A stretch of 64,000 nucleotides of DNA from Natronocalculus amylovorans (GTDB lineage Archaea; Halobacteriota; Halobacteria; Halobacteriales; Haloferacaceae). The stretch's first letter is position 1, and every line of letters starts with the position of its first letter. Location: the NCBI RefSeq assembly GCF_023638035.1, contig NZ_JAKRVX010000004.1, positions 186,001 to 250,000 on the forward strand. The letters are read 5' to 3'. The notes beneath the pieces are model-generated. The model ran no database searches, was not told the DNA's origin, and saw only the letters and a list, made by a program, of their open reading frames with translations. Of this stretch, positions 1 through 64,000 are shown piece by piece. A program made the position numbers and the translations under genes.

Positions 1-2197
1 TAATCGCGGTTTCACTGTTGTACGGAATCCCGATGAGATACATTGTGCCGAGAATCCAACTGAGTGCGAACAGCACTGGTAGCATTGTCACCGCACCCAG
101 TGAGTAGGAGCCGTGTCGACGTCCAAACAGCAATGACAAAAAGACGCCAACAAGCACAAGCGTCAGTGCGAACGTCGTCACTAACGTCTCTAACACTGAT
201 TCTTGAACCAACTCGACGATGATAAGCGGTCCTGTTGCGATCGCAGCGACCTGTGATGGTTCATCTGCAACCGCTGCAACCGATCGCATCTGTGTCAACA
301 CCGCCGCACCGCTTGCATCCCCACGGACAGTGATATCGAGACGAAGTGCCTCATATCCGCCAGCACCATCACGGGCAACGACTGCGGCCATCGCCTCTTC
401 ATCCGCAGCAAAGGCAGTATCAAACAGTTGCCCAATATCCGTATCTGGAACGCCGTCATCTGTCGTGTCAGACGCTTCGAACTGCGTTTCGACGGTTTCG
501 TTTTCTTCTGCGATCGACGCAATCACGTCGATTGGTGTCTCAACAGCAGCATTACCGTTTGCAAAAATGAACGTCACATCTTGTTCGCTAGCCGTCTCTG
601 TAGCCGCAGCTACGCCAGATATGGTCGCTTCGTCGGTGACATCACCGCGTATCAGAATATCGATTGCGGATTCTTCATTAGCCCCGCCAAACACGGTATC
701 AAGGTAGATTGCATGCTCTTTGATTTTGTACTCTCCGGGGCGGAACGGCTCTGGAACACTGTCCATCCAGGCCGGGCGATCCTCCGGGATGAAGTCGTTC
801 TGATCAATACTCGTCTCGACATTTACCGCACCGTACACTCCGGCGAGACTCACCAACAAGACGATTGCGACGATTACCACTGGTGCGCGTTTGGCACCTA
901 CAGCACCAACGCCCAAGAGCTTCGCTGCGAGTCCCCCGGTACCGAATGCGGACTTTTGTCGGTCGATACCTCGGGCCTCCAAGAACAGCTCAATCTCATA
1001 CTTTACTGCTGGGAGTAACGCACCAAAAATGACGAATGCGGCAATGATCCCCAAGCCACTCAGTAGACCAAAATCACTGATTGACCCTACGTCACTCGTC
1101 AGATTCGAAAAGAATCCGATTGTGGTTGTAATTGTTGTAGCACCGATCGCAACCACAACGCCAGTCAGACCTAGTACGGTCGCGCGTGTTACATCCGCAC
1201 CGGGCTTTTCGCGCTCTTCTCTGTATCGCATCACCACGTGTAACGCATAATCAATGGAAAGCCCGATGAGGAGGAATGGAACGGCAATCAGAATTTGCGT
1301 AAACTCGATGTTTAACCAGCCAACAAATCCGCCCATCCATGCCAGTACGAGAACAATTCCACCCAATCCAAGCGTAATATCAATGATGTCACGGTAGGCG
1401 ATCGTCAACAGCACTAAGACAAGTACGAGCGCAATCGGCCCAATCAGTGCAAAGCTTTCGCCGGTTGCCTGTCCAGCCAGCTCGTCGACAATTCCGGGGC
1501 CAAATGCGAACCGATCGAACTCACTGTCACCACTGGAGGCAAGCTCATTAATCGCAACTTGTGCGGCAACAAGCTCCGATGGAAGCTCGTCTGCGCTGGG
1601 CTCGCCTCGATCGTGGGTTACAATGAGTAGCTGCGCCTCGGCCGCCCCTGTGTCAGGATCGAACGTCGATGGGAAGAATCCAAGAATATCTTGATCGCCA
1701 TCCTCAGTTAGATCGCTCACAATCTCCGCAATACGCGATTCCGACTGATTCTCGATCGCTTGTATCTGATCCTCAAGCGTTGGGTCGGACGGAGGCGGTC
1801 CGTCTGCATCTGCTAACGAAACAAAGCCAACAATATTCGCAAGCCCAAAACTCGGAGAGCCCTCCGAAAGCGTCGGGGCGATCGTCTCGTTTTCACGAAT
1901 TGCTTGTTGCAGTTCCAACGACTCAAGCAACGCGTCTTTTGTCACTGCCCGATCGGAGCCGCTCTGGTCGCGAATGACAACAAGCGTTGTTACCGTTTCA
2001 TCGCCAGTGTCAAAGTTGTCATCAATATACGCCGCCGCATCTGCCTCCGGTGAGTCGGAATCAAATCCAGCAATGACGAACCCACCATCGGTCATGGTGA
2101 CGCCATAGCCGACCACACCGATCAAGAGTAAGACAATGAGAACGGTAGCTTTGCTGTGCTGTTGAATGAATTGGACGTATCGATCGACGAGGTCCAT
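1..2197 (-). CDS. RND superfamily exporter (HAE3/MMPL-like), 3' end cut by the window
   Basis: The minus-strand frame stays open from the ATG at 2197 to the window edge, giving about 731 residues with the C-terminus missing. An N-terminal membrane helix is followed by a large acidic soluble loop. Next come clustered helices (about residues 225-400) that include a conserved-looking LLIGLSIDYALHVV segment, then a second soluble loop and the start of a second helix cluster. This two-fold helix-loop plan is that of RND proteins, and the archaeal HAE3/MMPL branch fits best. Such proteins use ion gradients to move hydrophobic or lipid-like substrates; the substrate here cannot be told. The start overlaps the stop of the upstream small membrane gene by one base (TAATG), so the two are probably co-translated and may work together. 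Confidence 0.85.
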   Translation of the reverse strand, partial: MDLVDRYVQFIQQHSKATVLIVLLLIGVVGYGVTMTDGGFVIAGFDSDSPEADAAAYIDDNFDTGDETVTTLVVIRDQSGSDRAVTKDALLESLELQQAIRENETIAPTLSEGSPSFGLANIVGFVSLADADGPPPSDPTLEDQIQAIENQSESRIAEIVSDLTEDGDQDILGFFPSTFDPDTGAAEAQLLIVTHDRGEPSADELPSELVAAQVAINELASSGDSEFDRFAFGPGIVDELAGQATGESFALIGPIALVLVLVLLTIAYRDIIDITLGLGGIVLVLAWMGGFVGWLNIEFTQILIAVPFLLIGLSIDYALHVVMRYREEREKPGADVTRATVLGLTGVVVAIGATTITTTIGFFSNLTSDVGSISDFGLLSGLGIIAAFVIFGALLPAVKYEIELFLEARGIDRQKSAFGTGGLAAKLLGVGAVGAKRAPVVIVAIVLLVSLAGVYGAVNVETSIDQNDFIPEDRPAWMDSVPEPFRPGEYKIKEHAIYLDTVFGGANEESAIDILIRGDVTDEATISGVAAATETASEQDVTFIFANGNAAVETPIDVIASIAEENETVETQFEASDTTDDGVPDTDIGQLFDTAFAADEEAMAAVVARDGAGGYEALRLDITVRGDASGAAVLTQMRSVAAVADEPSQVAAIATGPLIIVELVQESVLETLVTTFALTLVLVGVFLSLLFGRRHGSYSLGAVTMLPVLFALSWILGTMYLIGIPYNSETAI

Positions 2198-2637
2198 TAC
2201 AACACTCCGGTCATCGCAACGGCAACCAATCCAACAACTGCAGCACTCTCATACCATCGCCTGCTTCGGTCTGCTGCTGCTTTTGTCTCCCCAACCGACA
2301 CTGCCTGTGCAAGTTTTCCGGTCCCAACACCCAACAGTCCAACGAGAAGCATCCACAGTCCGATAGACGCCAGCACCATCCACCCTGATACGGTCCCCAC
2401 CAGTGAAGCAATGGTATGCTGTGTCGACGTGAGATACACCTCGGTCAACAGTACAGTTGTTCCAGAGACTGCAACAACAGCCGCGAACCGCCGACCAATT
2501 GCTCGAACGGCATGTGCGGAAAGCCCGTCCTTGCGTATCGTTGGAACAACGATCGCAGCCATTGCAACCGTTGCACCTAACAACACAACCACAGCGACCA
2601 CGTGGAGCGCTTCAATTACTAGTTGCCCAAAGCTCAT
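2197..2637 (-). CDS. Small four-helix membrane protein (CopD-like), partner of RND gene
   Basis: The 146-residue protein is almost entirely hydrophobic. It has about four membrane helices, near residues 8-30, 48-65, 80-105 and 130-146, and a short charged loop (ADRSRRWYES) before the last helix. It resembles the small CopD/DUF4149-type integral membrane proteins often found beside haloarchaeal RND genes, but no catalytic or metal-binding motif is obvious. Its TAA stop shares one base with the ATG of the RND gene, which implies translational coupling. It is the first gene of this two-gene unit and is divergent from the gene at 2708. Function unknown; an accessory or stabilising subunit of the exporter is an inference. 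Confidence 0.7.
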   Translation of the reverse strand: MSFGQLVIEALHVVAVVVLLGATVAMAAIVVPTIRKDGLSAHAVRAIGRRFAAVVAVSGTTVLLTEVYLTSTQHTIASLVGTVSGWMVLASIGLWMLLVGLLGVGTGKLAQAVSVGETKAAADRSRRWYESAAVVGLVAVAMTGVL

Positions 2638-2707
2638 ACTGTCTGATACATGTTCTCTCCCTAATGCGTTAGGATAAATACGGATGTCGTATAATCCATA
2701 ATAGATT
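2638..2707. promoter_or_regulatory. Divergent promoter region with TATA box and short inverted repeat
   Basis: These 70 bases separate the minus-strand membrane pair from the plus-strand gene at 2708. A TATA-like GGATAAATA (2672-2680) lies about 30 bases before the ATG at 2708, as expected for a leaderless haloarchaeal transcript. It is directly preceded by a small inverted repeat, CCTAA (2660-2664) and TTAGG (2669-2673). The repeat is too short to be called an operator with confidence. Confidence 0.45.
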
Positions 2708-3343
2708 ATGAATGGCGAGGAACGGGATCGTGGAATTCTTTCGGCGGCTGATCGTGCCTATCTCAGGGGTGAAAAAACGTTCACCCACGAGCAGTCAAAA
2801 CGAAATGCAGAAGCACGAATCAGAAACCGAGTCCGGGAGGCGACTATCGACTTCATGCTACTGGCTCGATTTCTCAAACAGAAGGATCGCGAGCAGATCT
2901 TTCAAAAACACCTAGACGACCCTGCGTTTCACAATGGGGTTCGAGCAGCACTCTCATTTTATTATCTCGGCTGCAAAGAGGCCGGGCTCGAATTTGAGCA
3001 TGTCTTATCGCCAGCGATCAGAAAAGCCGAAGAAATCTATGCAGTCAACCGGCTCGGCAAAACTGCAACCGTTGACCTCACGTTTGTGGTTGACGTCGAT
3101 CACCGGCAATCTACTGACGATGTGGCCGATCGGCTCAAAACAGGCGAACCGGTCTCACCACCTGCACTGTTCTCGTTGATGGTTGATGGCCACGATGTGA
3201 TAGAGCAGGTTGATACATTCCGTATCCGTCTTGGCGTTGACACAGGCTATCTTGATGAAGCAGAGTTCGTTGCATCGCTCGCGGATCATTTGGATGCAAC
3301 AGCGGTTGATTCGGACGATCAATACGCAGTCATCAGGCGATGA
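2708..3343 (+). CDS. Conserved haloarchaeal protein of unknown function
   Basis: A 211-residue soluble, charged protein. Its N-terminus (residues 8-35, around ILSAADRAYLRGEK and SKRNAEARIRNRVREA) is a pattern I associate with a widespread haloarchaeal family of unknown function. The basic helix at residues 28-45 could contact nucleic acid or a partner, but this is a guess. The C-terminal half is an acidic alpha/beta region. The start is supported by a TATA-like box about 30 bases upstream. Its TGA stop sits directly against the transposon-like hairpin at 3344. It stands alone on its strand between divergent neighbours, so context gives no clue to its job. Confidence 0.75.
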   Translation: MNGEERDRGILSAADRAYLRGEKTFTHEQSKRNAEARIRNRVREATIDFMLLARFLKQKDREQIFQKHLDDPAFHNGVRAALSFYYLGCKEAGLEFEHVLSPAIRKAEEIYAVNRLGKTATVDLTFVVDVDHRQSTDDVADRLKTGEPVSPPALFSLMVDGHDVIEQVDTFRIRLGVDTGYLDEAEFVASLADHLDATAVDSDDQYAVIRR

Positions 3344-3386
3344 CATCCTCCTCGCCGTAAACGGCGGGACTCTCTCCTTGAGTCAG
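3344..3386. mobile_element. Possible solo right end of an IS200/IS605 (IS1341-type) element
   Basis: Right after the stop of the preceding gene lies GACATCCTCCTCGCCG, then the loop TAAA and CGGCGGGACTCTC. This forms a hairpin of CGCCG (3353-3357) and CGGCG (3362-3366). The arrangement 'GACATCCTCC - GC hairpin with AAA loop - GGGA' is what I remember from the right ends of haloarchaeal IS1341/IS605-type elements and their palindrome-associated MITEs. No transposase is present nearby, so this would be a relic or a non-autonomous copy. The alternative is an intrinsic hairpin terminator for the gene ending at 3343. Confidence 0.45.
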
Positions 3387-3456
3387 GTAGTCTTGTATTC
3401 TCGATCGGTAGGAATCAACAACCAATTTCAACACCCACACCAACAAATCAACTACT

Positions 3457-3909
3457 GTGTACGATCGAATCCTGATTCCAACGGACGGAAGTGAAGCTGC
3501 AGTCGAAGCGACCGCACACGCGCTCGACCTTGCGAAACGGCATGATGCGTCGCTCGATATTCTCAATATTGTCGATCACGAGCGTCTCGGGCGGATGGCA
3601 CCACAGCTCGGAGCCGATCAAATCCGCGACGCACTCACCGCAGAGGGTGAACGATCAACAGCGCTCGTGGCTGATAAAGCCGACAGAGCAGGTATCGATA
3701 CCAAAACGATCGTCAGAGATGGGATTCCTGCCGATACGATCGTCGAATACGCAGAGAATGAGGGTATTGACGTCATCGTCATGGGAACGACTGGACGATC
3801 GGGACTCGATCGGCTTCTGCTTGGCAGCGTTGCTGAGACGGTTATTCAACAGACACAGATACCCGTATTCCTTGTCAAACAGCCGAAAGATGCTGATAGC
3901 TCAGATTAG
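3457..3909 (+). CDS. Universal stress protein, UspA family
   Basis: A 150-residue single-domain Usp protein that starts at a GTG. The N-terminal YDRILIPTDGS is the first beta strand and nucleotide-binding loop. The C-terminal GTTGRSGLDRLLLGSVAE is the G-2X-G-9X-G(S) signature of ATP-binding Usp proteins. Haloarchaeal genomes carry many such cytoplasmic proteins, and their individual roles are mostly unknown. No ATG alternative exists near the family N-terminus, which supports the GTG start. Upstream lie about 110 non-coding bases that include the transposon-like hairpin. The next gene is 69 bases downstream. Confidence 0.9.
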   Translation: MYDRILIPTDGSEAAVEATAHALDLAKRHDASLDILNIVDHERLGRMAPQLGADQIRDALTAEGERSTALVADKADRAGIDTKTIVRDGIPADTIVEYAENEGIDVIVMGTTGRSGLDRLLLGSVAETVIQQTQIPVFLVKQPKDADSSD

Positions 3910-3978
3910 CTAACCACCGTCTCTCATCTCTAGGCAGTGCCTGCCAAATTTTTTATCAAGGCTACGTTATTCACTATC

Positions 3979-4614
3979 ATGCCACACAATTGCAGTCGAA
4001 GGAGGGTGTTCCTCCAGGTTGGTGGCTGTCTGGGGGTCGCCTCGCTCACTGGCTGTATTGATAGGACACTGCGCCGACTCGAGAACATTCCAGAACCGCT
4101 TGAGGGGCCCCATCTACTTACCATCGAAGAGGTGACGGAAGAATCAGACTCCGACGAGCTCCCAGTCGAACTTTCGTACGAGGTTGATGATAGACGGATT
4201 GCCGAAGACGACCCTGCGCGTCTCTCGATCAGTCTGAAAAACACCAGTGATCAAACACTAATGTTACGTGCTAATGGCCCTCCCTGGCCGTTCGGTGTCC
4301 GCATGTTGCTTCCAGAGGATGGTCACGATAATGATGATGGTCTGGAGCCGGTTACGATGTGGACTGATACCTACGAAGAAACCGATGAGGTCACGACAAC
4401 ACGACATCGTGAGGTTCGGAGTGCTAGCGATAGGCACGTTCATGAGGAACTATCAGGTGGAGAATCGGTCACGGAAAACTATCGACTCTACCTCGATTCT
4501 GCATACTTGTCAGTCGGAATATACCGTATGACAGTGGCAGCACGAGTAGATGGAGGGGTAACAGAAGGCTCGCGCCGGATTGATTTTGACAAGATCACTA
4601 TCGAATCTGAATAA
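3979..4614 (+). CDS. Tat-exported lipoprotein of unknown function
   Basis: From the ATG at 3979 the 211-residue product begins with a twin-arginine signal: a basic region with RRR (residues 7-9), VFLQVGG, a hydrophobic stretch and the lipobox LTGC, with Cys at about residue 26. The mature protein should be lipid-anchored on the outside of the cell, as is usual for haloarchaeal Tat lipoproteins. A GTG at 3937 would add 14 residues before the signal and is less likely. The mature part is acidic and predicted to be beta-rich (SLKNTSDQTLML, ESVTENYRLYLDS), like the Ig-like or BsuPI-type domains of surface proteins, but I do not recognise a specific family. It converges with the aminotransferase at 4639. 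Confidence 0.8.
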   Translation: MPHNCSRRRVFLQVGGCLGVASLTGCIDRTLRRLENIPEPLEGPHLLTIEEVTEESDSDELPVELSYEVDDRRIAEDDPARLSISLKNTSDQTLMLRANGPPWPFGVRMLLPEDGHDNDDGLEPVTMWTDTYEETDEVTTTRHREVRSASDRHVHEELSGGESVTENYRLYLDSAYLSVGIYRMTVAARVDGGVTEGSRRIDFDKITIESE

Positions 4615-4638
4615 CCTCGAAACAGCTGTGTATACCGT

Positions 4639-5790
4639 TTAAATATAATCGTGTGCGGCGAGTCGATCGACCGCCTCACGGAGTCGCTCTTCGCTTGCCG
4701 CATACGAGATTCGAGCATACCCTGGTGCGTTGAACGCACTTCCAGGAACGGTTGCAACGTGTGCGTCCTGAATTGCACCCTCACACCATGCCTGGTCGTC
4801 GTCAGCAACAGGAAGCATCATGTAGAATGCACCATCGCCCACTGGGACATCAACATCGTGTTCTGCAAAGAGCTCAACAAGCATATCTCGGCGCTCCGAA
4901 AATGCCTGCCGCATCTCTTCAACGGCATCATCAGTTCGCTCCGAAAGCGCCTCAATACCAGCATGCTGTACGAAGTTCACTGCACAGGAAACCGAGTGCG
5001 AATGCAGTTTACCGGCCTCTGCGATAAATTCTTCAGGCGCGTGGAAATAGCCAAGCCGCCAGCCAGTCATCGAGAACGCTTTTGAGAAGCCGTTGATTGT
5101 CAGTGTCCGATCGCCCATCCCATCAAGCGATGCAAGCGAGGTTTGTTCGACACCGTAGGTAATTCGCTCGTAGATCTCATCGGAAATCACTGCGAAGTCA
5201 TGCTCAACCGCAAGGTCGCGGACACCCTCAAGCGCTGCATCAGAAAACACAGCACCGGTTGGGTTTGATGGTGAGTTCACGATGAGCAGTTTGGTCTCAT
5301 CCGAAACAGTCTCTGCCAAGTCATCAAGTCCGGGCTCAAGTTGGAAGTCATACGGTGAGAGATCAACCCGCGACAACGATCCGCCGGCGAGTTTGACCAT
5401 TGCCTCATACGACACCCATGCTGGATCGAGCAAGACAACCTCATCTCCATCGCCGATGAGCGTGTTGATCATCTCATACAGCGATTGTTTGCCACCGGGA
5501 GTAACGATGATCTCACCTGCGTCTGCGTCGATGCCGTTTCCACGGAGTTTCGTTGCGATCGCCTCACGAAGCGCAGGAATTCCGTTCGATGTGGTGTAGC
5601 CTGTGTGCCCTGCATCCATCGCATCTTTTCCAGCCTCAATGATGTTCTCCGGCGTCGGGAAATCAGGCTCTCCAACCGAGAGATTGACAACATCTTCGCC
5701 CTGTGCCTCTAACTCGCTTGCAAGGTTACTAATTGCAAGCGTTGCGCTCGGCTCTACCCGTCCAATTCTGTCTGCAAACTCGAAGTTCAT
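4639..5790 (-). CDS. Class I/II PLP-dependent aminotransferase (aspartate-type)
   Basis: A 383-residue fold-type I aminotransferase. Visible features are GYTTSNGIPALREAI near the N-terminus, NSPSNPTGAVFS (substrate carboxylate and PLP contacts), SDEIYERITYG, and NGFSKAFSMTGWRLGY, which holds the Schiff-base lysine in SKAF. Members transfer amino groups between aspartate, or an aromatic or other amino acid, and 2-oxoglutarate. The sequence does not fix the exact substrate. It overlaps ribH by four bases (ATGA), so the two form an operon. It could in principle supply an aminotransferase step missing from the lysine operon in this window, but nothing here shows it. Confidence 0.92.
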   Translation of the reverse strand: MNFEFADRIGRVEPSATLAISNLASELEAQGEDVVNLSVGEPDFPTPENIIEAGKDAMDAGHTGYTTSNGIPALREAIATKLRGNGIDADAGEIIVTPGGKQSLYEMINTLIGDGDEVVLLDPAWVSYEAMVKLAGGSLSRVDLSPYDFQLEPGLDDLAETVSDETKLLIVNSPSNPTGAVFSDAALEGVRDLAVEHDFAVISDEIYERITYGVEQTSLASLDGMGDRTLTINGFSKAFSMTGWRLGYFHAPEEFIAEAGKLHSHSVSCAVNFVQHAGIEALSERTDDAVEEMRQAFSERRDMLVELFAEHDVDVPVGDGAFYMMLPVADDDQAWCEGAIQDAHVATVPGSAFNAPGYARISYAASEERLREAVDRLAAHDYI

Positions 5791-6191
5791 GCTAGTACCT
5801 CAACCATATCGATCGCTGCGTTTACCGCTTCCGCTCCTTTCTCGATTCGTTCTCGTGCCTCCGCCCCACTCATTCCAGGTCCACTCACGCCAAAGGTGAC
5901 CGGTTTGTCTCGATCGAGACTAAGTTCGGTCAACGCTTGTGCGGTTGCATCAGCGATGACGCGATCGTGATCGGTATCTCCTTCGACGATCGCTCCAATC
6001 ACTGCAACGGCTTCAACGTCGCTCCGACGTGCGAGACGGTCGGCCGCAAGCGGAGAATCATACACGCCTGGAATCGGTATTGTCTCAACAATTTCTGCGT
6101 TACGCTCGGCGGCGGCGCGTTCGGCTGCTACCTGCATCTCTTCAGTGACTGACGCATTGAATTGCGCCACCACAAGCCCAAGTGTAACCAT
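5787..6191 (-). CDS. ribH: 6,7-dimethyl-8-ribityllumazine synthase
   Basis: The 134-residue protein is slightly short but complete for the family. It condenses 5-amino-6-ribitylamino-uracil with 3,4-dihydroxy-2-butanone 4-phosphate, the penultimate step of riboflavin synthesis. The N-terminal VAQFNASVTEEM holds the aromatic-Asn substrate loop. IPIPGVYDSPLAADRL matches the PGxxE/D-P loop, and GAIVEGDTDHDRV carries the conserved Gly and catalytic His region. Its TGA overlaps the aminotransferase ATG in ATGA. The promoter should lie in the 109 bases shared with the divergent gene at 6301. Confidence 0.93.
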   Translation of the reverse strand: MVTLGLVVAQFNASVTEEMQVAAERAAAERNAEIVETIPIPGVYDSPLAADRLARRSDVEAVAVIGAIVEGDTDHDRVIADATAQALTELSLDRDKPVTFGVSGPGMSGAEARERIEKGAEAVNAAIDMVEVLA

Positions 6192-6300
6192 ATCAAATCT
6201 ATCCGGCGGTTACAGCAAAGAACTACCGTTACGATCTGAGAGTGGTTAATTCAAGCAGCGAACAGAAGAGTTGTATTCCCGCAGTGTTCATAAAACGTAT

Positions 6301-8274
6301 ATGCGTGGGCTTGCCGACCCCGATCGATCCGAGCGAACACTCCTTGTTGTGCTCGGTATTACGCTCCTTTCGCTTGCTGTTCGGCTCTTTGATCTTGGTG
6401 GGCGTGTGTTCCATTGGGATGAAGGTCGCGTTGGCTACTGGACACTCCGGTATATCGAGACTGGGTTTTTTGAGTATAGCCCGATCATCCATGGCCCATT
6501 CCTCCCGATTACAAACGGCTACATCCTCTCGATCCTCCCTGCCACAGATGCGAATGCACGGCTCATTGTGGCGATCGTTGGTGGACTCCTCCCGCTTTCA
6601 GCGTGGCTCTTTCGTGAGCGACTCCGCGATACAGAGGTAATTGCGCTCTCTATACTTCTCGCATCCACGCCAATCTTGCTGTACTACAGTCGATTTATGC
6701 GGAACGATATTCTCGTGGGTGGATTCGCATTTCTTGCCTTTGCGTTTGCAGTTCGGGCGATCGATACGCACGATATCCGAAAGCTCTACCCTGCGGCATT
6801 CTTCCTTGCACTTTCGTTTACCACAAAAGGGAACGCAATTCTGTATGTTGCATGTTTCGGTGGTGCACTCTTTCTGGCGCTTGATCACAAACTTGTTCGA
6901 GAATCTCGACAGAACGGCTCGCTCAAAACAACGCTCCGAAACTGGATTACAGCAGCACGATCGGAGCTTGCGAAACGCTCAGGACGTATTCATACTGCTC
7001 TCTGGATCCCACTCCACACTCTAGGACTTGCGGGAACATTCCTTGCAGTGATTGTGTTCTACTACACTCCACGTCCGGAGTTTCACACCGCCCTTCGAGA
7101 GCCATCACAGTGGGGTTGGATGCTTCATGTATCGACGATCGGTGCCGCGGAGAAACTCTACGATCTATGGTTCGACAGTGGGCTACAGGGGCACGACTAT
7201 CTTCCATACCTGTTTGATCTGACAGAGACACTCGTCTACGGTGCTGGGATCTTGATCGTGTTTGCTGTTCTTGGATTTATCGCAGACGGATATGCGCGAG
7301 CCGATCTTGATACGGAGACTGGCTCACGGGCGATTGTTGCGTTCACCTTCTATTGGGCAGTGGCAAGCGTCATTGGCTACCCGGCAGCAACCGATATCCG
7401 CGCTGGCTGGACAGCGACACACGTTGTACTCCCGCTTTCGATACCAGCCGCTGTTGGGCTCGCCTACACGTATCGGGTTGTAAGAAACACATGGCAAACA
7501 CGAACTGAATCGGCTACGTCTGCACCGTCATCAGCACAGCCACACGCGACAGATGGTGGGACAGACACAAGTGAGACTGTCAGTGGTGAGGAAACAACTG
7601 AAACTGAGACCGAACACAACGCCACCCCACCCAAAGCAAGGCGCATTCTTGGATTGCAGCGATCACACGCACTCACACTCACGTTGGTCTCTCTACTCCT
7701 GCTTGGGGCTGTCGTTGGGCTTGCTGCGCCAAACGCAGCCTACTGGAACTCAACGAATCCAGACCATACGGAGATGGTCCAGTGGGCACAACCGCACAAC
7801 GACGTGAAACCAACGCTCGAAGATGTCGATCGCGTCATTCGCCATACGGACACGGGTGACAGCGCTGACGTGCTCTTTGTTGGAACAGCCAATCCAAACA
7901 ATGCTGACGATGTGACACTGTATCTCGAAAATGAGTCCACTGCGGAGACAAAACCAGTAGGTGGACCGGCATGGCACAGTCGGCTCCCATTCCCTTGGTA
8001 CATAGAGCGCGCAGGTGGCCACACTGAGAGCGTTCCACCGGAGGCAACTGCTGATGAATTTGTTGACGATGCACCGCCAGTCATAATCGCACGTGATTGG
8101 GACCGATCGTGTGACGATGAGGGCGATCGCTGTCTTGATGCGGCATTCAGCGATGACTACGTCGCATACGAACACGAGGCCCGACTGTGGGCCTACGAGC
8201 TTGTGTTCTATATTGATGAAGAGGCACTTGCCGATGCCCGTGCTGCAGATGGACTCTCCGATCGGCGCGAATAA
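6301..8274 (+). CDS. Agl23-like polytopic membrane protein (TIGR03663 type), possible glycosyltransferase
   Basis: From the ATG at 6301 this is a 657-residue protein with about ten or more membrane helices. The first loop carries GGRVFHWDEGRVGYW, a DE-containing motif typical of GT-C/PMT-like glycosyltransferases. A low-complexity acidic Ser/Thr/Glu linker (about residues 400-445) precedes a last helix and a roughly 180-residue soluble C-terminal domain. The family is annotated as Agl23, reported as associated with flippase activity in protein N-glycosylation; the exact reaction is unproven. A TTG at 6271 would add ten residues but lacks support. It is divergent from ribH and lies 70 bases upstream of purK. 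Confidence 0.8.
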   Translation: MRGLADPDRSERTLLVVLGITLLSLAVRLFDLGGRVFHWDEGRVGYWTLRYIETGFFEYSPIIHGPFLPITNGYILSILPATDANARLIVAIVGGLLPLSAWLFRERLRDTEVIALSILLASTPILLYYSRFMRNDILVGGFAFLAFAFAVRAIDTHDIRKLYPAAFFLALSFTTKGNAILYVACFGGALFLALDHKLVRESRQNGSLKTTLRNWITAARSELAKRSGRIHTALWIPLHTLGLAGTFLAVIVFYYTPRPEFHTALREPSQWGWMLHVSTIGAAEKLYDLWFDSGLQGHDYLPYLFDLTETLVYGAGILIVFAVLGFIADGYARADLDTETGSRAIVAFTFYWAVASVIGYPAATDIRAGWTATHVVLPLSIPAAVGLAYTYRVVRNTWQTRTESATSAPSSAQPHATDGGTDTSETVSGEETTETETEHNATPPKARRILGLQRSHALTLTLVSLLLLGAVVGLAAPNAAYWNSTNPDHTEMVQWAQPHNDVKPTLEDVDRVIRHTDTGDSADVLFVGTANPNNADDVTLYLENESTAETKPVGGPAWHSRLPFPWYIERAGGHTESVPPEATADEFVDDAPPVIIARDWDRSCDDEGDRCLDAAFSDDYVAYEHEARLWAYELVFYIDEEALADARAADGLSDRRE

Positions 8275-8275
8275 C

Positions 8276-8320
8276 GCATAAACGTGTGTATGTGGTCGAC
8301 CTTTGTGGGAACGTTTATGC
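8276..8320. promoter_or_regulatory. 10-bp perfect inverted repeat over the purK promoter
   Basis: GCATAAACGT (8276-8285) and ACGTTTATGC (8311-8320) are exact inverse copies separated by 25 bases, in the gap between the Agl23-like gene and purK. The right arm contains TTTATG, about 30 bases before the purK start at 8345, so it probably overlaps the purK TATA box. This could be a two-half-site operator or a hairpin ending the upstream transcript. Confidence 0.5.
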
Positions 8321-8344
8321 ACTAACATCTACAATCGATCGACC

Positions 8345-9529
8345 GTGACCCTCACTGTCCCAGGACCAACTGTTGGCGTTATTGGCGGGGGCCAACTCGG
8401 TCGGATGCTGGCTGAGGCTGGTTCGCCGCTTGGTATCGAACTGATCGTGCTCGATCCAACACCGGAGTGTCCAGCATCGCTTGTTGCTCGTGACCAGATT
8501 GTTGGCTCATTCGATGATCCAGATGCCGTCGAACGGCTTGCAGAGCGTGTTGACATCCTTACCTTCGAGATTGAACTGGCCGATCCGGATGTTCTCGAAC
8601 GGGTAAGCGACACATACGACGTTCCAGTTCATCCCGATCCCGAGACGCTGCGGATGATACAGGATAAACTCATCCAGAAGGAGACGCTTGCACACGAAGG
8701 AATTCCTGTGCCGGAGTTTGTCGGTGTCGCAGGGAAAAAAGATCTTACACGGGCGATCGAAGAACTCGATGGCGTCATGGTAAAAGCCCGTCAGGGTGGC
8801 TATGATGGACGTGGAAATGCGCCCGCGATCGAACCGGAACACGCCGAACATGCGATCGAATCCGTTGGCGGTGATCTCATGGCAGAGGCATTCGTCCCCT
8901 TTGAGCGCGAACTCTCCGTGATCGGCGTCAAAGGCGCAGACGAAATTGCGACCTATCCTGTTACGGAGACGATTCACGAAGAAGAGATACTCAGAGAGAG
9001 TGTTGTACCTGCGCGCGCGGATCAGGCACAACTCGATCGAGCGATCGATGTCGCTGAAGATGTTCTTGAGCTGCTTGATGGTCGTGGTGTCTACGGTATT
9101 GAGCTGTTTGAGACACAAGGTGGTGAGATTCTTGTGAATGAAATCGCACCTCGTCCGCATAACTCGGGCCACTGGACTATCGAAGGCGCAGAAACCTCTC
9201 AGTTTGAGAATCACCTTCGCGCAGTGCTTGGGTGGCCGCTTGGCGCAACCGAACTTCGTGCCCCAACCGTGAGTTCAAATATCCTCGGTGATGTCGAAGA
9301 GCCTGAGCCAGCAACGCTTTCTGGGGTTGAGTCGGTACTCAAAACGCCACATACGCAACTTCACTGGTACGGCAAACATAACGTTAGACCGCTCCGAAAA
9401 ATGGGGCATGTGACTGTAACTGACCCGACAGCAGATCCGGATAACTTGGCTGCGAGATCCAATCTACTTGACCACACCCGAGAGACGGTTTCAACACTCA
9501 CCTTCACACAATCCACAGAGGAACAATGA
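8345..9529 (+). CDS. purK: N5-carboxyaminoimidazole ribonucleotide synthase
   Basis: The 394-residue ATP-grasp enzyme turns AIR, ATP and bicarbonate into N5-CAIR in purine synthesis. The GTG start at 8345 gives TLTVPGPTVGVIGGGQLGRML, the expected PurK N-terminus with its GGGQLG loop. Further marks are QDKLIQKETL, VMVKARQGGYDGRGN (ATP-grasp lysines and glycine loop), and the Glu/Asn metal site in EILVNEIAPRPHNSGHWTIE. It overlaps purE by ATGA. An upstream GTG at 8303 would lie inside the promoter repeat and is rejected. Confidence 0.95.
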   Translation: MTLTVPGPTVGVIGGGQLGRMLAEAGSPLGIELIVLDPTPECPASLVARDQIVGSFDDPDAVERLAERVDILTFEIELADPDVLERVSDTYDVPVHPDPETLRMIQDKLIQKETLAHEGIPVPEFVGVAGKKDLTRAIEELDGVMVKARQGGYDGRGNAPAIEPEHAEHAIESVGGDLMAEAFVPFERELSVIGVKGADEIATYPVTETIHEEEILRESVVPARADQAQLDRAIDVAEDVLELLDGRGVYGIELFETQGGEILVNEIAPRPHNSGHWTIEGAETSQFENHLRAVLGWPLGATELRAPTVSSNILGDVEEPEPATLSGVESVLKTPHTQLHWYGKHNVRPLRKMGHVTVTDPTADPDNLAARSNLLDHTRETVSTLTFTQSTEEQ

Positions 9530-10146
9530 CACAGCCTGCAGAAATCACCGACCTTATTGCTCAGTTAGAAACGGAAGCCGACCAACAGCGTGACCCGGAG
9601 ACAACACCTGATGTCGGAATCATCATGGGATCGGACTCCGACCTACCAACCATGGAGGGTGCATATGATGCCCTCCTTGCGTTGGGATTTGAGGAACAAA
9701 CAGACTTTGAGAATCCTCCGGAGAGCAGATTTACGTTCGAAAGCTACGTCATCTCCGCACACCGGACGCCTGGGCTGATGTATGCATACTGTGAAACGGC
9801 AGCCGATCGTGGACTTGATGTTATTATTGCAGGTGCGGGCGGAAAGTCCGCTGACCTCCCGAATATGACCGCATCGATCGCCTACCCAATTCCGGTGATT
9901 GGTGTTCCAGTTCAGGAGAAGTCGGTTAGTTCGGTTATCGGGATGCCAACAGGTGCGCCGATCGTCGCGGTCGACGCTGGGAAATCATTTAATGCAGGTC
10001 TCTCTGCGGCCCAGATTCTCTCTCGGGAGCATACGGTGCTCCGCGATCGACTCAACGACTACCATACTGACTTACAAGCCGGTGTTGGAACGGTCTCAAA
10101 ACAGCTCCACGACCTTGGCCGAGACGGGTTCAAAAATCAACAGTAA
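9526..10146 (+). CDS. purE: N5-carboxyaminoimidazole ribonucleotide mutase
   Basis: A 206-residue class I PurE, which converts N5-CAIR to CAIR. The core motifs are IIMGSDSDLPTM (phosphate and ribose loop), SAHRTPGLMYAYC (catalytic His), AGAGGKSADLPNM and GVPVQ. It has about 30 extra acidic N-terminal residues before the GIIMGSDSD strand and a roughly 25-residue C-terminal tail, common in haloarchaeal versions. It is translationally coupled to purK through ATGA. It converges with the dehydrogenase at 10155, with only eight bases between the stops. Confidence 0.95.
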   Translation: MTQPAEITDLIAQLETEADQQRDPETTPDVGIIMGSDSDLPTMEGAYDALLALGFEEQTDFENPPESRFTFESYVISAHRTPGLMYAYCETAADRGLDVIIAGAGGKSADLPNMTASIAYPIPVIGVPVQEKSVSSVIGMPTGAPIVAVDAGKSFNAGLSAAQILSREHTVLRDRLNDYHTDLQAGVGTVSKQLHDLGRDGFKNQQ

Positions 10147-10154
10147 GCGCTGCG

Positions 10155-11468
10155 CTATTCCCAGTTGTGCAGCGCGTCCTCGAATATCGCGTGAACGTCA
10201 GCTTTTGTAACCGGTCGTGGATTACACCTGAGCAGTCGCTGTTGACTCTCTACTGTTCGTTCGGCAAGCCAGTCGATATCATCTTCTTCAATTCCTGCAA
10301 GTTCTGTGAGGCCGCTTGGGATCACTGATAGGTCGCGTTGGAGCCGAATATACTCCTTTTTTGCCTCATCTGCGGCCGATCGGGTGCTCATCCCGCTCGT
10401 GTCCGCACCTAACATCTCTGCAACCCTCACAAACCGTTCTGGATCGCTTGCAACGTTGTATCCCAGTGTTGTCGCGGGTGTCAACGCAGCGATCGTCTCG
10501 CCATGATAGGTGTGATACCGATTCCCGACTGGATACGCCATCGCGTGACAGACGCTTGCTCCCGCCGTCAACCCTGCAATGGCACCGAATAGCGCTCCCC
10601 GTAGCATTGCCGACCGTGCTTCCAAATCGTCGCCGTTGTTGACGACGCGGCGGATGTTGCTGGATAAGAGGTCGATCGCTTTCTCGCTGAACATCTCCGT
10701 CAGGCCAGTTCGTCCAGCATACACTGGTCGATCGCGTGGATCGGACGGACGCAAGAGCGTGTCGTATGGGTGGGTTGTGTAGCCTTCGATCGCATGTCCA
10801 AGCGCATCCATTGCGGACTTTGCAGACATCTCCGGATCAAGCGTTGTCGTCAGCGTTGGATCAAGCACTGCGGCATCCGCACGGATATGATTGCTCGAAA
10901 TCCCCTCTTTGATCTCTTTTTCAGGAACCGACAGGATCGCAACCGGTGAGATCTCAGATCCGGTCCCAGCGGTTGTTGGCATGAGCACAAGCGGCGGGCC
11001 GGATTCTGTAAGCGGCTCTCCATCGCCGGTCGGTGCTGCAATGTAGTTGATTACCTCGCCACCGTTTGCGATAATCGTTCTCGTCGCCTTTGCAATATCC
11101 AAACAGCTCCCCCCACCAAGTCCGATGTAGAAGTCATAGCCCGCATCACCCATCTCTTCGCGAACGAACGAGACACACTCATCGACGATCGAAATCGATG
11201 GCTCACGCTCGGATTCGTCCCACACATCAGCCTCGTACCCATCTGCTTCTAGTTGGTCGGATACTCGATCGACGTGCCCGAGCGAGACGAGCGTGTCATC
11301 TGTGACAATAAGCCCACGACTATCTGTCGGCACGCCGAGATCGGCGAGCTGAAAACCAACTTCATTCGTTGCGTCCGCTCCGAACCGTATCTGTGGCATC
11401 TGGATATGCCACACGGACTCTGTGGAGAGCTCATGTGGCGATGCAGAGACCGATCGTTCGTAGCTCAC
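10155..11468 (-). CDS. Iron-type alcohol dehydrogenase (hydroxyacid-oxoacid transhydrogenase-like)
   Basis: A group III (iron-type) dehydrogenase of about 437 residues. It shows the NAD-binding GGGSCLDIAKA, the strand-loop LMPTTAGTGSE, and the metal-binding DALGHAIEGYTT and CHAMAYPVGN segments. The insertion around RDRPVYAGRTGLTEMF and the overall length resemble hydroxyacid-oxoacid transhydrogenases, which oxidise 4-hydroxybutyrate to succinate semialdehyde while reducing 2-oxoglutarate. The specificity is inferred from resemblance only. A GTG at 11468 forms a GTGA overlap with the upstream lactonase stop; a GTG at 11477 is possible but less neat. The tight coupling to a lactonase is the best clue to function. 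Confidence 0.85.
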   Translation of the reverse strand: MSYERSVSASPHELSTESVWHIQMPQIRFGADATNEVGFQLADLGVPTDSRGLIVTDDTLVSLGHVDRVSDQLEADGYEADVWDESEREPSISIVDECVSFVREEMGDAGYDFYIGLGGGSCLDIAKATRTIIANGGEVINYIAAPTGDGEPLTESGPPLVLMPTTAGTGSEISPVAILSVPEKEIKEGISSNHIRADAAVLDPTLTTTLDPEMSAKSAMDALGHAIEGYTTHPYDTLLRPSDPRDRPVYAGRTGLTEMFSEKAIDLLSSNIRRVVNNGDDLEARSAMLRGALFGAIAGLTAGASVCHAMAYPVGNRYHTYHGETIAALTPATTLGYNVASDPERFVRVAEMLGADTSGMSTRSAADEAKKEYIRLQRDLSVIPSGLTELAGIEEDDIDWLAERTVESQQRLLRCNPRPVTKADVHAIFEDALHNWE

Positions 11469-12271
11469 TGTCCCCACCCATCCTGAATTGTTGCAAACTG
11501 ATCCGGGTCGTGTCCATAGATAACCTCTGCATCGTGTTTTCGTTGGAGATTTTTGATCAGTTGTAGACTCTCAAACCAGTACTGTTTGCCCCACAATAGA
11601 TGTGCACCAAGTGCGATCTCATCTTCATAATTCTCTTTCTGGTACAACTCATCGCCAGTGAAAATCACCGTCCCATCGTCATCTAGATGAATCATCGTCC
11701 CTGTTAGCCCGGGCGTGTGTCCGGGAAGTCTGATGAACTCGATATCCTCGAAGTGCGTTTCACGATCGCGATGCAGTATTTCCCAATTTAGATCGTGATC
11801 GAAGTCATCGAGAATGTATGCGCCGCTTCCTTCTGTGGTTTTTGCGCTGTAGTAGGCATACTTAAACTCCTTTTCATGCACGAATATCGGCACGTCAGTC
11901 CCATCGAAGAATTCCAAGCCACCTGCATGATCCAGGTGTAAGTGCGTCTGAAAGACGTAGTCAATATCCTCAATTCCAAACCCAGCCGCTTCCAGATCGT
12001 CATCTAACCGATGTTCGTGTGCGTCATACGGATAGAACGCCTGCGAGAGCGCATCCGGCCAATGGCCATTAAGCGCGTCATGATGAGAGCCGGTGTCCCA
12101 CAAGATGGTTCCTTCCGGATGTTCGATTACAAGACTCCACACTGGAATCTCACTATAGTCTGTATCCGGGTTTGGTTCATCCTTTGTTCCAAGCACATGA
12201 CCCTCCATCATATAGCTGAGGTCACATTCGAGCGATCCGCGATCGAGTACGTGAACAGTTGCATCTACCAT
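11465..12271 (-). CDS. Metallo-beta-lactamase-fold lactonase (AHL lactonase / BlcC-like)
   Basis: A 268-residue MBL-fold hydrolase. The metal motif QTHLHLDHAGG (H110, H112, D114, H115) is followed by LPGHTPG, FTGDE and YGHDP, which supply the remaining His/Asp ligands. This full ligand set and the length fit the AiiA/AttM (BlcC) class, which opens acyl-homoserine lactones or gamma-butyrolactone. The 4-base overlap with an iron-type dehydrogenase suggests a catabolic lactone route rather than signal quenching. A TATA-like stretch (about 12293-12300) lies 25 bases before the ATG. Other MBL esterase activities cannot be excluded. Confidence 0.85.
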   Translation of the reverse strand: MVDATVHVLDRGSLECDLSYMMEGHVLGTKDEPNPDTDYSEIPVWSLVIEHPEGTILWDTGSHHDALNGHWPDALSQAFYPYDAHEHRLDDDLEAAGFGIEDIDYVFQTHLHLDHAGGLEFFDGTDVPIFVHEKEFKYAYYSAKTTEGSGAYILDDFDHDLNWEILHRDRETHFEDIEFIRLPGHTPGLTGTMIHLDDDGTVIFTGDELYQKENYEDEIALGAHLLWGKQYWFESLQLIKNLQRKHDAEVIYGHDPDQFATIQDGWGQ

Positions 12272-12501
12272 AAGTTATGTTAGCACCGTTTGTATATTAT
12301 GTAAAATAATTATAAATTTAATCCTCAGTGGACAGTTTATCAGCGACGCTGTCATCTCTGTTGTTTTTTGCGCTCACACTAAGACACGGATTGGACTATT
12401 TTCACGTGTTCGTCGCTAACCCGACCGATTTTACGTGGCGCCAGAAAATCAACGCTTATACGGGTGGGTTTCCAACCGTCGTACGTTACGGAGAACCCGG
12501 T
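12272..12501. promoter_or_regulatory. Divergent promoter region, lactonase gene and nuo operon
   Basis: These 230 bases hold no convincing gene. The left part is very AT-rich, with the lactonase TATA box on the minus strand. On the plus strand a GCTTATA box (12454-12460) lies about 43 bases before the nuoA ATG, giving a short leader. An in-frame extension of nuoA to 12328 exists, but its sequence does not look like the family. A second plus-strand promoter could sit near the TATAAATTT at about 12311-12319, which would give a leader of roughly 160 bases. Confidence 0.45.
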
Positions 12502-12915
12502 ATGTCATGGATCGCAATCGGCGCACTGGCGGTCGTTGGCGTAGGCATCCCATTGGGGATGATGGCTGCGTCAGCGTTACTTCGACCAAGTGTGCCGGAA
12601 CAAGGAAAAAGCGCTACCTACGAGAGCGGTGAGATTCCGACGGGAACAGCGCGCAGCTTCAAGTTTAACATTCAGTACTACATGGTTGCGCTGCTGTTCG
12701 TTGTGTTCGATATCGAAACCGTCCTCGTGTTTCCGTGGGCAGTCATCTACAGCGACGCTGTAGAGGTTGTCGGCATAACACGAGCGCTAGGACCGATGTT
12801 ACTTTTCATCGGAATCCTACTCATCGGTCTTGTATGGGCGTGGCGGAACGGTGCGGTCAGTTGGACCAAAAGTCCCCGTGCTACCCGTCGTAAGACAGAA
12901 AGAGGAGACGCATGA
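12502..12915 (+). CDS. nuoA: NADH-quinone oxidoreductase-like subunit A
   Basis: A 137-residue, three-helix membrane subunit of the complex I membrane arm, close to the quinone site. The start at 12502 gives MSWIAIGALAVVGVGIPLG, a normal NuoA N-terminus. The signature YESGEIPTGTARSFKFNIQYY carries the acidic residues before helix 2. It is followed by ALLFVVFDIETVLVFPW, the conserved FDIE/D element. It opens the operon and overlaps nuoB by ATGA. The C-terminal tail is basic (SPRATRRKTERG). Confidence 0.95.
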   Translation: MSWIAIGALAVVGVGIPLGMMAASALLRPSVPEQGKSATYESGEIPTGTARSFKFNIQYYMVALLFVVFDIETVLVFPWAVIYSDAVEVVGITRALGPMLLFIGILLIGLVWAWRNGAVSWTKSPRATRRKTERGDA

Positions 12916-13610
12916 GCAGTGATCAACCGTTCATAACTGACGATTCGCAAGTATTGACTGAGACGCGTGATGCCCGACTCACTGGGCAGGACGACCGGTT
13001 CAACTCTCGGCTTCGTGAAGCATTCGGCTCGTCGCCGTTTATTCTCACAAAGTTCGACAAGTTCATGAACTGGGTTCGTGGCTCGTCGATGTTCATGCTA
13101 CAGTTCGGTATTGCCTGCTGTAGTATTGAGATGATGCACACCTACGCCGTCAAGCACGATCTTGACCGTTTCGGTGCGGGTGTGCCTCGAGCATCGCCAC
13201 GACAGGCGGACGTAATCATCATTCCCGGAACGATCGTTTCGAAGTTCGCTCCGCGTATGAAACGCGTCTACGACCAGATGCCAGAGCCAAAGTTCGTGAT
13301 CGGCATGGGTTCATGTACGATCTCTGGTGGGCCATTCCAGGAAGGATACAATGTCGTCAAGGGTGCTGAAGAAGTTATCCCAGTTGACATCCATATTCCT
13401 GGCTGCCCACCACGACCAGAGGCACTCGTCTATGGTGTTGCAAAGCTCCAAGAGCGGATTGCAAACGGTGAGTCTTCACCGGTTGTCGTCAAACCATACG
13501 AACTTGAGCAGTTTGGCGACTTGAGCCGCGATGAGATTGTCGATCAGCTTGCAAAAGAGATTGATACAGACGATCTGGTTATGCGATACAATTGGGCTGA
13601 TTCACCATGA
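12912..13610 (+). CDS. nuoB: NADH-quinone oxidoreductase-like subunit B
   Basis: A 232-residue peripheral-arm subunit carrying the terminal [4Fe-4S] cluster N2, which hands electrons to quinone. All four ligand positions are visible: the CC pair in GIACCSIEMM, the Cys in GMGSCTISGG, and the Cys in IPGCPPRPEAL. The acidic N-terminal extension of about 40 residues and the C-terminal tail of about 50 residues are longer than in bacteria. It is coupled by ATGA to both nuoA and nuoCD. Confidence 0.96.
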   Translation: MSSDQPFITDDSQVLTETRDARLTGQDDRFNSRLREAFGSSPFILTKFDKFMNWVRGSSMFMLQFGIACCSIEMMHTYAVKHDLDRFGAGVPRASPRQADVIIIPGTIVSKFAPRMKRVYDQMPEPKFVIGMGSCTISGGPFQEGYNVVKGAEEVIPVDIHIPGCPPRPEALVYGVAKLQERIANGESSPVVVKPYELEQFGDLSRDEIVDQLAKEIDTDDLVMRYNWADSP

Positions 13611-15268
13611 GTTTGGAAGAGCCACTCCCAGATACGGTACAAGAACAGTCCGCTGACGATCTAGAAGCGCTTCTCGGCGATCTGGTTATTGGCCGCGAAG
13701 AGCACATCAATGCACCGGGATTCGTTATTCGACCAGACACAGTACAGGAGTCGCTTCGACGTCTTCGCGACGACGCTGGATTCGATCACCTCTCCTGTGT
13801 CACCGCACAAGAGTATGAAGACCGATTCGAGTCGATCTACCACTTGAAAAAGTTCGACGACCCAACCCAAGAGGTCAGTGTCGTCGTTCCTGCTGATAAA
13901 GAAAACCCGGTCAGCCAATCCGCAGATGCGGTCTTCCGTACTGCAGACTGGCATGAGAGAGAAGCGTACGACCTTGTTGGAATTCAGTACGAAGATCATC
14001 CAGACCTTCGTCGTATTCTTCTTCCTGACACGTGGCAAGGCCATCCACTTTCGATGGATTACGATCAGGATCAGCCACAGATCGTTGCACTGCGAGAACA
14101 CGCGAACCCACTGCAAGAAGATCACCGAAGTGAGACGGACAGTGATACGATGTTCCTTAACATCGGACCACACCATCCGGCAACACACGGTGTGCTTCAC
14201 GTCAAAGCAACCCTCGAAGGTGAGCAGATCGCAGATGTTGAGTCTGACCTTGGCTATCTCCACCGATGCGAAGAGCAACTTTGTCAGAACTCGACCTATC
14301 GTCACCAGATCATGCCGTATCCTGATCGGTGGGACTACATTTCCGCTGGGTTGCTCAACGAGTGGGCATACGCGCGTGCGGCCGAAGACCTGAACGATAT
14401 TGAGGTCCCAGAGTACGCACAGATCATCCGAACGATGGGTGCAGAGCTGTGCCGAATGGCGGCTCACTTCCTCGCACTTGGTACGTTTGCACTCGATGTG
14501 TATGGGGACTTCACGGCAATCTTCATGTACGCAATTCGCGATCGTGAAGAGGTCCAAAATATCCTTGAAGATCTCACCGGCCAGCGACTGATGTTTAATT
14601 ACTTCCGGCTCGGTGGCGTTGTCTGGGACCTTCCAGAGCCACGCGATGAGTTCTTCGAGAATATTCGTGACTACCTCGATGAGCTTCCAGAGCACCTTGA
14701 GGAGTACCACGATCTCGTCACCGGAAATGAGATCCTCCAACTGCGAACGATCGGAACCGGTGTCCTTCCACCAGAGGTGGCAAAAAGCTACGGCGCAACT
14801 GGACCGGTTGCCCGTGGATCAGGTATCGATTACGATCTCCGGCGTGACGATCCATACGGCTATTACGATGAGCTTGATTGGGATGTCATCGTTGAGGATG
14901 GCTGTGACAACTACAGCCGACTCCTCGTTCGAATGCAAGAGGTCGAACAGTCTGCTCGAATCGTTGAGCAGTGTATTGATCTACTTGAAGACTGGCCGGA
15001 AGATGAGCGAAACATCCAGTCTAACGTTCCACGAACGCTTCGACCGGACGACGACACGGAGATCTACCGTGCAGTTGAAGGTGCAAAAGGTGAACTCGGG
15101 ATCTACATCCGCGCGGATGGGACCGACAAGCCAGGCCGATTTAAGATTCGGAGCCCGTGCTTCTCGAATCTCCAAACACTCCCAGAGATGTCCAACGGCG
15201 AGTATGTCCCTGACATGATTGCTGCACTGGGAAGCCTTGACATTGTTCTTGGTGAGGTGGACCGATAA
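13607..15268 (+). CDS. nuoCD: Fused NADH-quinone oxidoreductase-like subunits C and D
   Basis: A 553-residue fusion. Residues 1 to about 165 are NuoC (30-kDa subunit), with DWHEREAYDLVGIQYEDHPDLRRILLPD. About 175 to the end is NuoD (49-kDa, quinone-binding), starting with MFLNIGPHHPATHGVLH, with LGYLHRCEEQL and ending LDIVLGEVDR, the family's usual C-terminus. NuoD forms the quinone chamber with NuoB. The C-D fusion also occurs in enterobacteria. Coupling is ATGA upstream and TAATG downstream. Confidence 0.96.
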   Translation: MSLEEPLPDTVQEQSADDLEALLGDLVIGREEHINAPGFVIRPDTVQESLRRLRDDAGFDHLSCVTAQEYEDRFESIYHLKKFDDPTQEVSVVVPADKENPVSQSADAVFRTADWHEREAYDLVGIQYEDHPDLRRILLPDTWQGHPLSMDYDQDQPQIVALREHANPLQEDHRSETDSDTMFLNIGPHHPATHGVLHVKATLEGEQIADVESDLGYLHRCEEQLCQNSTYRHQIMPYPDRWDYISAGLLNEWAYARAAEDLNDIEVPEYAQIIRTMGAELCRMAAHFLALGTFALDVYGDFTAIFMYAIRDREEVQNILEDLTGQRLMFNYFRLGGVVWDLPEPRDEFFENIRDYLDELPEHLEEYHDLVTGNEILQLRTIGTGVLPPEVAKSYGATGPVARGSGIDYDLRRDDPYGYYDELDWDVIVEDGCDNYSRLLVRMQEVEQSARIVEQCIDLLEDWPEDERNIQSNVPRTLRPDDDTEIYRAVEGAKGELGIYIRADGTDKPGRFKIRSPCFSNLQTLPEMSNGEYVPDMIAALGSLDIVLGEVDR

Positions 15269-16365
15269 TGGGTATGGGAGCACTTGCACTTCAGACGGAA
15301 CAACTCCTTCCTGAGCAGATTGCAGAACTGCTCGGACTAAGCGGTGTCCCCGGAGAGATCGTAGGTGGTCTTATTGGTGCATTCCTGATCGCAAACATCA
15401 TGTTGACCATGACTGCGATCGCAGGACCGTGGGCAAAACGGAAAATCACCGCCGCGTTCACCGATCGTATTGCGGTGAACCGAATCGGTCCGTTTGGACT
15501 GCTTATTATTATTCCTGACGCGGTTCGATTGCTCTCGAAAGAGCTGATCGTTCCAGAGGGTGTCGATCGCCCATCGTGGGACCTCGCACCGATTATTCTC
15601 CCGGCTTCCGCACTGCTCGGGTTTGCGGTTATCCCGATGGGTGACCTTGGCCCGGTAAACATACACCTTGCAGATCCAGAAGCAGGACTCGCGATCGTCT
15701 TTGCGTTTGCGTCGATCGCATCCGTTGCACTGGTGATGGCAGGCTACGCATCGAATAACAAGTACTCGCTTATGGGTGGACTGCGCGCAGTCGCGCAGAA
15801 CATCGCATATGAGATCCCGCTGATTATCACTGCACTGTCTGTCGTGATTTTCGCTGGAACGCTTCAGATGAGCGAGATCGTTGCAGCACAAGGAACTGCA
15901 CTCTTCACTATCGCTGGCGTGTCAATCCCAGCATGGTATGCGTTCGTTAATCCGTTCGCGTTTGTACTGTTCCTGGTTGCAAATATGGCTGAAATTGGCC
16001 GTAATCCGTTCGACATTCCAGAGGCACCAACCGAGATTGTCGCCGGATACCAGACCGAGTACTCCTCGGTCTACTTCGTCCTGTTCTACCTTGGTGAGTT
16101 TATTCACATCTTCCTTGGTGGGGCAATCATGGCTGTTGTGTTCCTCGGTGGTGCCGCAGCACCGATCCCAGCGCTTGAGTTCATCCCAGGCTTTGTCTGG
16201 TTCGTAATCAAGATCTGGGCGTTCTTCCTGTTCACACAGTGGTGCCGTTCTGCGCTACCACGTGTTCGGATCGATCAACTGATCGAAATTGGTTGGAAAG
16301 GAATGCTCGTGCTTTCCTTTGCAAACCTGGTTCTCACGGCCATCATCGTGGGGGTGATCATCTAA
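15268..16365 (+). CDS. nuoH: NADH-quinone oxidoreductase-like subunit H
   Basis: A 365-residue membrane subunit with about eight helices that links the quinone chamber to the proton-pumping arm. RKITAAFTDRIAVNRIGPFG corresponds to the conserved first cytoplasmic loop, and NMAEIGRNPFDIPEAPTEIV is the NuoH acidic signature that contacts quinone. WCRSALPRVRIDQLIEIGWK is the usual final loop. It starts on the last base of the nuoCD stop (TAATG). Confidence 0.96.
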   Translation: MGMGALALQTEQLLPEQIAELLGLSGVPGEIVGGLIGAFLIANIMLTMTAIAGPWAKRKITAAFTDRIAVNRIGPFGLLIIIPDAVRLLSKELIVPEGVDRPSWDLAPIILPASALLGFAVIPMGDLGPVNIHLADPEAGLAIVFAFASIASVALVMAGYASNNKYSLMGGLRAVAQNIAYEIPLIITALSVVIFAGTLQMSEIVAAQGTALFTIAGVSIPAWYAFVNPFAFVLFLVANMAEIGRNPFDIPEAPTEIVAGYQTEYSSVYFVLFYLGEFIHIFLGGAIMAVVFLGGAAAPIPALEFIPGFVWFVIKIWAFFLFTQWCRSALPRVRIDQLIEIGWKGMLVLSFANLVLTAIIVGVII

Positions 16366-16366
16366 T

Positions 16367-16828
16367 ATGATTGGACTGCTCAAATCGATGGCAACAACGA
16401 TGAAACACGCACTGGACGGGAAGACGTTTACCGTCGAATATCCCGAGACTGCACCTGAAGTGAGCCCACGGTTCCGTGGTGTCCACAAGTTCAGCCAAGA
16501 GCGCTGTATCTGGTGTCGCCAGTGTGAGAACGTCTGTCCGAACGATACGATTCAGATCGTTCAGGACGATATGCGAAACGGCGAACAGTACAACCTCCAC
16601 ATTGGACAGTGTATCTACTGCCGACTGTGTGAGGAAGTGTGTCCGGTTGATGCGATTTTGCTTACGCAAAACTTCGAGTTCACCGCAGACACGAAAAACG
16701 AATTCGTCTACAATAAAGAACAGCTCAAGAACGTCCCTTGGTACAAGGGCATCGATCCGCTCAACTCGCGCAACCCAGATCGAAGCGCGTGGGTCGGTGA
16801 GGGTGACGGCGAAATCGACTATCAGTGA
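16367..16828 (+). CDS. nuoI: NADH-quinone oxidoreductase-like subunit I (2x[4Fe-4S])
   Basis: A 153-residue ferredoxin-like subunit with two complete CxxCxxCxxxCP motifs, CIWCRQCENVCP and CIYCRLCEEVCP. These bind clusters N6a and N6b, which pass electrons toward NuoB. No NuoE, F or G gene is present, so NuoI or an unknown partner must accept electrons from a donor other than a bound NADH module. It is the last gene before a 130-base gap in the operon. Confidence 0.95.
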   Translation: MIGLLKSMATTMKHALDGKTFTVEYPETAPEVSPRFRGVHKFSQERCIWCRQCENVCPNDTIQIVQDDMRNGEQYNLHIGQCIYCRLCEEVCPVDAILLTQNFEFTADTKNEFVYNKEQLKNVPWYKGIDPLNSRNPDRSAWVGEGDGEIDYQ

Positions 16829-16958
16829 GGTAAAACACCCACAGTAGTCACCTGATTTACTATTATGTGTATGATTAATGACATATAAACGGGTAAATCG
16901 GGCCGTTCACGGATCGTTCTCGAAATCTTCAAAGGGATTCCTATAGGAAAGTCACACA
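16829..16958 (+). promoter_or_regulatory. Internal nuo promoter with a 12-bp perfect palindrome before nuoJ
   Basis: This is the only sizeable gap inside the nuo operon. ACATATAAAC (16881-16890) is a good TATA candidate. TTCCTATAGGAA (16938-16949) is a perfect 12-base palindrome ending nine bases before the nuoJ ATG. It could be a regulator site, a processing site, or chance. The gap would let the membrane-arm genes J to N be expressed separately from A to I. Confidence 0.5.
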
Positions 16959-17219
16959 ATGGTTTATGAGACCATCGCGTTCGCGCTGTTCGCCCTTATC
17001 ACATTGGGCTTCAGCCTGGGTGTCGTCTTGGCCAAGGATGTGTTCCACGCATCTTTGCTTCTTGGCGGTGCTCTGTTGAGCGTCGCGGTGCACTACGTGA
17101 TGCTGCAGGCAGAGTTCCTCGCAGCGATGCAGATCCTCGTCTATGTAGGCGGAGTTCTCATCTTGATCACGTTCGCCGTAATGCTCACGCGAACCGATCC
17201 GGAGGTGAGTAACGTATGA
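16959..17219 (+). CDS. nuoJ1: NuoJ, N-terminal part (split subunit J)
   Basis: An 86-residue protein with three membrane helices that matches the first half of NuoJ. VHYVMLQAEFLAAMQILVYVGGVLILITFAVML-type sequence (residues 45-77) is the conserved helix 3 region with the pi-bulge, and the Glu in QAEFLA is characteristic. Bacterial NuoJ is one chain of about 170-190 residues; here it is split. The stop overlaps the next gene in ATGA, so the halves are made in equal amounts. Confidence 0.9.
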   Translation: MVYETIAFALFALITLGFSLGVVLAKDVFHASLLLGGALLSVAVHYVMLQAEFLAAMQILVYVGGVLILITFAVMLTRTDPEVSNV

Positions 17220-17611
17220 CAACTGATGAAACTGAGAGTGCCGGATCAACAATGATTCCCGGCCTTGCAGCGATCGGCCTGTTTATCGTAATGGCTGTCG
17301 CGTTCGTGCAAGCATCCTTTGGGGAACCGGTTCTGTTCCCCGAGGGAGAAAGTATCGTCGCGCACATCGGCTATGCGCTGTTCGACTTACAAAATGACAT
17401 GGGAACGATCGCCTCGGAAGGGTTCTTAGCAGCCTTTTTGATCATCGCGATCGGTCTCGATGTCGCAGTCGATAGCGCGATCTTCCTCGCAAAACGCGAA
17501 GAAGGTGGTTCGATCGTATCCGCAATTGCAGATGGTGGATGGGAGTCACCGGCTGATGCACCAGATGCAACAGCTGACACCCAGCCGCTCAGCGATGGGG
17601 GTGACAAATAA
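17216..17611 (+). CDS. nuoJ2: NuoJ, C-terminal part (split subunit J)
   Basis: A 131-residue protein with two clear helices: residues 16-36, and about 68-86 in EGFLAAFLIIAIGLDVAVDSAIFLA. Between them lies the periplasmic-type stretch IGYALFDLQNDMGTIASEGF, which corresponds to the NuoJ loop before the last helix. An acidic Ser/Asp-rich tail closes the protein. Assignment rests on position between nuoJ1 and nuoK and on this helix. It is coupled by ATGA upstream and TAATG downstream. Confidence 0.8.
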   Translation: MTTDETESAGSTMIPGLAAIGLFIVMAVAFVQASFGEPVLFPEGESIVAHIGYALFDLQNDMGTIASEGFLAAFLIIAIGLDVAVDSAIFLAKREEGGSIVSAIADGGWESPADAPDATADTQPLSDGGDK

Positions 17612-17913
17612 TGGTCCCACCAGAGTACTATCTGTTGCTTTCAGCAGCCGTGTTCTGTATCGGGCTGTTTGGTGTCCTCACGCGAAAGAATGCGCTCTAC
17701 TTTTTGATGTCCGTTGAGCTGATGCTTAATGCAGCCAACATCAACCTGATCGCATTCTCGCTGTTTTGGGGCAACATGACAGGGCAGACGTTTGCACTGT
17801 TTGTGATTGCGCTTGCAGCCGCAGAGGTTGCAATCGGAATCGGTATCATCCTTGTATTGTATCGTAACTTCGGCACCGTCTCCGTTACAGACGCAACGAC
17901 GATGAGGTGGTAA
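17611..17913 (+). CDS. nuoK: NADH-quinone oxidoreductase-like subunit K
   Basis: A 100-residue, three-helix MrpC-like subunit. LMSVELMLNAANINLIAF contains the conserved membrane Glu in VELML, and LFVIALAAAEVAIGIGIIL contains the second one in AAEVAIG; both lie on the proton path. Length and motifs are standard. It starts on the last base of the nuoJ2 stop, and nuoL follows after three bases. Confidence 0.95.
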   Translation: MVPPEYYLLLSAAVFCIGLFGVLTRKNALYFLMSVELMLNAANINLIAFSLFWGNMTGQTFALFVIALAAAEVAIGIGIILVLYRNFGTVSVTDATTMRW

Positions 17914-17916
17914 TAA

Positions 17917-19959
17917 ATGGTAGCTGCATTTGATTTTGTTCCGGCGATCGTTCTTTTGCCGTTTGTTTCGTTCCTGATCGCCCTCTTTGCAGGCAAATAT
18001 ATGCCAAAGGGAGGTGCGTTAGCGGGAATCGCGGCTACAGCTGGCTCGCTCCTCCTTTCGATTTGGGTTGCGATTTCGCTGCTCGGTGTCTCAGGTGAGC
18101 GAATTCATCAGGAGACCATCTACACGTGGGCAACCGGTATTGGCGACCAACCGTGGGAGCTGACCTTCGGTGTACTCATTGATCCGCTGTCAGCGCTCAT
18201 GTTGATCATCGTCACGTTGATCGCAACGCTCGTGCACGTATTCAGCCTTGGATATATGAACGACGAGGGCGAAACTGGTCTTCCACGCTACTACGCTGGA
18301 CTTGGCCTGTTTACCGCTTCCATGCTTGGGTTCGTCGTCGCAGACAACCTGCTTATGGCGTTCATGTTCTTCGAGCTTGTTGGACTCTGTTCGTTCCTTC
18401 TGATCGGCTTCTGGTTCCGCCGTGATGGCCCACCATCCGCAGCAAAGAAAGCGTTCCTTGTCACCCGATTTGGTGACTACTTCTTCCTGATTGGTGTGGT
18501 CGCAGTGTTCGCAACGTTCGGTACTGCACAGTTCGCTGGCCCGGAGTCGTTCCCTGTACTCGCTGAACAGGCGGTTGCAGGCGATACCAGTGTTGTAAAC
18601 ACCACATTCGGTCTTGAGCCGACACAGTGGTTCACGATCGTTGGACTGCTTGTCCTCGGTGGTGTTGTCGGTAAGTCCGCGCAGTTCCCACTGCACACAT
18701 GGCTTCCTGACGCAATGCAGGGTCCAACCCCTGTCTCGGCACTGATCCACGCAGCAACAATGGTTGCAGCAGGTGTCTATCTGGTTGCTCGGATGTACGG
18801 CTTCTACGCTGTCTCCCCAACCGCGCTTGCAATCATCGCGTTCATTGGTGGATTCACTGCGCTCTTTGCGGCAACAATGGGTGTTGTCAAACGGGAGATC
18901 AAACAGGTGCTTGCATACTCGACGATCTCACAGTACGGGTACATGATGCTCGCACTTGGTGCAGGCAGCTACGTCGCAGCAACCTTCCACCTGATGACAC
19001 ACGCGTTCTTCAAGGCACTCTTGTTCCTTGGTGCGGGTGCGGTCATCATTGCGATGCACCACAACGAGAATATGTGGGACATGGGTGGATTGAAAGACAA
19101 GATGCCAGTCACCTACGCAACGTTCCTTGCAGGATCGCTTGCGCTTGCTGGGATCTTCCCATTCTCAGGCTTCTGGTCGAAAGACGAGATTCTGTATGAA
19201 GCGTTCATTTATGGTCTCAACGACCCACTACTTCTCGGTGGGTGGGTAATGGGTCTGCTTGCGGTTCCAATCACCGCATTCTACACCTTCCGAATGGTGT
19301 TCTTGACGTTCCACGGTGAGCCACGATCGGAGACTGCTCGCAACCCACACGGCTTTGGGTGGAACGTGAAAGGACCGCTCTCGGTGCTTGGTGTTCTTGC
19401 AGTCGTTGCAGGATTTATCAACATGGTTCCAGTGCAGAAACTGACTGGAATTGAGCTTGACTTCCTTACCCAGTACCTCGACAGTGGTGGAGAAGGCCTG
19501 ACGTACTCCGGATACAATGCACTGCTTGCAGAGTACGGTGGCTACGAAGCAGGTGTTGTTGGTACTGAAGTAACGACACTCCTCATTGCTGCTGGCCTCT
19601 CGCTTGGGCTTGCAGTGACCGGACTGCTCGTTGCGTTCAAACTCTACAACGTTCCTGAACCGGTCGAGCACACTGCAAAACTCGGACAGGTCAAAGACGT
19701 ACTGTACAACAACTACTACCAAGACGAATTCCAGGTCTGGATCGCACACCGAACACAGTCTGTCGCAGCAGTCGCGGACAAGTTCGATCAAGGTGTTATC
19801 GATGGCGTTGTAAACGGAGTCTCCTCTGTGAGCCTCTTCGGCGGTCGTCGGATGAGAAAGCTCCAGACAGGGCTTGTTACTAACTACGCTGCATTGCTCA
19901 CCCTTGGGCTTACGGCGTTGCTTCTCGCGTTTGGTCTCCTCGGAGGGTGGTTCGTATGA
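17917..19959 (+). CDS. nuoL: NADH-quinone oxidoreductase-like subunit L
   Basis: The 680-residue antiporter-like pump subunit, with about 16 helices. FEFVGLCSFLLIGFW-like sequence (here FELVGLCSFLLIGFW) carries the key Glu. KSAQFPLHTWLPDAMQGPTPVSALIHAATMV holds the broken-helix Lys and His. KREIKQVLAYSTISQYGYMM and HAFFKALLFLGAG follow. The C-terminal part contains the long amphipathic connecting helix region before the last membrane helix. It overlaps nuoM by ATGA. Confidence 0.96.
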   Translation: MVAAFDFVPAIVLLPFVSFLIALFAGKYMPKGGALAGIAATAGSLLLSIWVAISLLGVSGERIHQETIYTWATGIGDQPWELTFGVLIDPLSALMLIIVTLIATLVHVFSLGYMNDEGETGLPRYYAGLGLFTASMLGFVVADNLLMAFMFFELVGLCSFLLIGFWFRRDGPPSAAKKAFLVTRFGDYFFLIGVVAVFATFGTAQFAGPESFPVLAEQAVAGDTSVVNTTFGLEPTQWFTIVGLLVLGGVVGKSAQFPLHTWLPDAMQGPTPVSALIHAATMVAAGVYLVARMYGFYAVSPTALAIIAFIGGFTALFAATMGVVKREIKQVLAYSTISQYGYMMLALGAGSYVAATFHLMTHAFFKALLFLGAGAVIIAMHHNENMWDMGGLKDKMPVTYATFLAGSLALAGIFPFSGFWSKDEILYEAFIYGLNDPLLLGGWVMGLLAVPITAFYTFRMVFLTFHGEPRSETARNPHGFGWNVKGPLSVLGVLAVVAGFINMVPVQKLTGIELDFLTQYLDSGGEGLTYSGYNALLAEYGGYEAGVVGTEVTTLLIAAGLSLGLAVTGLLVAFKLYNVPEPVEHTAKLGQVKDVLYNNYYQDEFQVWIAHRTQSVAAVADKFDQGVIDGVVNGVSSVSLFGGRRMRKLQTGLVTNYAALLTLGLTALLLAFGLLGGWFV

Positions 19960-21479
19960 TTATTGAAGCACTTATTGCATTCACCTTTGCAGCCGCACTG
20001 CTCGTCTTTGCAGTGCCGAATAAGTATGCTGGAAAGGTGGCATTCGGTCTCAGTTTGGTTCCCGTCATTGGGAGCCTCTACATGTGGTCGCTGTTCGAAT
20101 CCGGCGGCAACGCCCTGACGGGCGGTGATATCGCCTTTGAAACGATTATTCCGTGGGTTGAAATTGCAGGAATTCAGGTCCAGTGGTTTGTCGGCGTTGA
20201 CGGTATTAGTCTGCCGCTCGTCGTTTTGACCACATTCTTGACCTCGCTTGCGATCGTCAGCGCGTGGACGCCAATTAAAGAACGACAGAGCCAGTTCTAC
20301 GGGCTCATGCTCTTCATGGAGGCAAACCTGCTTGGTGTCTTCATGGCACTTGACTTCTTCCTGTGGTTCATCTTCTGGGAAGCAGTCCTTGTGCCGATGT
20401 ACTTCCTTATCGGTGTTTGGGGTGGTCCACGCCGAAAGTACGCAGCGATCAAATTCTTCGTCTACACGAATGTTGCGTCGCTTGTGATGTTCATCGGATT
20501 TATGGCGCTCGTCTTCGGCCTCAACGTCGAAACGTTCGGCCTTCCGGAGATCACACAGGCACTTGCAAACGATCAGCTTGGAACGTGGTTCGGCATTGCG
20601 CCTGACACACTCAAACTGATCGCCTTCTTGGCACTGTTCGTTGGATTCGCAGTGAAAGTCCCAGTCGTCCCAGTCCACACGTGGCTGCCGGACGCTCACG
20701 TTGAGGCACCAACGCCGGTTTCGGTTATGCTGGCTGGTGTCCTTCTGAAAATGGGTACCTACGCACTGCTTCGATTCAACTTCACAATGCTGCCGGAGCA
20801 GGCAAGTTTGCTTGCAGTTCCGATCGCCATCATCGCTGTTGTTTCGGTTATTTACGGCGCAATGTTGGCGCTTGCACAGACGGACCTCAAACGGATCGTT
20901 GCATACTCCTCTGTCTCATCGATGGGATACGTGATTCTTGGACTGATCGCCTTCACCGAGTTCGGTGTTGGCGGTGCAACGTTCCAAATGGTTGCTCACG
21001 GACTCATCTCCGGACTGATGTTCATGTCGGTCGGTGTGATCTACAACGCGACCCACACACGGATCGTCTCGGACATGTCCGGGCTGGCTGATAGAATGCC
21101 GGTCGCGGTTGGAATTCTCATTGCAGGTGCGTTCGCGTACATGGGACTTCCACTGATGGCTGGGTTTGCCGGTGAGTTCTTCATCTTCGCAGGCTCGTTC
21201 GGATCGACGTTCCTTCCATACGCGCCGATATTCACCGCGCTTGCAATGTTCGGTATCGTCATCGTTGCTGGCTATCTGCTGCTTGCGATGCAGAAGACCC
21301 TCTTCGGTGAATACCGACTTGAGACGGATTATGAAGTCACGGCTGCACCACTGCACGATGTCGCACCAATGGCAGTTCTTCTGCTCGCGATCATCGCGCT
21401 TGGGGTCGCACCGTGGGTGTTCTTAGATATGATCTTCGACGCCGTTGCTCCTATCCTTGCTAACGGGGGTGGGCTCTAA
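19956..21479 (+). CDS. nuoM: NADH-quinone oxidoreductase-like subunit M
   Basis: A 507-residue pump subunit. Diagnostic stretches are FWEAVLVPMYFLIGVWGG (key Glu), KVPVVPVHTWLPDAHVEAPTP (Lys and His of the broken helix), QTDLKRIVAYSSVSSMGYV and HGLISGLMFMSVG. The ATG at 19956 overlaps the nuoL stop (ATGA); an in-frame codon at 19947 lies inside nuoL and is not needed. Coupled to nuoN by TAATG. Confidence 0.96.
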   Translation: MIIEALIAFTFAAALLVFAVPNKYAGKVAFGLSLVPVIGSLYMWSLFESGGNALTGGDIAFETIIPWVEIAGIQVQWFVGVDGISLPLVVLTTFLTSLAIVSAWTPIKERQSQFYGLMLFMEANLLGVFMALDFFLWFIFWEAVLVPMYFLIGVWGGPRRKYAAIKFFVYTNVASLVMFIGFMALVFGLNVETFGLPEITQALANDQLGTWFGIAPDTLKLIAFLALFVGFAVKVPVVPVHTWLPDAHVEAPTPVSVMLAGVLLKMGTYALLRFNFTMLPEQASLLAVPIAIIAVVSVIYGAMLALAQTDLKRIVAYSSVSSMGYVILGLIAFTEFGVGGATFQMVAHGLISGLMFMSVGVIYNATHTRIVSDMSGLADRMPVAVGILIAGAFAYMGLPLMAGFAGEFFIFAGSFGSTFLPYAPIFTALAMFGIVIVAGYLLLAMQKTLFGEYRLETDYEVTAAPLHDVAPMAVLLLAIIALGVAPWVFLDMIFDAVAPILANGGGL

Positions 21480-23023
21480 TGGATCCAACTGTTGTAACGA
21501 CCGCAGCACTGCAGTCACAGCTCCCTGAGTGGACTGCACTCGGACCAGTCATCGTCCTTGGGCTGACTGGCCTGCTGCTCTTGACAATCGATGCAATCTG
21601 GCCAAAACGAAACGCAAACACAACGTATGCGATCGTCTCCGCTGCCGGTGCGATCATCGCACTTGGTATCACGGTCTGGTATCTGGTTGCAGGAACCGGC
21701 CAAGAAACCCACGGCGGTGCAATTACGCTGTTCAGTGAGGCGATCGTCGTCGATGGAATGGCGTTGTTCTTCACTGCAATCTTCACAAGCGTTGCAGCCT
21801 TGGTTATTGTGGCAAGCCACGACTATCTGAAAGGCCATGAGAACTCCGCAGAGTTCTACTCGCTTCTCATGTTTGCAACGACCGGGATGGCACTCATGGC
21901 TGTCTCGAACTCGCTTGTGACCGTCTTTGTGAGCCTTGAGATGGCATCGCTGCCATCATACGCACTTGTTGGATTCCTCAAGAAAGACCGTGGAAGCGTC
22001 GAGGCAAGTCTCAAGTACTTCCTCATCGGTGCGCTCTCCTCGGCTGTGTTCCTCTTCGGTATCAGCCTCATCTACGCTGTGACTGGAAGCCTGCTCTTAA
22101 CCGAGATTTCAGCACAGTTCGCAGATGGTGGTGTGGCAGGATTCGCCGGCGTCGCAGGAATCGGTGTCCTGATGATCGCGGGTGGGTTCGCATACAAAAC
22201 CGCATCCGTTCCGTTCCACTTCTGGGCACCGGAGGCATACGAAGGCGCACCAGCGCCAGTAAGCGCATTCCTTTCGAGTGCGTCGAAAGCAGCCGGATTC
22301 GTCGTCGCATTCCGTGTGTTCGCAGAAGCGTTCATGCCACTGCTCGAAGTAACCCCGGCGATCGACTGGGCGCTTGCATTCGCAGTACTTGCCGTGCTGA
22401 CAATGGTTGTCGGTAACTTCGCTGCAGCAACCCAAGAGAACGTCAAGCGAATGCTTGCGTACTCCTCTATCGGTCATGCTGGGTATGCACTGATTGGACT
22501 GGCTGCACTGACTGCAGGTGGCCCACACAACGGAGATGTTATGGGTGCCGCAATGGCTCACCTGCTCATCTACGGATTCATGAATACTGGTGCATTCCTG
22601 TTCATCGCAATGGTTGAGTACTGGGGCGTTGGGAGAACCTTCGAAGATTACGCTGGTCTCTCACAGAAAGCTCCGCTTGCCTGTGTTGCGATGGCTGTCT
22701 TCATGTTCAGCCTTGCAGGACTGCCAGTGTTTGGCGGATTCTTCTCGAAGTATGCACTCTTTGCAAGTGCAGTCAGCGCAGGCTTCTGGTGGCTCGCCGC
22801 GGTTGGTGCAGTCACAAGCGCGCTCTCGCTGTACTACTACAGCCGTGTTGTGAAGGCGATCTGGATCGAAGAACCAAACGGAAACCTCGATGTAATCGAG
22901 TCGAAACCAACTGGTCTGTACGCTGCAATCATCTTCGCAGCTGTTGCGACGGTGCTCTTGCTCCCTGGCTTCCCAATCGCACTTGAAACCGCAGAGGCAG
23001 CCGCAAGCGCACTCTTCGCATAA
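21479..23023 (+). CDS. nuoN: NADH-quinone oxidoreductase-like subunit N
   Basis: A 514-residue pump subunit. Diagnostic stretches are SLEMASLPSYALVGF (Glu), KTASVPFHFWAPEAYEGAPAPVSAF (broken helix) and ENVKRMLAYSSIGHAGYALIG. It is the last gene of the operon; a T-rich stretch follows the stop. NuoL, M and N each look complete, so the membrane arm should be able to pump ions. Confidence 0.96.
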   Translation: MDPTVVTTAALQSQLPEWTALGPVIVLGLTGLLLLTIDAIWPKRNANTTYAIVSAAGAIIALGITVWYLVAGTGQETHGGAITLFSEAIVVDGMALFFTAIFTSVAALVIVASHDYLKGHENSAEFYSLLMFATTGMALMAVSNSLVTVFVSLEMASLPSYALVGFLKKDRGSVEASLKYFLIGALSSAVFLFGISLIYAVTGSLLLTEISAQFADGGVAGFAGVAGIGVLMIAGGFAYKTASVPFHFWAPEAYEGAPAPVSAFLSSASKAAGFVVAFRVFAEAFMPLLEVTPAIDWALAFAVLAVLTMVVGNFAAATQENVKRMLAYSSIGHAGYALIGLAALTAGGPHNGDVMGAAMAHLLIYGFMNTGAFLFIAMVEYWGVGRTFEDYAGLSQKAPLACVAMAVFMFSLAGLPVFGGFFSKYALFASAVSAGFWWLAAVGAVTSALSLYYYSRVVKAIWIEEPNGNLDVIESKPTGLYAAIIFAAVATVLLLPGFPIALETAEAAASALFA

Positions 23024-23035
23024 CGCGACCGATTG

Positions 23036-23062
23036 GATTTTTGTTTCTTGTTTTATTCAGTT
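23036..23062 (+). terminator. T-rich terminator of the nuo operon
   Basis: GGATTTTTGTTTCTTGTTTT follows the nuoN stop by about 13 bases. Archaeal RNA polymerase ends transcription at such U-rich tracts without a hairpin, so this is a likely operon end. The next gene begins at 23116 with its own start region. Confidence 0.55.
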
Positions 23063-23115
23063 AATTCGACCAGTGAACACGGTAGCGTTTTCCGAGTCGA
23101 TAGCGACAGTACAGT

Positions 23116-24579
23116 ATGGTCCGCCGGTTGGTGCTTGGACACGGCCCAGTAGGGGGAGATGTAATTGAGCAGCTAGCGGCTTCTCACGGAGATCTCTTTG
23201 TTATTACAGATGACGCTGGTTGGGTTACAACACTCCGCGATACCAATATTACTGCGGTCGAAGCTGACCCAACCGACACAGCAACATATCCTTCAGATAT
23301 CGACTTGGTTGTCGTCACTGACGACACACCGGACACAGTCATTGCTGCGGCAGAGTCCGCTCGTGCTGCATTCCCGGACGCATTTATTACTGGTGTTCAC
23401 ACACCCGGAATGACGAATCAGCAACGACAACAGCTTAATTCGATTGTTGATCAGTCGATCGATTTTACAGAAATACTCTCCAAGCTTGTCCTAGATGCTG
23501 CATCAGGGGTTGGTGGGCAAATAACGGTCTCTCTCTCGGCTATGCTTCGATCGATCGACGGCCCGTTAGGAGTATTCGCACATGATAACCCAGATCCGGA
23601 TGCGATCGCGAGCGCTCTGGCCTTCGCTGAGCTTGCCTCGAAGATGGGGGTCGACGGTCAAGCCTACTATTTCGGAGAGATCTCACACCAAGAGAATAGA
23701 GCGTTGGTAAATCTGCTTGAGATTCCAATTACGCAGTGTGACCCAAATACGTTTGACCCGAATGCATACGGCTCCATTGCGCTTGTCGATCACTCACAGC
23801 CCGGAATAAACAACAGTTTGCCGGAAGAGACACCAGTTGATTTTGTTATCGACCACCATCCACCTCGCGTTCCAATCGATCGAGACGGTCGGTTCGTTGA
23901 TATTCGACCGGATGTCGGATCAACGAGTACACTCTTAGCGGAGTACTATCAGCGGCTCGGGTTCAAGCCTACAGAGCAGATTGCAACTGCACTTGTCTAC
24001 GGGATCCGAACGGATACGAAGGATTTCACACGAGAGGTTTCTCAGGCGGACTTTGAGGCTGCAGCGTTCCTCTATCCATCCACCGATGAATCAGCCCTTG
24101 GACGAGTGGAAACTCCAAGTGTAGGCCCGGAAGTCCTTCGGACAACAGCAAAGGCAATCAGAAACAGGGAGGTTCGAGGCACTGCACTCACAACCTGCGT
24201 CGGCGAAATAAAAGATCGAGATACGCTGTCTCAGGCATCAGATCTCCTGTTAACAATGGCGGGTATTGAAACGACTGTCGTCTACGGATTTATGAACGGC
24301 GTTGTATATGTCTCAGGGCGGGCTCGTGGATCCAAAATTGACTTGGGTGAGACCTTCCGTGAAGCGTTTGACCAGATTGGAAGCGCTGGTGGTCATACAG
24401 ATATGGCTGGTGGACAGCTTCCACTTGGGATTTTAGAGGACGTTTCAGAACCATCAAAACAAGAGCTTGAGACGGTTGTGAGAGATATTGTTGCTGGAAG
24501 ATTCTTTGAAACACTCGATAGTGCACCACAAACACCGGTGTACGATGCCGATGAGTTGGCAGCGTTCCCAGAAGACTAA
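23116..24579 (+). CDS. DHH-family phosphoesterase with N-terminal RCK/TrkA-like domain
   Basis: The 487-residue protein starts with a Rossmann-like domain (residues 1-120; LVLGHGPVGGDVIEQL, VVVTDDTP) like TrkA-N/RCK nucleotide sensors. From about residue 150 it is a DHH/DHHA1 phosphoesterase: HDNPDPDAIASA (metal-binding His/Asp), ALVDHSQPG, FVIDHHPP and, near the end, GSAGGHTDMAGGQLP. DHH enzymes hydrolyse small phosphodiesters such as nanoRNA, pApA or cyclic di-AMP. The sensor domain suggests control by a nucleotide, but the substrate is not shown. It stands directly upstream of a CBS/ParB-like protein in the same direction. Confidence 0.88.
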   Translation: MVRRLVLGHGPVGGDVIEQLAASHGDLFVITDDAGWVTTLRDTNITAVEADPTDTATYPSDIDLVVVTDDTPDTVIAAAESARAAFPDAFITGVHTPGMTNQQRQQLNSIVDQSIDFTEILSKLVLDAASGVGGQITVSLSAMLRSIDGPLGVFAHDNPDPDAIASALAFAELASKMGVDGQAYYFGEISHQENRALVNLLEIPITQCDPNTFDPNAYGSIALVDHSQPGINNSLPEETPVDFVIDHHPPRVPIDRDGRFVDIRPDVGSTSTLLAEYYQRLGFKPTEQIATALVYGIRTDTKDFTREVSQADFEAAAFLYPSTDESALGRVETPSVGPEVLRTTAKAIRNREVRGTALTTCVGEIKDRDTLSQASDLLLTMAGIETTVVYGFMNGVVYVSGRARGSKIDLGETFREAFDQIGSAGGHTDMAGGQLPLGILEDVSEPSKQELETVVRDIVAGRFFETLDSAPQTPVYDADELAAFPED

Positions 24580-24598
24580 GAACGAACTCTATTTACCA

Positions 24599-24610
24599 AG
24601 CAGTTTTTTT
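24599..24610 (+). terminator. T-tract after the DHH gene
   Basis: AGCAGTTTTTTT lies 20 bases after the DHH stop and about 25 bases before the ATG of the next gene. It can end transcription of the DHH gene. The same stretch may serve as part of the promoter of the CBS gene. Confidence 0.4.
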
Positions 24611-24635
24611 CACCCCACCGCACGTAGCGAAAGCA

Positions 24636-25418
24636 ATGACACAGAAGCCAACCGTCGGCGAATATATGACGCGAGATGTCGCAACTGTCTCGCCGACAGA
24701 CACCGTTGCTGCAGTCTCAAAACGGATTGTTGAAAGCGAAGAGCATAACGGATTTCCGGTCTGTAAAGGCCGGAAAGTAGAGGGATTTGTGACGGCTCGC
24801 GATCTGCTGTTGGCTGATGACGCAGCACCGATTTTTACTGTAATGACTGAGGATCTCATCGTCGCGCATCCAGAAATGAAAGTTACTGATGCCGCACGAG
24901 TGATTCTCCGATCGGGAATTCAAAAGCTCCCTGTCGTTGATGATGCAGGTAATCTTGTTGGGATTATTTCGAATACGGATGTTGTTCGGAGCCAGATAGA
25001 ACGGGCAACCCCAGGAAAAGTTGGAAAACTAATGCGGACACTCGAACAGATACACGACATTGAACTGACCGAAGAGCGCCGCCAAGTCAAGATTGCATCA
25101 CTTATTCCAACGCAGGGGCGAGTGTATGCAGATGAACTCGAAGGTCGTCAGTACGAACTGCATCGAGGGCTTGCTGAGCCCCTTGTTGTGATTGACAACA
25201 ACGGACAGCTGTATCTTGCAGACGGTCACCACCGTGTGCTTGCTGCAGACCAACTCGATATTGAAGAGATGGATGCATACGTGATCCTCATCGAGTCTCC
25301 AATTGAGTTGGGGATGGCAAAAACTGCTAAGAAGGAAGGGTTGGTTTCAATCTCAGATATCTCGATCGTTGATTATGCACGACATCCGCTTATTGAGACA
25401 ACAGAACGACTGCAGTGA
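24636..25418 (+). CDS. Tandem CBS domains fused to a ParB/SerK-like domain
   Basis: A 260-residue protein. Residues 1-125 hold two CBS motifs (VGEYMTRDVATVSPTDTV and TEDLIVAHPEMKV, then LPVVDDAGNLVGIISNTDVV), a module that binds adenosine nucleotides. Residues 140-250 resemble the ParB-like fold: QVKIASLIPTQGRVYADE, PLVVIDNNGQLYLADGHHRVLAA. In archaea this fold includes the ADP-dependent free serine kinase SerK, which also has a DGHHR-like motif as I recall it. Serine kinase activity is therefore a hypothesis; a DNA-binding ParB role is less likely because no helix-turn-helix domain follows. Confidence 0.75.
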   Translation: MTQKPTVGEYMTRDVATVSPTDTVAAVSKRIVESEEHNGFPVCKGRKVEGFVTARDLLLADDAAPIFTVMTEDLIVAHPEMKVTDAARVILRSGIQKLPVVDDAGNLVGIISNTDVVRSQIERATPGKVGKLMRTLEQIHDIELTEERRQVKIASLIPTQGRVYADELEGRQYELHRGLAEPLVVIDNNGQLYLADGHHRVLAADQLDIEEMDAYVILIESPIELGMAKTAKKEGLVSISDISIVDYARHPLIETTERLQ

Positions 25419-25501
25419 ACCACGATTCGTAATTGGACCGATCTCGTTACTTGTGATTCGCCGAACCGAATGACTTTGTGCCTTCCTGTGCCACCTGCAG
25501 T

Positions 25502-27517
25502 ATGAATACTCGCCGTGTACGTGTCGGCGTTGATGTTGGCGGTACATTTACTGATGCAGTGTTACATACCGAAACTGCTGTTTTCACCGCAAAAGTTCCA
25601 ACAACCGCAGAACAAAGCAGCGGTGTACTGAACGCGATCGACGCAGTGTGTGCAAAAGCAGATATTGAACCTGATGAAATCGACTCGTTTGTTCATGCAA
25701 TGACTGTCTCGGTCAACGCGTTGCTTGAAAATGACGGTGCAAAAACAGCATTGCTTACAACGGCAGGATTTGAAGACGTCCTCGCGATCGGTAGACAAAG
25801 CCGACCCTCACTGTATGATCTTTCTGTCCAAAAGCCACCAGTGTTAATCCCTCGAAGCCGCCGTATTGGCGTCACAGAGCGAGCAACCATCGATGGCATC
25901 GAAACGGCTGTTGATCCAGATGAGATTGAATCGATCGTAGACACACTCACGGAGACCGGCGTTGAGAGCGTCGCCATCTCATTTCTTCATGCATATGCAC
26001 ACCCGGAGAACGAACAGCGTACAGCTGCTCTGCTTCGGGAGAAACTGGATATACCGGTTTCTGCCTCACATGAGATTCTTTCGGCTTTCAGAGAGTATGA
26101 ACGGACCGCAACAACGGCTGTCGATGCATATGTTGCACCAGCGATCGATCGATATCTCGGAAGCCTGAGCAAAACGGCGACAGAGCGGGGGATTCAGCGT
26201 CCCCGCATTATGCAAGCAAACGGTGGCATCGCCGCAGTCGAGACGGTGCGAGAGACACCAGTCACAACGGTTCTTTCTGGACCTGCTGCTGGTGTTGTGG
26301 GTGCAAACACAAATACACCTCCTGGGACAGATGTCGTGACGTTCGATATGGGCGGTACATCAACTGATGTAAGTCTGATCCGTGACGGTACAACCGAAAT
26401 GACAACAGCAGCGACAATCAATAATCAGCCGATTTCGATTCCGATGGTTGATATCCACACCGTTGGTGCTGGTGGGGGGTCGATCGGTTGGATTGATGAT
26501 GGTAGTGCGCTCCGGGTCGGTCCACGCTCTGCAGGCGCAGAGCCGGGTCCTGCATGCTATGGCCACGGTGGGGTGGAGCCAACAGTGACAGACGCGAATG
26601 TCGTATTAGGCTATCTTGGAACCCAATCAACAGTTGGTGAATCACTCTCACTGGATCGAAGCGCCGCTGAAACCGCCGTTGATCAACTGGTAGACGCCGC
26701 TCAATTAGACACTCGGTTGGAAGCCGCTTTCGGCATCCATCGAATCGCAAATGCAAACATGACACGTGCGATCCGATCGATAACCGTTGAAGAAGGCCAT
26801 GACCCTCGATCGTTTGAACTGGTGGCATTTGGCGGTGCGGGGCCGGTACATGCAGCGGCACTCGCTTCGTCACTGGGCATACAAACGGTTCGGATCCCAT
26901 ATGCGAGCGGAGTTCTCTCTGCATACGGGCTGCTTGCGGCGGATGAAAAGCACACCGCTGTAAAGACCGTCCGGGAACCACTGGATTCGGTATCTCCGTC
27001 AACGATCGCTGCCGTGCTTGAGTCACTTACGACCAACGTTGTTTCACGATTGGACTCGCAATTTGATCCCAGCGATGATCGCGTTACCGTCACGCACACT
27101 GGGGCACTCAGATATCGCGGTCAAAGCTTTGAGCTGCCAGTTGAGCTACCAGACCCCTTCGATCGTCCCGTAATTGCAGACAGATTCCACACTGCGCACG
27201 AACGGGCGCATGGATATCAGCTCTCTGACCCGATCGAAATCGTAACGGTCCGATCGACACTGATTGGGCGGCGTGACCCGATCTCGATACCATACTCCCC
27301 GGACGGTACGCCGTTCACTGGCACACGATCGGCATATTTCGATGGTGAGTTCCGTGAGACCTCGGTCTACAGACGAAACTCGGTGTCACCAGAAACCGAC
27401 ATTACTGGTCCTGCTGTTATTGAGTCGGCAGAAACAACGATCGTCGTTCCACCACAATGGGGTGCGAGTACAACAACAGATGGCACCATTGTTCTCTCAA
27501 TGGAGGGTTCACAATGA
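25502..27517 (+). CDS. hyuA: Hydantoinase/oxoprolinase family protein, HyuA subunit
   Basis: A 671-residue ASKHA-fold ATPase subunit. GVDVGGTFTDAV is the phosphate-1 loop and VTFDMGGTSTDVSLI the second one. HTVGAGGGSIGWIDDGSALRVGPRSAGAEPG and AFGGAGPVHA are typical HyuA motifs. With HyuB it forms ATP-dependent amidohydrolases such as N-methylhydantoinase, 5-oxoprolinase or acetone carboxylase relatives; the substrate cannot be read from the sequence. The ATG at 25502 is chosen because an earlier codon at 25478 adds eight residues before the family start. It overlaps hyuB by ATGA. Confidence 0.93.
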   Translation: MNTRRVRVGVDVGGTFTDAVLHTETAVFTAKVPTTAEQSSGVLNAIDAVCAKADIEPDEIDSFVHAMTVSVNALLENDGAKTALLTTAGFEDVLAIGRQSRPSLYDLSVQKPPVLIPRSRRIGVTERATIDGIETAVDPDEIESIVDTLTETGVESVAISFLHAYAHPENEQRTAALLREKLDIPVSASHEILSAFREYERTATTAVDAYVAPAIDRYLGSLSKTATERGIQRPRIMQANGGIAAVETVRETPVTTVLSGPAAGVVGANTNTPPGTDVVTFDMGGTSTDVSLIRDGTTEMTTAATINNQPISIPMVDIHTVGAGGGSIGWIDDGSALRVGPRSAGAEPGPACYGHGGVEPTVTDANVVLGYLGTQSTVGESLSLDRSAAETAVDQLVDAAQLDTRLEAAFGIHRIANANMTRAIRSITVEEGHDPRSFELVAFGGAGPVHAAALASSLGIQTVRIPYASGVLSAYGLLAADEKHTAVKTVREPLDSVSPSTIAAVLESLTTNVVSRLDSQFDPSDDRVTVTHTGALRYRGQSFELPVELPDPFDRPVIADRFHTAHERAHGYQLSDPIEIVTVRSTLIGRRDPISIPYSPDGTPFTGTRSAYFDGEFRETSVYRRNSVSPETDITGPAVIESAETTIVVPPQWGASTTTDGTIVLSMEGSQ

Positions 27518-29136
27518 CACGTGAGATCGATCCAATTACGCTCGAAATCATCCGAAATCAGCTTGAAGGAATTGCAGAGGAGATGGGTTCTGTCCTCATT
27601 CGAAGCGCATACTCACCAAATATCAAAGAGCGACAAGACTGCTCTACCGCATTGTTTGATCATACGACAGCGAAACCACGAATGATTGCACAAGCAGAGC
27701 ATATCCCAGTCCATCTAGGGGCGATGCCGGCAGCAGTGGCTGCAGTCGTTGCCAAAGATCCCCACCCAGGAGATGTCTGGGTATTGAATGACCCATTTAC
27801 AGGTGGGACACACCTTCCTGATGTAACAATGGTCTCGCCCATTGCACCTGATGGTGAGATAATTGGCTACGGTGTTTCGAGAGCCCATCACGGCGACATC
27901 GGCGGGATGACGCCGGGAAGTATGCCTGCTGGTGCACGCGAAATATATCAGGAAGGACTGCGATTGCCACCAGTTCCGATCGTTACTGGTGGTGAAATAA
28001 ACCAACATGTGTTGTCAATTCTACTGGCGAATGTTCGTAATACGACTGAACGACGAGCAGATATTCAGGCACAAATTGCAGCCAATACGCGCGCAGCAGA
28101 CCGGCTCAAAGAGCTCCAGGCCGAATACGGGAGCGAACTGCTTCCGGATGCATTTGATGCGGTTATAGACTACTCGGAAACACGGATGCGATCGGAGATC
28201 GCTTCGCTTCCGGATGGGACGTACCATGCAACTGACTATCTGGAGGGAGATGGGATTACAACGGACAATATAACCATCGCTGCGGCAGTAACCGTGCAAG
28301 GGGAGACACTTGCAGTGGACTTCTCGGGAACAGACGCACAAGTTGCAGGGAATACGAACGCTCCACGAGCGGTGACAGAGAGTGCGGTCTATTTTGTTGT
28401 TCGAGCAGTAACAAACCCGGATATTCCACCGAATGAAGGCTGTTATGCACCGATCGATATTTCGGTTCCTACAGGATCTCTTCTCGATCCAACGGCGCCT
28501 GCAGCTGTTGTTGGTGGCAACGTTGAAACAAGCCAACGAGTCACTGATGTTGTCCTCTCAGCATTCGCTGAAGCACTCCCTGAATCAATTCCCGCACAGA
28601 GTCAAGGAACGATGAATAACCTCATAATCGGGAGCCGTGAGAGCAGTGGATTCACTTATTATGAGACTATTGGCGGTGGCTTTGGTGGACGTCCAACGGC
28701 AGATGGTCTTGACGGTGTCCAGGTTGGAATGACAAATACCAAAAACACGCCGATCGAGGCAGTAGAGGTTGAATATCCAATGCGTGTGGAGCGATATTGT
28801 CTTCGTCCAAACAGCGGCGGTGCAGGTATGTACCGAGGTGGCATGGGAATTGAGCGATCGATTACGATCTCTGTCCCTGCAACGGTTTCAGTGCTTTCGG
28901 AACGCAGGATAATTGGCCCCCGTGGCGTTGCCGGTGGGCGCGATGGCGCTGTTGGCGAGAACCTTCTTGACAACGAACAGGTTCCAGGGAAGTTTACTCG
29001 TGATGTCCCAGCAGAAACGACGGTTACGATCCGAACACCTGGTGGAGGCGGATATGGCGATCCCAAAGCACGTGATCTTGATGCAGCAGCAGCTGACTGG
29101 CTTGATAAACTGGTGACAACAGACAAAGACACGTAG
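27514..29136 (+). CDS. hyuB: Hydantoinase B/oxoprolinase family protein, HyuB subunit
   Basis: A 540-residue partner of HyuA. Family marks are REIDPITLEIIRNQLEGIAEEM at the N-terminus, SPNIKERQDCSTALFD, GDVWVLNDPFTGGTHLPDVT, the TPGSMPAGAREIYQEG region and PNSGGAGMYRGGMGIER. The subunit provides a metal site in the better-studied members. The longer frame to 27457 overlaps hyuA and is rejected in favour of the ATGA-coupled start. It converges with the small gene at 29148. Confidence 0.93.
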   Translation: MTREIDPITLEIIRNQLEGIAEEMGSVLIRSAYSPNIKERQDCSTALFDHTTAKPRMIAQAEHIPVHLGAMPAAVAAVVAKDPHPGDVWVLNDPFTGGTHLPDVTMVSPIAPDGEIIGYGVSRAHHGDIGGMTPGSMPAGAREIYQEGLRLPPVPIVTGGEINQHVLSILLANVRNTTERRADIQAQIAANTRAADRLKELQAEYGSELLPDAFDAVIDYSETRMRSEIASLPDGTYHATDYLEGDGITTDNITIAAAVTVQGETLAVDFSGTDAQVAGNTNAPRAVTESAVYFVVRAVTNPDIPPNEGCYAPIDISVPTGSLLDPTAPAAVVGGNVETSQRVTDVVLSAFAEALPESIPAQSQGTMNNLIIGSRESSGFTYYETIGGGFGGRPTADGLDGVQVGMTNTKNTPIEAVEVEYPMRVERYCLRPNSGGAGMYRGGMGIERSITISVPATVSVLSERRIIGPRGVAGGRDGAVGENLLDNEQVPGKFTRDVPAETTVTIRTPGGGGYGDPKARDLDAAAADWLDKLVTTDKDT

Positions 29137-29147
29137 TGTCCCTGGGT

Positions 29148-29375
29148 TCACTCTTGTTTGTACTTTGTCTGCCACGACTGACAGATACGGTCTGCGGCCT
29201 CCTCATCGGATGCAATTGTTTGTTCATACGATCGACCACCCGGTGCCTGTTCCAGTTTGTCTAGGCGTAGTACAAACTTCCCATCTGTACGCTTTCGTTT
29301 TCTAATTGTGACATACCCATCCGATCGCGCCCATTCGTCGATCGTCTCTGTCGCCATTGTGTGGTCCCAACTCAT
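29148..29375 (-). CDS. Small conserved haloarchaeal protein (DUF7543-like)
   Basis: A 75-residue soluble protein with the pattern SWDHT..TxEWARSDGYVTIRKRK, FVLRLDKLEQAPGGRSY and ADRICQSWQTKY. This matches my memory of a short haloarchaeal family annotated DUF7543; the function is unknown. The start at 29375 keeps the SWDHT beginning, though a second ATG at 29357 is possible. It is tail to tail with hyuB, 11 bases apart. It follows the small zinc ribbon gene on the same strand after 35 bases, so the two may be co-transcribed. Confidence 0.7.
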   Translation of the reverse strand: MSWDHTMATETIDEWARSDGYVTIRKRKRTDGKFVLRLDKLEQAPGGRSYEQTIASDEEAADRICQSWQTKYKQE

Positions 29376-29410
29376 ATCGGTCTTTTTGTGCTGGCGATAA
29401 AAATAGTATT

Positions 29411-29578
29411 CTACGGCCGTGGGGTAAATCCATCACCGAATGTGAATCCACTGAACCTTTCTGCGGTATTACATGCTGGGCAGATGGGGAATCCAAGAAC
29501 GGTGTACTCAACGCTTGTCGACCGCTTGACTGTCCCACATGATTTACAACGGAAGTATGATTCTTGTTCAACTGACAT
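29411..29578 (-). CDS. 55-residue zinc ribbon protein
   Basis: A short minus-strand reading frame from the ATG at 29578 to the TAG at 29411. It encodes a protein starting MSVEQESYFRCKSCGTVKRS and containing two CxxC pairs, CKSC (residues 11-14) and CPAC (33-36), spaced 18 residues apart. It ends in SGFTFGDGFTPRP. The two knuckles and a hydrophobic VLGFPI strand form a rubredoxin- or zinc-ribbon-like module. An AATAAG stretch about 25 bases upstream could be its TATA box. Haloarchaea have many such micro-zinc-finger proteins; its role is unknown. Confidence 0.75.
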   Translation of the reverse strand: MSVEQESYFRCKSCGTVKRSTSVEYTVLGFPICPACNTAERFSGFTFGDGFTPRP

Positions 29579-29696
29579 ACTTGATAGTCACAGTATACTA
29601 ACTTATTCAATTACCCCCTGTTAGCTGTTAATGGGCGATTAAAACGGAATTCAGGGGGACGGCAGCTATTTGCAGACGCCACGAGTGCACTATGAT
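29579..29696. promoter_or_regulatory. Divergent promoter region with a 7-bp inverted repeat
   Basis: This gap serves the minus-strand zinc ribbon gene and the plus-strand M24 peptidase. CCCCCTG (29614-29620) and CAGGGGG (29652-29658) form an exact inverted repeat with a 31-base spacer. ATTAAAA (29638-29644) between the arms is a TATA candidate for the peptidase. It would put transcription start near 29668, close to the alternative TTG at 29670. Confidence 0.45.
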
Positions 29697-30812
29697 ATGC
29701 ACGATCAGTTCGGTACGCGACAACAGGCAGTCCAAACCCGTTTGCAGCAGGTGGGTGCGGATGCATTAATTCTGTTCCCCAGCCGCAATCTCCAATACCT
29801 CACGGGATTTTATGAAACACCGAGCGAGCGGCATTTTCTCTATATCCTTCCAGCTGTGGGTGAGTCACATGCAGTCGTTCCTGCACTCGCTGTAGAGCAG
29901 TTTACTACAACTGTTGCTAACATAGAGATAGACATTCACTCGTGGGATGATGCCACTGGGCCGGATGCTGCGCTTAGCCAAGCAGTTACTGCACTCTCAC
30001 TTGCGGACGGTCACCTCCTTGTTGACGATTCTCTGTGGGCCCGATTCACCCACCATCTTCGAGAGATCGCACACGAGGCGACATTCGGGCTTGCCAGCGA
30101 GGTCTTATCTGATATTCGGATGCGAAAGGACGCTGCAGAGCGTGACGCACTTCGTCGGGCTGGTGCGGCAGCTGATCAAGCTCTGGAAACTATTCGATCG
30201 CTTGGTTCGGATGCGATCGGTCTCACTGAAACGGAACTCGCACACACAATCGAAACGGAGCTCACAGCCGCGGGTGGAAGTGGTGTTTCATTTGAGACGA
30301 TTGTTGGCTCCGGGCCGAACGGAGCCATGCCACACCGCAGCCACAGCGATCGAGTGATTCAACCCGGTGATCCAGTTGTGTTGGACTTTGGCACCCGCGT
30401 TGATGGCTATCCATCTGACCAGACACGGACGGTCGTGTTTGCTGGTGAGCCGACAGCTGAGTTCAAAACGGTACATAAACTGGTCAAGCAGGCCCAGCAG
30501 GCTGCCGTTGCTGCCGTCTCACCGGGTATGACCGCAGGCGAAGTGGATGCTGCCGCACGCGATCGGATTGAAGCCGGCGGGTATGGCGAACAGTTTATCC
30601 ACCGGACTGGGCATGGTGTCGGTCTTGAGGTACATGAAGCACCAGATATTGTCAGCGGAAGCGACACCGTTCTTGAACCGGGGATGGTGTTCAGCATCGA
30701 ACCGGGAGTCTATCTCAAGGGGCAGTTTGGGGTTCGGATCGAAGATCTCGTTGTTGTTACTGAAGATGGCTGTGAGCGGCTCAATACGACCGACCGTGGC
30801 TGGGACTGTTGA
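29697..30812 (+). CDS. M24 family metallopeptidase (Xaa-Pro aminopeptidase-like)
   Basis: A 371-residue two-domain protein. The N-terminal creatinase-like domain (to about residue 130) has ALILFPSRNLQYLTGF. The C-terminal pita-bread domain has all five dinuclear metal ligands: the two Asp in VVLDFGTRVDGYPSDQTRT, the His in RTGHGVGLEVHE, the Glu in SIEPGVY and the Glu in VRIEDLVVV. It should cleave X-Pro dipeptides or similar peptides in the cytoplasm. The ATG at 29697 is preferred. A TTG at 29670 fits the promoter distance and would add nine residues. Confidence 0.92.
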   Translation: MHDQFGTRQQAVQTRLQQVGADALILFPSRNLQYLTGFYETPSERHFLYILPAVGESHAVVPALAVEQFTTTVANIEIDIHSWDDATGPDAALSQAVTALSLADGHLLVDDSLWARFTHHLREIAHEATFGLASEVLSDIRMRKDAAERDALRRAGAAADQALETIRSLGSDAIGLTETELAHTIETELTAAGGSGVSFETIVGSGPNGAMPHRSHSDRVIQPGDPVVLDFGTRVDGYPSDQTRTVVFAGEPTAEFKTVHKLVKQAQQAAVAAVSPGMTAGEVDAAARDRIEAGGYGEQFIHRTGHGVGLEVHEAPDIVSGSDTVLEPGMVFSIEPGVYLKGQFGVRIEDLVVVTEDGCERLNTTDRGWDC

Positions 30813-30836
30813 GCAGGCGATCGTTCTGCGAGAATA

Positions 30837-31241
30837 TCACGTAATCCGTTTGTACATCCCTTTTGACTCGGGCCGTACCGGTTCAAACCCGAACCGCTCG
30901 TAGAACCCATCGACATCCGCAATAAGTGTGATATACGCGGATCCGACTGCATTCATATCCAGATACGCCATGAGCCGTTCCATAATACGCGTCCCAACAC
31001 CGTTTCCTTGATGATCCGGCTCGACTGCCATATCCGAAATCAGATAGACTGCACCGTCGTCTCCAACGATTCTTCCCATCCCGATCGCCCGACCGTCATG
31101 ATACACGGTCACAGCAAAGATCGTATTCGGGAGCCCCTTTTCAACAGCAGCCAGCGATCGGGGGGCCATATTAGCCTTCTCACGGAGTCGGATAAAATCG
31201 GCTGGAGCGGGTGGTTCTGTCGTAAATGTATACTCGTCCAT
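30837..31241 (-). CDS. GNAT family N-acetyltransferase
   Basis: A 134-residue single-domain GNAT protein. Motif A, VEPDHQGNGVGTRIMERL, carries the Q-xx-G-x-G acetyl-CoA pyrophosphate loop. The C-terminal FYERFGFEPVRPESKGMYKR is the usual final strand-helix unit with its Tyr. The acceptor is unknown; small molecules or protein N-termini are possible. The ATG at 31241 is chosen over a TTG at 31250. It follows psmA by 18 bases on the same strand, so it probably shares that transcript. Confidence 0.88.
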   Translation of the reverse strand: MDEYTFTTEPPAPADFIRLREKANMAPRSLAAVEKGLPNTIFAVTVYHDGRAIGMGRIVGDDGAVYLISDMAVEPDHQGNGVGTRIMERLMAYLDMNAVGSAYITLIADVDGFYERFGFEPVRPESKGMYKRIT

Positions 31242-31259
31242 CAAAAACAACTGCGTCGA

Positions 31260-32024
31260 TTATTCGTCGTCGCTTTCTTCATCCTCGTCTGTGGCAAGCA
31301 ACCCATGCGTTTCGAGAATCTCTTCGAGTTCCTCGACAGAGTGCTCGTGGTATGTTTCGGTTTCGGCGTTGATCGTTGCGACACCAAGTCCGGTTGGCTC
31401 AAGGCCGTCATCGCTTGAGGCGTCCTCAAGCGCTTCGAGTGCAAGGGCGATTCCGTCTTCGAGGCTCATCTCCTCATCGTACTGCTCTTCGAGGTACTCA
31501 CGAATGTCTGCTCTGTTTGCGCCGATCGAGAGCGCCTTCCACTCGTATGGTGTTCCCGATGGGTCGGTTTCAAAGATTCGTGGTTCGCCATCCTCGATAC
31601 CGCCAATAATCAGTGCGACGCCGAACGGTCGTGCGCCACCGATTTGGGTGTACTGCTGGATGTGATCCGTAATTGTTTTTGTGAGCGTCTCGATGCCGAT
31701 CGGCTCGCCATATCGGAGTCGATTAACCTGTGACTCACGACGGGCGAAATCAATCAGCTGGCGAGCATCTGCGACGTGGCCTGCGGACGCAACACCGATA
31801 TGCTCGTCGGCTTTGTGAATCTTTTCGACGCTTTCTGGCTCCATCAGTGGCGATCGGCTTCGTTTGTCTGCCGCGAGGATAACTCCTTCTGCGGTACGGA
31901 TGCCGATGCTTGCGGTTCCTCGTTTGACAGCCTCACGGGCATACTCCACCTGATAGAGGCGACCATCCGGCGAGAAAATAGTAATTCCTCGGTCGTAGGC
32001 TTGTTGTTGGGCTTGTCCCTGCAT
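31260..32024 (-). CDS. psmA: Proteasome alpha subunit
   Basis: The 254-residue alpha subunit of the archaeal 20S proteasome; seven copies form each outer gating ring. The N-terminus QQQAYDRGITIFSPDGRLYQVEYAREAVKRG is the alpha signature. The acidic C-terminal tail after residue 230 is a haloarchaeal trait. The frame remains open to 32102, but the ATG at 32024 gives the normal N-terminus. It sits at the end of the rnp3 - methyltransferase - rnp2 - psmA cluster, 7 bases after rnp2, an order known from archaea. Confidence 0.97.
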   Translation of the reverse strand: MQGQAQQQAYDRGITIFSPDGRLYQVEYAREAVKRGTASIGIRTAEGVILAADKRSRSPLMEPESVEKIHKADEHIGVASAGHVADARQLIDFARRESQVNRLRYGEPIGIETLTKTITDHIQQYTQIGGARPFGVALIIGGIEDGEPRIFETDPSGTPYEWKALSIGANRADIREYLEEQYDEEMSLEDGIALALEALEDASSDDGLEPTGLGVATINAETETYHEHSVEELEEILETHGLLATDEDEESDDE

Positions 32025-32031
32025 AGTATCA

Positions 32032-32514
32032 CTAGTACTCAATATCGAGTTCAGTCGCGCCAACGAACCCTGATGGCAGCTGGATCTCCACCAGGCCATC
32101 ACGCCGATATGCGGGGTGGCGTCCGTTCGCGAACGCGACGTCGTTCTCTTCAGATATTCCGGCCGCGCGTCCTAAATACCTTTCCTCACAGGCACGGACC
32201 GTGCCCGAAATTCCACGGACATGGATACCGACAGCGGTTCCGGATACCCTCGACACACAGGCGATCGCCGCTCGTGCCCGATCGGTTTCTTCTCTCCGGG
32301 TTCGAATCACTGCCTCACCGACTCCGTCTTCAAACCGGCAGCTGTACACTGTGAGGTCGACGTCCGCACTCCCTGGATCACCAAGCAGATTGCCTGCCGA
32401 ATACCACAACTCTCGCTGGAGATCTTTTCGCCTGATATCTGTATCTGGGTCTGTCTCAATTCCAACCGCAATGTAGCGCCAGCGCTGTCGGAAATGTTTT
32501 GGGAGGTGCTTCAT
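32032..32514 (-). CDS. rnp2: Ribonuclease P protein component 2 (Pop5)
   Basis: A 160-residue Pop5 homologue, an RNA-fold protein that pairs with Rpp30 to activate the RNase P RNA for tRNA 5' processing. Recognisable parts are MKHLPKHFRQRWRYIAVGIE at the N-terminus, ELWYSAGNLLGDPGSADVDL, and VSRVSGTAVGIHVRGISGTVRACEE-type sequence at residues 85-110. The C-terminal 40 residues are an acidic haloarchaeal extension. The start overlaps the upstream methyltransferase in ATGA. Confidence 0.92.
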   Translation of the reverse strand: MKHLPKHFRQRWRYIAVGIETDPDTDIRRKDLQRELWYSAGNLLGDPGSADVDLTVYSCRFEDGVGEAVIRTRREETDRARAAIACVSRVSGTAVGIHVRGISGTVRACEERYLGRAAGISEENDVAFANGRHPAYRRDGLVEIQLPSGFVGATELDIEY

Positions 32515-33143
32515 TGCACTACGGTTTTGTCGCGATCGACTGGCACGCGCTCGCCGACGAGGACACCAACCTGGTCGTGTATCCGCTCCACTGCCGTCAG
32601 CGCAAAGCCGGCATCGGTGAACATATCTGCTAGTGCACCAACGGTTGCGGGATCATCAACGTCCGGACTGTAGAACGGAACGTCAGGGTCGGGCTCCCCG
32701 AAAAACATCACATCCCCCAGCACGAACCGATCGGGCTTATATGCCGCTATCTGTTGGATTGCCTCGCGTTTCTCCTCATCAGAGAGGTGATGTAGCGCAT
32801 AGTTTGAGGTAACAATCGTCACCTCACCATCATAGTTTGGCTCGCGGAAGCGTCCAATTCCGAATGTGACGTTCTCGATTCCTCTTTCTGCTGCTTTTTG
32901 TCTCGCTTGCTCAAGCATCCCCTCACTAATATCACGCCCAATCACCTGTTTTGCAGCCGGTGCAAGCGCGAGTGCGATCGCACCCGTTCCTGTGCCTAAG
33001 TCTAATACCGTATCGTCTTTTGTTGGGGCAGCGTGATCGACGACAAGCGAACAACAGGCGTGATACTCCTCGCTTTTTGAATCATCATATTCGGCTGCCT
33101 TTTCGGAAAATCGTGCCGCGTGTTCCTCAACTGTCTTCTTCAT
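32511..33143 (-). CDS. Class I SAM-dependent methyltransferase in the RNase P cluster
   Basis: A 210-residue Rossmann methyltransferase. Motif I is VLDLGTGTGAIALALAP, followed by GRDISEGMLEQAR (acidic loop 2) and SNYALHHLSDEEKREAI (motif IV/post-II). It matches UbiE/Methyltransf_11-like enzymes; the substrate is unknown. Its location between rnp3 and rnp2 and its overlaps (17 bases with rnp3, ATGA with rnp2) suggest RNA or translation-linked work, but that is inference. The ATG at 33143 is chosen because the further upstream frame lies inside rnp3. Confidence 0.88.
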   Translation of the reverse strand: MKKTVEEHAARFSEKAAEYDDSKSEEYHACCSLVVDHAAPTKDDTVLDLGTGTGAIALALAPAAKQVIGRDISEGMLEQARQKAAERGIENVTFGIGRFREPNYDGEVTIVTSNYALHHLSDEEKREAIQQIAAYKPDRFVLGDVMFFGEPDPDVPFYSPDVDDPATVGALADMFTDAGFALTAVERIHDQVGVLVGERVPVDRDKTVVQ

Positions 33144-33822
33144 ACCTACCACATTTGACCCCCGGTGCAATGAACGACTCGGCCATCCGTTCACGATTCC
33201 GACCTGCAAGCCGCTCCCACTCAGAAAGCCCTTGTTCGATCATCTCTTTGCTAAACCCGATCGCTTCACCGACTGCAAAAAACTCACGAGGCGCTCTGAG
33301 ATGTCGGTGTGATTCCGCACGATTACTCACGACATATGGGGTGTCGTACTGCAAAACAAGCTCACGAAGCTTTCTAAGACTCTGTAATGACTGGACTCTG
33401 TGCCCCCCAGTCTGTCGGAACGCCGGTCCAAAATCAAATTCGACACGAACGCCGTGCTCCTTGGCTGCTCGTGCAAGGACATGGTTAAAATCACCATTGT
33501 TCTGCATTGGTTGGGTAAGCACATCAACTCGATCCTGCTCAACCGCAAACCGATTGAGTGCGTTTGTCCCGCCGTTCACTGCTAGTATTGTGGCCGATCG
33601 GCGAAAGTTACCGATTGATCCGGATGCGCTGTCCGGGGAATCCGCATCAATTTCGATTCCGCGGACAACATCAACACCGAACCGATCGTAGATTGCCTCA
33701 CGATCAAACTCAGCCTCACGCGTTCGGACGACAATCCCGCTGAACCCATAGCGTGACGCAGTTGCGGCATATCTGCTCACCGTTGTGTCGCCATTCGGAT
33801 ATGCAGCCACCGCTTCGTACAT
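33127..33822 (-). CDS. rnp3: Ribonuclease P protein component 3 (Rpp30)
   Basis: A 231-residue TIM-barrel-like Rpp30 protein. MYEAVAAYPNGDTTVSRYA and YGFSGIVVRTR open the barrel. Other conserved-looking parts are VRGIEIDADSP, VDVLTQPMQNNGDFNHVLA, VRVEFDFGPAF, YVVSNRAESHRHLRAPRE and VGEAIGFS. It binds Pop5 in the RNase P holoenzyme. It is the first gene of this cluster, with 53 bases to the trehalase stop side of the neighbouring unit. Confidence 0.93.
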   Translation of the reverse strand: MYEAVAAYPNGDTTVSRYAATASRYGFSGIVVRTREAEFDREAIYDRFGVDVVRGIEIDADSPDSASGSIGNFRRSATILAVNGGTNALNRFAVEQDRVDVLTQPMQNNGDFNHVLARAAKEHGVRVEFDFGPAFRQTGGHRVQSLQSLRKLRELVLQYDTPYVVSNRAESHRHLRAPREFFAVGEAIGFSKEMIEQGLSEWERLAGRNRERMAESFIAPGVKCGRYEEDS

Positions 33823-33875
33823 ATACCCGTTTTTGTCGGGGGATGGTTTGGTGTTTGTGCTTTCAGAAGCCGCTG

Positions 33876-35420
33876 CTACGGCTGCGGTGGTTGTGTGTGA
33901 TTTCGTGATTCTCTAACGCCAAACGCACGAGTAACACCGTTTGTCCACCCAAATCCATCTTGAAGGTCGTACTCGCCACCACCAGCCTCGCCTGTTGCAT
34001 CGACGACATCGTACTTCTCGACTACCTTGCCCTGCTCATCGAACACGCGCTCTGTCAGCGTCCGCCACCGGGTTGCGATTCGATCGGCAAATTCTGTCTG
34101 CCCATACTGGTCGAGTCCTTCGACAGCAAACCACTGTAATGGCGCCCAGCCGTTCGGATAATCCCACTGTTGGCCGCTTTCGGTGGGTGTTGTTACGAGT
34201 CCACCTGCTGAGAAGAACTTCTTTTCAAGTTGCGTTTTGACTGCATCGGCTCGATCGTCCGCAGCAACACCAAACGTCAGTGGCACAACGCCCGCGAGCG
34301 TCCACTCCTCTGTTGTGGCTTCCGCGGTGAAATCGTAGTCGAAATAGAACTGCCTCTCGGCATCCCAACAGTAGCGTTCAATCGCATGTTTCCGCTGTGC
34401 TGCGCAGTCACGATATGACTCTGCGGCGCTCGCCTCTCCAATAGCGTCATGCCACCGTGCAAGCGTCGATTCGAACCCATACATGATCGCATTAAGATCA
34501 ACCGGCACGAGTTCCGTTGTTCGAATTGTTTCCAGCCGATCGCTGTCACGGAGCCAACGACTGCTAAAGTCCCAGCCGGACTCACAGGCTGCGCGAAGGT
34601 CTCTATACAGCTGGTTTCGATCGGCGACAGGCACGTTCTTAGCAAGCTCGACATCCTCTTTGTATGACTCTGGACGTGGATCTGCTCGATCGTCAAAGTA
34701 GCGGTTACACACGGTTCCATTCGGAAGCCGTACAACACGACGAGATGCTGGGTCTGCGGCAGTAACCGTCTCTGCCCCATCCATCCAGAAGGTGTACTCT
34801 TTGTCGAGTGCGTTGAGATATGGTTTCACTGCCGCAACTCCATCTACTCGCTCCAAGATTGAGACCAGCTTGAAAAACAGCGGCGGCTGGGATCGAGAGA
34901 GGAAGTACAGCCGATTCCCGTTTGGAATATGTCCGAACTCATCGATAAGATACGCAAAGTTGTCACACATCGATCGTACAAGGTCGATATTGCCTGACGC
35001 TGCAAGTCCTTCTGCGGTGAAGTAGCTGTCCCAATAAAAAATCCCACTGAATCGTCCGCCTGGAACGATATATGGGTTGGGGAGCGGAATACGTGACTGT
35101 CGGTTGGTGGTCTGTACTTTATCCGAGCTGCGAGTGAGGTGGACCCAGAGGTGGTCGATGTGTGCATCCAATGTTTCTGCGCTGTGGGTAAACTCGACTC
35201 CGGGCTCTGCGGGAGGTTCAAATGCACGATCGACGAATGCCGCCAGATCAAACGATGGATCATCCAACTTCGAAACGGCAGCCGCAATTTCGTGCTCGTC
35301 AACAACTGGTGTGCTATCGACGAATCGTTTCGAATCCGCAAAGAGTCCAGCACGTTGGACGGCCTCAAAGAGTGGGCCAGAGAGCTGTGGATAGGTTTCT
35401 GTTGGATGCCCGAAAGTCAT
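33876..35420 (-). CDS. GH37 trehalase
   Basis: A 514-residue alpha,alpha-trehalase, which splits trehalose to two glucose molecules by inversion. Both family signatures are present, PGGRFSGIFYWDSY and QWDYPNGWAPLQW. The likely catalytic Asp is in ESGWDFSSRW and the Glu in KVVEKYDV. There is no signal peptide, so it is probably cytoplasmic. GH37 is mainly bacterial and eukaryotic, so an old transfer is plausible. It follows folCP after 35 bases but has its own TATA-like CTTTTAG (35446-35452) about 28 bases before the ATG, plus an operator-like site. Confidence 0.93.
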   Translation of the reverse strand: MTFGHPTETYPQLSGPLFEAVQRAGLFADSKRFVDSTPVVDEHEIAAAVSKLDDPSFDLAAFVDRAFEPPAEPGVEFTHSAETLDAHIDHLWVHLTRSSDKVQTTNRQSRIPLPNPYIVPGGRFSGIFYWDSYFTAEGLAASGNIDLVRSMCDNFAYLIDEFGHIPNGNRLYFLSRSQPPLFFKLVSILERVDGVAAVKPYLNALDKEYTFWMDGAETVTAADPASRRVVRLPNGTVCNRYFDDRADPRPESYKEDVELAKNVPVADRNQLYRDLRAACESGWDFSSRWLRDSDRLETIRTTELVPVDLNAIMYGFESTLARWHDAIGEASAAESYRDCAAQRKHAIERYCWDAERQFYFDYDFTAEATTEEWTLAGVVPLTFGVAADDRADAVKTQLEKKFFSAGGLVTTPTESGQQWDYPNGWAPLQWFAVEGLDQYGQTEFADRIATRWRTLTERVFDEQGKVVEKYDVVDATGEAGGGEYDLQDGFGWTNGVTRAFGVRESRNHTQPPQP

Positions 35421-35421
35421 A

Positions 35422-35437
35422 TACTACGGTTGTAGTA
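35422..35437 (-). promoter_or_regulatory. TrmB-like operator before the trehalase gene
   Basis: TACT-N8-AGTA, with the inner palindrome ACTAC-GGTT-GTAGT, lies between the trehalase TATA-like box and its ATG. Halobacterium TrmB, a sugar-sensing regulator, is known to bind a TACT-N7/8-AGTA-type motif. Sites placed downstream of the TATA box go with repression when glucose is low. The match in sequence and position is good, but TrmB itself is not in this window. Confidence 0.55.
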
Positions 35438-35455
35438 ACGCGGGCTAAAAGGAAG

Positions 35456-37924
35456 TTACGAGTCGATATCTGCTCCGGCGTTGTTTGCAGCATGGATAAC
35501 ATCAACTGCGGCTCGATTTTCGTCAACGTCGTGTACTCTAATCACATCCGCTCCTCGATCGGTTGCAAGCGCTGTCGCCGCGATCGTTGCAGCAAGCCGG
35601 TCAGCAGCATCACGATCGATGTGTCCGAACATGGACTTGTGTGAGTGTCCAACAAGCACCGGACAGCCAAGCGCATGGAACTCACCGATCCGGTTGAGCA
35701 GCGCAAAGCTTTCTTCGGCAGTTTTCCCAAATCCAAGCCCCGGATCGACGATTAGCTTCTCCCGCTGTATTCCGGCTTTTTCAGCTAGCAGCACACGCTC
35801 TCGAAGTTCGTTGATCACATCAGCGACAACATCATCATAGTCGATAATTCGATCGGGGTCAACCGGTGTATCGATCGAGTGCATAATAATCACCGGTACG
35901 TCACGTTCGGCGGCAAGCACACGCATCTGTGGGTCTTCTAGACCGGTAACATCGTTGATGATATCCGCCCCGGCGTCAAGCGCGGCTTCTGCGACGGCCG
36001 CTTTCCGTGTATCCACTGAAATGTGTACGTCTAACTCCGAAATTGCCGCAATAACGGGGACGATTCGATCGATCTCCGTCTCAACAGAAACTGGCTCCGC
36101 ACCAGGGCGGGTGCTTTCTCCACCGATATCGATGATGTCAGCACCAGCTGCACACAGCGACTCTGCCTGTTCTTTTGCAGCCTCCAAATCAACGTACTCT
36201 CCGCCGTCATGGAAACTATCCGGTGTGACATTGAGAATTCCCATGATCGCGGTCTGTGTGTCCCACGGATAGTCGTTGTCCGCGGCCGACCTCGCATCCG
36301 ATCGCCTAATCTGTCCGTAGATTATGTCTGCGATCGAAGACAACCCCGCTGATTGCTTCTGTAACGCTTCATTCAGCTTCGTGAAGGCGGCTGTTGAGCC
36401 AGTTAGTAGGATCGTTTGTAGCTCACCAGTCGTCGTCACACCCGAGACCGCACAGTCGCCACCGGCACGGACCATCGACTCACTGATGATGGCAGCTTGA
36501 CGGTGAGAAACGGTGAGCTCGATAGTGTGATGTGTTGTTTGTTTGGCGAATCGATCGATCGTTTCAGTGTCCATCTCCGCATGGGAAAGCAGTTGCTGGG
36601 CACGCTCCTGATTCGGGACTCGCTTTTCTGTGGCAGTACGGGTTATTTCTGTTCGTACCTCTGCAACAAGGAATAGCGAGCCGGTAAGCAGAATACAATC
36701 TCGCTCGTTGGCTTTCGATCGTGCAGTTGCCAGTGCGTCCGAAACCGTTCCTGCAGTTGCTACATCTTCAGCCCCTGCAGCACCGAATACCTCCGCAAGG
36801 ACAGCTGGATCCTCGGCTCGATCGAGGTTCGGCTCACAGGTAACCACTGTATCGGCTTTCGGAAGTGCACCAACCATCTCATCGTGATCTTTGTCATGCA
36901 TTGCCCCAAAGACGAGGTGGAGGTTCTCATACGAGAGCGTTGAGAGCGTCTCTCCAAGCGTTTCACATGCTGCTGGATTGTGTGCACCATCGAGAATGAG
37001 AAATGGCTGTTGTTCGACGACCTCAAACCGTCCCGGCCAGTGCGCGTTTCTCAGCCCCCGTTCGATCGTCTCACTGCTACTTTCGAACCCTGCGATCGCT
37101 TCGAGCTGTTCAACCAGTGCGACTGCAAGCGCAGCGTTTGTTGCTTGATGCGCACCAAGCTGTGGAATCTGGCTTGTAATCGTCTGTCTCTCGGTTTCGA
37201 TCGTGACTTCGGATTCAATATGATTCACTCGACCGTTATATGTTGGTGAGACCTCACTGCCTTCTCCAACAGTAACAACACTACCATTGACTTCCTCCAC
37301 AACCGATCGCACCACAGCTAATGCCTCGCCAGTTGTGCCGGTGACAAACGGTTGGTTCGGTGGGGCGATCTTTGCTTTCGTTCGGGCAATCTCCTCGATC
37401 GTCTCTCCGAGTACACCAGTGTGTTCAAGCGTCACGTTGGTTACACAGCCACAGAGCGGATCGACTGCGCTGGTTGCATCATACTCTCCACCAAGGCCAA
37501 CTTCGAGCACTGCAACATCAACCCCTTCGCGGGCAAAATACCAAATCCCCATTGCGGTCACAACCTCAAAGAATGTGAGTGGGTTTCCGGCAGCCGCTCG
37601 CTTGATCAAAAACGGCCGTGTTCTATCGATGAATTCCGAAATGGCTCCTTTCGAGATCATCCGCCCATCGATTCGAATTCGTTCCCGGACGGTCTCCAGA
37701 TGTGGTGAGGTGTAGAGCCCAACGGTATAGCCTGACTCTCGAAGAATCGACTCCGTCATTCGAGCAGTACTTCCTTTCCCGTTTGACCCTGCAATCTGTA
37801 TGAATTTCACGTCGTCCTGCGGGTTGTCCACTTCCGCAAGCAGTTCCGTCACCGACGCTGTACCGGGACGGACGGAGAACCGGCGGAGATCGAAAAGAAA
37901 GTTCGCGGCCTCGTAGTAGTCCAT
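35456..37924 (-). CDS. folCP: Bifunctional dihydrofolate synthase / dihydropteroate synthase
   Basis: An 822-residue fusion. Residues 1 to about 430 are FolC: IQIAGSNGKGSTARM (ATP P-loop), YTSPHLETVRERI, and FLILDGAHNPAACETL. Residues from about 555 are FolP: AIMGILNVTPDSFHDGGEY, IIDIGGESTRPGAEPV, INDVTGLEDP, VDPGLGFGKTAEES and VLVGHSHKSM. It makes dihydropteroate and then adds glutamate. About 120 residues between the two (435-550) form a separate alpha/beta-looking region that belongs to neither enzyme. FolCP fusions are known in haloarchaea. The initiator ATG at 37924 directly begins the MDYYEAANFLFDLRRFS pattern usual for FolC. Confidence 0.95.
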   Translation of the reverse strand: MDYYEAANFLFDLRRFSVRPGTASVTELLAEVDNPQDDVKFIQIAGSNGKGSTARMTESILRESGYTVGLYTSPHLETVRERIRIDGRMISKGAISEFIDRTRPFLIKRAAAGNPLTFFEVVTAMGIWYFAREGVDVAVLEVGLGGEYDATSAVDPLCGCVTNVTLEHTGVLGETIEEIARTKAKIAPPNQPFVTGTTGEALAVVRSVVEEVNGSVVTVGEGSEVSPTYNGRVNHIESEVTIETERQTITSQIPQLGAHQATNAALAVALVEQLEAIAGFESSSETIERGLRNAHWPGRFEVVEQQPFLILDGAHNPAACETLGETLSTLSYENLHLVFGAMHDKDHDEMVGALPKADTVVTCEPNLDRAEDPAVLAEVFGAAGAEDVATAGTVSDALATARSKANERDCILLTGSLFLVAEVRTEITRTATEKRVPNQERAQQLLSHAEMDTETIDRFAKQTTHHTIELTVSHRQAAIISESMVRAGGDCAVSGVTTTGELQTILLTGSTAAFTKLNEALQKQSAGLSSIADIIYGQIRRSDARSAADNDYPWDTQTAIMGILNVTPDSFHDGGEYVDLEAAKEQAESLCAAGADIIDIGGESTRPGAEPVSVETEIDRIVPVIAAISELDVHISVDTRKAAVAEAALDAGADIINDVTGLEDPQMRVLAAERDVPVIIMHSIDTPVDPDRIIDYDDVVADVINELRERVLLAEKAGIQREKLIVDPGLGFGKTAEESFALLNRIGEFHALGCPVLVGHSHKSMFGHIDRDAADRLAATIAATALATDRGADVIRVHDVDENRAAVDVIHAANNAGADIDS

Positions 37925-38003
37925 ACTGCCGAATTTCGCTGCCGCCGCTTTAGCATACTGGTCCCGGACGATCGTTCACCGATCATCCCTCTACGCTTCA
38001 CGC

Positions 38004-39764
38004 TCACTCGATGACGGCCGTATCAATGCGGTCGATCGCAATCCGACGGCCGATCAATCCACACACCACCAAGAGAACAAGCGGAAGGATGTAGCCACCT
38101 ACCCAAACCGAGGTTGGCGACAGTGTTGTAATCGTTGCTCCAGCAGCCTCAAAGAGTGGCGCCGGTGCTGCGACAATGGAGGCCGCCTCTATGGCAAGGA
38201 TTTCAAGCAGTGCAGGGATGACCGTTCCAATGAGCAGTGCGACACCCTGTTGTACAGTTGTACTGGAGAGTGCAGTGACGGCTGCGATGCTCGCACATAG
38301 CACGATCGGAATCGTGTAAACCACGGTTGCAATCATACTGGGTGGGACTACCTCCCGATCGCCAGCGATCGACGTTGCGCTGAGTCGTGGAAATACCGTC
38401 CCAACGCCTGCGGCGATGGCATTTCCGACAAGAATCAGAACCAATCCGATGCCACCGATCGCGGCAATCGTTAACAGTGGGTGTCCAGCAATGAGGCCAC
38501 TCCCCACAACACCGATCACAACGACTGGCACACCAATCGTACGCGATGGCAGCGACAGTCCCTGAAGATACGTTGAACCACCTATCCCACTCGTGAGCAG
38601 TGCTGGCCGGACTGCACCGAGATCGCCAAACGGATTGAGGCTTGTTGCTGCACACAGAAACCACGGCACTGCGATCGCAATAATAATTGGAAGCGGCTGT
38701 AGCGCTGCCTCAATGCCAGTTGTCACTGCAATATTCCCAAGAAACACCGAAAACATGAACAGCGGGAAGATGAGAAACCACACCAAACTTGGATTTCGAC
38801 GAATCCGAAGCAGTGAGACTGTCCCAATGCGATCGGCCGCGATCGAATCGGTCCAGAGCGGAACTGGTTGTCGTGCTGTATGCAGTGCACCATCCGGACT
38901 CGAAGCGACCGTATGAGGTTCGGACCGATCAGATTTGGGCTTCGAGTGATCCACTGGAACATCCGACCAGAGACGTGTTGCAAGCCGCGTCGTAAGCAGA
39001 ACGCCGCCGAGCAACAGTCCGATCGAAACTGTAGTTCCAATCACCGCATACGATGGCACAACAATCACTGGGGTTCCAAGCAGCGCAAGATCAAGGAGCC
39101 ATGCGATCGGTAGCTGCCCAAACACTGCCCAACTGAACAGCGTCGTGACGTTGTTGAGCATGATCCCCCCGAAAAACACGATTGCAATCACGAAACTCAG
39201 TATCGTCTTATATTGTGCGATAACGCGAACCCGGGTAACTAACAGCGCGGCGGTGAACCCACAGACCGCCCCAAGTGCGATCGTCGACAGAAACAGCAGC
39301 ACTACCGTAAGCGGGATTGTTACCAAAAGCAGCGGTGAGGCAAACCCATACGCAAGCACAATTGTGATTAACCCCAAGATAGGGGCGACGTATGCGCCTG
39401 TTCGGAGCGTTTCTGCAAGCAGAATCCCGACAACGATCGCTCGGTCCGGAACAGTCGATCGGAGGAGATCAATATGATCCGGCGTATGCTCGTTTTGCGC
39501 AATACGGGAGGCAGAAATAAACGCAATAAATAGCCACAGAAATCCAACTGCACCTCCTCGAAGCTCTGGTGTAAGCGGTATTGCGATCGAAATCTCGTCA
39601 CGCGCCTGTAAGAAGACATACGAGAACAGCGATAGCGGAAGCAGGCTGAACGAGAGTGCACCAACAAGAAGCACAACCTTCGCTGTGTCCGATCGGATCT
39701 CTCGACACGTTCGAACAAATTCCGTCCATCCAAGCTGTGTCCCAAGCCGAACCGACTCACTCAT
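38004..39764 (-). CDS. ABC-2 type exporter membrane subunit
   Basis: A 586-residue integral membrane protein with about 12 hydrophobic helices in two halves, separated by a charged cytoplasmic loop near residues 285-320 (DVPVDHSKPKSDRSEPH). Its start overlaps the stop of the ATPase gene at 39757 by eight bases, so the two form an ABC exporter. The frame is open upstream to 39896, but the ATG at 39764 (MSESVRLGTQLGW) gives the sensible N-terminus. The substrate is unknown. Haloarchaeal ABC-2 permeases of this long form are common. Confidence 0.85.
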   Translation of the reverse strand: MSESVRLGTQLGWTEFVRTCREIRSDTAKVVLLVGALSFSLLPLSLFSYVFLQARDEISIAIPLTPELRGGAVGFLWLFIAFISASRIAQNEHTPDHIDLLRSTVPDRAIVVGILLAETLRTGAYVAPILGLITIVLAYGFASPLLLVTIPLTVVLLFLSTIALGAVCGFTAALLVTRVRVIAQYKTILSFVIAIVFFGGIMLNNVTTLFSWAVFGQLPIAWLLDLALLGTPVIVVPSYAVIGTTVSIGLLLGGVLLTTRLATRLWSDVPVDHSKPKSDRSEPHTVASSPDGALHTARQPVPLWTDSIAADRIGTVSLLRIRRNPSLVWFLIFPLFMFSVFLGNIAVTTGIEAALQPLPIIIAIAVPWFLCAATSLNPFGDLGAVRPALLTSGIGGSTYLQGLSLPSRTIGVPVVVIGVVGSGLIAGHPLLTIAAIGGIGLVLILVGNAIAAGVGTVFPRLSATSIAGDREVVPPSMIATVVYTIPIVLCASIAAVTALSSTTVQQGVALLIGTVIPALLEILAIEAASIVAAPAPLFEAAGATITTLSPTSVWVGGYILPLVLLVVCGLIGRRIAIDRIDTAVIE

Positions 39765-40530
39765 GCTGTGGCTCCGGTGCAGCACGCTCCATCCCTCCAG
39801 GCGGCTCACGCGTAATGGAAAGGAAGACGTCTTCGAGACTCTGTTTGTCACCGCTCTCTGCGCTCTGGACAAGTGCCATCGGCTCTCCTTCCGCAACTAA
39901 TCGGCCCTCATTGAGCACTCCGACCACATCTGCATGCTCCTCAACGACAGGGAGAATATGCGTTGAGAGAAAGACCGTTTTCCCGCTTGCTGCGAGATCA
40001 TCGATCATTGTCCGCATCGTCCGCGCAGCCCGCGGGTCAAGCCCACTTGTCGGCTCATCAAGAAAGAGGACTGCGGGGTCGTGCAGCTGTGCCTGAATGA
40101 ACGCTGCCTTCTGCTTCATCCCCTTCGAATAGGAGGAGATACGATCGTCCAAATCGTCGATCAGAGAGAGTGCTGTTGCTAATCGATCGATCCGTTCCGT
40201 AGCTTTCTCGATCGGTATCTCCCGTAATCCTGCGATATACTCAAGCTGTTCTCGTCCAGTGAGTTCATCGTATAGTGGTGGTGTCTCCGGGAGGTAGCCA
40301 ATGTGTTTTGCTACTGCAGATCGATTCTCGATCGACGCACCCATGATGTGTGCTGTCCCATGCGTGGGTTTGAGCAGGGTTGCCAATATCCGCATCGTGG
40401 TCGTTTTCCCTGCACCATTCGGGCCGAGAAAGCCATACACTGTGCCAGTCGGAATAGTTACCGATAAATCAGATAGTGCAACGCTCTCACCGTACTGTTT
40501 GGTGAGGCCGTTCGTTTCAATAGCAATCAT
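39757..40530 (-). CDS. ABC transporter ATP-binding protein
   Basis: A 257-residue ATPase. The motifs are Walker A GPNGAGKTTT, signature SSYSKGMKQK, Walker B VLFLDEPTSGLDP and the H-loop in FLSTHIL. The SYSKG signature and the C-terminal extension are typical of ABC-2 exporters. It drives the membrane protein encoded just downstream. Confidence 0.95.
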   Translation of the reverse strand: MIAIETNGLTKQYGESVALSDLSVTIPTGTVYGFLGPNGAGKTTTMRILATLLKPTHGTAHIMGASIENRSAVAKHIGYLPETPPLYDELTGREQLEYIAGLREIPIEKATERIDRLATALSLIDDLDDRISSYSKGMKQKAAFIQAQLHDPAVLFLDEPTSGLDPRAARTMRTMIDDLAASGKTVFLSTHILPVVEEHADVVGVLNEGRLVAEGEPMALVQSAESGDKQSLEDVFLSITREPPGGMERAAPEPQHE

Positions 40531-40581
40531 GGAGGGTTTACTGTCAGTTCCGCTACCGACCCTATTACTTTTTTGCTGTCG

Positions 40582-42165
40582 TTAGTCGTGTCTGAAACAG
40601 CGCAGCCCGGTGAACGCCATCGCCATATCGTGTTCATCTGCCGCTGCAATCACGTCCTCGTCATTGACGGACCCACCGGGCTGGATCACCGCTGTAATCC
40701 CTGCTTCTGCAGCCGCTTCGATCCCATCCGGGAATGGGAAGAACGCATCCGAGGCCATCACTGCACCATCCGCATTTTTACCATCTGCATCCCGATTGGC
40801 CTTCTTCGCTGCCAGTTCAACCGCATCAACACGCGACACCTGTCCAACGCCAAGCCCCACCGTTTCAGTCCCTTTGGCGAACAGAATGCCGTTCGATTTG
40901 ACGTGTTTGAGTGTTTTCCATGCAAACAGCATCGTTTCGACTTCCTCAGCAGTCGGTTCACGCTCTGTGACAAATTCGAGGTCAGTCGTATCTGGTGCCG
41001 CCAAGTCCCGCTCTTGGACTAATCGCCCACCAACGATCGGTTTCTCGGTTAGTCGCTCAGTAATCTCTCCAAGTTCGCCTACATCGAGGACACGAAGATT
41101 CTTCTTTTCGGTAAGGACATCGATCGCTGCCTCTGTGTAGCCAGGGGCGACAACAACCTCCTTAAATGAGTCAACGATCGCTTCCGCAGTGTGTGCGTCA
41201 CAGGTTCGGTTCAGCGCAACAATGCCACCGAATGCACTTTTTGCATCGGTTCGAAGCGCTCTGTCGTACGCCTCAGACAGGCTCTCCGCAGTTGCCGCAC
41301 CGGCCGGATTTGTGTGCTTAATAACCGCCGCTGCTGGCTCATCAAACTCTTTGATTAGGTTCAGCGCACCATCTGCATCGTTGTAGTTGTTATATGAGAG
41401 CGCTTTTGCACCTTCGTTGAGCTGTTTTGCACTGACAACGTTCGCCTCCGCACAGCCATCATTTGCGTACACTGCGGCATCTTGGTGTGGGTTCTCTCCG
41501 TACCGGAGTGTATCCGAAAGCTCATCAGAGACGAGCCGACGCTGTGGGAAATCCCCACCAGTATCGCCTTCAATCTCGACCGTTCCAGCCTCCGTATCGA
41601 CTGTTACACGATCTTCTGCAAACCATCGGACTGCTCGTGGATAGGCTGTAAACTCACCGTCCTGTAGCACTCGTGTTTTGAGCGAATCTGCGTTGTCGGA
41701 TTCGTAGACCGGAACTGCCTCTTGGGTTACGATCGGTCCGCCATCAACCTCCGAAGTTACAACGTGCACTGTGCAGCCAGTCATTCTGACACCGGCAGAG
41801 AGCACCTGCTCGTGCGCGTCCATCCCTGGGAACGATGGCAACAGTGATGGGTGGACATTGAGCGTTGTTGGTGCGTGAGAAATGAATGCCTCTGTTAGCA
41901 CACGCATGTAGCCGTCGAGACAGATAATGTCGAAATCATAGCTCTCAAGCTGTTTGAGAACCCGCTCCTCGTGAGATTCACGTGATTCGTTTTCGTTCTT
42001 TGTCACAACTTCGGTTGGAATCCCTCGCTCACTTGCAGCCTCGATAACGGGTGCACCATCTGCATTCGTGAGCACGACAGATAGCTCTGCACCGCCGGGT
42101 GCTCGATCGGCAATATGCAGTAGATTTCGGCCACGGTTGCTTGCAAGCCCTGCGATTTTGATCAT
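40582..42165 (-). CDS. purNH: Fused GAR formyltransferase (PurN) and AICAR formyltransferase (PurH domain)
   Basis: A 527-residue fusion. Residues 1 to about 195 are PurN-like: KIAGLASNRGRNLLHI, and TTLNVHPSLLPSFPGMDAHE with the catalytic His and Asp region. Residues 205-527 are the AICAR transformylase part of PurH: LRYGENPHQDAAVY, LSYNNYNDADGALNLI, AAVIKHTNPAGAA and IQPGGSVNDEDVI. The IMP cyclohydrolase domain of bacterial PurH is absent, as expected in archaea, where PurO does that step. The ATG at 42165 starts MIKIAGLASNRG. It is divergent from purB, so two purine genes share one promoter region. Confidence 0.94.
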   Translation of the reverse strand: MIKIAGLASNRGRNLLHIADRAPGGAELSVVLTNADGAPVIEAASERGIPTEVVTKNENESRESHEERVLKQLESYDFDIICLDGYMRVLTEAFISHAPTTLNVHPSLLPSFPGMDAHEQVLSAGVRMTGCTVHVVTSEVDGGPIVTQEAVPVYESDNADSLKTRVLQDGEFTAYPRAVRWFAEDRVTVDTEAGTVEIEGDTGGDFPQRRLVSDELSDTLRYGENPHQDAAVYANDGCAEANVVSAKQLNEGAKALSYNNYNDADGALNLIKEFDEPAAAVIKHTNPAGAATAESLSEAYDRALRTDAKSAFGGIVALNRTCDAHTAEAIVDSFKEVVVAPGYTEAAIDVLTEKKNLRVLDVGELGEITERLTEKPIVGGRLVQERDLAAPDTTDLEFVTEREPTAEEVETMLFAWKTLKHVKSNGILFAKGTETVGLGVGQVSRVDAVELAAKKANRDADGKNADGAVMASDAFFPFPDGIEAAAEAGITAVIQPGGSVNDEDVIAAADEHDMAMAFTGLRCFRHD

Positions 42166-42351
42166 ACCTGATTCTCTAAGCGCGGATGAAAAACTATTGC
42201 GGTACAGACTGTGAATATATCCACGTCCATGCATCTATTCTTTGTTCGAGGCGCGCACACACGTTTCTGATATACACGATACTGGTTATATTATTCTCAA
42301 TCCGAAGACTGAACCGACATTCTTTTTTCCATATCAACTGGAGATGCGACC
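42166..42351. promoter_or_regulatory. Shared divergent promoter region of purNH and purB
   Basis: The 186 bases hold no gene. AT-rich elements such as GGTTATATTATTC (about 42285-42297) can serve as TATA boxes. GGAG at 42340 lies about nine bases before the purB ATG and could be a Shine-Dalgarno site, suggesting a leadered purB mRNA. I see no copy of the inverted repeat found at purK. Confidence 0.45.
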
Positions 42352-43758
42352 ATGACGCTTCCTCGAGAGGATCCATTGGCTGCGGTTTCACCGCTTGATG
42401 GTCGCTATGCGCGCCGGACAGCACCGCTCAGTGGCTATGCAAGTGAATCGGCACTGATGCGTGCACGAACTGAAGTTGAGGTAGAGTACCTCATCGCACT
42501 GGCTGACCTACCAGAAACGCCGATCGAATTGGATACTGACGCCATCTCTGCACTCCGAGAAATCGTCTCCGAGTTTGATGGTGCTGACGCTCGACTCATC
42601 AAAGAGTTAGAGGTCAGCGGTGCACATGGATACACGGCAACTAATCACGATGTCAAAGCGATCGAGTACTTCGTTCGCATCCGACTTGATGAGTCCCCAG
42701 CGACCGAGGACGCAGAACGACTGTATCCATGGATTCACTTCGGGCTGACAAGTGAGGATGTCAACAACCTCGCACACCGACTCCTTGTTGGGGGTGCAAT
42801 GGAAGACGTACTCATTCCTGCAGCAATCGATCTTCGAGACCAACTCACCGACATTGCACAGGAGTATCGTGACCTCCCAATGCTGGCACGCACACATGGG
42901 CAACCCGCAACACCAACGACGTTCGGTAAAGAGATGGCTGTGTACGCCTCACGGCTCGGTACCGCAGTTGCGCGGGCACAGTCTGCAACCGGAGATCTTA
43001 GCGGCAAGCTTGCTGGCGCGTCAGGAACATACGCCGCACACGTTGCCGCATATCCGAGCATTGATTGGCAGGTATTCTCCGAATCGTTCGTAGACACGCT
43101 TGGCCTGGAACACACCCGCTTGTCAACACAAGTGAACCCATGTGACGATCTTGCGACGCTATTCGACGCAGTTCGTAGCATCAACAACATCCTGATCGAC
43201 CTCGATCGGGACATGTGGCTCTACATCTCCGATCGCTATCTCGGACAGAAGACCGTTGCTGGCGAAACCGGCTCGTCGACGATGCCGCACAAAGTGAACC
43301 CGATCGACTTTGAAAACAGCGAAGGAAACCTCTCGAAAGCAAACTCGGATCTTACGTTCCTTGCAGATTACATTACGACCTCCCGACTGCAGCGTGATCT
43401 CTCCGATTCTACGGTGAAACGAAATATCGGTGCCGCATTTTCGCACTGTTTGATCGGTTACGGGAAAACTGAGGCAGGACTCGATAAGATTGTGCCGAAC
43501 GAGCACGTCATGCGCGAAGAGCTCGTAAACACACCGGAGATTATTGGTGAAGCAGTCCAGACAATCCTCCGCCGGGAGGGAGACACAGAAGCCTACGAGC
43601 GTGTGAAAGAACTCACTCGTGGGCAGGACGTCACGATCGAAGATTTCCATAATCTGTTTGCGTCTCTCGATGTTGACGAGAATGTCAAAACTGAGCTGCA
43701 GGCACTCACACCCGAGACATACATCGGTATTGCCTCAGGTCTTGTTGATGAAATCTGA
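42352..43758 (+). CDS. purB: Adenylosuccinate lyase
   Basis: A 468-residue fumarase/aspartase-superfamily enzyme that acts twice in purine synthesis, on SAICAR and on adenylosuccinate. AAVSPLDGRYARRTAPL opens the protein. Catalytic-region motifs are THGQPATPTTFGKEMA, the signature loop GETGSSTMPHKVNPIDFENSEGN, and HYD-like TSEDVNNLAHRL. Length and order are typical. It converges on nothing; the zinc ribbon gene follows on the same strand after 78 bases with its own promoter elements. Confidence 0.96.
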   Translation: MTLPREDPLAAVSPLDGRYARRTAPLSGYASESALMRARTEVEVEYLIALADLPETPIELDTDAISALREIVSEFDGADARLIKELEVSGAHGYTATNHDVKAIEYFVRIRLDESPATEDAERLYPWIHFGLTSEDVNNLAHRLLVGGAMEDVLIPAAIDLRDQLTDIAQEYRDLPMLARTHGQPATPTTFGKEMAVYASRLGTAVARAQSATGDLSGKLAGASGTYAAHVAAYPSIDWQVFSESFVDTLGLEHTRLSTQVNPCDDLATLFDAVRSINNILIDLDRDMWLYISDRYLGQKTVAGETGSSTMPHKVNPIDFENSEGNLSKANSDLTFLADYITTSRLQRDLSDSTVKRNIGAAFSHCLIGYGKTEAGLDKIVPNEHVMREELVNTPEIIGEAVQTILRREGDTEAYERVKELTRGQDVTIEDFHNLFASLDVDENVKTELQALTPETYIGIASGLVDEI

Positions 43759-43800
43759 AGCCATTTAATACCGGCTGCCGATCGCTTATATACTCATACA

Positions 43801-43836
43801 CAATAAGAAATTTACCGCTTGCTAGAGAACTTATTG
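43801..43836 (+). promoter_or_regulatory. Promoter and 7-bp inverted repeat before the zinc ribbon gene
   Basis: CTTATATACTC just before 43797 is a strong TATA box. CAATAAG (43801-43807) and CTTATTG (43830-43836) form an exact inverted repeat with a 22-base spacer that ends next to the ATG at 43837. Placed downstream of the TATA box, it could be a repressor site or a leader hairpin. Confidence 0.45.
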
Positions 43837-44160
43837 ATGATGCCCTCCGACGACTACAGCGTGTTCGATGAGGACCGGGTAGAAACCACACATGAGACGG
43901 CTGCCGATCGCAGTGATCCTGGCGATGCCACCGACACTGAAGCTGAAACACCATCACTACATGATGAGGAAGGTGGCTGTCCAAAGTGTGGCTGTACAGA
44001 AGTTGAATTTGATGATATTGCTACGACTGGAACTGGATTATCGAAACTGTTCGATATCCAGAACCGGCGGTTTACCGTTATTTCGTGCACCGACTGTGGC
44101 TACTCGGAACTCTATCGTGGCCAGTCAAAAGGCAATGTTGTCGATTTTTTCTTTGGGTAA
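43837..44160 (+). CDS. Zinc ribbon protein (DUF2082-like) with acidic N-terminus
   Basis: The 107-residue protein has about 45 disordered acidic residues followed by a zinc ribbon, with CPKCGC and CTDCGY as the two knuckles. Between them, TTGTGLSKLFDIQNRRFTVIS matches the DUF2082 (zinc_ribbon_13) pattern I recall. Such proteins are described only as possible nucleic-acid-binding ribbons. A TTG at 43819 is less likely than the ATG pair at 43837/43840. It converges with the Usp gene, with seven bases between the stops. Confidence 0.8.
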   Translation: MMPSDDYSVFDEDRVETTHETAADRSDPGDATDTEAETPSLHDEEGGCPKCGCTEVEFDDIATTGTGLSKLFDIQNRRFTVISCTDCGYSELYRGQSKGNVVDFFFG

Positions 44161-44167
44161 CGGTCAC

Positions 44168-44965
44168 TTACTGGCTTGAGTGTGACACAATCACCGGCGA
44201 CACAGCACGTTTTTCAACGTCTTTCGTTGTTGAGCCGAACACAAACTGTTGGAGTCGGCCTGACTGTGGTGCACCAATAACGGTGAGGTCATAATACTGT
44301 GACTGCTCAATAATCGCGTCGGCTACGTCGTCTGCCTCGAACAGCCACGTGTCAAGCTCGATATCGCCGTACTTGTCGATTATTTGTGCTGCGGTCCCTT
44401 CGAGAAATTCCTCCCCGTCTGTTTCGGACTCCGGCGTTTTTACGTGGAATAGATCAACCGCAGTATCGTGTGCAAGCGCCACCGAAACCGCAGCCTCAAC
44501 GGCAAGCGGCGAGTTCGGACCGTCCGTAATCGGCACCAAGATCGAAGCGACCGAATCGAGACTCATATCTCCCGTAATGGTAAGCACATCTGCAGTGCCA
44601 CTAGCAGCCAACTTTGACGCCGGACTGCTCAAAATATCATCTAATACACCAAGGTTCCGATCGCGTTTCATGACAACTGCCGTTGCATTGCAGCGAGAAG
44701 CAAGCGATGAGAGGCCCCCACTCACTGACGGTGCGTGTTGCACTGCAACGGTCTTCTCACCCGTGTCCGTAAGCGTTGATACGGATTCTGTCGATGTTTC
44801 TTCGGAAAGACAGAGCCCCACATTTCGTTTTGCGGCCAGTACGGCACCGAGTGCTGCCGCTTCTGTTCGCACTTCCGGATCTGCGATCGGTGCAAGTAGA
44901 CAGCTTTCTTTTGTGCCCCCATTGTCAGCTATCACATCGCCCGTCCCAGAGACGTCCGCGAGCAT
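44168..44965 (-). CDS. Tandem universal stress protein
   Basis: About 265 residues with two Usp domains. The first (to about residue 130) is degenerate and lacks a clear ATP loop. The second begins SILVPITDGPNSPLAVEAA and ends with GAPQSGRLQQFVFGSTTKDV, a near-complete G-2X-G-9X-GS signature. The ATG at 44965 fits a TTTATG box about 30 bases upstream; a GTG at 44980 would lie too near it. Haloarchaeal tandem Usp proteins are common and often sit beside transporters, but here the neighbours are unrelated. Confidence 0.85.
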   Translation of the reverse strand: MLADVSGTGDVIADNGGTKESCLLAPIADPEVRTEAAALGAVLAAKRNVGLCLSEETSTESVSTLTDTGEKTVAVQHAPSVSGGLSSLASRCNATAVVMKRDRNLGVLDDILSSPASKLAASGTADVLTITGDMSLDSVASILVPITDGPNSPLAVEAAVSVALAHDTAVDLFHVKTPESETDGEEFLEGTAAQIIDKYGDIELDTWLFEADDVADAIIEQSQYYDLTVIGAPQSGRLQQFVFGSTTKDVEKRAVSPVIVSHSSQ

Positions 44966-45038
44966 ATACTCTATGTGCACCGTACCAACACATAAATTGA
45001 CTCATCTTTCGGAAAACAGTCACGAAACCGTGACTGAT

Positions 45039-46178
45039 CTAGTTTGTGACAAGCGATCGAACTGCAGCGAGAAGGATTTTCCCCGCTGTTTTCACGTCTG
45101 CAGTGTTCACGTACTCGCGCTCACTGTGGGCAACGGCACCGGTTTCGTCGGCTAATACACCGGGGCCAAATACAACCGTTGGTTTTGGCGAGAAGTAGGA
45201 TGCCTCAGTTGCTGCGTCGAACGATCGAACCGTGCCACCGTTGCCGCCAGTTTCATCTGTTGCAACTGTTGTGAGCGTCTCGACAAGCCGATGATTTGGA
45301 TCGGTACTAAACGCAGCAAGGAATGGTGACTCCCGCTCAGTAAGTGTGAATTCGACACCAACGGTCGGATCGACCGCCGAACGAACTGCCTGTTCAATTG
45401 CAGCGCTGAATTCATCTTCAGTCTCTGGCGGGATCGATCGGCGATCGAGCGTCAGTGTACAATGTGATGGGATTTGGTTTGTTGAATCGCCACCCGAGAT
45501 CACGGTTGGTGTAAGTGTCGCATGGCCAAGCTGTAGATGTGGCTCACGTCCGTCATCAAACGCCGAAATCACTCCTAATGCATCTTCAACAGCCGAAATT
45601 GCATTGACACCGCTTTCCGGTTCCGCGGCGTGTGCATTCACGCCAGTCAGTTTGAGCTGCCCTTGGAACCGCCCTTTTGCTGCCGTACAGATGTCGAGGT
45701 TTGTTGGCTCCCCGACAATGTAGAGATCACCGTCAATCGGCTCGACGTTCGGGTGTGAAATCTTCCCAGTCAACGCTGCAGCCCCAAGCGAAAGCGTCTC
45801 TTCATCAGGGGTTACTGCAAGGGTTAGCCGACCAACGGCTGGTTCTGTCCCAATGAATGCAGCTAACAGTGCTGCGAGCGGCCCTTTTGCATCACAGGAC
45901 CCACGACCGAGGATCCGATCGGAGTCGCGCCCGTATGGAACGTGTGGTGAAACCGTGTCAATGTGTGTATTTAATACGAGGTGCGGGCCTGCGTCTGGGC
46001 TATCGCTTGTTTTTGTTGCGATCGTGTTACCAGCCGAATCCACAGTTACGTCGCACCCGTGTGTCTCAAGCGTTTCAACTAAGAGCGCACGCATTTCAGC
46101 GACATCCTCATTTGAAACAGTCTGCACCGCATTTTCAAGAAATACGATCGGATCGAATGCTGCTTGTACCGTGTTCAT
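45039..46178 (-). CDS. dapE: M20 deacylase, probable succinyl-diaminopimelate desuccinylase
   Basis: A 379-residue dinuclear zinc hydrolase. NTHIDTVSPH carries the first metal His and Asp, GRGSCDAKGPLAALL the bridging Asp, and VTPDEETLS the catalytic Glu. The dimerisation domain lies between about residues 175 and 285. M20 enzymes with this look also include ArgE and LysK. Its place as the last gene of a dapA-B-D-lysA-dapF operon makes N-succinyl-LL-DAP the likely substrate. It overlaps dapF by ATGA. Confidence 0.88.
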   Translation of the reverse strand: MNTVQAAFDPIVFLENAVQTVSNEDVAEMRALLVETLETHGCDVTVDSAGNTIATKTSDSPDAGPHLVLNTHIDTVSPHVPYGRDSDRILGRGSCDAKGPLAALLAAFIGTEPAVGRLTLAVTPDEETLSLGAAALTGKISHPNVEPIDGDLYIVGEPTNLDICTAAKGRFQGQLKLTGVNAHAAEPESGVNAISAVEDALGVISAFDDGREPHLQLGHATLTPTVISGGDSTNQIPSHCTLTLDRRSIPPETEDEFSAAIEQAVRSAVDPTVGVEFTLTERESPFLAAFSTDPNHRLVETLTTVATDETGGNGGTVRSFDAATEASYFSPKPTVVFGPGVLADETGAVAHSEREYVNTADVKTAGKILLAAVRSLVTN

Positions 46179-47062
46179 TCTCCAGGAACAACGACGGATA
46201 GCTCCCCGTCAAACTCGTGCGCAACAGGCCCTGCCAGTGTTGCTGGCCCCCGATCGGGAACCACTATCTCTAATGTTCCGCCAGGTGGGGTGACGGTTAC
46301 TGGGTCTGCCGTCTCAATCCGTCCAGTTCGTTTGGCTGCGGCAACAACCGCAACTGCACCGGTTCCACACGATCGTGTCTCACCTTCGACCCCACGCTCA
46401 AACGTTCGCTGTCGGAAGCCAGCAGTTGGATCGTCAGAATCGATCGGTGATGCGAGTGTGACGTTCGCCCCCCGTGGGAAGACGTCAGCGTGTCGAACTG
46501 CAGGTGCAACCGCAGTCAGATCAACATCGTCAACATCAGCAACGAATGCCACCGCATGTGGAACACCTGTGTTGACTGCTGTTACTGTTAGCCCCTCTAC
46601 GTCGTCTTCAATCAGTGGGCCGTTGTACTCGGTTGAGAGTGGGACCCGTGATGGATCGAACGCTGGTTCGCCCATCTCGATCGTGATCGTTTCATCTTCA
46701 ATCTGTGCATGGCGGGTTCCTGCTTGGGTGTCAATCATAAACTCGTCAGCACCGATTTGATCATGTCCCCATGCTGCGGTGCAACGAGCACCGTTCCCAC
46801 ACATTGCTGCAACAGAACCATCCGGTTGTACAAGTGTCATTACAATCCGTGGCGGAGTGAATCGATCCTCCAATCCAAGAAAGAGCACTCCATCGGCACC
46901 ACGACGGCCGCCATCAGGAGAGTCGATTCCTGTCTCTCGATCGCAGTACTTTCCAGCAAGTGCACCCCGATCGGGTACAGGCTCAGCCGCATCAATAATC
47001 AAAAAGTCGTTTCCAGTGCCGTGGTATTTTTTAAACGAAATCGCGTGTTGTAGTGTCCTCAT
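46175..47062 (-). CDS. dapF: Diaminopimelate epimerase
   Basis: A 295-residue two-lobed racemase that converts LL-DAP to meso-DAP. Both catalytic cysteines are visible: one in AMCGNGARC and the other in TRSCGTGAVAVVA. The N-terminal KYHGTGNDFLIID is typical. It is coupled by ATGA to lysA upstream and dapE downstream. Confidence 0.96.
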   Translation of the reverse strand: MRTLQHAISFKKYHGTGNDFLIIDAAEPVPDRGALAGKYCDRETGIDSPDGGRRGADGVLFLGLEDRFTPPRIVMTLVQPDGSVAAMCGNGARCTAAWGHDQIGADEFMIDTQAGTRHAQIEDETITIEMGEPAFDPSRVPLSTEYNGPLIEDDVEGLTVTAVNTGVPHAVAFVADVDDVDLTAVAPAVRHADVFPRGANVTLASPIDSDDPTAGFRQRTFERGVEGETRSCGTGAVAVVAAAKRTGRIETADPVTVTPPGGTLEIVVPDRGPATLAGPVAHEFDGELSVVVPGE

Positions 47063-48402
47063 TGGTCGCTCCTGTGTGCCTTGTCAGCCGTGATGTTCCC
47101 GGTAAGCGTCTGCACTGCCCGGCCACTCGAATCCGTTTCAAGCGTCGTCAACTCCGAGAGCTGTTCAGCACGCCGTCCAAGGCGGTACTCACCATCACTG
47201 TGAACCACCTCTGCGGGCCGTGGTCGGGAGTTGTACGTGCTTGCCATCTCATATCCGTAAGCGCCTGCAATACCGATCGCAAAGATATCTCCGCGTTCTG
47301 GCGTTGCTACCGGTCGGTCTTCACAGAGTACATCAGCGGTCTCACAGATAGGTCCTGCGACTGTGACAGGTGTTACCGTACCATCACGTGAGATATTCTC
47401 AATCGGATGATATGCATCATACATTGCAGGCCGAAGCAGTGTCGTCATCCCTGCATCTGTACCTGCAACCAAGGTGTCTCTCGCTTGTTTGACGGTATTG
47501 ACACGTGTGAGAAGCACACCAGCATCAGCAACAACGTAGCGCCCCGGCTCGATCGCTAACTGGACCGCATCTCCTGTTGGGGTTTCAACGGTTCCAAGCG
47601 CCTTTCGCGTCGCAGCTGCAACCGCATTGAGATCGAGCGGTGGCTCATCCTCGACGTATGGGACGCCAAAGCCACCACCAACATCTACATACTCTAACGC
47701 GATCCCTGCGTCTGCAATTTTGCGGGCAAGTTCTCCCATTCGCCGGACGAGTTCGCGGTGGTTTGAGAGATCGTCACCGGAGATCCCAGACCCCGCGTGC
47801 GCATGGATTCCAACAAACTCGAAACGTGCTGCAGCAGCACGTGCAACGTCGGCTGCGCGTTCGATCGGAACGCCAAACTTCGCTGCCGCGCCTGTTTGTA
47901 CTTTTTTGTGGTGGCCTGCACCAACGCCGGGATTGACCCGAAGACAGACACGGCCGTCGAATCCGCGCTCGCTAAGTCTGTCAAGAGTGTCCGCAGAGCC
48001 GACTGTAACTGTTAGCTCGGGGTTGTCTACCCAGACATCAACCACATAATCAAGATCCTCTGCTGGTGGATTGACTGCCGTGTAGTGGATCCGGTCTCCG
48101 TCGAATCCTGCCTCGGTCGATCGAAGCACTTCACCAGCAGATGCGCACTCCGCGTCAAGTCCTGCCTCTCGAACGGTCTCCAACACTGCACGACCAGTGT
48201 GGGCCTTCACTGCGTATCGAATATCTGCGGCTGGAAATGCAGCTAACAGCCGCTGGCAGTTCTCCGCTACGCGATCAAGATCCATCACGTACAGTGGGGA
48301 GCCGTAGGTTTCACTAAGAGCAAGCAGTTCCGGTCGCGTCCACTCCGAGAGGCGTCGTGCTTCGGGATTCTTCCCGGACGATGCCACTAACTCGGTGTTC
48401 AT
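47059..48402 (-). CDS. lysA: Diaminopimelate decarboxylase
   Basis: A 447-residue fold-type III PLP enzyme that makes lysine from meso-DAP. The PLP lysine is in IRYAVKAHTG. HAHAGSGI, VDVGGGFGVPY, EPGRYVVADAG and GPICETADVL (the cysteine that joins the active site of the partner chain) are present. It overlaps dapD by four bases (ATGA) and dapF likewise. Since archaea lack murein, meso-DAP here serves lysine only. Confidence 0.96.
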   Translation of the reverse strand: MNTELVASSGKNPEARRLSEWTRPELLALSETYGSPLYVMDLDRVAENCQRLLAAFPAADIRYAVKAHTGRAVLETVREAGLDAECASAGEVLRSTEAGFDGDRIHYTAVNPPAEDLDYVVDVWVDNPELTVTVGSADTLDRLSERGFDGRVCLRVNPGVGAGHHKKVQTGAAAKFGVPIERAADVARAAAARFEFVGIHAHAGSGISGDDLSNHRELVRRMGELARKIADAGIALEYVDVGGGFGVPYVEDEPPLDLNAVAAATRKALGTVETPTGDAVQLAIEPGRYVVADAGVLLTRVNTVKQARDTLVAGTDAGMTTLLRPAMYDAYHPIENISRDGTVTPVTVAGPICETADVLCEDRPVATPERGDIFAIGIAGAYGYEMASTYNSRPRPAEVVHSDGEYRLGRRAEQLSELTTLETDSSGRAVQTLTGNITADKAHRSDQ

Positions 48403-49238
48403 TCCCGAAGTGCCTCCTCTCGTTGGGTTGCTTCGAGCGTTTCATCTTCAACATCAGTTGCAACAACCGCTGGCTTGTATGCGCCACCAGGGAAGAACTC
48501 ATGATCGCTCACGGAGGATTCGACGTAGCGAGTGAATGCGCGACGGTTCTCCGGGAGGTGTCCGTAGATGATCTCCTCTGTCACAAGATCATACACTGGA
48601 ATCCGCGGAGTCAAGAGCGTGTTCTCCCCGACGATCGAGTTCTCTCCAACGCGGAAGCCGGAGGTAACACGGCAGCCTGCACCAAGCGAGACACCGTCTT
48701 CAATGATCACCGGCGCGTTCTCAACCGGCTCAAGCACCCCGCCAATGAGCGTGTTTGCGCCGAGTTTGACATTTGTGCCAAGCTGTGCACAGGAGCCAAC
48801 GGTGTCACATGAATCAACGAGCGTTCCATCATCGATGTACGCACCGATGTTGACGAACGCTGGACTCATCATAATGCAATCCGATCCGAGATATGCACCG
48901 CGTCGGATTGTCGTTCCGTCTGGGGTGTTTCGTGTGCCTCGATCGGCCAGATCGGCGGTATCTCGAAGCGGAAGCACATCATGGTATGTTACGTCGCCAT
49001 ACACACGTGGGTGCGTTTCACGAAGCCCAAAGTTGAGCAAGATACCCTGTTTGACCCATGCGTTTGCTTCCCACGTCGTTACATCGTCGCCTGTTTTTTC
49101 AGCTGCCCGGATCTCACCTGCTTCGAGCGATTCCAAGAACGCTTCAAGCGTTGCAAGATGCTCGTCGGTTGCCTCTGCTGCTGTCAGTCCGTCTTGATAC
49201 TGCTCCCACAGTGTCGTAATTTCGCTTTTGACTGTCAT
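48399..49238 (-). CDS. dapD: Tetrahydrodipicolinate N-succinyltransferase
   Basis: A 279-residue acyltransferase. The N-terminal helical part is followed by left-handed beta-helix hexapeptide turns (residues about 110-235), including SPAFVNIGAYIDDGTLVDSC and VKLGANTLIGGVLEP. It succinylates tetrahydrodipicolinate and so defines the succinylase branch. The ATG at 49238 (MTVKSEITTLWEQY) is preferred; the open frame to 49343 runs into dapB. Confidence 0.94.
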   Translation of the reverse strand: MTVKSEITTLWEQYQDGLTAAEATDEHLATLEAFLESLEAGEIRAAEKTGDDVTTWEANAWVKQGILLNFGLRETHPRVYGDVTYHDVLPLRDTADLADRGTRNTPDGTTIRRGAYLGSDCIMMSPAFVNIGAYIDDGTLVDSCDTVGSCAQLGTNVKLGANTLIGGVLEPVENAPVIIEDGVSLGAGCRVTSGFRVGENSIVGENTLLTPRIPVYDLVTEEIIYGHLPENRRAFTRYVESSVSDHEFFPGGAYKPAVVATDVEDETLEATQREEALRE

Positions 49239-49263
49239 TGTTGGTAAATGGTCACTGATGAGT

Positions 49264-50043
49264 TTAAGCGTCGTCGATTGCGTCGAAAAAGTCATACCAG
49301 CCGGCTGGTTGTTCGGCAAGCCAGGCGGCTGCATCAAGCGCACCGATCGCGAAGATCGATCGATCGCCGGCCCGATGCGTCAACGATAGCACCTCATTGT
49401 TGCCCGCGACAAGCACCTCATGTTCGCCGGCAACGTCACCTCCACGCCGAGCGTGTACCCCAATCTCACCGGCTGTTCGTGGGGCATCTCCCTCCCGTCC
49501 ATGAACACGTTCGGTTAGGTCCTCTCGAACTGACTCAATGTCCGAAAGGAGGGTGTTTGCTGTTCCGCTCGGTGCGTCTTGCTTCCCGTTGTGGTGTGTC
49601 TCGGTTACTTCAATGTCGTAGCTGGGCACTGCTGCGATCGCTTCCTGTACCGCACGACGCAGTGCTGCGACGCCGCGAGAGAAGTTTGTTGCTTTCAGCA
49701 CGGCCGTCTCCTCAGACACTGAGTGGAGCTGTTCAACGCCCTCATCGCTGAAGCCAGTGGTTCCCGTCACAAACGGAACCATCGCTTCGGCGCATGCCGT
49801 TGCGTACTGTATCGCTGACTCCGGACCGGTGAAATCAACGACTACATCCGGCGACTCGGATGCAAGAAGCGTCGCAAATTTGCTTGCGTTGTTGATTTTG
49901 TATCCCGATATGGTCTCTTCGATCGAACTTCGGTTGACCGCGAAGGCAACAGCGACATCCTTACGATCGGCTGCCGCAGCAAGCACCTCTCGACCCATCC
50001 GACCGTTGGCTCCGGTGACGGCAACTCGTATCCCGTCACCCAT
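49264..50043 (-). CDS. dapB: 4-hydroxy-tetrahydrodipicolinate reductase
   Basis: A 259-residue NAD(P)H-dependent reductase. VAVTGANGRMGREVLA binds the cofactor. KATNFSRGVAALRR and the catalytic ETHHNGKQDAPSGTA (His-His and Lys, then the substrate-binding SGTA) are complete. It starts on the last base of the dapA stop (TAATG) and precedes dapD by 25 bases. Confidence 0.96.
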   Translation of the reverse strand: MGDGIRVAVTGANGRMGREVLAAAADRKDVAVAFAVNRSSIEETISGYKINNASKFATLLASESPDVVVDFTGPESAIQYATACAEAMVPFVTGTTGFSDEGVEQLHSVSEETAVLKATNFSRGVAALRRAVQEAIAAVPSYDIEVTETHHNGKQDAPSGTANTLLSDIESVREDLTERVHGREGDAPRTAGEIGVHARRGGDVAGEHEVLVAGNNEVLSLTHRAGDRSIFAIGALDAAAWLAEQPAGWYDFFDAIDDA

Positions 50044-50969
50044 TATTCGGCAGCCTCCACCTGAGCTTCCTCGGGAATGTCCCCCGACAGCTCTGCAAGC
50101 AGTGCTTCAAGCTGATCCCAATGCGTTTCCGAAAGCTCCGAAAGCGGCGATCGAATATGGCCCGGTGCGTAGCCGCGTATCTCCATTGCCTTTTTGACCG
50201 GAATTGGGTTCGTCTCAATGAAGAGCTGCCGAATAAGCGGTCCAAGCTCGTGATGCAGCATTCGCGCAAACTGGTAGTCGTCTTCAAGTGCCGCACCAAC
50301 CATCGCACAGGTTCGCTCCGGCTCAACGTTTGCGACAACCGAGATCGTCCCCGAGCCACCGATCGATAAGATTGGTAGCGTCAAACCGTCATCGCCGGAA
50401 AGCACCGCAAAGTCTTCGCCGTGTGTGCGTTCGATGACCTCCGAAATTTGGTTGAGGTCGCCGGAGGCTGCCTTATAGCCGCGGATGTTTTCATGCTTTG
50501 CTAGGGCAATGGCGGTCTCCGGCTGGATATTCTGTCCGGTTCTTGATGGAACATTGTAGACGATCTGCGGGAGATCTACGGCATCTGCGATCGTCGCAAA
50601 GTGGTTGTACATCCCCTGCGGCTCCGGCTTGTTGTAGTACGGCGAAATCAACAAGAGCGCATCTGCACCCGCATCTGCAGCTCGCTGTGAGAGTTCAAGC
50701 GCCTCTTGAGTGTTGTTCGATCCGGTCCCCGCAATCACAGGAACATCCTCAACTGCATCAACAACCGCTTCGATCACTTCAACATGTTCGTCATGGGTGA
50801 GCGTTGCAGACTCACCAGTCGAGCCAACCGGAACGAGGCCATCTACGCCTGCGGTTTCAAGCCGTTGTGCATCTTCTCTGAGTGATTCGGTGTCGATCTC
50901 GTTCTCGTCCGTAAACGGCGTCACCATCGCTGGGAACACGCCGCTAAAGTCAATGTCTGTGTCTGTCAT
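50043..50969 (-). CDS. dapA: 4-hydroxy-tetrahydrodipicolinate synthase
   Basis: A 308-residue TIM-barrel aldolase that joins pyruvate and aspartate semialdehyde. GSTGESATLTHDEH is the substrate loop, YNVPSRTGQNI holds the catalytic Tyr and Arg, and IRGYKAASGDL holds the Schiff-base lysine. It is the first gene of the lysine operon. Its likely TATA box lies about 110 bases upstream, so the mRNA has a leader. Confidence 0.96.
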   Translation of the reverse strand: MTDTDIDFSGVFPAMVTPFTDENEIDTESLREDAQRLETAGVDGLVPVGSTGESATLTHDEHVEVIEAVVDAVEDVPVIAGTGSNNTQEALELSQRAADAGADALLLISPYYNKPEPQGMYNHFATIADAVDLPQIVYNVPSRTGQNIQPETAIALAKHENIRGYKAASGDLNQISEVIERTHGEDFAVLSGDDGLTLPILSIGGSGTISVVANVEPERTCAMVGAALEDDYQFARMLHHELGPLIRQLFIETNPIPVKKAMEIRGYAPGHIRSPLSELSETHWDQLEALLAELSGDIPEEAQVEAAE

Positions 50970-51090
50970 GGGTATCGTCTGGTGGTTGTATCCGTGTGGT
51001 CGTCACTCTGTTCTGAGTCAGGTTCTCACCCGGAACGGGGTCGCCACTCCCGCAACGAGCGATGATCACACGCGTTTTTTTAAAAAGCCC
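50970..51090 (-). promoter_or_regulatory. Promoter and roughly 80-base leader of the lysine operon
   Basis: On the minus strand a TATA-like TTTTTAAAA (about 51076-51084) would start transcription near 51053. This leaves some 80 bases before the dapA ATG, longer than usual in haloarchaea. The leader holds two near-identical 11-mers, GAGTGGCGACC and GAGTGACGACC (plus-strand 51039-51049 and 50998-51008), and a related GGTGAGAACC between them. Very short GTG-initiated frames exist but have no lysine codons. Confidence 0.45.
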
Positions 51091-51192
51091 GAATGCACCG
51101 CTACGCAGAGGCGATCGTCTGCGACTGACACGGTGCGGTTCACAGTTACAGTATGTTACGGTCCGGAACTTATACGTTTTGTCTTGCGTAGG

Positions 51193-53274
51193 CTATGCTT
51201 GTGGATCAAAGCGCTCGTACCACGAAATGAGCTCAGTGAGTCGATGGATCGCCCGATCGGGTGTGCCAATATTGTGATGCTCTTCGGGATACACAACCAG
51301 CTTGGCGTCAACGCCCTGCTTTTTTGCGGCGATATAGAGCTGTTCTGACTGGCTTGGTGGACAGCGCCAATCTTGGCCACCGGCGGTGACGAGAATCGGC
51401 GTTTCAATGGCCTCCGCATCAGTGATTGCGGATGAGGCATCAAACGCTTCAGGTGAATCCCACGGTGTCCCGTATTCGTTCGTCATCCAGACGTGGGTAT
51501 CATCGGTTCCGAACGCCGATCGAAGATCATAGATCCCATGTTCCGGTGCCGCAGCAGTGAACAGATCCGGCTCTTGTGTGATAAGATATCCTTGCGCAAT
51601 GCCACCGTAGGAGAAGCCATATCCAAATATGCGATCGGAGTCGACCCATCCGCGATTGATCACGTCCGAAACGCCAGCAGTGATGTCTTCGACCTCTTTT
51701 GTGCCCCACTGGCCGCGAAGCGCTTCCGAAAACTCGCGCCCAAACGAGGATCCACCACGGTAGTTCGGTCGAAGGACAACATATCCGCGGCTGGTCAGTG
51801 CTGCATGATCGAAGCTAAAGACTGGCTCATCGTAGGAGATTGGCCCACCGTGAACTGCAACGACGAGCGGATGTGGCCCATCGTCCAGCGTCACGTCTGG
51901 GTCGTGATAGACAATCCCCGAAATCTCGACACCATCTGATTCCCAACTGATTCGTCTGACTTCGGGAAAAGAAAACTCCGATCGAAGGTCGCGGTTTACA
52001 TCGGTAAGGCGTGTTGGCTCGTCGGATCCAGAAAGTGCCTCGACAGGGAGTGTATACACATCTTGCCCCTCATTAGGGTGAGACAAGACCATCGCTGCGG
52101 TTCCCCCAGCAATACTGAGTTGGAGTGCTGCTCTGTCATCCCCTTGTGCGTCAAATACGCGATCGACCGTCGAAACATCAGATTGGTGCACCCCGATTTT
52201 GATTGGGCGTGTTTTCGCTTCATCACCAATGAGCGTATACAAGGTTTCCCCTCCGGCCCACTCCAGCGTTGCATTGCGTGCGACTGTTCGATCGAGGTCC
52301 GGCGTGACTGAGCGATACCCCTCAGCAGTAGACACACAGACTTCGCTTGGAACGCACCAATTTGTCGGATCGCCAGCCACAAATGCCAGTGTGCCACTCG
52401 GTGACCACGCGGGGGCGCTTGCAGTCACGTCGCTGTCTGTCTCTTTGTTGAGATTCGACCCATCCGGATCAATCGTATACAGATCAGCTACATACGTGTC
52501 GTCTGGGTTGTCCGTCCGACAGGACACAAACGCAATCCGATCGGTTGGGCCCCACGCAGGCTGTAATCCGGACAGCCCTTCCATAGCACCGCCACCGTAT
52601 GTTTCATCCAACCGGGTCTCTTCGCCTGATTCGAGATCCACCACAAACAGATATGATGTGACTGTATCGAGGTAGCCGACACCGTCGAGTTTGTGTTGGA
52701 GTCGCTCGGTTTCGATTGGGCCGCCCTCTTTTCTCTCGTCGAGGTACGCCTGTTCGTCGTCTGTTGGATCACGAGCACTGATGACGAGGTTGTCGCCATC
52801 CGGTGACCAGTCAAACTCTCGGACGCCATACGCTCGATCGGTCACCTGACGAGCATCTCCACCGAATGTGAAATCAAAGAGCCACACCTGTGTCTCTGGC
52901 TCATCATCCGACGGTTGATCAGTCGCTTCATCATCGGCTTCCACTTCGGCTTCAGTTTCAGTATCGGATTCGTCATTCGAGTCACCGTCGCGAGTCCATC
53001 CAACTTGTCGATCGGTGGACTCCTCTCTCGTTGCAAGAAATGCAAGCCGATCGCCACTTGGTGACCACTGTGGTGCTGACGCACCGGAAACCGTCGTCAA
53101 CTGGTGTGGTTCGCGTGAGCCGTCCGTCGATGTGACAAACAGCGATGAGATCGGCTCATCTTCGGACTGGTTGTACGCCGTCGCAACATATGCGACACGA
53201 GAGCCATCCGGCGAGACCGCGATCTCACTAATTTGAGTGAGATCATAGTACGCCTCAAGCGGGAGTGGTGTCAT
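51193..53274 (-). CDS. S9 family prolyl oligopeptidase/acylaminoacyl peptidase-like protein
   Basis: A 693-residue two-domain serine peptidase. Residues 1 to about 425 form a WD40/TolB-like beta-propeller with repeated PDGSR, PSGDR and PDGDN turns. The C-terminal alpha/beta hydrolase has GYGFSYGG (nucleophile Ser near 553), GGQDWRCP (Asp near 632) and PEEHHN (His near 664). An acidic low-complexity insert occupies about residues 92-122. No signal peptide is seen, so it should cleave short peptides in the cytoplasm. It is divergent from the phosphatase gene at 53377. Confidence 0.92.
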   Translation of the reverse strand: MTPLPLEAYYDLTQISEIAVSPDGSRVAYVATAYNQSEDEPISSLFVTSTDGSREPHQLTTVSGASAPQWSPSGDRLAFLATREESTDRQVGWTRDGDSNDESDTETEAEVEADDEATDQPSDDEPETQVWLFDFTFGGDARQVTDRAYGVREFDWSPDGDNLVISARDPTDDEQAYLDERKEGGPIETERLQHKLDGVGYLDTVTSYLFVVDLESGEETRLDETYGGGAMEGLSGLQPAWGPTDRIAFVSCRTDNPDDTYVADLYTIDPDGSNLNKETDSDVTASAPAWSPSGTLAFVAGDPTNWCVPSEVCVSTAEGYRSVTPDLDRTVARNATLEWAGGETLYTLIGDEAKTRPIKIGVHQSDVSTVDRVFDAQGDDRAALQLSIAGGTAAMVLSHPNEGQDVYTLPVEALSGSDEPTRLTDVNRDLRSEFSFPEVRRISWESDGVEISGIVYHDPDVTLDDGPHPLVVAVHGGPISYDEPVFSFDHAALTSRGYVVLRPNYRGGSSFGREFSEALRGQWGTKEVEDITAGVSDVINRGWVDSDRIFGYGFSYGGIAQGYLITQEPDLFTAAAPEHGIYDLRSAFGTDDTHVWMTNEYGTPWDSPEAFDASSAITDAEAIETPILVTAGGQDWRCPPSQSEQLYIAAKKQGVDAKLVVYPEEHHNIGTPDRAIHRLTELISWYERFDPQA

Positions 53275-53376
53275 ACACGCACCACAAAGCCGACTCCATT
53301 AGCTGTTCGGAGAGCGGCAGCGAATTCCGATTATCCGATCGACGAACTCATTAGATACGCTTTGTTGTTTTCTGGT

Positions 53377-54156
53377 ATGTCTACGCCCTCACTTGATGAA
53401 CTTGCATCGGTGGCTGAAACTGCTGCCCGTAGTGGCGGTACATACCTTCGCGAACAGTTTCGAAACGGAGTCGTTGATGCTGAGTTTGGAACTGATGATG
53501 TGAAGGCTCGAGCCGATCGCGAGGCAGAATCCCGTGTGTGTACCGTTATCGAAGAGGCGTTCCCAACGCACGCAATTCACGGCGAAGAGTTTGGGCTAAA
53601 CGGTGCTGAGAGCGAGTATCTGTGGGTTGTTGATCCGCTGGATGGAACCAACAATTTTGCAAGTGGGATTCCGATGTTCGCAACTGCGGTTGCCGTGGTA
53701 CACGATGGGGAGCCAGTCGTCTCTGTCATTTATGAGCCGCTCACGGAGTCGCTCTACACAGCAATAAAAGGCCATGGCGCAACATACAACGGTGAGCCAT
53801 TCACTGCGTCTAGCGCGCTCCCAATCGAACATGCAACCGTTTCGTTTGTGCTAGGCATTGATGCGGTACGCGATGCGTCACTCACTCACACTGCGGAGCT
53901 GCTTGAAACCGAGTTCCGATCGTCTTGTAAACGGGTACTCCAAAGCTGGGCCCCATGCGTTGACTGGGGGCTTGTATCGCGTGGGTCGATCGATGGAATC
54001 GTTTGTTTCTATCCAGATATCTACGAGCAGCACGCTGGTGCCCTCCTTGCTGCAGAGGCCGGTATTCATGCGACAACGAACGAGCAATGGTATGTTGGCG
54101 CGGCTGAGAAGTCCGTTCACGATACGCTGCTTGAATTGACAACAAGGGTGCTATGA
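53377..54156 (+). CDS. Inositol monophosphatase-family phosphatase
   Basis: A 259-residue Mg-dependent phosphatase. HGEEFGLNG carries the first metal Glu pair and WVVDPLDGTNNFASGIP the DPLDGT signature. CFYPDIYEQHAGALLAAEAG takes the place of the usual WDxAAG motif and keeps the metal-binding Asp, although the usual Trp is missing. Archaeal members hydrolyse inositol-1-phosphate, fructose-1,6-bisphosphate or related compounds. The frame is open to 53233, but the ATG at 53377 (MSTPSLDELASVAE) starts the domain properly. Confidence 0.9.
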   Translation: MSTPSLDELASVAETAARSGGTYLREQFRNGVVDAEFGTDDVKARADREAESRVCTVIEEAFPTHAIHGEEFGLNGAESEYLWVVDPLDGTNNFASGIPMFATAVAVVHDGEPVVSVIYEPLTESLYTAIKGHGATYNGEPFTASSALPIEHATVSFVLGIDAVRDASLTHTAELLETEFRSSCKRVLQSWAPCVDWGLVSRGSIDGIVCFYPDIYEQHAGALLAAEAGIHATTNEQWYVGAAEKSVHDTLLELTTRVL

Positions 54157-54359
54157 ATCCAAACTGTTGTGCCGTATAGAAAAGGGGACTGCCCGTAGAA
54201 TGGTATGTTGGGTGTGGGTTGAGTATTCACGGTGCGACGTATATCGCGCGTCCCCATTTCGACGAGAGCACACTATGAATAAATATCTTGTGGTGTGTCA
54301 AATATCGGCTACGGGGTGCTGAACCGATTGGTCAAGTGTGTGGATCACGTAGTATCTGT
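54157..54359. other. Intergenic stretch without a recognisable gene
   Basis: These 203 bases between the phosphatase and the DUF2071 gene hold no reading frame I trust; the longest ATG frame that looks promoter-linked has 15 codons (54274-54321). The AT-rich GAATAAATATC near 54278 may be a promoter element for the downstream gene, with a leader of about 50 bases. Confidence 0.4.
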
Positions 54360-55052
54360 ATGTTCTCACGACCCTCAAACCGCCTTCTTGAGATGACGTG
54401 GGAGGATGGGCTATTTATTCACTGGCCGGTTGAACCAGACACGATTGCGTCCACACTCCCCGACGGCCTCTCTGTTGCAACACATGACGAAGATGCATGG
54501 CTTGGTATTGTTCCGTTTGAGATGGCAGATATTCGTCCGGTTGGATCCCCGATCGGACGCTCATTCCCCGAGCTGAACCTCCGAACATACGTGGATGGCC
54601 CTGCAGGCAAAGGCGTTTATTTCTTTAATCTTGATGCAGCAGATCGTGTTGGTGTCCAGATTGCTCGTCGACTATTCTCGCTTCCATACTATACCGCAGA
54701 GATGGCGATCGATCGGTCCGAGAATGGTATCCGTTTTCAGAGCCGTCGGACAGAGCCATCAGCATCACCGGCCCGGTTTGATGCTACATATCGCCCCACC
54801 GGTGATGTGTTTACTGCGAGCGCGGGTTCGCTTGAAGCGTTTCTCACTGAAAACTATCGATTCTATGCACACGGAACTCGGCTCTATACGGGGACGATTT
54901 CACATGAACCATGGCCACTTCAGGATGCAATTGTCAATATAAAGTCAAATACATTATTTGAAGCGGCTGGTTTCACACACTCATCAGGTAACCCACATGT
55001 CACTTATAGCAAATCGATAGATGTGAGTGCAGGTAGGCCGAAAAAGGTGTAG
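54360..55052 (+). CDS. DUF2071 (YqjF-like) family protein
   Basis: A 230-residue soluble protein that matches the DUF2071 pattern: LLEMTWEDGLFIHWPVEPD at the N-terminus, AWLGIVPFEMADIRP, FPELNLRTYV, GVYFFNLDAAD and, near the end, FYAHGTRLYTGTISHEPWPL. The family adopts an acetoacetate-decarboxylase-like barrel, but no enzymatic role is established. The ATG at 54360 fits the family start; 24 upstream residues in frame look unrelated. A T-rich tract follows the stop. Confidence 0.85.
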   Translation: MFSRPSNRLLEMTWEDGLFIHWPVEPDTIASTLPDGLSVATHDEDAWLGIVPFEMADIRPVGSPIGRSFPELNLRTYVDGPAGKGVYFFNLDAADRVGVQIARRLFSLPYYTAEMAIDRSENGIRFQSRRTEPSASPARFDATYRPTGDVFTASAGSLEAFLTENYRFYAHGTRLYTGTISHEPWPLQDAIVNIKSNTLFEAAGFTHSSGNPHVTYSKSIDVSAGRPKKV

Positions 55053-55158
55053 CTATTTTTATTGACTATATACTCATATCCAGCGCTCTATTGGTTCACA
55101 TAGCAGAAAATATAAAGAATACGATGGTTTTATCGACTGTGACAATAATGCACGCATA

Positions 55159-55902
55159 ATGAGTTCCCACCTCGAACCCGCATATAATTGTGTGCGTGAA
55201 GAGCGGCGTCGGGTGGATGACGAACGAACCGCATTTAAAACATTTTTACGCCGTCTCGATCGAATTACTGTCGAATCGACAAACACACAGCTCTCACCTA
55301 GCGGGATGACTGTAAATACAGCTAATACAACCGGTGTTCCACCAAAATTGCAGTCCGCATATGAATCGACTGTGATGGCGGTTCCACACTACGATATTGA
55401 TTATGACGAACCCTTTGAGGTTCATTTTGGGGCCGAGTTCAGCGACAAATTAACCGCTATGCTGTCCGTTTCGCCTGCATTCACACCACAGCTCCGCGGT
55501 GCTGTCATTGCAGGAGCACAAAAAAATTACAAAGAGCGTGCTGAGTTTGTTACTCGATTAGACCAAGAATTAGAGTCACTGCTCACAGCCCAGACCGAAG
55601 CCACGTCGATATATGAAAAAATCGAAGTAAACGATCATACCCCGTTGTCAAACCGATCGTTCAATGAGCTTCTTGCGTTGTATGCGCTCGTTTGTCGACA
55701 ACAGGACCGGCTTGATGAGCTGGCGGTATCACGACAGCATACAATTGCCCGCGTCAATCATGGGATTAACAGCAACCTTGTCGATCTTCATACGTACCTG
55801 TACGATGAGCCAACATTCCCTGTGCTTGCAGCAATTGCTGAACTTGCAACAACGCTCCACACTGCACAGTCTCGGATTGAGCGTGAACTCATCTACCGAT
55901 AA
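55159..55902 (+). CDS. Helical haloarchaeal protein of unknown function (DUF7260-like)
   Basis: The 247-residue soluble protein is rich in charged helices. The N-terminus (VREERRRVDDERTAFKTFLRRLDRI) and the middle (residues 120-150) have heptad-like spacing, so coiled coils are likely. It resembles haloarchaeal proteins listed as DUF7260, but I am not certain. There are no catalytic motifs, cysteines are few and there is no signal peptide. A TATA-like GGTTTTATC lies about 30 bases before the ATG, which suggests a leaderless message. It precedes the PH-domain unit by 96 bases, in the same direction. Confidence 0.65.
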   Translation: MSSHLEPAYNCVREERRRVDDERTAFKTFLRRLDRITVESTNTQLSPSGMTVNTANTTGVPPKLQSAYESTVMAVPHYDIDYDEPFEVHFGAEFSDKLTAMLSVSPAFTPQLRGAVIAGAQKNYKERAEFVTRLDQELESLLTAQTEATSIYEKIEVNDHTPLSNRSFNELLALYALVCRQQDRLDELAVSRQHTIARVNHGINSNLVDLHTYLYDEPTFPVLAAIAELATTLHTAQSRIERELIYR

Positions 55903-55960
55903 CGGATTACCCTCTGGATGAACAACTGATATTTATACGCATCCGCTTGGTAGCAATAGT

Positions 55961-56002
55961 ATGCTCGCTGTCTTGTCGGTAGCTGTGGAGGTACAGCGAT
56001 GA
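55961..56002 (+). CDS. 13-codon upstream minicistron coupled to the PH-domain gene
   Basis: ATG at 55961 opens a 13-residue frame (MLAVLSVAVEVQR) whose TGA overlaps the ATG of the PH gene in ATGA. A TTTATA box (55932-55937) lies about 26 bases upstream, so the transcript probably starts right at this ATG. Inside the minicistron GGAGGT (55987-55992) is a perfect Shine-Dalgarno site, with six bases between it and the PH gene start. The peptide itself may be functionless; its translation would feed the downstream start. Confidence 0.5.
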   Translation: MLAVLSVAVEVQR

Positions 56003-56457
56003 AGTCGCTTCATCCACGCATTCGGATTTTATGGGTTGTCCGTGCAGTGATATTTGCAGTTATAATCGGTGCGATCGGTACTGCAGGTGCACAGACACTC
56101 GGTGCACCAATCTGGATCCCGATTATATTTGCTGTTTTGCTCCTCCTGCTTGGCGTTGTTCACTCACTGCTTCGATACCGAAAGTGGGGCTATGAGATCC
56201 GTGATGATTCGCTCTATCTCGAACGCGGTGTGCTGACTGAAGTCCGTACAGTGGTTCCGCTCGTTCGAATCCAACATGTTGACTCTCGCCGGAGCGCACT
56301 CGAACGAACTGTTGGCCTTGCAAGCACAGTTGTCTACACGGCCGGATCTCGTGGGGCAGATGTTCGAATCCCTGGCCTTGAGCCGGATACTGCATCGGAT
56401 CTCCGTGAACGGCTTAAAGGGCTGGCAATCGAAGCAGATGGGGAGGATGCGGTGTGA
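55999..56457 (+). CDS. bPH2 (DUF304, YdbS-like) membrane protein
   Basis: A 152-residue protein with two N-terminal helices (about 10-30 and 36-54) followed by one bacterial PH-like domain. YEIRDDSLYLERGVLTEVRTVVPLVRIQHVDSRRSALERTVGLA is spread over residues 64-107, and VVYTAGSRGADVRIPGLEP follows. It is paired with the larger PH protein, as in Bacillus YdbS-YdbT. It is strongly initiated by an internal Shine-Dalgarno site, and its stop overlaps the next start in GTGA. Function in the family is unclear; envelope stress or antimicrobial resistance has been suggested for the bacterial pair. Confidence 0.88.
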   Translation: MKSLHPRIRILWVVRAVIFAVIIGAIGTAGAQTLGAPIWIPIIFAVLLLLLGVVHSLLRYRKWGYEIRDDSLYLERGVLTEVRTVVPLVRIQHVDSRRSALERTVGLASTVVYTAGSRGADVRIPGLEPDTASDLRERLKGLAIEADGEDAV

Positions 56458-58184
56458 AACTGTCGCCAATCTCGGTTCCATACCGCGCGTTCCAGAAGGG
56501 TTTTAGCCTTCTCATTATGCTCTTTTTTATTTCTTCAACGGGGGCTGGAGGGCTCGGTGGATCTGTACTCATTGTCCTTGGTGCGGTTGGAGTACTAGCC
56601 GTGACTGTTGGGTATGAACTGCTGTACTACCAGCGATTTTCGTATGTGCTTACAGACGACACGCTGGACATCCATTCGGGTGTTGTGAGCCGTCGCGATC
56701 GCGAAATCCCATATCGACGCATCCAGAATGTTGACGTGAGCCAAAACATTGTTCAGCGAGCGCTTGGTATCGCTGCAGTCAACGTTGAAACGGCCGGTGG
56801 AAGCTCCACCGAAGCAGTTATTCAGTATGTGACTGTCGATGCTGCAGAACAGCTCCAAACGGACGTTCGTCGGCTCAAACGACGAGAGCGGTCAGATACG
56901 GCTACAGATGAGGAATCAAAAGAGGCAGTTGCTCCCGATCGTGAGGAGCTGTTTTCGATCGAACCATCCGAGCTCGCCCTTGTTGGAGTGTTCTCTTTTG
57001 ATCCACGTGTTGCGGGCATTATTCTCGCGGTACTTTCGGGTTCGATTCCGTTTGTCTCCCCTGCGCTTCCGGGGGATGCAACTGGGGTTGTCCTCTTCGT
57101 CTTGCTCGCCATTATTGGCGTCTCAATTATTGCGCTATCGTGGGTTGTCGGTGCAATCTCTGCGGTGGTCAACTTTTGGGGATTCACGCTTACGCGGACG
57201 GAAGATGAGCTACAGTATGAGCGCGGACTGCTCCAACGATACAGTGGGACGATTCCATTCGATAAGATCCAGACAATCACTATCGAAGACAACCCACTCA
57301 AACGGCAGTTCGGCTATGCAACACTCGGCGTTGAAACCGCAGGATATGCGCCAGGACAGGCCGGATCTCGTGGCAGTGAGGCTGCGGTCCCGCTTGCGAC
57401 GATCGATCGGGTTCACCGACTTGCACATGAGCTAGAGGAGTTTGGTATCCCTGAATACACCCGCCCACCGAAGCGAATTCGCATTCGGTACTTCATTCGG
57501 TATGTGATGGCGATTGCAGTTATTTCCGCAGTTGCCTTTGCAATCACATGGGTGTACAATATCACCTTCCCATGGTACCTCCCCCTGATTGCGGTCCTAC
57601 TCTCGCCTATTGCTGCACACTACAAATGGCTCCACCGTGGCTACTGGCTCGGTGACGACCACCTTGCAGCGAGAAGCGGATTCTGGACACGACAGGCAAA
57701 AATCGTCCCGTACTACCGAATCCAGACGGTCATTGATAGCCGGACCATCTTCCAGCGTCGATGGGATGTTGGAACGGTTATCGCGGATACTGCAGGCTCG
57801 CTCTCCGTACTCGGCAATGATGCTGCTGCGATCGACATCGACGAGCAGGAGGTTTCAACGCTCCGTGAGGAACTCAACGATCGGCTTCAGGCGTCACTCC
57901 GAAAGCGAGAACAACAAAAAGCACAAGAGCGCGAACAACGTCGACTGCGAGCAATTGAACAACAGAAAGCACAAGCGCAGGGAGTTGACGTCGCCGAACC
58001 AGCCTCATTTGAGTGGGCCTCCCCCGTTGACACCGATCCGGAATCAGCGTCACCAAAACCAAAACCAAAACCAAAATCAATCGACACCGACTCACTCACA
58101 CCCGCTATTACACCAATACCTTCGAGTGAGGATCAACATCAGTCCGACACCGATGAATCAACCGAGTCGGATACAAACACCTGA
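56454..58184 (+). CDS. Triple bPH2-domain membrane protein (YdbT-like)
   Basis: A 576-residue protein with a GTG start in a GTGA overlap. Three PH-like repeats follow pairs of membrane helices: YVLTDDTLDIHSGVVSRRDREIPYRRIQNVDV, LQYERGLLQRYSGTIPFDKIQTI and HLAARSGFWTRQAKIVPYYRIQTV, all with the shared (I/V)P-Y/F-xx-IQ core. The C-terminus is a basic-acidic coiled stretch (LRKREQQKAQERE) and then a low-complexity PKPKPKPKS tail encoded by a hexamer repeat. The last 46 bases overlap the convergent VOC gene. Confidence 0.9.
   Translation: MKLSPISVPYRAFQKGFSLLIMLFFISSTGAGGLGGSVLIVLGAVGVLAVTVGYELLYYQRFSYVLTDDTLDIHSGVVSRRDREIPYRRIQNVDVSQNIVQRALGIAAVNVETAGGSSTEAVIQYVTVDAAEQLQTDVRRLKRRERSDTATDEESKEAVAPDREELFSIEPSELALVGVFSFDPRVAGIILAVLSGSIPFVSPALPGDATGVVLFVLLAIIGVSIIALSWVVGAISAVVNFWGFTLTRTEDELQYERGLLQRYSGTIPFDKIQTITIEDNPLKRQFGYATLGVETAGYAPGQAGSRGSEAAVPLATIDRVHRLAHELEEFGIPEYTRPPKRIRIRYFIRYVMAIAVISAVAFAITWVYNITFPWYLPLIAVLLSPIAAHYKWLHRGYWLGDDHLAARSGFWTRQAKIVPYYRIQTVIDSRTIFQRRWDVGTVIADTAGSLSVLGNDAAAIDIDEQEVSTLREELNDRLQASLRKREQQKAQEREQRRLRAIEQQKAQAQGVDVAEPASFEWASPVDTDPESASPKPKPKPKSIDTDSLTPAITPIPSSEDQHQSDTDESTESDTNT
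58053..58076. repeat. Hexamer tandem repeat (CCAAAA)4
   Basis: Four exact CCAAAA copies lie in the 3' end of the PH-domain gene and encode a Pro-Lys run. Six-base units keep the frame, so copy number can change without breaking the gene, and tail length may differ between strains. Confidence 0.8.
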
Positions 58185-58501
58185 AACTCGACTGTCCGAT
58201 CGTCGGGATCCGTTGCAAAGAACTGATAGATATTGTATGTCTCATTGAGATGTGGCGTTTCGATCGCCGCGTCACCGACGATTGAGTGCATCTCATCAAC
58301 CGCTGCTTTTGAGTCGTACACAAACGTCAAGATACTACACGAATCAGTTTGCTCACGATCGCAGAAGCCGAATAAGAGATTTTCGTACTGTAAAATGGTG
58401 CAATCCGGCTGTTCGAGCCAAACCGTTGCACCGATCGTCTCTGTATAAAATCGAACGACTGAATCGTAATTTTCGGTTGCATAAAACACAATCCCGGACA
58501 T
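58139..58501 (-). CDS. VOC (glyoxalase/bleomycin-resistance) family protein
   Basis: A 120-residue single VOC protein with two beta-alpha-beta-beta-beta modules. The first (residues 1-55) has IVFYATENYDSVVRFYTETIG, and the second ends ATDPDDRTVEFQVF with the usual Glu metal ligand in VEFQ. An activity cannot be read from the sequence. The gene converges on the PH-domain gene and overlaps its 3' end by 46 bases. Both frames look real up to their stops. Confidence 0.85.
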   Translation of the reverse strand: MSGIVFYATENYDSVVRFYTETIGATVWLEQPDCTILQYENLLFGFCDREQTDSCSILTFVYDSKAAVDEMHSIVGDAAIETPHLNETYNIYQFFATDPDDRTVEFQVFVSDSVDSSVSD

Positions 58502-58544
58502 ACAACACCCACACCGCCGGATTTAAAAACTGTTCCGAGAGCAA

Positions 58545-59195
58545 CTATTCCGATCGTGCCGCTTCGACCGCATCCGAGAACTGCTGTGCGGTCTCGGTAA
58601 TCGCTTCGAAATCGCCACGATCGATCGCATCATAGTCAATCAATGAGCCGCCAACACCAACTGTTGATGCACCAGCGTTGATGAACTCGCCTACATTCGC
58701 TAAACTAACCCCACCGGTTGTCATGAGTGGCACCTGTCCGAGCGGCCCTTTAATTGAGCTAATATGGCCTGGACCAAGCGTTGACGCAGGGAACACTTTC
58801 ACAACATCCGCACCGGCCTCGTATGCGGTGATCACTTCAGTCGGTGTCATCGCACCAGGCGCGACAACGGTTCCATATCGATTACACAGATCGACAACAT
58901 CCTCGTGGAAGCTTGGACTCACTACGAACTCCGCCCCAGCAAGCGTCACTGCACGGGCCGTCTCCGCATCAAGTACCGTCCCAACACCAAAGATTGTCTC
59001 ATTACTGTCGAACGAGCCAGTCACGTCTTTGAGCATATCAGTAACGCCGGGCGTATCTGCTGTCAGCTCGATCGCGGTCACACCACCGTTTTTGAGGGCC
59101 TCTGCAACCTCGATAATTGTATCTGCATCTGCCCCACGAAGCACCGCAACGACCCCACTCTCCTCAATCCGCTGTAGATCCGCTGATTTACTCAT
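58545..59195 (-). CDS. kdgA: KDPG/KHG aldolase
   Basis: A 216-residue class I aldolase that cleaves 2-keto-3-deoxy-6-phosphogluconate to pyruvate and glyceraldehyde 3-phosphate, the last step of the semi-phosphorylative Entner-Doudoroff route of haloarchaea. VVAVLRGADADTIIEVAEAL opens the barrel. The catalytic Glu is in AIELTADTPG, the Schiff-base Lys in DVVKVFPAS, and the phosphate loop in TTGGVSL. It is a single-gene unit with a TATA-like GCTTAAGAG about 28 bases before the ATG and a palindrome further upstream. Confidence 0.93.
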   Translation of the reverse strand: MSKSADLQRIEESGVVAVLRGADADTIIEVAEALKNGGVTAIELTADTPGVTDMLKDVTGSFDSNETIFGVGTVLDAETARAVTLAGAEFVVSPSFHEDVVDLCNRYGTVVAPGAMTPTEVITAYEAGADVVKVFPASTLGPGHISSIKGPLGQVPLMTTGGVSLANVGEFINAGASTVGVGGSLIDYDAIDRGDFEAITETAQQFSDAVEAARSE

Positions 59196-59232
59196 TCACG
59201 TGTAGTTATTTCGTCGACCCTCTTAAGCGTCG

Positions 59233-59244
59233 GCGGTCGACCGC
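59233..59244 (-). promoter_or_regulatory. 12-bp perfect palindrome upstream of kdgA
   Basis: GCGGTCGACCGC lies just upstream of the kdgA TATA-like box (about 59221-59228) on the minus strand. In archaea a site there commonly serves an activator, or a repressor that blocks TFB. It does not match the TACT-N8-AGTA site at the trehalase gene. Confidence 0.45.
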
Positions 59245-59256
59245 TGTGAACGACGC

Positions 59257-60018
59257 CTAATCTGTCTGTGGAATCGCGTACGCACCGATCGCAAAAATAA
59301 CACCCGCGAGCCCAGCTAAGATCGCGATTGACGGAAACAGCGTATCACCTGCCGCGGGGAATGTCACTGCACGAACGCCCCGTGAAAAGTAGGTCAACGG
59401 TGAGAGTTCGATCGCGGGGATAAACCACGTTGGAAGCAGTTCAAGCGGAATGAACGTATCCGAAAGGAACAACAGCGGTAGTGCGATCGTGTTGCTTGCT
59501 GCGACGGCTCCATCTTGGGAATCAGAGAGCCGGCCAAGAATTGCACCCACCCCACAGAATAGGATGACACCTAAGACAATCAGTGGGATGAGCCACAGCA
59601 GCTCGATCGTGACTGGGAGCGTTGCAGCCGTAATTGCAACGACAAGTCCCAAGATGAGGAGGCTTGCTAATCCAATGATTGCGATGTTAACCAGTGTTTG
59701 TGCCAAGAGCCACTCCGCACGCGTAAGTGGCGTTGTGGCAAGCTTTTCAAATCGATTTCCATCTCTGTATCGGGCAACTTCACTGCCGACACGCGAGAGC
59801 GGTGTGAACAGAACTACCGTTGCAAGATAGCCCGGAATATAGTATGCGGCGGGCTCAGCAAACAGCCCACCTTCGGTTGGCTGCGTCCGCACAAGGGCAC
59901 CGAAGATAACAACCAAAATCACTGGGAAAAAGAAGGTGAAAAAGACAGCCGTCCGGCGTCGAAGGAATGAGTGCCAGCCGGCAGTCGCCTCTGCCCTGAT
60001 ACGTCGAATGCGGCTCAT
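59257..60018 (-). CDS. ABC-2 type exporter membrane subunit
   Basis: A 253-residue permease with six membrane helices in the ABC-2 pattern. The N-terminal FLRRRTAVFFTFFFPVILVVIFGALV is the usual elbow helix and first span. LATTPLTRAEWLLAQTLV is the cytoplasmic coupling segment. It is encoded four bases overlapping (ATGA) downstream of its ATPase. The substrate is unknown; drugs or lipids are typical. Confidence 0.9.
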   Translation of the reverse strand: MSRIRRIRAEATAGWHSFLRRRTAVFFTFFFPVILVVIFGALVRTQPTEGGLFAEPAAYYIPGYLATVVLFTPLSRVGSEVARYRDGNRFEKLATTPLTRAEWLLAQTLVNIAIIGLASLLILGLVVAITAATLPVTIELLWLIPLIVLGVILFCGVGAILGRLSDSQDGAVAASNTIALPLLFLSDTFIPLELLPTWFIPAIELSPLTYFSRGVRAVTFPAAGDTLFPSIAILAGLAGVIFAIGAYAIPQTD

Positions 60019-60983
60019 TGTGTCACCTCTGTCTCTTCAGCCGCTTGCTCTTTCACAACGCTCGCACCGGGTGTGAACGTCCCCTCGAACGTTTCACCCG
60101 TGAGTTGTAGATACACATCTTCGAGCGTTGGCTCAGTCCATGTCAGCGAATCATACTGTATGTCTGCCGTATCGATCGTTTTGATAACTGCTGAGATGTC
60201 GATCGGTGAGACGTTATGAATGACAACTTCGGAGACGCCGCTTTCGACCGTATACCCGCTCTCTGTCAGTACTGAGACTGCGCTTTCGAGTGCTTTCTCT
60301 GCAACTTCGATCACGAGCCGGCTTGTACCACCATGTTCCTGAATGAGTGTGTCCGGCTCTCCAACGGCAACGAGTGAGCCATTTTGTAACAACCCAACCC
60401 GATCGGCCAACTGTTCTACCTCATCCATCGAATGGCTTGTTAAAAAGATCGTGGTACCATTGGCGGCAAGCTCCTCAAGCAACCCCCATAATGCACGTCG
60501 GCCTACTGGATCGATCCCAGTTGTAGGCTCATCGAGAAATAACAGATCCGGTTTATTTACAAGCGCAATTCCCACACAGGCTCGCCGTTTCTGTCCGCCA
60601 GACAGCTTTTCGTACCATGTATCTGCAGACTCAGCTAACCCAACGGAATCGAGAATGCTCTCTGTCTCTTCCGGTGCATCGTACAACCCACCGTAGTATG
60701 CAATCAACTCACGCGCGGTGAGCCGCTCGGGCGGCGTAAAGGACTGTGGCAACAACCCAATTCGATCGCTTTGTACTGACTTGGGGGATTCACCAAACAC
60801 AGTCACCGTTCCTTCGGCATCAGTTGTCCCAGTAAGTGCACGAATGAGTGTTGTTTTCCCTGCCCCGTTCGGCCCAATAAGCCCGAATATCTCGCCCGTT
60901 GAAACCGATAGCGACACACCATCAACCGCGACTGTGTCACCGTACGATCGACGAATATCGTCGGCAACAAGGACCTCGCTCAT
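60015..60983 (-). CDS. ABC transporter ATP-binding protein
   Basis: A 322-residue ATPase: Walker A GPNGAGKTT, signature KLSGGQKRRACVG, Walker B LLFLDEPTTGIDP, and the H-loop in FLTSHSMDE. A roughly 100-residue C-terminal domain follows, as in the DrrA/NodI class. The ATG at 60983 (MSEVLVADDIRRSYG) is the true start; the open frame to 61379 only shadows the divergent molybdoenzyme gene. It forms an exporter with the next gene. Confidence 0.95.
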   Translation of the reverse strand: MSEVLVADDIRRSYGDTVAVDGVSLSVSTGEIFGLIGPNGAGKTTLIRALTGTTDAEGTVTVFGESPKSVQSDRIGLLPQSFTPPERLTARELIAYYGGLYDAPEETESILDSVGLAESADTWYEKLSGGQKRRACVGIALVNKPDLLFLDEPTTGIDPVGRRALWGLLEELAANGTTIFLTSHSMDEVEQLADRVGLLQNGSLVAVGEPDTLIQEHGGTSRLVIEVAEKALESAVSVLTESGYTVESGVSEVVIHNVSPIDISAVIKTIDTADIQYDSLTWTEPTLEDVYLQLTGETFEGTFTPGASVVKEQAAEETEVTQ

Positions 60984-61065
60984 AGCTACTTCTCTGAACG
61001 GTCCAGACCTAAGAATTCTGTTTCCACTGGCAAACCAATTTAGCGACGGCACTCCACTGGACTGT

Positions 61066-62529
61066 ATGGACCGATCGAAACTGGTGACTGCTGGCTTTGC
61101 GTCACTGCTTGGTGTCTGTTGTGGCGTCCTTCTCACCGGAGTTGACGGTCTCATTGAGCCACTGTTTCGGGTTGCAGTGCTGTACGCACCCGCAATCGTT
61201 GTCAATACTGTGCTTGGAATGTTAGATAGCGGTGCTCGAACGCTGCTGTCTGTCGCCTCTGCGGTTGGGTTCACGGCCATCCTCTTTTTGTTGGTCGCGA
61301 TCTCGCTGTGGGCCGGTGGTCGTGAGCGCCGCGATCCATGGGGTGCGGCGATCGTCATTACACTTAGTGTTTCGTTCATCTACACTGTCTTACTTACTGG
61401 TCGGGCACTCCCTGCGGTGGGCGTTGCTGGAGGTGTGTTTGCAGGCGTTCTTATTGATCCGGGACACGCGATTCGGCGCGGGGCACCCGAAAAAGACCGC
61501 CGGCGAAGATTCCTTCGAACGGTTGCTGGCACTGCAGCCGCAGTCCTTCCAATCGGCGCGTTTGGAAGGTACCGTAACCGCGACCCACCGCCGATCGACG
61601 CCGTTGATCTTCCTGGAACCGCACAAAGTGACGTTTCGGAACTGCTTGAGCAAGCACACGCGCGATCGTTCTCGCTTCCCGGCTCTCCGGATCTGATCAG
61701 CGACATTGGGGAGTTCTACACGGTGGATATCAATCGGCGACCGCCTGTTGTCGATCGTGATCAGTGGACGCTTTCGATTACTGGTGCTGTTGAGCAGTCC
61801 CTCACCGTCACATTCGATGAGTTAGTAACCGAACCGTTGCTGACTGCACCCGCAACGCTCCGCTGTATTGGCGATACACTCAACGGCCCACTGATGGATA
61901 CTGCTGTCTGGACCGGTGTGGAGCTCGCTTCGCTGCTCGATCGAGCAGGTGTGGTTGGTGAGCATGCGGTTGTTCGCGGTGCCGATGGCTATTTTGAGCG
62001 GCTCCCCCAAGAGACGCTTGAAACCGCGATCGTGGCCGTTGCAATGAACGGTGAGACGCTACCGAGAGCACACGGCTACCCTGCGCGGCTTGTCATTCCC
62101 GGGAGCTGGGGAAAAATCAATACGAAATGGGTGACCGAAATTGAGATCCTAGCCGAACCCGGTGACGGATACTGGACGAACCGCGGCTGGAACGGAACCG
62201 CCCCGATGCAGATCGTTGCGAAACTGTGGTCGATCGATTCAGACGGAGACACAATCCGGATTGGCGGCCACGCATATGGTGGAGACACCGGTATTTCACG
62301 GGTCGAAGTCTCAACAGATGGCGGACACAGATGGGATGATGCGAATCTCTCAGCGCCAGTTACAGACGACGACGCTGTTTCGCGCCAGTGGGAGTATTCG
62401 TTTACACGTACTGACGATACACACGAGGTTGTGGTTCGGGCGTACGACCGGTCAGGAAACCGCCAAGAGCAACCCACAGCCGATGCATTCCCTGATGGAC
62501 CCACCGGATGGGTCACGGTCGAACTCTGA
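61066..62529 (+). CDS. Membrane-anchored sulfite-oxidase-like molybdopterin enzyme
   Basis: A 487-residue protein. About five membrane helices fill residues 5-135. They are followed by a twin-arginine-like segment (RRRRFL at 145-150, then a hydrophobic stretch to 165) and a sulfite-oxidase-type Moco domain from about 215. TLRCIGDTLNG holds the probable Mo-ligand Cys (267). VWTGVELASLLDRAG, PGSWGKINTKWV and a C-terminal Mo-co dimerisation domain with ISRVEVSTDGGHRW complete the fold. The catalytic part is likely outside the cell. The substrate may be sulfite, nitrate or methionine sulfoxide; this is unknown. The ATG at 61066 starts the first helix. Confidence 0.88.
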   Translation: MDRSKLVTAGFASLLGVCCGVLLTGVDGLIEPLFRVAVLYAPAIVVNTVLGMLDSGARTLLSVASAVGFTAILFLLVAISLWAGGRERRDPWGAAIVITLSVSFIYTVLLTGRALPAVGVAGGVFAGVLIDPGHAIRRGAPEKDRRRRFLRTVAGTAAAVLPIGAFGRYRNRDPPPIDAVDLPGTAQSDVSELLEQAHARSFSLPGSPDLISDIGEFYTVDINRRPPVVDRDQWTLSITGAVEQSLTVTFDELVTEPLLTAPATLRCIGDTLNGPLMDTAVWTGVELASLLDRAGVVGEHAVVRGADGYFERLPQETLETAIVAVAMNGETLPRAHGYPARLVIPGSWGKINTKWVTEIEILAEPGDGYWTNRGWNGTAPMQIVAKLWSIDSDGDTIRIGGHAYGGDTGISRVEVSTDGGHRWDDANLSAPVTDDDAVSRQWEYSFTRTDDTHEVVVRAYDRSGNRQEQPTADAFPDGPTGWVTVEL

Positions 62530-62592
62530 GGATGCTGCGGTCTGGTTTGTGGAGACCCACACAGTGAAGGGATAAACTGGCGTATATGAAAC

Positions 62593-63609
62593 ATGGACTC
62601 TCGACAACTCGGTGCGACAGGTACACGCGTCTCTGAACTCTGTTTCGGGACCTGGCGATTCGGCCGCCGGACCGGTGGCGTTCTTGAAACCTCACAAGAG
62701 GATGCCCACGAGCTACTCTCTGCGTTTGCCGATCGTGGTGGGAACTTTATCGACACCGCCAACGTGTATGGTGACCCAAACGGGACAAGTGAGCGTTGGA
62801 TTGGGAACTGGCTTGAAACACGTGACAGATCCGACTACGTGATCGCGTCAAAGGTCTACTTTGGCTTTGACCCGGACAATCCAAACGGCTCTGGGCTTTC
62901 GCGAACACATATCAGAAACCAGATTGACGGGACGCTCGATCGGCTTGACACGGATTATCTCGATCTCTACTACATCCACCGCTGGGACGAGAACACGCCG
63001 ATCGAAGAGACACTACAAGCGCTCAATGGGCTTGTTGAAGACGGTCGGGTGAACTATCTTGGAGCCTCAACGATGGCTGCATGGCAACTCACCAAAGCGC
63101 TGTGGAAAAGCGACGTGAACGACTACGCACGGTTCGACGTTACACAACCGCTATTCCACGCCGCCTACTATGAGGACGTTGCTGAATATCTTGATGTGTG
63201 TGCGGATCAAGAGATTGCAGTCTGTCCATATTCGCCGCTTGCTGGTGGCTTTTTGACTGGCAAATATGAGCGGGATGATCCCGATGACCCGAAATCGGTC
63301 CGCGCCCCGGATGGCTCACGCGGTAGTTTTGATGAACGATTCGAACGGTTCTATCTCTCTGCTCGTGGCTGGTCCGTGCTCGAAACAATCCAGACGATCG
63401 CAGACGACGTTGGTGCAACACCACCACAGGTTGCACTTCGATGGCTGATGGACCAATCCGAATTTACGTGTATTCCGATCGTCGGTGCACGAACGATCGA
63501 CCAACTGGACGAAAACGTTGTTGCAGCCGAGATTTCATTAACAGCAGACCAACACGATCGGATCACCGACGCGCGTTACGATGAAGACGGGAACATCATC
63601 AAAACATAG
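62593..63609 (+). CDS. Aldo/keto reductase
   Basis: A 338-residue NADPH-dependent TIM-barrel oxidoreductase. The catalytic set is visible: Asp and Tyr in FIDTANVYG, Lys in VIASKVYFG, and His in YYIHRWDENTP. CPYSPLAGGFLTGKYE and IPIVGARTIDQLDENV are the cofactor loops typical of the YajO/tas-like AKR branch. The substrate is unknown. A GGGATAAAC box about 25 bases before the ATG fits a leaderless start. It converges with the partial gene at 63616 with six bases between stops. Confidence 0.93.
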   Translation: MDSRQLGATGTRVSELCFGTWRFGRRTGGVLETSQEDAHELLSAFADRGGNFIDTANVYGDPNGTSERWIGNWLETRDRSDYVIASKVYFGFDPDNPNGSGLSRTHIRNQIDGTLDRLDTDYLDLYYIHRWDENTPIEETLQALNGLVEDGRVNYLGASTMAAWQLTKALWKSDVNDYARFDVTQPLFHAAYYEDVAEYLDVCADQEIAVCPYSPLAGGFLTGKYERDDPDDPKSVRAPDGSRGSFDERFERFYLSARGWSVLETIQTIADDVGATPPQVALRWLMDQSEFTCIPIVGARTIDQLDENVVAAEISLTADQHDRITDARYDEDGNIIKT

Positions 63610-63615
63610 CTCACA

Positions 63616-64000
63616 CTACCCGAAGTAGACGGTCTCTCCCTGTTCTGCTGCTTCGTATGCACCAAGCGTTAGCTTTGCTACGTTGAGTCCGTCTTCAGCT
63701 GGAATTTTAAGCGCTGCGTCGCCGTTGATAGCGTCGATCGTATTCTGCAGTTTCCGCTTGGTAAGGGTGTCAAACTCCGGCTCTTCAATATAGTGTGTTG
63801 TCGTCTCTCCGTTACTCGTGTGCTCGATCGTCTCTCCATCAAAGTGAATCACGCCATCTCGGCCGAAGATTCGGATCGACTCACCGGGGGCAGGTGTCGA
63901 TTGGCCGGCACCACTGACGCTGATGCTCGCAGTGATTGGTGTCTCGTCTCGTTCGAGCGACACTGCGAGCGCGCTGTTCACATCAACAGCAAGTCCGTAC
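63616..64000 (-). CDS. Gfo/Idh/MocA family dehydrogenase, C-terminal part (5' end beyond the window)
   Basis: The minus-strand frame is open from the window edge to the stop at 63616 and gives about 127 residues. It matches the alpha/beta C-terminal domain of Gfo/Idh/MocA oxidoreductases: SISVSGAG, SIRIFGRDGVIHFDGETIE and the end DGLNVAKLTLGAYEAAEQGETVYF. The N-terminal Rossmann half lies outside. The enzyme probably oxidises a sugar or polyol with NAD(P); the substrate cannot be told. There is no sign that the gene is broken. Confidence 0.8.
   Translation of the reverse strand, partial: YGLAVDVNSALAVSLERDETPITASISVSGAGQSTPAPGESIRIFGRDGVIHFDGETIEHTSNGETTTHYIEEPEFDTLTKRKLQNTIDAINGDAALKIPAEDGLNVAKLTLGAYEAAEQGETVYFG

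Follow-up and report, generated by a model that had tools for sequence, protein, structure and literature searches.

Do two overlapping genes in a haloarchaeon encode a small pathway that opens a lactone and oxidizes the product? This question is raised by a locus in a 64,000-nucleotide stretch of Natronocalculus amylovorans DNA—hereafter the window. A preliminary description of this locus had proposed an MBL-fold lactonase (MBL-I) followed by an iron-type dehydrogenase (ADH-I), likened to the Agrobacterium route from gamma-butyrolactone (GBL) via 4-hydroxybutyrate (4HB).

The GTGA overlap and the outer range 10155–12271 given there stand, as both open reading frames are found at these positions on the minus strand (Table 1), flanked by purK/purE and nuo genes. 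GTGA is shared by the MBL-I stop codon TGA (11467–11465) and the ADH-I start codon GTG (11468–11466). The open reading frame list offers an alternative GTG for ADH-I further upstream, at 11477; orthologues, however, start with (V/M)SYERSVSA and hence place the start at 11466–11468. The MBL-I start is consistent with its orthologues, which begin MVDA. Pfam scores are well above cut-off throughout: 76 bits for Lactamase_B in MBL-I, and 131 and 119 bits for Fe-ADH and ADH_Fe_C in ADH-I.

Table 1. Features of the lactonase–dehydrogenase locus in window coordinates
Feature	Position	Strand	Evidence
MBL-fold lactonase MBL-I, 268 aa, ATG start, first gene of pair	11465..12271	-	Pfam Lactamase_B; AhlS/GcL-like
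Group III iron-type alcohol dehydrogenase ADH-I, 437 aa, GTG start, HOT-like	10155..11468	-	Pfam Fe-ADH + ADH_Fe_C; tree; fold matches Fe-ADHs
GTGA stop/start overlap of MBL-I and ADH-I	11465..11468	-	Sequence
HLHLDH metal-binding motif of MBL-I, residues 110-115	11927..11944	-	Sequence; invariant alignment columns
First HOT-type insert of ADH-I, about residues 233-253 (HPYDTLLRPSDPRDRPVYAGR), between alpha5 and alpha6 helices	10710..10772	-	Alignment with FucO, BlcB, bacterial HOT
ADH-I H308 to H322 (HAMAYPVGNRYHTYH), site of canonical HOT second insert	10503..10547	-	Alignment; insert absent

The pair is a real unit, beyond chance. In a sample of 394 Halobacteria genomes, ADH-I (64–80% identical) occurs in 77 and MBL-I (63–80% identical) in 68. 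Conservation of the pair across haloarchaea, a check proposed by the preliminary description, is borne out: MBL-I lies directly upstream of ADH-I on the same strand in 64 of the 77 ADH-I genomes, distributed over many families. The spacing of these 64 pairs ranges from -1 to +11 nt (stop codon not counted), with the 4-nt overlap in 12, and we infer a single transcript for the two genes. Only four genomes bear MBL-I without an adjoining ADH-I. The converse holds for 13 genomes—two of them at contig ends—eight of which carry MBL-II (see below) or a related lactonase elsewhere. The neighbors of the pair vary by genus, with ribosomal-protein genes in Natrialbaceae as against purK/purE and nuo here; hence, the pair is a self-contained two-gene cassette. 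As a clue to the substrate, genomic context was discarded for the same reason, being informative only for the aldehyde dehydrogenase and acyl-CoA ligase genes described below. In one genome (L149, G275; about 7490–7670), MBL-I has suffered an in-frame internal deletion of every metal ligand, while the coupled ADH-I downstream is intact. Together with the 13 genomes lacking an adjoining MBL-I, this shows that ADH-I can persist without its partner.

MBL-I shows the ligand pattern of the AiiA/AhlS/AttM superfamily: HxHxDH, a further His, an Asp, and a His, plus a catalytic Tyr. The ligands H110, H112, D114, H115, H185, D207, and H254 and the catalytic Tyr210 are invariant among 19 aligned homologues, which, with the Pfam assignment, upholds the earlier description of an MBL lactonase with all metal ligands. 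Among NCBIfam models, MBL-I scores highest with AhlS (NF047976; 167 bits, curated cut-off 475), ahead of AttM/BlcC (117 bits, cut-off 390), AiiA (112 bits), and 4-pyridoxolactonase (106 bits), every score staying under the respective cut-off. The best PDB sequence match is 6cgy (4.9e-41), and the predicted fold retrieves GcL and related quorum-quenching lactonases as top Foldseek matches. The AlphaFold models of the two pair proteins, built from shallow alignments, reach pLDDT values of only 67 and 74; hence, folds were used and pocket geometry was left aside. In sequence, MBL-I is nearer to the AhlS/GcL family than to BlcC. It shares fold, full metal ligand set, and catalytic Tyr with these lactonases—its best matches in sequence and fold—but is only about 30–33% identical to them, and the haloarchaeal clade is coupled to an Fe-ADH. 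Because generalist activity is typical of this lactonase family, GBL cannot be deduced as the substrate from homology. NCBI names such haloarchaeal proteins 'N-acyl homoserine lactonase family protein'.

ADH-I bears the hallmarks of group III iron-type alcohol dehydrogenases, namely an Fe-ADH domain, D-H-H-H ligands, and a GGGS cofactor loop; D221, H225, H308, H322, and the GGGS at 118–121 are invariant among 21 aligned homologues. T56-D57 is invariant among orthologues, and an Asp at the D57 position favors NAD+ (PMC5125639). Tyr312 sits at the position of FucO His267—a Tyr in place of this second His is common to hydroxyacid-oxoacid transhydrogenase (HOT), BlcB, and the window enzyme (HAMAYP, HALAYP, and HANAYP, vs HGMAHP in FucO).

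The likeness to HOT, seen already in the preliminary description, holds in part. In a tree, ADH-I, its more distant relative ADH-II (see below), and two-insert bacterial HOTs form one clade (support 95/94), so that the enzyme does not fall among unrelated alcohol dehydrogenases, and BlcB forms a separate clade with a blc-like ADH of Peribacillus (97/89). HOT is represented in tree and alignment by two bacterial proteins, from Rhodococcus ruber and Mycobacterium dioxanotrophicus, which stood in for animal HOT (ADHFE1). All HOT proteins are said to have two inserts, of 19 and 13 residues (PMC5125639). The first, about 19 residues long, is present in ADH-I, ADH-II, and both bacterial HOTs and absent from FucO, BlcB, and the Peribacillus pB ADH in the alignment. 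The second, which spans 13 residues and lies between helices alpha8 and alpha9, is present in both bacterial HOTs but missing from the window ADH-I and the 20 orthologues examined. Hence, ADH-I is not a canonical HOT, and the name 'hydroxyacid-oxoacid transhydrogenase', which NCBI gives to ADH-I-type haloarchaeal proteins despite the missing insert, is only partly earned. First insert, metal ligands, tree position, and this name are common to ADH-I and HOT (cd08190; ADHFE1), yet ADH-I is 34% identical to bacterial HOT. ADH-I plausibly works like HOT or BlcB and, because the second insert is missing, is no less likely to be a plain NAD+-linked dehydrogenase than a transhydrogenase. The reaction that defines HOT turns 4HB and 2-oxoglutarate into succinate semialdehyde and D-2-hydroxyglutarate, using a tightly bound cofactor. 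Mammalian HOT converts 4HB to succinate semialdehyde (PMC5125639), and the C. elegans orthologue (HPHD-1 type) oxidizes 3-hydroxypropionate (PMC10096224). YdiJ-like genes of the D-2-hydroxyglutarate dehydrogenase family (PMC9504171), two of which lie in the N. amylovorans genome, were considered as support for a transhydrogenase and dropped, since they are near-universal (377/394 Halobacteria).

The route would need a succinate-semialdehyde dehydrogenase (SSADH), which had been predicted to lie elsewhere. Two haloarchaeal genera have it linked to the pair, a third retains a decayed form, and N. amylovorans itself carries an unlinked homologue. The order MBL–ADH–SSADH occurs in Halobacterium hubeiense, where NCBI names the third protein 'NAD-dependent succinate-semialdehyde dehydrogenase', and in two Halolamina-type genomes, Halolamina salifodinae (L120, taken as the same genome as G261) and G029—in all, just three of the 77 ADH-I genomes. 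The hubeiense and Halolamina cassettes are 86–90% identical, though the families differ. In Natrialba asiatica, whose ADH-I is 91% identical to that of H. hubeiense, ADH-I is directly followed by an 85-nt 5' SSADH remnant (L118, 11337–11418) matching the intact SSADH of H. hubeiense and Halolamina. This high cross-family identity and the remnant suggest that the three-gene cassette is mobile and that its SSADH gene can drop out if the genome has an unlinked copy elsewhere. The linked cassettes may even stem from one horizontally spread event, and were therefore not counted as independent. The unlinked N. amylovorans homologue (G000:C20:45107-46456), one of four Aldedh proteins in this genome, is 73.5% identical to the linked SSADH; its best NCBIfam model is NADP-dependent SSADH (598 bits, cut-off 730). 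As the SSADH cut-offs are not reached, the substrate of these enzymes, too, would be succinate semialdehyde by inference. Across the sample, SSADH occurs in 66/77 ADH-I genomes vs 183/318 others (Fisher p about 3e-6, shared ancestry ignored), and is absent from 11 ADH-I genomes.

How does this set relate to bacterial systems? The blcABC (attKLM) operon on pAt of Agrobacterium fabrum C58, whose GBL degradation has been reviewed (PMC5924552), combines SSADH, Fe-type ADH, and MBL lactonase and follows the same logic from lactone over hydroxy acid and semialdehyde to acid. Its gene order, however, is SSADH–BlcB–BlcC, rather than lactonase–ADH(–SSADH); it has an IclR regulator, BlcR, and no such gene stands beside the window pair, whose SSADH is unlinked. 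BlcB and BlcC are only 30.5% and 29.8% identical to the window proteins and belong to other family branches. Because of this identity of about 30%, the closeness of the lactonase to AhlS/GcL, and the grouping of the dehydrogenase with HOT-type enzymes, the haloarchaeal pair is judged not to be an orthologue of blcABC; we think it is a functional analogue. Of the proposed likeness to BlcB and BlcC, the pairing logic thus remains, and a close relationship does not, with BlcB outside the HOT/haloarchaeal clade.

A cluster on pB of Peribacillus sp. R9-11 has these three enzyme types as neighbors (ALDH, AhlS-type lactonase at 556 bits, Fe-ADH), but its Fe-ADH, unlike ADH-I, lacks HOT inserts and falls with BlcB in the tree. 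In A. tumefaciens HAMBI 105, the order is acyl ligase–Fe-ADH–thioesterase–gabD. These several distinct arrangements indicate that such enzyme types have been joined repeatedly in nature. On catabolic plasmids of R. ruber (pYYL1.1) and M. dioxanotrophicus (L143, L144), a two-insert HOT gene is followed by one for a YdiJ-like FAD/Fe-S protein, with an SSADH gene near this pair in M. dioxanotrophicus; the arrangement fits 4HB oxidation plus D-2-hydroxyglutarate recycling in cyclic-ether degradation.

A separate, more distant set in Halobacteria comprises ADH-II (about 43% identical) and MBL-II (about 56% identical). Next to MBL-II, in divergent orientation, there is often an AMP-forming acyl-CoA ligase similar to short-chain acetate-CoA ligases (L194, L199, L200, L203, L204, L139, L165, L117, L127), as in Natrinema, Halospeciosus, and Halorientalis; in Halorientalis, a small protein that looks thioesterase-like by eye follows. 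The ligase may point to CoA activation of a hydroxy acid or to acyl-homoserine lactone (AHL) use, as in the QsdA–QsdC pairing of qsd (PMC6262395). Several in-frame stops listed for ADH-II matches are apparently just the C-terminal stops, the translation having run on beyond the gene end. N. amylovorans has a second lactonase paralogue, 43% identical to MBL-I (G000:C14:24761-25528; L210).

Among haloarchaea, Haloferax mediterranei fed with GBL builds it into its polyester as 4HB units (PMC3880725). In the N. amylovorans genome, model TIGR01836 for class III PHA synthase found no match, though it did not match any archaeal control either. No description of a lactonase–dehydrogenase pair in haloarchaea was found in the literature searched, in line with the earlier claim of novelty, which the Haloferax result and the existing NCBI protein names nevertheless narrow.

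Taken together, we favor, at a probability of roughly 0.58, a unit leading from lactone over omega-hydroxy acid and semialdehyde to diacid, with GBL, 4HB, succinate semialdehyde, and succinate as the leading case. MBL-I and ADH-I would form a translationally coupled catabolic unit, in which MBL-I hydrolyzes a small lactone—most likely GBL or a close relative—to the omega-hydroxy acid. ADH-I would then oxidize the terminal alcohol to the semialdehyde, passing the hydride to NAD+ or to 2-oxoglutarate as in HOT, and SSADH, linked or unlinked, would supply succinate for the TCA cycle. The GBL/4HB case is favored by the retention of the pair, the SSADH linkage and remnant, the SSADH homologue in the same genome, and SSADH co-occurrence, as well as by the bacterial parallels, the action of mammalian HOT on 4HB, the haloarchaeal conversion of GBL, and the invariant T56-D57. 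It is weakened by the rarity and possible single origin of SSADH linkage, by the ADH-I genomes lacking SSADH or an adjoining MBL-I, by the decay in L149, and by the generalist nature of the lactonase family.

The same chemistry might instead act on another lactone or omega-hydroxy acid—delta-valerolactone/5-hydroxyvalerate, 6-hydroxyhexanoate, or a substituted gamma-lactone—with the semialdehyde going to a different ALDH. Other Fe-ADH subfamilies do use 5-hydroxyvalerate and 6-hydroxyhexanoate (Table 1 in PMC5125639), several Aldedh proteins are at hand in this genome, and the linked SSADH stays under its NCBIfam cut-off. Nevertheless, the linked ALDH is nearest to SSADH models, and ADH-I belongs to the HOT branch, in which the enzymes studied so far act on 4HB or 3-hydroxypropionate; we regard this alternative as unlikely.

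Quite improbable is a role in signal quenching, whereby MBL-I would open AHL-like signals, and the ADH, plus the acyl-CoA ligase near related lactonases, would merely clear side products. AHL-degrading AhlS and GcL are the nearest characterized lactonases, and the ligase divergent to MBL-II recalls QsdA–QsdC; BlcC, however, opens AHLs too, yet its operon serves GBL (PMC5924552). Moreover, ADH and SSADH play no part in AHL opening, and the ligase resembles short-chain acetate-CoA ligases and does not adjoin MBL-I in the window.

Still less probable is repair, overflow, or the reverse direction, in which the Fe-ADH—an enzyme type reversible in general—would reduce succinate (or malonate) semialdehyde to the hydroxy acid, MBL-I would reopen a spontaneous lactone, and 3-hydroxypropionate would be the substrate as for C. 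elegans HPHD-1: the persistence of ADH-I beside the decayed lactonase of L149 would suit this, but a dedicated coupled lactonase and a downstream SSADH are better suited to oxidation, and beta-lactones are unlikely cell metabolites.

For the lactone-degrading unit favored here, a further idea is offered tentatively, at somewhat less than even odds: haloarchaea might have built a widespread catabolic module for lactones and 4HB separately from blcABC, combining an AhlS-like lactonase with a HOT-branch dehydrogenase that has a single insert. Such a module would spread and decay in haloarchaea as one cassette, and its form would show the role of the second insert. If true, this role might be, for example, what separates a transhydrogenase with bound NAD from an ordinary NAD+-linked dehydrogenase. 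'Transhydrogenase' and 'AHL lactonase', as automatically assigned to these proteins, exceed what the sequence supports. What HOT proteins do outside animals has been stated as unknown (PMC5125639), and the conserved context—a lactonase before and, in some genomes, an SSADH after—makes the function of the archaeal HOT branch directly testable. The pair is also a candidate genetic basis of lactone use in haloarchaea, for which the 4HB-containing bioplastic of GBL-fed H. mediterranei offers a comparison.
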